The position numbers and the translations under genes are program-made. Below, one piece after another: positions 1 to 15,548 of a DNA stretch of 15,548 nucleotides (positions within the stretch are counted from its first letter, which is position 1; every line of letters begins with the position of its first letter). Source of the DNA: JBFLYE01 sp040756715 [NCBI: bacterium] (GTDB lineage Bacteria; UBA9089; UBA9088). The notes under the pieces are model-generated. The model was not told the origin of the DNA and searched no databases. It saw nothing but the letters and a program-made list of their open reading frames with translations. The stretch lies in NCBI GenBank assembly GCA_040756715.1, contig JBFLYE010000100.1, positions 1 through 15,548 of the forward strand. Reading direction: 5' to 3'.

Positions 1-70
1 TATAGTTAATTCCATAACGCTTTACAAAATGTATGGGTTTAGATAATCTTAAGGAAAACTTTATATAAAA

Positions 71-166
71 TTTTGAATTTTGAATGTTGAATTTTGAATT
101 AAAAGGGGAAAAATTTTATAAAACTTAACCTTTTTCAATTCAAAATTCAAAATTTAGAATTCAAAA
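71..166. repeat. Inverted pair of heptamer arrays (TTTTGAA x4 / TTCAAAA x4)
   Basis: Positions 71-98 hold four tandem heptamers on the pattern TTTTGAA (third copy TGTTGAA). Positions 139-166 hold four heptamers on the reverse-complementary pattern TTCAAAA (third copy degenerate, TTTAGAA). The arms can pair into a long imperfect AT-rich hairpin around a 40-nt centre. On the minus strand the structure is followed by a T-rich run, so it could act as a terminator for the tRNA-Asn operon, but that is inference. It may also be a dispersed intergenic repeat of this genome. Confidence 0.75.
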
Positions 167-490
167 TTTCTTAAATACTATTTTTGCACTAAGTAATGGA
201 AGATACTATAAGTAATAGGTTTTTTGCTAACCCTTTATTTTAGTTATAGATAAGAATAAAAGTAGGGTGAATTCCATATTACTTTTAAAAATAGAATTCA
301 ATCTCTAAAATATTCCAAGAAACTCTTGAGGGTTAATTTTTATTATTCCTTAAAAATCAATAAGTTAGAAGCCCACAAAGAAGGTCTTGGTCGGCTGGGG
401 GTGGGTAGCAGGATTGGAAGAGAAAATTTAGAAAAAGAAAATCAAAAAATCCTCTCCTTTCACCCGTCAGATTTAGTTCGTAAAGAAATT
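167..490. other. Intergenic region without a supported gene
   Basis: This AT-rich stretch has stops in all frames apart from one short frame that runs into the tRNA in antisense and is judged spurious. The segment around 385-420 is noticeably more G-rich than its surroundings, but I see no recognisable RNA family in it. The only possible signal is the promoter-like pair at 184-212. Confidence 0.5.
184..212 (+). promoter_or_regulatory. Possible sigma70-like promoter
   Basis: TTGCAC at 184-189 and TATAAG at 207-212 are separated by exactly 17 nt, which predicts a start near 219. No convincing gene follows, so this could be chance in AT-rich DNA or the start of an unrecognised RNA running toward the tRNA in antisense. 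Confidence 0.25.
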
Positions 491-565
491 TGGCTCCGCG
501 GACAGGACTCGAACCTGTAACCTAGTGGTTAACAGCCACCCACTCTACCATTGAGCTACCGCGGA
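491..565 (-). tRNA. tRNA-Asn (GUU)
   Basis: Read on the minus strand this folds into a complete cloverleaf. The 7-bp acceptor stem pairs TCCGCGG with CCGCGGA. The D stem is GCTC/GAGT, the anticodon stem GGTGG/CCACT, and the T arm ACAGG-TTCGAGT-CCTGT. The anticodon loop CTGTTAA gives anticodon GUU, encoded at 531-533. The discriminator base is G, and CCA is encoded at 491-493. The first tRNA base (565) directly follows the TAA stop (566-568) of the LysM gene, so the tRNA is almost certainly co-transcribed with that gene and released by RNase P. Confidence 0.97.
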
Positions 566-1291
566 TTATTCTATTTTTTCAAGGATAAGACCAATAGCTG
601 TGCCTGACAAAAGAAAATAGGAAAATATCTTTATCTGGTTTTTCTCCTTTGTTAATCTTTTATTCTCCAATTTAAGCATTTCTATCTCAAGCCGTTGGGA
701 TTCCAATTCTATTTCCTTTTCTTTTATCAAAGCCTTTAGTTCATTTATTGCCGAGGTTAAATTCTCCTCTTTCTTTACAAGATCATCCCTTTCTTTTATT
801 GTTTTAACAAGCTCTGCCTCCTTCTCTGATAAAGCCTCTTTTAAGGAAGTATTTTCTATCTGTATTTTATTCAAAACCCCCTCAAGCTCTGTAATCTTTT
901 CCTTCATTACCGCGATTAGCTCTGCTGTCTCAGAGGGAATAGGCCCTTTAATCTCTCCTATAATCTTATCAATATATTTATCCTTTTCTTCTATGCTCAT
1001 CTTTATTGCCTCCCTCTTCTCCTTTAGCACCTCAAGGAGCATCTTTGCTTCCTCATAGCCTATTGCCAGCTCCTCACCAGGGTAAATAAGATCAGGGTTT
1101 GTGAATTTATTATATTTTTTAAATTCCTCCCATTTTAATGGGTCTTTCCAATATATCTTTGCAAGATACCAAAGTGTATCGCCCTGCTTTATAATTATCT
1201 TCTTTGTCTTCTCACTTGGTGTAATCTTTGCAAAGCTAAAAGGGCTAAATACCAATTGAAATATAACCAATAATGATACTATTCTTTTCAT
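566..1291 (-). CDS. LysM-domain coiled-coil membrane protein
   Basis: This 241-aa protein starts with a signal peptide or N-terminal anchor (about residues 1-22, ending near SPFSFAK). A LysM domain at about 31-77 follows, with the typical opening KQGDTLWYLAKIYW and closing NPDLIYPGEEL. Residues 80-220 are Lys/Glu-rich and look like a long coiled coil. A short hydrophobic segment lies at about 223-238. LysM domains bind peptidoglycan, so the protein probably acts at the cell wall as a tether or spacer. Its start codon overlaps the zapA stop as ATGA, and its own stop abuts tRNA-Asn. The zapB-zapA context suggests a link to division or envelope shape, which is inference. Confidence 0.8.
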   Translation of the reverse strand: MKRIVSLLVIFQLVFSPFSFAKITPSEKTKKIIIKQGDTLWYLAKIYWKDPLKWEEFKKYNKFTNPDLIYPGEELAIGYEEAKMLLEVLKEKREAIKMSIEEKDKYIDKIIGEIKGPIPSETAELIAVMKEKITELEGVLNKIQIENTSLKEALSEKEAELVKTIKERDDLVKKEENLTSAINELKALIKEKEIELESQRLEIEMLKLENKRLTKEKNQIKIFSYFLLSGTAIGLILEKIE

Positions 1292-1545
1292 TTTAATGAA
1301 GCATCAATAAGGGAGGATAATTTTTTTACCCTCTCATAAACCTTCCTCTTTGTTTTAAATAGCTCATCTGCAATCTCCAATGAGGTAAGAATGGCAAGCT
1401 TATCCAGAGGAAGATTGGGAAGATTTTTGTATATCTCCTTTATCTTTTTATCCACATAGCCTGCAACTATTTTTGTTGTCTTTTCTTCCTCATCAGAGAC
1501 AAGGGTATATGCCTTACCCATAATCTCTACAGAAACCTTATTCAT
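1288..1545 (-). CDS. zapA: Cell division protein ZapA
   Basis: This 85-aa protein has the ZapA pattern: an N-terminal VSVEIMGKAYTL strand segment, a central region about VAGYVDKKIKEI, and the motif LAILTSLEIADELF leading into a C-terminal helix likely to form a coiled coil. ZapA binds FtsZ filaments and promotes Z-ring bundling in the cytoplasm. Its start overlaps the stop of the upstream ZapB-like gene (ATGA), and its stop overlaps the start of the LysM gene (ATGA), so the three are translationally coupled. In many bacteria zapA precedes rny and ymdB. Here ymdB sits next door but divergent, and rny is absent from the window. Confidence 0.85.
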   Translation of the reverse strand: MNKVSVEIMGKAYTLVSDEEEKTTKIVAGYVDKKIKEIYKNLPNLPLDKLAILTSLEIADELFKTKRKVYERVKKLSSLIDASLK

Positions 1546-1721
1546 ATCTCATCAAGCTTTGAAATTATCCTTTCAATCTTTCCTTTTATGAGCTTTCTTT
1601 CCTCTTTTAACCTCTCATTCTCTTCTTTAAGCCCACTTGCATCCCCTTCTTGGCTTTTAAGCTTTTTGAATTCTGCAATAAGCTTTTCTATTTTTTCCTC
1701 TAATATATCAAATTCTTCCAT
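1542..1721 (-). CDS. Small coiled-coil protein, ZapB-like
   Basis: This 59-codon reading frame begins MEEFDILEEKIEKLIAEF and ends KIERIISKLDEI, with TGA at 1542-1544. Nearly the whole protein is Glu/Lys/Leu/Ile heptad-like helix, broken only by a short Gly/Ser stretch near residues 26-30, and it lacks cysteine and any membrane segment. Size, coiled-coil character and position immediately upstream of zapA match ZapB-type division factors, which bind ZapA. The ATG is supported by a consensus promoter whose predicted start is the A of the codon, and by the ATGA overlap with zapA. The family name rests on context and coiled-coil pattern rather than a diagnostic motif. Confidence 0.75.
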   Translation of the reverse strand: MEEFDILEEKIEKLIAEFKKLKSQEGDASGLKEENERLKEERKLIKGKIERIISKLDEI

Positions 1722-1727
1722 CTTTTA

Positions 1728-1757
1728 ATTATAACAAAAGTAGAAAGCCCTTGTCAA
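1728..1757 (-). promoter_or_regulatory. Promoter of the zapB-like/zapA/LysM/tRNA-Asn unit
   Basis: On the minus strand, a perfect TTGACA (-35, 1752-1757) and a perfect TATAAT (-10, 1728-1733) are separated by 18 nt. The predicted +1 falls on 1721, the A of the start codon, so the message would be leaderless. The -35 overlaps that of the divergent ymdB promoter. Confidence 0.85.
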
Positions 1758-1779
1758 ATATGTTTTTTTATTGTAAAAT
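1751..1779 (+). promoter_or_regulatory. Promoter of the ymdB-type gene
   Basis: TTGTCA (1751-1756) and TAAAAT (1774-1779) are separated by 17 nt. The predicted +1 is 1786, exactly the A of the start codon, and no Shine-Dalgarno sequence precedes that codon. The message is therefore predicted to be leaderless. The -35 shares the heptamer TTGTCAA with the divergent promoter. Confidence 0.8.
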
Positions 1780-1785
1780 AAAGCA

Positions 1786-2562
1786 ATGAAGGTTTTATTT
1801 ATTGGTGATATTGTGGGAAGGAAGGGAAGGAGGATTCTTAAGGAGATAATTCCAAGATTAAAGGGAGAAAGGCACATAGACCTAATAATTGCAAATGGCG
1901 AGAATGCCGCAGGTGGATTTGGGATTACAAAGAAGGTAGCAGATGAAATATTTGCTTGTGGGGTTGATATTATAACAGGTGGAAACCATATATTTGCAAA
2001 GAAGGAAATCTATGAAATAATGGATTCCCTTCCTATTTTAAGGGCACTTAATTATCCACCCAGTGTTCCAGGAAGGGGATTTATTTTTAAGCCCTGCAAA
2101 GGAGAAAATGTTTGTGTAGTAAGCCTCTGTGGACGGGTGTTTATGGATTCCCTTGATTGCCCATTCAGGGCAATTGATGGCCTTTTGGAAGAGATAAAAG
2201 AAAAGGCAAAGATAATCATTGTTGATGTCCATGCCGAGGCAACCTCTGAAAAGGTTGCTCTAGGCTGGTTTCTTGATGGAAGGGTCTCTGCTGTGATTGG
2301 AACCCATACCCATATTCCAACCGCTGATCCTAAAATCCTTCCAAAGGGAACGGCCTATATCACTGATGTTGGAATGGTTGGGGCAGGAAATTCTGTTATA
2401 GGTATAAAAAAGGAGCTTGTGCTTAAGAGATTTCTCCTTTTAATTCCGGTTAGATTTGAAATGGCAGAGGATGAAGGAATCTTTGGCGGAGCTTATATTG
2501 ATATAGATGAGAAAACAGGCAAAGCTTCATCCATTGAGCAAATTCAAATTCAAGGGCTATAA
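1786..2562 (+). CDS. YmdB/TIGR00282 family metallophosphoesterase
   Basis: This 258-aa cytoplasmic protein belongs to the dimetal calcineurin-like family that includes Bacillus YmdB, reported to be a 2',3'-cyclic nucleotide phosphodiesterase. The expected metal ligands are visible: D8 in GDIVG, E39 and N40 in NGENAAGG, N67 and H68 in GGNH, H149 in DVHAEATSEK, and H174 and H176 in GTHTHIPTAD. The segment after GNH reads IFAKKE where many homologues have TWDKKE, a mild variation outside the ligands. The length is normal for the family. The 3' end overlaps the convergent glycosyltransferase gene by 6 nt. The exact substrate in this organism is unknown. Confidence 0.9.
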   Translation: MKVLFIGDIVGRKGRRILKEIIPRLKGERHIDLIIANGENAAGGFGITKKVADEIFACGVDIITGGNHIFAKKEIYEIMDSLPILRALNYPPSVPGRGFIFKPCKGENVCVVSLCGRVFMDSLDCPFRAIDGLLEEIKEKAKIIIVDVHAEATSEKVALGWFLDGRVSAVIGTHTHIPTADPKILPKGTAYITDVGMVGAGNSVIGIKKELVLKRFLLLIPVRFEMAEDEGIFGGAYIDIDEKTGKASSIEQIQIQGL

Positions 2563-3684
2563 TCCTTCATAAAGCCTCTCTATATCTTCTATCAGCCTTT
2601 TCTCTGTATATTTTTTTGAATTTTCCCTTGCCTTTTCTCCCATTTCCTTTGCCCTTTCTTTGTCTAAAATAATGGTTTTTATAGCATCTGCTAATGCTTC
2701 GGGATTCTTTGGAGGAATAAGGATGCCTGTATCAGGAGAGACAAGGGTTGAAACACCTCCCACATCTGTTGCAACAACGGGAATTCCAGATGCCTGTGCT
2801 TCAATGATTGCAACGGGAAGCCCCTCATTTAATGATGATAAAACAAAGCAATTAAGATCTGCATAAATAATCTCAAGGTCTTTTCTAAATCCAAGGAAAA
2901 GGACATTTTTCTCTATTCCCAGGTCTTTAGCCTTTTTCTCCAATTCCTTTCTAAGATAGCCATCTCCCGCGATGACAAAAAGGGCATCAATCTCTTTTAA
3001 AACAATAGCAGATGCTTCTAAAAATGTTCCTATATCCTTTATGGGAACAAGCCTTGCAATTGTTCCAATCAGGGGTTTGTCAGAAATCCCAAGCTCATTT
3101 CTTAAAATACCCTTTTTTTCAGAAATGTCATAAAACCTATCAAGGGAAAGGCCTAGGGGAATAACGATAACCTTATTTCTATTTCCTATGCCAAATTTTA
3201 AAATCTCATCCCTCTGGCTCTCGGTTAATGTAATTATCCTTGTTGAGATAAGGGAAAGCCATCTTTCAATGATAATAAAAAATAGGGTCTTTAGCCTTCC
3301 AAAGTATGAATGTAGGGTGTGTCCATGGAATGTATGGATGATTATAGGAACGCCGCAAAGCCAGGCACAAAGCCTTCCTAACATCCCTGCTTTGCTCAAG
3401 TGGCTATGCACAATATCTGGTTTTATCTTCCTGATTATGCCGATAAGCTTAAAAAATGTGATAATATCCTTTATGGGAGAGATCTCCCTTTGAAGCTCTG
3501 GAATAAAGATTATATCAATATTTCTATTTTTTGCCTCAGAAAGCATACTTCCCTCCTCCTTTCCCTCTTTTCCAACCACAAGATATGTCTTAAATTTCTC
3601 TTTAAGACCTTCGCTTAACAATATTGTATGGATAGAGGGACCTCCAATGTTAAGACGGGTGATTATCCTTAAAACTGTTTTCAT
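2557..3684 (-). CDS. GT4-family glycosyltransferase
   Basis: This 375-aa enzyme has a GT-B fold. The N-terminal acceptor domain opens with the glycine-rich loop TRLNIGGPSIHT and contains PDIVHSHLSKAG and TFHGH. The C-terminal donor domain contains IGTIARLVPIKD, VIAGDGYLRKEL and the EX7E signature, with glutamates at 287 and 295 (NEGLPVAIIEA). GT4 enzymes are retaining transferases that move a sugar from a nucleotide or lipid donor, often onto LPS, exopolysaccharide or lipid precursors. The gene starts one base after the upstream nitroreductase stop and probably shares its transcript. Divergence from lpxB makes an envelope glycan role plausible, but the sugar and acceptor cannot be read from the sequence. 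Confidence 0.88.
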   Translation of the reverse strand: MKTVLRIITRLNIGGPSIHTILLSEGLKEKFKTYLVVGKEGKEEGSMLSEAKNRNIDIIFIPELQREISPIKDIITFFKLIGIIRKIKPDIVHSHLSKAGMLGRLCAWLCGVPIIIHTFHGHTLHSYFGRLKTLFFIIIERWLSLISTRIITLTESQRDEILKFGIGNRNKVIVIPLGLSLDRFYDISEKKGILRNELGISDKPLIGTIARLVPIKDIGTFLEASAIVLKEIDALFVIAGDGYLRKELEKKAKDLGIEKNVLFLGFRKDLEIIYADLNCFVLSSLNEGLPVAIIEAQASGIPVVATDVGGVSTLVSPDTGILIPPKNPEALADAIKTIILDKERAKEMGEKARENSKKYTEKRLIEDIERLYEGL

Positions 3685-3685
3685 T

Positions 3686-4336
3686 TTACTTTGGCCTTCC
3701 TACAGGGACGATGTATAATGGTTGCTCCATATTCTCCATACCAATTACTCCCTTTACCTCCTCATCATAAAAAGCACCAATAGAGACCGAGCCCAATCCC
3801 AAGCTAATTGCTTGAAGATGAAGGTTCTGCACAGCATGACCTGCCTCTATGTGCACATACCTTATCCCCCTCTCTCCATATTTTCCTGTTGTTCTCTCAT
3901 ATATTGCTGAAACAACAAAAACACAGGGAGCATCTTTTACCCAACTCTGATTTAGGGCTACCCTACAGAGTTCTTTACGCTTATCAATCTTTGAGATTCT
4001 AATTAATCTATGGGCTTGAGGGATGTATTTGTAGACTCCAGGGCCAAGTTCCTTTGCTAAACCTACAACTACATATACCTCTAAGGGATAGAGTGCACCC
4101 GCTGAAGGAGCGGTTCTAAAACCCCTTTTATCAGTTACTCCTTGGGTAGCCCAAAGGAGCTGGGAGATTTCAGATAGGGAAATTGGTTCATTTTTATATT
4201 CCCTTATTGACCTTCTCTTTACCAATGCCTCCTCTAGAGAGATATTGCTTTTATACCTAGGTTTGGGTAACTCTATAGTCTCCTTTCTATCCAAATTTAC
4301 TTGAGAGAGATACATCAATAAAACCAAAACCTCCAT
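3686..4336 (-). CDS. SagB/ThcOx-type nitroreductase family protein
   Basis: This 216-aa FMN-dependent oxidoreductase has the stand-alone SagB-type pattern: LPKPRYKSNISLEEALVKRRSIREY near the start (about residues 23-47), RTAPSAGALYPLE (74-86), then an ERTTGKYGERGIRYVHIEAGHA block and GLGSVSIGAFYDEEV. SagB relatives oxidise azolines in peptide maturation, but short solitary members like this are common and of unknown substrate. No YcaO, precursor peptide or other azole-forming gene is nearby, so peptide modification is not supported. The short hydrophobic beginning (MEVLVLLMYL) may be a remnant of an N-terminal anchor. A later start at the eighth residue is also possible. Confidence 0.82.
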   Translation of the reverse strand: MEVLVLLMYLSQVNLDRKETIELPKPRYKSNISLEEALVKRRSIREYKNEPISLSEISQLLWATQGVTDKRGFRTAPSAGALYPLEVYVVVGLAKELGPGVYKYIPQAHRLIRISKIDKRKELCRVALNQSWVKDAPCVFVVSAIYERTTGKYGERGIRYVHIEAGHAVQNLHLQAISLGLGSVSIGAFYDEEVKGVIGMENMEQPLYIVPVGRPK

Positions 4337-4345
4337 TTTTATAAA

Positions 4346-4375
4346 AGAATAGAGAAAGGATAAAAATCCTATGAA
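4346..4375 (-). promoter_or_regulatory. Possible promoter of the nitroreductase/glycosyltransferase pair
   Basis: On the minus strand, TTCATA (4370-4375) and TATTCT (4346-4351) are 18 nt apart, with a predicted +1 near 4339, three bases before the start codon. The boxes are weak (about 4/6 each), but the placement matches the near-leaderless pattern of other genes here. Confidence 0.35.
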
Positions 4376-4402
4376 AGAATTGCAATAAATATTTTAATAT
4401 CC

Positions 4403-4431
4403 TTGCCAAGCCCCCTTTTATATCGTATAAT
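4403..4431 (+). promoter_or_regulatory. Promoter of the lpxB operon
   Basis: TTGCCA (4403-4408) and a perfect TATAAT (4426-4431) are separated by 17 nt, with a predicted +1 near 4438. This leaves a leader of about 27 nt before the lpxB ATG, with no clear Shine-Dalgarno sequence close to the start. Confidence 0.8.
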
Positions 4432-4464
4432 AGCGAAGAGATTTTGCCATTTAATACAAGCTAA

Positions 4465-5535
4465 ATGAACATAATGCTCATTGCTGGTGAGGCATCAGGA
4501 GATCTCTATGGAGGTTATCTTTCCAGAGAGATAAGGAAGATACGAGAGGATATTAGCCTTTTTGGAATGGGCGGAAGGCTGATGGAAAAAGAGGGTGTTG
4601 AGATTCTTTTTCCCATTTCCCTTGATATCGTGGGAGCAATGGATGTAATTTTTAAAATCCCAAAGGCAATCTTTTTATTAAATAATCTCCTAAGGGTAGC
4701 AAAGGAAAGAAAACCAGATAAGGTTGTCTTGATAGATTTTGCTGAATTTAACCTCTGGCTTCTTAAAAATCTTGTAAAGCTTAATATAAAAACAGCCTGG
4801 CTTTTTCCACCCACCGCTTGGATTTGGAGAAAGAATAGGATAAAAATTATTAAAAAGGCAGGGCTTATCTTATCAACCCTTCCTTTGGAAAGGGATTTTT
4901 ATAAAAAAGAGGGTGCAAATGTTGTTTTTATAGGGCATCCCTTGCTTGATATTGTAAAGATAAATGGAAATTTTGTTGATAAGAAAAAACCTGTGATTTC
5001 TTTTCTTCCAGGAAGCAGAAAAAAAGAGATAGAGAGGCATCTTCCCATTATGGTTAAGGTGGCAAAAGCCCTTGGTGATATAGAGCTTTTTCTTATCCTT
5101 GCAGAGGGAATTGAAAGAGAAATAATAGAAAAATATATTAAAGGCTTAAATATTTCTATTGTTCCCCATTCTTATGATATAATGGCACAATCAGACCTAC
5201 TTATTACATCCTCTGGAACAGCAACCCTTGAGGGAGCAATCCTTGGAATACCAATGATTGTTATCTATAAGATGGATAAAATATCATTCTTCCTTGCAAA
5301 AGCCTTTGTTAAAACAAAATATGTTGCTCTTCCAAATATCATTAGAGGAGAAAAAATTGTCCCAGAATTTCTGCAAGATGAGGCAAATCCTTCCAATATT
5401 GTAAAGGAGGCCCTCTTAATTTTAAACGATGAAAAAAAAAGAAAAGAGATTAAACTTAAGCTTTCCCATATCAAAGATGCAATTGGCCCATCTGGAGCAA
5501 TCAAAAGGGCAGCAAGGGCTATAATTGACCTATGA
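4465..5535 (+). CDS. lpxB: Lipid-A-disaccharide synthase
   Basis: LpxB (GT19) joins UDP-2,3-diacylglucosamine and lipid X to form the lipid A disaccharide at the inner face of the cytoplasmic membrane. The 356-aa product shows AGEASGD (7-13), FGMGG, FIGHPL (155-160), FLPGSRKKEI (from 180), SSGTATLEGA (249-258) and LPNIIRGEKIVPEFLQ. The stretch normally written about SPQVWAWR reads FPPTAWIWR here. An in-frame TAA lies directly before the ATG, which fixes the upstream limit of the start. Its stop overlaps the next start as ATGA. Its presence argues for a lipid A-containing outer membrane. Confidence 0.93.
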   Translation: MNIMLIAGEASGDLYGGYLSREIRKIREDISLFGMGGRLMEKEGVEILFPISLDIVGAMDVIFKIPKAIFLLNNLLRVAKERKPDKVVLIDFAEFNLWLLKNLVKLNIKTAWLFPPTAWIWRKNRIKIIKKAGLILSTLPLERDFYKKEGANVVFIGHPLLDIVKINGNFVDKKKPVISFLPGSRKKEIERHLPIMVKVAKALGDIELFLILAEGIEREIIEKYIKGLNISIVPHSYDIMAQSDLLITSSGTATLEGAILGIPMIVIYKMDKISFFLAKAFVKTKYVALPNIIRGEKIVPEFLQDEANPSNIVKEALLILNDEKKRKEIKLKLSHIKDAIGPSGAIKRAARAIIDL

Positions 5536-6170
5536 GAGCATTTTCTTTATTTCTTTTTATTTCTTCCCTTGCCCTTTGTGAGGAGCTCGTTTATAATGTA
5601 AAGATATTAGGAATAAATGTAGGAAGACAAAGGATAATAACAAAGGAAGAGGGTGGTGAAATAATGATAATATCTGATACAAAGACAAATAAATTCTTTT
5701 CAAGATTTTATAAACTAGATGACCACATTGAAACCCTTGTTGATAAAAAGACATTGCTTCCTATTATTATTAAAGAAAAAATAGAGGAAGGGAAAGAAAA
5801 AAAGGAGCTTTTAACCTATCTTTCCCAAGATGGATTAGAAGCCACAATAATTGAGGGAGATATTAGAAGCCAGATGAAGCTCTCCAAAGAAACATTTAAT
5901 ATTCCATCCCTTATCAATCTCCTTAGAAACAAAGAGCTAAAGGTTGGAAATAAAGAGATTTTTTCTATAATAACATTAGGGAAAATAGAGGATATAGAGG
6001 TGCAGGTAGAAAGCCTTGAAAATATATATTTTGAAGGAGAGAGAGAGGTTGTATTTAAGGTTGTAGCTAAAGATGTGGCTATTTGGTTTTTAAGGGAAGA
6101 TAGTATTCCCCTTATAATAGAGGTAAAGCTTAAATGTGGTCTTGCCCTTAAAGGGTATTTGAAAAGATGA
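5532..6170 (+). CDS. DUF3108-like exported protein
   Basis: This 212-aa protein starts with a signal peptide (SLFLFISSLALC, about 4-16). The residue before the cysteine is Leu, so this is not a good lipobox. The mature part starts EELVYNVKILGINVGRQRI and continues with FSRFYKLDDHIETLVD (about 56-71) and LLPIIIKEKIEEGKEKK. This resembles DUF3108 proteins, beta-rich envelope proteins thought to bind hydrophobic ligands. It is coupled by ATGA overlaps to lpxB upstream and tpiA downstream. The lpxB linkage fits an outer-membrane or periplasmic role, but no biochemical function can be assigned. The start is set by the overlap and the signal peptide. Confidence 0.75.
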   Translation: MRAFSLFLFISSLALCEELVYNVKILGINVGRQRIITKEEGGEIMIISDTKTNKFFSRFYKLDDHIETLVDKKTLLPIIIKEKIEEGKEKKELLTYLSQDGLEATIIEGDIRSQMKLSKETFNIPSLINLLRNKELKVGNKEIFSIITLGKIEDIEVQVESLENIYFEGEREVVFKVVAKDVAIWFLREDSIPLIIEVKLKCGLALKGYLKR

Positions 6171-6919
6171 AACCTCCAATAATTGCAGGAAATTGGAAGA
6201 TGAATAAGGGGGTAAAGGAGGCAGAGGATTTGACCTCAGGAATCCTTGAGATGGTAAAGGGTATAGATGATAGGGAGGTTGTTTTGTGTCCACCATTTAC
6301 CGCACTCTATAGGGTATCAGAGCTATTAAAGGCCAAAACTATTAAACTTGGTGCGCAAGACCTTTTTTATGAAGAAAATGGAGCTTGGACAGGTGAAATA
6401 TCTGCATCCATGCTTACTGATTTGGGTTGCAAATATGTTATTATTGGACATTCTGAAAGGAGGCAAATTCTTAAAGAGGATGATATAATAATAAACAAGA
6501 AGATAAAACAGGCATTAAAATATAGCCTTTCTCCCATATTTTGTGTGGGAGAAACCGAAAAAGAAAGAAAGGAAGGAAGGGAAAAAGAAATTGTAGAAAG
6601 GCAAATTAGATTAGGACTTAAAGAGATTGACCTTACATTCCGCATTCCCTTTGTGATTGCCTACGAGCCTGTCTGGGCAATTGGAACGGGGAATACCTGC
6701 AAAGAGGAAGAGGCAGAAAAAATGCACATTTTTATTAGAGGGCTAATCTCCAAATTATATACAAATGATTTGGCAGAGGAAATGAGGATTTTATATGGAG
6801 GCTCTGTAAAGCCCGATAATATTGATGCAATTATGAAGATGCCAAATATAGATGGCTGCCTTGTGGGCGGTGCAAGCCTAAACATTGAATCCTTTTGCAG
6901 GATAGTTGAGTTTAGTTGA
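6167..6919 (+). CDS. tpiA: Triose-phosphate isomerase
   Basis: TpiA interconverts dihydroxyacetone phosphate and glyceraldehyde 3-phosphate in glycolysis and gluconeogenesis. The 250-aa TIM barrel has all catalytic residues: K11 in GNWKMNK, H95 in IIGHSERR, and E167 in AYEPVWAIGTG, which begins the flexible loop. The phosphate-binding motifs LYGGSVKPDNI and GCLVGGASL lie near the C-terminus, and GAQDLF followed by GAWTGEIS is also typical. The length is standard. It starts in the ATGA overlap with the DUF3108-like gene and ends in a TTGA overlap with apgM, so it lies within a translationally coupled operon. Confidence 0.97.
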   Translation: MKPPIIAGNWKMNKGVKEAEDLTSGILEMVKGIDDREVVLCPPFTALYRVSELLKAKTIKLGAQDLFYEENGAWTGEISASMLTDLGCKYVIIGHSERRQILKEDDIIINKKIKQALKYSLSPIFCVGETEKERKEGREKEIVERQIRLGLKEIDLTFRIPFVIAYEPVWAIGTGNTCKEEEAEKMHIFIRGLISKLYTNDLAEEMRILYGGSVKPDNIDAIMKMPNIDGCLVGGASLNIESFCRIVEFS

Positions 6920-8109
6920 GGGAGGAGATATTAAAAAACTTAAGCATAGAAACAGAAGGAAAGATTATTTTCCTTGTTATGGATGGCCTAGGTGGTCTTC
7001 CAATAAATGGAAAAACAGAGCTTGAAGCTGCAAATAAGCCAAACATTGATAGCCTATGCAAAGAATCAATACTTGGGCTTATGGATCCAATTGGCCCGGG
7101 GGTAACGCCGGGCTCAGGCCCTGCACATTTGGCTCTTTTTGGCTATGACCCTTTAAAATATGATATTGGAAGGGGGCTTTTGTCTGCTTTGGGAATTGGC
7201 TTTCCCCTTTCTAGCTCTGATGTTTGTGCAAGGGGAAACTTCTGCACAATAGAAAATGGGATAATAACGGATAGGAGGGCAGGAAGGATAGCGACAGAGA
7301 AAAACAGGGAGCTTTGTGAAATTCTTTCAAAGATAGAGATAGAAGGTATTAAAATATTTACCATCCCTGAAAAAGAGCATAGATTTGTTGTTATATTTAG
7401 GGGAGAAGACCTATGTTCTTGTCTTTTAGATTCAGACCCGCAAATTACAGGTGTTCCTCCATTAAATGTTCTACCAAAGATAGAGGTTGCTACAGGGTCA
7501 GCAGAAATTGTAAATCAATGGATTTCTAAAGCAGGTGAGGTTTTAAAGGAGCAATATCCAGCAAATATGGTTTTGCTGCGTGGTTTTGCAAGCTATCTTA
7601 ATATCCCAAGCTTTAAGGAATTGTATAAGCTTAATTCTTGTTGTATTGCAACATACCCAATGTATAAAGGGCTTGCAAGCCTTGTTGGAATGGATGTTCT
7701 GGATTGTGGGGAAAGCTTAGAAACCCAAGTTAATACTTTGCATTCAAGCTTTTCTTCTTATAACTTTTTCTTTTTCCATATAAAAGGAACGGACAAAAAA
7801 GGAGAAGATGGAGATTATGAAGGAAAGGTAAAGGTAATTGAGGATGTAGACAAAATTATTCCAGAAATACTTAAGTTAAATCCAGATCTTTTTGTCATAA
7901 CAGGAGACCATTCAACGCCAGCCCTTTTAAAATCCCATTCCTGGCATCCGGTTCCCTTAATCCTTTATTCAAAATATTGCATTCCAGATGGGATAAAGGA
8001 ATTTTCTGAAAGAAGCGCATCAAAAGGCTCTTTGAGGAGGTTTCCCATGCAAGAGCTAATGGGGCTTGTCTTAGGATATTCAAAGAAGCTTATAAAATAC
8101 GGAGCATAA
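6916..8109 (+). CDS. apgM: Archaeal-type cofactor-independent phosphoglycerate mutase
   Basis: ApgM interconverts 3- and 2-phosphoglycerate without 2,3-bisphosphoglycerate, through a phosphoserine intermediate and a dimetal centre. The 397-aa product shows D23 in LVMDGLGG, the serine motif TPGSGPAH (64-71, probable nucleophile S67), LFGYDPLKYDIGRG, and C-terminal ligands GDHST (D331, H332) and HSWHP (H341, H344). This is the archaeal-type family in the alkaline phosphatase superfamily, about 400 aa, distinct from the longer bacterial GpmI. The start is a TTG overlapping the tpiA stop as TTGA. Pairing with tpiA makes a small lower-glycolysis module. Confidence 0.93.
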   Translation: MREEILKNLSIETEGKIIFLVMDGLGGLPINGKTELEAANKPNIDSLCKESILGLMDPIGPGVTPGSGPAHLALFGYDPLKYDIGRGLLSALGIGFPLSSSDVCARGNFCTIENGIITDRRAGRIATEKNRELCEILSKIEIEGIKIFTIPEKEHRFVVIFRGEDLCSCLLDSDPQITGVPPLNVLPKIEVATGSAEIVNQWISKAGEVLKEQYPANMVLLRGFASYLNIPSFKELYKLNSCCIATYPMYKGLASLVGMDVLDCGESLETQVNTLHSSFSSYNFFFFHIKGTDKKGEDGDYEGKVKVIEDVDKIIPEILKLNPDLFVITGDHSTPALLKSHSWHPVPLILYSKYCIPDGIKEFSERSASKGSLRRFPMQELMGLVLGYSKKLIKYGA

Positions 8110-8165
8110 AAGGGATTTAGGAATTCCAATTATTCAATCACGGCACTAAATACAATTGTAAATTT

Positions 8166-8495
8166 TCATATTTCAACGAGGGGACAATCTGCCCATAATA
8201 TCTCAAGCTGATAAAAAGACCTGTATTCTTCTTCAAATATATTAACAATAACACTTCCATAGTCAATAAGCGTCCACCCCTTTGCATCTTCTATATGTAA
8301 GGGTTTTATATTTTTCTTTATTGCTTTATAGATTTCCTCAATAATTGCCTTTGTTTGAACATCAGAGCGCGAGGTTAGAATAATAAGAAAATCTGAGATA
8401 GGGGATTTTTTGGCTATATTAAAAACCTTTATATCCTCTGCCTTCTTTGAAAAAGCTGCCTTAACTACCTTTTTTGCTATGCTTTTTGGGTACAT
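8166..8495 (-). CDS. rsfS: Ribosome silencing factor RsfS
   Basis: RsfS (Iojap/YbeB) binds ribosomal protein uL14 and blocks subunit joining when nutrients are scarce. The 109-aa product shows SDFLIILTSRSDVQTKAI, HIEDAKGWTLIDYGSVIVNIF and EEEYRSFYQLEILWADCP, all characteristic of the family. The start overlaps the end of yqeK by 19 nt, so the two are coupled. The yqeK-rsfS order is widespread; the nadD gene usually found just upstream is missing from the window, and a CBS protein takes its place. Confidence 0.92.
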   Translation of the reverse strand: MYPKSIAKKVVKAAFSKKAEDIKVFNIAKKSPISDFLIILTSRSDVQTKAIIEEIYKAIKKNIKPLHIEDAKGWTLIDYGSVIVNIFEEEYRSFYQLEILWADCPLVEI

Positions 8496-9025
8496 ATACT
8501 ATTCCACAAGGAAACTGTCCTTGGATGAAGGAGGGAGCCTTTTTTAAGAACATATTCTATTTTTTTCTTTATGACCTCCCTTAAAACACCCTCAATATCC
8601 CTTTTTGCCCTATCCAATAAATCTCCATCTGGACAGGTTTCAAGGTAATCAGCGATATAAAGAATCTTTGAAAGCAAGGGCATATTTGCCATTCCTGTTG
8701 AATGAAATTTTATTGCATTAAGAATTTCTTCCTCTTCAATATTAAATCTTTCCTTTGCCATACAAGCACCAATTGCTCCATGCCAAAGCCCTGGTTCTCT
8801 TTTTTCTATTCTATCAAGCCCTATTTTATATTTTTCAATAAGGCTTTTCATCTCATCCTTTGGAATGTCTTTGGCAATATCATGGAGGTAGGAGATGAGC
8901 TCTAATTTTTCTTTATCAACATTGTAATGAGATGAAATCTCACAAGCAATCCTTTTTACCTCTTGAATATGAAAAAGCCTTTCCTTTGTCATAAGAGATG
9001 CAAGCTCTTTTTCTATATCCCTCAT
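8477..9025 (-). CDS. yqeK: YqeK-type HD-domain Ap4A hydrolase
   Basis: This 182-aa HD-domain protein matches the YqeK family, iron-dependent enzymes that split diadenosine tetraphosphate symmetrically into two ADP. Metal and active-site positions are visible: H19 in LFHIQEV, H48-D49 in YLHDIAKDIP, H82 in LWHGAIGA, H108 in IKFHSTG, and D126 in ILYIADYLE. It lies 20 nt after the CBS gene stop and overlaps rsfS at its end, so it is probably the middle gene of a three-gene transcript. No strong Shine-Dalgarno sequence precedes the start. Confidence 0.9.
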   Translation of the reverse strand: MRDIEKELASLMTKERLFHIQEVKRIACEISSHYNVDKEKLELISYLHDIAKDIPKDEMKSLIEKYKIGLDRIEKREPGLWHGAIGACMAKERFNIEEEEILNAIKFHSTGMANMPLLSKILYIADYLETCPDGDLLDRAKRDIEGVLREVIKKKIEYVLKKGSLLHPRTVSLWNSICTQKA

Positions 9026-9045
9026 TCTATTTTATCCGTTAAATC

Positions 9046-9438
9046 CTATTTCCTTCCTGCAATTGCCTTTACAATATCGCCGCAAGAGATTATCCCAGAG
9101 GAAAAAAGCCTTGTTTTTTCTTTCTTTTCTTCATCTATAACCAACAAGCGATGGATATTATTCTCTACCATAACCCTTGCTGCCTTTTCTACATCCTCTT
9201 CTTTCCCAATTGTAATTATAGGCTTTGTCATAATCTCAGAAATCCTTATATTTTCAAGGTCTTTTCCAAAAAACCTTGTAATATCCATCTCTGAAAGGAT
9301 TCCAGAAAACTCATTTTTCTCATTCACCACAATAATCCCAGAGATGTCATACTCAGCCAATACACAGGCTGCCTCCTTTACAGAGAGCTCATCTGCTACG
9401 GTTATTACACCTTTTGTCATAATATCTTTAACCTTCAT
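9046..9438 (-). CDS. Tandem CBS-domain protein
   Basis: This 130-aa protein consists of two CBS motifs only, at about residues 7-56 (KDIMTKGVITVADELSVKEA, then GILSEMDITR) and 70-128 (SEIMTKPIITIGKEEDVEKA, then ISCGDIVKAI). Such Bateman modules bind adenine nucleotides such as AMP, ATP or S-adenosylmethionine and act as energy or redox sensors, usually by contacting a partner. It has the strongest Shine-Dalgarno in the window (AGGAGGT, five bases before the ATG). It is transcribed divergently from the AcsD-AcsA fusion gene across a 110-nt intergenic region. A regulatory link to CODH or to yqeK is possible but unproven. Confidence 0.9.
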   Translation of the reverse strand: MKVKDIMTKGVITVADELSVKEAACVLAEYDISGIIVVNEKNEFSGILSEMDITRFFGKDLENIRISEIMTKPIITIGKEEDVEKAARVMVENNIHRLLVIDEEKKEKTRLFSSGIISCGDIVKAIAGRK

Positions 9439-9443
9439 TTTTT

Positions 9444-9450
9444 ACCTCCT
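9444..9450 (-). promoter_or_regulatory. Shine-Dalgarno of the CBS gene
   Basis: AGGAGGT on the minus strand lies five bases before the ATG. It contrasts with the absence of such a site at most other promoter-proximal genes here. Confidence 0.85.
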
Positions 9451-9461
9451 AAATTTTTTAA

Positions 9462-9490
9462 AGAATAATCAATTTTCCTTTTCTTGTCAA
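9462..9490 (-). promoter_or_regulatory. Promoter of the CBS-yqeK-rsfS operon
   Basis: On the minus strand, a perfect TTGACA (9485-9490) and TATTCT (9462-9467) are 17 nt apart. The predicted +1 is near 9455, giving a leader of about 17 nt that carries the AGGAGGT site. Confidence 0.7.
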
Positions 9491-9507
9491 ATTTTTTTGC
9501 AAAATCT

Positions 9508-9536
9508 TTGACCTTTTAAAGGTCTTAATGTAAAAT
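9508..9536 (+). promoter_or_regulatory. Promoter of the AcsD-AcsA fusion gene
   Basis: TTGACC (9508-9513) and TAAAAT (9531-9536) are 17 nt apart, with a predicted +1 near 9543. Only about six bases would precede the ATG at 9549, and there is no Shine-Dalgarno sequence. Confidence 0.8.
9510..9524. promoter_or_regulatory. Palindromic operator candidate in the CODH promoter
   Basis: GACCTTTTAAAGGTC is a perfect 7-1-7 inverted repeat (GACCTTT, T, AAAGGTC). It overlaps the last four bases of the -35 and the first part of the spacer, centred about 26 bases upstream of the predicted start. A dimeric protein bound there would block RNA polymerase. The regulator is unknown. Confidence 0.55.
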
Positions 9537-9548
9537 TTTTGTTTAATT

Positions 9549-12500
9549 ATGGATATACCAAAGGAAACCTACAAAACATCTATCATAGAGGGAGAGATTG
9601 GTGGATTAAAAATAGGGGGGGAAAATACAATGCCCTTCTATTTATTTGAAGGCAATATGCCAAATCCGCCCAGGATTGCTTTAGAGATATGGGATGAGCC
9701 TCCCAAGGATTGGCTACCAAATGTTGTTGAGCCATACAAAGATGTGATAAACGATCCTGTTTCCTGGGCAAAAAAGGCAATTTCCTATGGTTGCGATATG
9801 GTCTGTCTTAAGCTAATAGGCACAGACCCCTTAGGAAGCAATAGGTCTCCCCAAGAAGCCGCTGCTGTGGCAAAGAATGTTTGTGATAATATAGATCTTC
9901 CCTTAATTGTTTTAGGATGTGGAAATATAGAAAAGGATTCAGTTACCCTAAAGGAGGTAGCCTCCGCTTGCGAAGGAAGAAATATCTTGCTTGGAGCAGC
10001 CACCGAGGATAATTACAAAGTAATTGGTGCATCTGCATTAGCCTATAAACACAATGTCTCTGCCCAAACCCCAATAGATGTTAATCTATCAAAGCAATTA
10101 AATATTTTATTGGGAAACCTCGGGCTTTCTGATAATAAGATTTTAATTGACCCAACCGGTTCTACCTTGGGCTATGGCTTGGAATATACATACTCAGTCA
10201 TTGAAAGGATAAGGCTTTCTGCCCTTCAAGCAGGGGATGAGAAGCTTAAGATGCCCATATTTGTAGAGATAGGAAAGGATTGCTGGAAGATAAAGGAGGT
10301 AAGGGAGGATAACCCACAATGGGGTGATATAGAAAAAAGGGGAATCCTCTGGGAGGCAATTAGCGGGCTTTCCTTTCTCCTTGCTGGCTGTAATCTTCTT
10401 GTGATGAGACATCCCTCTTCTCTGAAACTCCTTAAGGAGATGATAAAAGAGCTCATGGAGCTTAAAGAGGAAGAGAAAGAGGTTAAAAAGGAGGCAAAAA
10501 AGGAGGAACATATTTATGTGGCAAGGGAGGAAAAAGGGGAAGAAAAGATAAAAAGGCATCCAGGTGATCACTATAAGCCATCCTGGATAGATGAGGATAT
10601 TTGTGAATTCCTTGAGAAAAAGGAGGCTTTGGTTTATTCAGCAAATGAAGGCTTTAAAGATAAGGCAAAGAAGGATGGAGTAAGGACGGTCTTTGAGAGA
10701 GCAGAGGAAATAAAGCCCTGCCCATTTGGCGAAAAGGGTGCTTGTTGTAAGCATTGTGCAATGGGTCCTTGTCGATTAAGCTTTAAGGATGAATCCCTTG
10801 AGGAGCAAGAGGAGGGACAAAAAACAGGGCTTTGTGGAGCAACCATAGGAACAATCTCTGCCAGGAATTTTGCTAGAATGATTGCCGCAGGTGCCTCTGC
10901 ACACTCTGACCATGGAAGGGAGGTAGCCGAAATATTGATTGCGGTAGCAGAGGGAAAGGCACCCGGTTATAGCATAAAGGATATGGAAAAGCTTTACAAT
11001 GTGGCAAAAGATTTTGGTATTGAAACTGAAGGAAAGGATGAATATGCAATTGCCAAAGAATTGGGAGAAAAGGCATTAGCTGAATTTGGAAAGCAACAGG
11101 GCGAGCTTACCTTTATAAAAAGGATGCCCCTTACCAGGCAGAATGTTTGGAAAAAATTGGGTATGACACCGCGTGGCATAGACAGAGAGGTGGTTGAAAT
11201 AATGCACAGAACACACATGGGCGTTGACCAGGATTACAGAAATATCCTTCTTCAAGGCTCTAGGTGTGCATTAGCCGATGGATATGGTGGCAGTATGATT
11301 GCAACAGAATTGCAGGATATTCTCTTTGGCACACCAAAACCTGTGCTCTCTCGGGTAAATCTTGGGGTTTTAAGGGAAGATTGTGTTAATCTGGTAATCC
11401 ATGGCCATGAGCCCCTACTCTCTGAGATGATTGTGGTTGCCTCCAAAAATCCAAAAATGGAGGAACTGGCAAAGTCTGTAGGGGCAAAAGGGATAAATTT
11501 AGCCGGCATCTGCTGCACGGCAAATGAAATTTTAATGCGTCATGGTGTGCCTTTAGCTGGCAATCTCCTCCAACAAGAATTAGCCATAGCAACCGGCAGC
11601 GTTGAGGCAATGGTAATAGATGTCCAATGCATCTTCCAATCCCTGCCAAAGGTTGCCCAATGCTACCATACAAAGATTATTTCAACCTCAGCTAAGGGCA
11701 AGATCCCTGGGGCATTGCACATTGAATTTGACCCACACAATGCCCTTGTCTCAGCAGAAAAGATTGTTGAGACAGCCATCTTAAATTTCAAAAACCGAAT
11801 TAAAGAAAAGGTAGAGATTCCCCAAGAATCTATGGATTTAGTGGCTGGCTTTACCCATGAATATGTGAATTATATGCTGGGTGGAAAATTTAGAGCCTCC
11901 TATTGGCCCTTAAATGACAATATTATCAATGGGAAAATAAGGGGTGTGGTTGGTGTGGTTGGCTGTAATAACCCAAGGGTAGCCCTGGATAGTGTTCATA
12001 TTCCTCTGGTAAAGGAGCTGATAAAAAATAATGTTTTGGTGCTTCAAACCGGATGTGCTGCGATAGCCTGTGCAAAGGCAGGTTTACTAACCCCAGAGGC
12101 GGCAAAATTTGCGGGAGAAGGATTAGCACAGGTATGCGAGGCAATTGGAATACCTCCAGTTCTCCATTGTGGTTCTTGTGTTGACAATTCAAGGCTTTTG
12201 GTAGCCGGGGCCGAAATGGTTAAGGTGGGTGGCTTGGGCGATGATGTATCAGACCTTCCCATTGCCGGATGTGCGCCAGAATGGATGTCAGAAAAGGCAA
12301 TTGCGATTGGCCAATATTTTGTAGCCACAGGTCTTTTGGTTGCCTTTGGCGTAAATTTTCCCACCCTAGGAAGCAAGGCTACCACACGGCATTTATTTGA
12401 GGAATACGAGGGTTTAACCGGCGGAATGTGGGCATTTGAAAAAGACCCTTATAAATTAGCCAGGCTTTTAATTGAGCATATTGACAAAAAGAGGGAGGCA

Positions 12501-12569
12501 TTAGGCATAAACAAACCAAAGGAAAGAATCCTCTACGATATGGAAGCAAGGAGGGAGCTTAAATTCTAA
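9549..12569 (+). CDS. AcsD-AcsA fusion: corrinoid Fe-S protein small subunit joined to Ni-CO dehydrogenase
   Basis: This 1006-aa protein has two parts. Residues 1-303 match AcsD/CdhD, the TIM-barrel small subunit of the corrinoid iron-sulfur protein: IGGENTMPFYLFEGNMPN, PVSWAKKAISYG, SPQEAAAVAK, VLGCGNIEKD, LLGAATEDNYK, GYGLEYTYSVIERIR, ending LLVMRHPSSLKLLKE. A charged Lys/Glu linker spans about 304-345. Residues 346-1006 are an AcsA-type CODH: C391 and C399 (D cluster); C400, C403, C408 and C429 (B cluster); AAGASAHSDHGRE (H452, H455); and the C-cluster motifs HGHEP (618-622), ICC (C655/C656), QC (C694), GCNN (C806), TGC (C836) and GSC (C877). K916 lies in CAPEWMSEKA. All known ligands are present. 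AcsA reduces CO2 to CO; AcsD helps carry the methyl group. No other acs gene lies nearby. Confidence 0.95.
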   Translation: MDIPKETYKTSIIEGEIGGLKIGGENTMPFYLFEGNMPNPPRIALEIWDEPPKDWLPNVVEPYKDVINDPVSWAKKAISYGCDMVCLKLIGTDPLGSNRSPQEAAAVAKNVCDNIDLPLIVLGCGNIEKDSVTLKEVASACEGRNILLGAATEDNYKVIGASALAYKHNVSAQTPIDVNLSKQLNILLGNLGLSDNKILIDPTGSTLGYGLEYTYSVIERIRLSALQAGDEKLKMPIFVEIGKDCWKIKEVREDNPQWGDIEKRGILWEAISGLSFLLAGCNLLVMRHPSSLKLLKEMIKELMELKEEEKEVKKEAKKEEHIYVAREEKGEEKIKRHPGDHYKPSWIDEDICEFLEKKEALVYSANEGFKDKAKKDGVRTVFERAEEIKPCPFGEKGACCKHCAMGPCRLSFKDESLEEQEEGQKTGLCGATIGTISARNFARMIAAGASAHSDHGREVAEILIAVAEGKAPGYSIKDMEKLYNVAKDFGIETEGKDEYAIAKELGEKALAEFGKQQGELTFIKRMPLTRQNVWKKLGMTPRGIDREVVEIMHRTHMGVDQDYRNILLQGSRCALADGYGGSMIATELQDILFGTPKPVLSRVNLGVLREDCVNLVIHGHEPLLSEMIVVASKNPKMEELAKSVGAKGINLAGICCTANEILMRHGVPLAGNLLQQELAIATGSVEAMVIDVQCIFQSLPKVAQCYHTKIISTSAKGKIPGALHIEFDPHNALVSAEKIVETAILNFKNRIKEKVEIPQESMDLVAGFTHEYVNYMLGGKFRASYWPLNDNIINGKIRGVVGVVGCNNPRVALDSVHIPLVKELIKNNVLVLQTGCAAIACAKAGLLTPEAAKFAGEGLAQVCEAIGIPPVLHCGSCVDNSRLLVAGAEMVKVGGLGDDVSDLPIAGCAPEWMSEKAIAIGQYFVATGLLVAFGVNFPTLGSKATTRHLFEEYEGLTGGMWAFEKDPYKLARLLIEHIDKKREALGINKPKERILYDMEARRELKF

Positions 12570-12581
12570 TCTGTCAGCAGG

Positions 12582-13778
12582 CTAAACCTCCAAAATATGT
12601 CCAAGCTTTTCCTTCTTTGTCTTAAGGTAGGTTATATTCTTTGGGTTTATCTCTCCTGGAATGGGAATCCTCTCTTTTATCTTTATTCCATAGCCTTCCA
12701 AGCCAATTATCTTCCTTGGGTTGTTGGTAAGAAGCCTTATGCTCGAAAGACCAAGGTCAACCAATATCTGGGCTCCTGTCCCATACTCCCTTAAATCAGG
12801 AGGAAATCCCAAAGCCTTGTTTGCCTCTACGGTATCCATACCTTCATCCTGAAGGCTATAGCTTTTAAGCTTATCCAAAAGCCCAATCCCCCTTCCCTCC
12901 TGGATGAGATATAGAAGGACACCTTGTTTTTCCTCCTCTATCATTTCAAGGCTTTTTCTTAATTGCTCACCACAATCACACCTTAAGGAATGGAATATAT
13001 CACCGGTTAAGCATTGGGAATGAACCCGAACCAATACATTTTTTCTTCCCTTAATCTCACCCTTTACTAAGGCAAGGTGGATTCCCTTGTCGATCAATGA
13101 AGAATAGGCAATAAGCTTGAAGGCTCCAAATTTTGTGGGAAGGCTTGTTTCTGTTATCCTCTTTATTAGCTTCTCCTTTTTCCTTCTATACTCGATAAGG
13201 CTTGCAATGGTTATTATCTTTAAATTATGCTTTTTTGCAAAATCAATAAGAAAGGGAAGCCTTGCCATATCTCCATCTTCATCCATAATCTCGCATATTA
13301 CAGCAGATGGATAGAAACCAGCAAGCTTTGCCAAATCAAGGGATGCCTCTGTATGTCCAGCACGCACAAGGACACCGCCATTCCTTGCTACTAATGGAAA
13401 TATGTGCCCTGGTCTTGCCAGATCATCTGGTTTTGTATCCTTGTCTATAATTGCCTTTATTGTCCTTGCCCGATCATAAGCAGATATGCCTGTGGTTGTT
13501 CCGTATTTGTAGTCGCAGGAGACCGTAAATGCTGTTTTATGGATGTCTTGTGGCTCAGCAAGCATAGGATGTAAATTTAATTCACTTGCCCTTTCCTCTG
13601 TTATTGAGACACAGATAAGCCCCCGCCCCTGCTTTGCCATAAAGTTTATGGAAGAAGGGGTGATAAGGGAAGATGGTATCACAAGGTCCCCCTCATTCTC
13701 CCTATTCTCATCGTCAACCACGATGAGCATCTTACCATTTTTGAGGGCATCTATTGCCTCAGGGATTACAGAAAACAT
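12582..13778 (-). CDS. ribBA: Bifunctional DHBP synthase / GTP cyclohydrolase II
   Basis: RibBA supplies both precursors of riboflavin. The N-terminal half (about 1-200) converts ribulose 5-phosphate to 3,4-dihydroxy-2-butanone 4-phosphate and shows DDENRENEGDL (22-32), RPGHIFPL (122-129) and GHTEASLDL (141-149). The C-terminal half (about 205-398) opens GTP and shows zinc cysteines C256, C267 and C269 in HSQCLTGD and LRCDCGEQL, then IQEGRGIGL, GTGAQIL and LTNNPRKI. The 398-aa length is standard and both active sites look intact. No other rib gene or FMN riboswitch is visible. It converges on the CODH fusion with 12 nt between the stop codons. Confidence 0.96.
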   Translation of the reverse strand: MFSVIPEAIDALKNGKMLIVVDDENRENEGDLVIPSSLITPSSINFMAKQGRGLICVSITEERASELNLHPMLAEPQDIHKTAFTVSCDYKYGTTTGISAYDRARTIKAIIDKDTKPDDLARPGHIFPLVARNGGVLVRAGHTEASLDLAKLAGFYPSAVICEIMDEDGDMARLPFLIDFAKKHNLKIITIASLIEYRRKKEKLIKRITETSLPTKFGAFKLIAYSSLIDKGIHLALVKGEIKGRKNVLVRVHSQCLTGDIFHSLRCDCGEQLRKSLEMIEEEKQGVLLYLIQEGRGIGLLDKLKSYSLQDEGMDTVEANKALGFPPDLREYGTGAQILVDLGLSSIRLLTNNPRKIIGLEGYGIKIKERIPIPGEINPKNITYLKTKKEKLGHILEV

Positions 13779-13785
13779 AAATTAT

Positions 13786-13814
13786 AATTTACACACAAAA
13801 TAGGTAATTTGCAA
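13786..13814 (-). promoter_or_regulatory. Promoter of ribBA
   Basis: On the minus strand, TTGCAA (13809-13814) and TAAATT (13786-13791) are 17 nt apart. The predicted +1 is 13779, one base before the ATG, and there is no Shine-Dalgarno sequence. A perfect TATAAT at 13781-13786 lies too close to the ATG to serve this start. Confidence 0.6.
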
Positions 13815-13830
13815 TGCTTATTTTGGAAGG

Positions 13831-14196
13831 TTAAATGGATTCCTTTCTTTCTCCCACAAACCAGCTACTTCTTTTCTTAAAGAGGAGATTAAATGTGGTT
13901 AGGCTTCCATATATCCTTGTAATGTATTGCTGAAGCTCAATCTTGTCAACATCTGGAATATTAGGATGTGAATTTATCTTTGCCTCAAGAACACGAAGCC
14001 TATCCCTAATCATAATGATTTTATGGAAAAATCTCTCTAAAGGAAGGACAAATTCCTTAAGGTCTTTTCTTTCTGGCTTTATAATAATGCTTCCCCCTTT
14101 CCACCTCTCACCAAGCTCTATATCCGCATATTTTAAGCCTACATCCTCTATTTCTTCCCTTACTATCCTTCTTATCTTCTCGTAATCAATCTCCAT
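13831..14196 (-). CDS. Hypothetical protein, 121 aa
   Basis: I do not recognise the family. The protein begins MEIDYEKIRRIVREEIEDVG and is Lys/Glu/Arg-rich and soluble, with no signal peptide or membrane segment. Notable stretches are VLPLERFFHKIIMIRDRLRVL, INSHPNIPDVDKIELQQYIT and RIYGSLTTFNLLF, which look helical. The frame stays open up to 14292, but that longer form would cover the promoter and GTG start of the divergent synthetase gene. I therefore chose the ATG at 14196, which follows a short purine-rich AAGGTG. It lies 52 nt upstream of ribBA on the same strand. Codon use is like that of its neighbours. Confidence 0.65.
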   Translation of the reverse strand: MEIDYEKIRRIVREEIEDVGLKYADIELGERWKGGSIIIKPERKDLKEFVLPLERFFHKIIMIRDRLRVLEAKINSHPNIPDVDKIELQQYITRIYGSLTTFNLLFKKRSSWFVGERKESI

Positions 14197-14250
14197 CACC
14201 TTATTTATCGGCAGATTTTGGATAAATCTTAAGAAAAAAATTAACCGATC

Positions 14251-14279
14251 TTGCTTTAATCTTTCTCTTTGCTTATAAT
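14251..14279 (+). promoter_or_regulatory. Promoter of the ADP-forming acyl-CoA synthetase gene
   Basis: TTGCTT (14251-14256) and a perfect TATAAT (14274-14279) are separated by 17 nt. The predicted +1 is 14286, one base before the GTG start, so the message would be essentially leaderless. Confidence 0.75.
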
Positions 14280-14286
14280 TATTTTG

Positions 14287-15548
14287 GTGCATAAATTCTT
14301 TTCGCCTGAAAGCATAGCCATTGTGGGAGCTTCCCGAGAAAGGGGAAAGGTTGGCTATGAGATTTTTTCAAACATTATCCTTTCAGGCTATAAGGGTAAG
14401 ATTTTCCCTATAAACCCCTCGGCTGATTTTATTTTAGAAAGAAAATGCTTTCCCTCCCTTTCTAATATTCAAGAAAAAATAGAGCTTGCTATTGTTATTG
14501 TAAAGAATACCATTGTCCCCAATGTATTAGAGGAATGTGGAAGCCTTAATATAAAGAATGCAATTATTATAAGTGCGGGGTTTAAGGAGGCTGGAATTGC
14601 TGGGTTAAGCTTAGAGAATAAAGTAAAAGAAATTGCCAAAAATTATGAAATAAGGATAATTGGCCCAAATTGCCTTGGCTTAATTGATACCTACACGCCT
14701 TTAAATGCCTCATTTTCCCGCATATTTCCAGAGAAAGGAGGCATCTCATTTATCTCCCAATCAGGGGCATTATGCACAGCAATCCTTGATTGGGCAAAAG
14801 AAAAGAATATAGGATTTTCAAAGTTCGTAAGCTTTGGGAATGGATGCGATGTAGCTGAGATTGAGCTTATTGAATATCTCATAGATTGTCCGAACACATC
14901 GGTAATTGCCCTATATCTTGAAGGGACAAAGGATGGAAAAAGATTTATTGATATAGCCAGCAGGTCAAAAAAGCCTATTATCTTATATAAATCTGGAAAA
15001 ACAGATGCCGGGAAAAGGGCAATCTCATCCCATACAGGCTCTCTGGCAGGAAGTGAAAAAGCCTGGGATGCCGCAATTTCCCTTTCTGGGATAATAAAGG
15101 TGGATTCTATTGAAAAGCTCTTTCTTTTTAGCCATTCCTTTGCCACCCAACAAAGACCTAAGGGAAGGAATATAGTTGTGATTACAAATGCAGGAGGGCC
15201 TGGCATAATAGCATCCGATTGCCTTGTTGCGAAAAATATCTCCCTTTCCTCCCTTCCAAAGGAAACAGCCAACCTTCTTAAGGAAAACCTTCCTCCCTCT
15301 GCCTCTGTCTATAACCCGGTTGATATACTAGGGGATGCCCGATCAGATAGATACAATTTTGCTATAGAAACCATTAGCAAAGAGCCTAATGTAGATGGAA
15401 TAATGGTTATCTTAACCCCTCAGGCAATGACAGAGATAGAAAAAACAGCAAGGGCAATAATAAAATTCAAGGACAAAAAGCCCATTTTTCCTGTTTTTAT
15501 GGGAGGAGCAGAAATTGAGCCTGCAATTTCTTTATTTAAGGAGCACAA
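14287..15548 (+). CDS. ADP-forming acetyl/acyl-CoA synthetase, 5' part
   Basis: Acd-type enzymes convert acetyl-CoA (or another acyl-CoA), ADP and phosphate to the acid, CoA and ATP, making ATP by substrate-level phosphorylation. The visible 420 codons run off the window. The N-terminal CoA-binding domain shows SPESIAIVGASRERGKVGYE, IFPINPSAD and IISAGFKEAG. The next domain shows IIGPNCLGLIDT, ISFISQSGALCTAILDWA and SSHTGSLAGSE, with H249 as the expected phosphorylated histidine. ITNAGGPGIIASD and YNPVDILGDA follow. The GTG start (VHKFFSPES) is chosen because the promoter's +1 lies one base upstream and homologues begin similarly. Whether the ATP-grasp beta part is fused or separate cannot be seen. 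Confidence 0.9.
   Translation, partial: MHKFFSPESIAIVGASRERGKVGYEIFSNIILSGYKGKIFPINPSADFILERKCFPSLSNIQEKIELAIVIVKNTIVPNVLEECGSLNIKNAIIISAGFKEAGIAGLSLENKVKEIAKNYEIRIIGPNCLGLIDTYTPLNASFSRIFPEKGGISFISQSGALCTAILDWAKEKNIGFSKFVSFGNGCDVAEIELIEYLIDCPNTSVIALYLEGTKDGKRFIDIASRSKKPIILYKSGKTDAGKRAISSHTGSLAGSEKAWDAAISLSGIIKVDSIEKLFLFSHSFATQQRPKGRNIVVITNAGGPGIIASDCLVAKNISLSSLPKETANLLKENLPPSASVYNPVDILGDARSDRYNFAIETISKEPNVDGIMVILTPQAMTEIEKTARAIIKFKDKKPIFPVFMGGAEIEPAISLFKEH

Follow-up and report, generated by a model that had tools for sequence, protein, structure and literature searches.

An active question about CODH/ACS (acetyl-CoA synthase), an ancient carbon-fixing enzyme complex, is how the methyl carrier reaches the core of the complex and departs from it again. 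According to PMC11474084, the corrinoid iron-sulfur protein (CFeSP) stands alone in acetogens and is stably bound to CODH and ACS in methanogens. In the bacterial CODH/ACS and CFeSP systems of Moorella, C. hydrogenoformans and C. autoethanogenum (PDB 1mjg, 7zkj and 9fzy), AcsD, the small (delta) subunit of CFeSP, and AcsA, the Ni-CO dehydrogenase (CODH), are separate proteins. By contrast, a gene within the window studied here (the whole stretch of 15,548 nucleotides that was analysed) places both in one chain, raising the questions of whether this join is real, how it arose and what it might do.

The gene lies at positions 9549..12569 on the forward strand, where ORF analysis identified one frame of 1006 codons with an ATG start and no internal stop. 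Profile searches located both partners in the encoded 1006-aa protein. Pfam placed CdhD at residues 21-253 and Prismane at residues 399-967, with PF03599 scoring 152.3 bits on the AcsD half (cut-off 24.8), and NCBIfam assigned residues 2-303 to the delta subunit (NF003376, 395.8 bits against a cut-off of 280) and residues 368-987 to the CODH catalytic subunit (TIGR01702, 652.8 bits against a cut-off of 478). TIGR00381, NF003377, NF003375 and NF003378 each stayed below their own cut-offs on the AcsD half, as did the acetogen-type AcsD model NF040759 on the fusion (317.1 bits; cut-off 430). The model for Cdh-type CODH, TIGR00314, scored no higher than 61 bits (cut-off 781.3), which sets the protein apart from the archaeal Cdh type.

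A frame of this kind might be produced by an assembly or sequencing error that lost a stop codon or joined two genes, and the source genome is a draft (1.55 Mb in 218 contigs, 96% complete). However, the fusion is the sole match to AcsD and to AcsA in this genome, no second copy of either half being found, and G001, our collection's only further genome from this genus, which belongs to a different species, carries the same fusion in one continuous frame with 86% protein identity. Alignment of the two genes covers 1006 of 1006 codons and has no gap. At the nucleotide level, the match between the window and the G001 locus spans positions 9034-12568 only, taking in the fusion and its immediate upstream flank, and the wider surroundings differ. 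The continuous frame of the sister species excludes the assembly join at the junction that an earlier, sequence-only reading of this DNA had named as the finding that would overturn it, and leaves error with a negligible probability. That reading had described AcsD and AcsA as joined in one polypeptide by a frame open throughout, and this is confirmed: the AcsD-AcsA fusion is genuine, and is neither a chance event nor an assembly error.

We then considered whether each half is complete. An AlphaFold2 model of the fusion, built from 34 alignment rows (mean pLDDT 80.8, pTM 0.63), contains two folded domains, the placement of which relative to one another is not fixed by the model. The AcsD TIM-barrel domain (residues 1-303; 9549..10457, forward strand) superimposes on the CFeSP small subunit 2h9a_B with a Z score of 44.5 and an rmsd of 1.5 over 302 aligned residues (VIA-align), and the AcsD-only rows that were correctly aligned in the whole-protein alignment share 51-60% identity with it. 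The CODH domain, of the CooS type (residues 356-1006; 10614..12566, forward strand), was matched over model residues 355-989 to the D. vulgaris CODH 6vx1_A with a Z score of 60.8 (VIA-align); the list of fold-search matches for the fusion model is made up mainly of CODH chains. Besides the linker, pLDDT falls below 50 at residues 389-398 and 401-408, around the D- and B-cluster cysteines, and in the last 14 residues.

An alignment was used to check 15 cluster and catalytic positions of CODH, belonging to the D-cluster (two Cys), the B-cluster (four Cys), the acid-base region (two His) and the C-cluster (one His and five Cys), together with a Lys. We take the roles of these residues to be as follows: C391 and C399 as D-cluster ligands and C400, C403, C408 and C429 as B-cluster ligands (10719..10835, forward strand), and H620, C655/C656, C694, C806, C836 and C877 as C-cluster ligands, with K916 at the catalytic-lysine position (11406..12296, forward strand). 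All 15 are present in the window protein and in G001, and the same set is complete in 12 of 12 normal AcsA proteins that the alignment includes from this phylum or from others. The stretches holding the motifs can be aligned with CODHs of known structure (6t7j and D. vulgaris chains). Compared with PMC6344411, the D-cluster spacing is that of its type II, the C-cluster residues follow the order of its Table 2, and the full ligand set is as given there for groups E-1 and F-1. The full-length AcsD barrel of residues 1-303 and the CODH with every B-, C- and D-cluster ligand proposed from the sequence are thus both borne out.

Between the two domains lies a Glu/Lys-rich linker of about 50 residues (304-355; 10458..10613, forward strand), which has a net charge of -5 over residues 304-353 and is predicted to be disordered at 306-362, where the AlphaFold2 pLDDT is below 50. 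Four normal AcsD proteins that were compared end at about residues 303-310, and the homology of normal AcsA proteins begins at about 354-370. The linker had been described as charged and as running from about 304 to 345; its charge stands, and its extent proves slightly longer. It is the least conserved part of the fusion, with 60% identity to G001 at residues 304-345 and 62% over 304-385. NG86 estimates against G001 gave a dN of 0.297 and a dS of 1.285 for residues 304-385 (dN/dS about 0.23, from 82 codons and without a significance test), compared with 0.124 and 0.740 for residues 2-303 (about 0.17) and 0.059 and 0.816 for residues 386-1006 (about 0.07). Since there are no gap codons and linker dN is well below dS, the frame has been kept and, on this comparison of two sequences, the linker appears to be constrained, even if the domains on either side evolve more slowly. 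Both species also share a RHPGDxYKPSWIDEDI stretch within it.

A codon check found no in-frame ATG between residues 303 and 405, as the sequence-only reading had stated, and a two-gene layout in which AcsA starts from ATG is ruled out. Two other codons might serve as internal starts, so that the gene could have two products, the full-length fusion and a free AcsA, the latter arising from one of these codons or from cleavage of an exposed linker. The first, GTG at residue 324 (10518..10520, forward strand), has an AAGGAGG-like stretch upstream (aaaggaggaac), but the codon is GTT in G001. The second, TTG at residue 361 (10629..10631, forward strand), is common to both species, but sits only 2 nt behind GGAGG, a poor spacing. 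Because of these alternative starts, and with a linker predicted to be disordered, a second, AcsA-only product may be entertained on the basis of the codons, and we regard it as unlikely.

Within the window's phylum, which is small and uncultured, AcsD is present in 16 of 19 genomes, of which the source genome and G001 were the only ones found to have it fused to a true AcsA. G002, from the same family as the window, has no match at all, and the AcsA proteins of the other genera examined in the phylum are encoded by separate genes. The existence of close relatives with two separate genes had been named in advance as evidence against the fusion; such relatives occur outside the genus only, and within it G001 is fused, so that the separate genes of other genera place the fusion event in this lineage and do not refute it. 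In a wider sample of 386 genomes, an AcsD profile was matched in 49, at least one of which (G085) is a weak match that we read as an AcsC cross-hit. AcsD lies in a frame longer than 700 aa in six of the 386, five of which belong to this phylum (the source genome, G001, G014, G017 and G018) and one, G063, to a different phylum. Apparent frames of 1150 and 1207 aa in G016 and G058 were rejected as fusions, as stop codons separate AcsD from AcsA in both. Phylum-wide searches around G056, G058, G139, G275 and G042 took in just 2, 3, 7, 7 and 3 genomes, respectively, the G275 and G042 sets repeating genomes that had already been covered.

The arrangement in more distant genomes suggests how the fusion came about. 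Among 80 named GTDB loci, those nearest to the window's AcsD (the best 80 of 534 relatives found, a set that may lack records closely related to the window's genome), a CODH ORF directly follows acsD in 54, taking as directly following any CODH frame that starts -400 to +300 nt from the AcsD end; contig ends truncate some of the remaining 26 loci. These acsD-acsA-acsB clusters, from Chloroflexota, Thermodesulfobacteriota, Spirochaetota and others, likely represent the ancestral layout. They differ from the fusion in that none of the 80 loci joins AcsD and CODH in one ORF; each of the 80 has them in separate frames. Because the CODH frame so often follows acsD directly, the likely origin of the fusion is loss of the stop between habitual neighbours, together with the linker. 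A horizontal origin of the CODH half is unsupported: a quick tree built from 46 rows unites this half with G001 and with 11 AcsA proteins of the phylum that are not fused, at an SH-aLRT of 89, which falls below the starred level. The AcsD half pairs with G001 (100/100) in a tree of 37 rows, and is otherwise unplaced within the phylum.

Elsewhere in the 386-genome sample, every protein found to link AcsD to a CODH fold came from the same phylum. In G014 and G018 it is followed in one frame (909 and 910 aa) by a CODH-like domain that retains the six D/B cysteines, Cys3-5 and the Lys but lacks the C-cluster His, Cys1 and Cys2, and a normal AcsA is encoded downstream. This degenerate domain could dimerise with the true AcsA. 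In G017, AcsD is fused to an archaeal-type CdhA (1131 aa; TIGR00314 1047.8 bits against the cut-off of 781.3), and genes for AcsC and an AcsB of only 606 aa come after it; the AcsD of G017 groups with that of G083 on a long branch, apart from the rest of the phylum (98/98). In G063, the genome from another phylum, the partner of AcsD is AcsB. All of these resemble the window's protein in attaching AcsD covalently to a CODH/ACS core subunit or subunit-like domain, and differ from it in the partner, which is a CODH-like domain without C-cluster His, Cys1 and Cys2, an archaeal-type CdhA or ACS, rather than a true AcsA.

A further set of proteins may achieve a similar link by other means. The C-terminal end of AcsD in G003, G012, G013 and G015 is a GxxExxY/PDDEXK_3 domain (by profile in G013 and G003, by comparison in G012 and G015), and the adjoining CODH-like ORF of G012, G013 and G015 ends in a domain of the same kind (by profile in G013 and G015, by comparison in G012). 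These three CODH-like ORFs lack the His, Cys1 and Cys2, and have Arg in place of the Lys. The GxxExxY-type domains share 50-68% identity among those borne by AcsD and 67-71% among those borne by the CODH-like proteins, compared with 23-32% between the two kinds. Such paired domains could act as a docking link and, in family f7, may replace the covalent bond between AcsD and the degenerate CODH-like protein. The CODH-like rows join other long branches in the CODH tree, those of G012, G013 and G015 also being flagged for odd composition, and we make no claim as to their exact origin. The degenerate partners of the sister families keep a CODH fold although their C-cluster is incomplete, and might serve in docking or in electron transfer. 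The contig of G015 is identical to a Candidatus Desantisbacteria CG2_30_40_21 record, and a genome search puts G015 inside the window's phylum.

Taken together, these cases allow a broader reading, which we advance tentatively and hold to be rather less probable than its opposite. AcsD would have been tied to a CODH-fold subunit recurrently in this phylum, at least twice and probably three times (to an active AcsA in the window's genus, to a degenerate CODH-like domain in G014 and G018, and to CdhA in G017), with the bond perhaps replaced by paired GxxExxY domains in f7. The methyl carrier would then be integral to the CODH/ACS core, and the assembly would be the bacterial parallel to the ACDS complex of methanogens (alpha2-epsilon2, beta and gamma-delta). 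A fusion would imitate the stable CFeSP-CODH-ACS association of ACDS described in PMC11474084. The ACDS subunits are, however, separate, and their Cdh-type CODH has extra E and F clusters (PMC6344411), unlike the CooS-type CODH of the window.

The remaining components that a CODH/ACS complex would need are encoded in the source genome on two other contigs: a full-length AcsB of bacterial type (736 aa; NF040764 1029.3 bits against a cut-off of 800) and a full-length AcsC (445 aa; NF003195 571.9 bits against a cut-off of 306). The genome also codes for a 286-aa pterin-binding protein, which we take from its sequence to be AcsE-like. The CODH/ACS genes are scattered, with those for AcsB, AcsC and the AcsE-like protein all outside the window.

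We consider it probable that the fusion is a two-domain CODH/ACS subunit whose covalent tether holds the methyl carrier on the CODH/ACS core. Once neighbouring acsD and acsA had fused in the lineage of the genus, leaving two intact domains connected by some 50 residues of disordered linker, the protein would be translated as one product; its CODH part would dimerise as usual and reduce CO2 to CO, and AcsB, encoded elsewhere, would bind CODH through the AcsB N-terminal domain. Attached to the N terminus of CODH, AcsD is predicted to recruit AcsC to give CFeSP, with the corrinoid at the AcsD-AcsC interface, a pairing for which the AcsC gene is present in the genome. The flexible linker might let CFeSP swing between its methyltransferase and an opened AcsB. 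Because AcsD on the CODH N terminus would recruit AcsC, the carrier would be tied to the core, with a possible kinetic benefit, and AcsD and AcsA would be fixed at 1:1 despite the scattering of the genes for the complex. In its subunits, folds and cluster ligands the fusion resembles the bacterial CODH/ACS and CFeSP systems, and a tether with fixed stoichiometry is plausible in light of published structures. PMC12289521 gives an AlphaFold3 model with contact between the CoFeSP beta subunit and the N-terminal domain of ACS, a like CoFeSP conformation seen in C. autoethanogenum, and structures with large ACS motions; PDB 9fzy is, by its entry title, a CODH/ACS-CoFeSP complex. On a flexible lead of about 50 residues, AcsD could plausibly reach this site on the ACS N-terminal domain.

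The same gene might instead be translated yet selectively neutral, the stop between two neighbours having been lost, the domains assembling as usual and the linker having no role. Because acsD-acsA adjacency is common (in 54 of the best 80 of 534 relatives, as above), one event would suffice for this; moreover, the fusion to a true AcsA was found in one genus only, other relatives doing without it, and the linker is the fastest-changing part. It has nevertheless been kept across a dS of about 0.8 with no gap codon and with linker dN well below dS, the linker retains the shared RHPGDxYKPSWIDEDI stretch, and AcsD has been joined to a CODH-fold protein at least two more times in the phylum. We therefore judge a neutral fusion to be the less likely account, though a more serious competitor than a second, AcsA-only product, and continue to favour the tethered two-domain subunit.

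While its parts are known, the joining of AcsD to AcsA appears to be new, at least to us. No description of an AcsD-AcsA fusion was found in the literature searched, although Supplementary Table 1 of PMC6344411, in which fused Ni-CODHs are listed, may hold one. The terms fused, fusion, AcsD, CdhD, CFeSP and corrinoid are all absent from the text of PMC13056359, and the accessible parts of PMC5736913, PMC2702500 and PMC6305446 contain nothing on such a fusion. A natural flexible tether between CODH and the small subunit of the carrier would fix stoichiometry and limit the straying of the carrier and, because the carrier would be tied to CODH by a flexible linker, the fusion could be used as it stands to study the methyl-transfer state by cryo-EM and to ask whether encounter with the carrier is rate-limiting.

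Downstream of the fusion, the window contains ribBA and a small ORF on the other strand, followed by an acetate-CoA ligase alpha subunit that is cut by the window end and scores 519.5 bits with TIGR02717, below the cut-off of 567.15; this enzyme would fit the conversion of acetyl-CoA to acetate with formation of ATP. In the genome collection, the contig of G056, like that of G015, is identical to a Candidatus Desantisbacteria record, in this case CG1_02_38_46, and the genome search puts G056 outside the window's phylum.

Within the window's phylum, two genomes were found to carry AcsD and a CODH-like domain in one fusion gene (locus L034:10487-13213 in genome G014 and L042:4303-7032 in G018), followed in each case by a normal AcsA gene. 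A residue check in the alignment revealed that the CODH-like domain of both fusions keeps the D- and B-cluster cysteines, together with Cys3-5 and the Lys, but that the His, Cys1 and Cys2 ligands of the C-cluster are missing. Genome G058, from another phylum, has AcsD and CODH in the same frame (L032:5300-8920), with a single TAG as the sole divider between them and an extension of about 190 codons in the CODH frame ahead of the catalytic domain. A CODH-like frame also adjoins AcsD in genome G053 (L048:4800-6644); 0 of its 15 checked residues were found in the alignment, from which its first 240 residues had been removed beforehand, so that the D/B region lay outside the comparison.

AcsD was found joined to other partners as well: to an archaeal-type CdhA in G017, of the window's phylum (1131 aa; L038:6889-10281, minus strand), in one gene row with AcsB, short at 606 aa, and AcsC, and to AcsB, as an AcsB-AcsD fusion, in G063, of another phylum (1183 aa; L037:2506-6054, minus strand). 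Among the best 80 of 534 relatives, the named loci L094, L102, L104, L110, L114, L116, L119, L120, L123, L127, L132, L134, L136, L140, L142 and L144 have an AcsD frame that is 505-573 aa long and extended at its C terminus by about 200 residues; these frames show no CODH match.

AcsD carries a C-terminal GxxExxY/PDDEXK_3 domain at L039:11580-12965. In three other genomes both AcsD and the degenerate CODH-like protein adjoining it end in such a domain (AcsD and neighbour, respectively, at L041:5252-6664 and 7050-8936; L035:228-1634 and 2013-3761; L049:4684-6048 and 1998-3788, both minus strand), and these domains may possibly form a paired docking module.

The third ORF downstream of the window's own AcsD-AcsA fusion encodes an acetate-CoA ligase alpha subunit (14269-15546, plus strand), partial at the window end.
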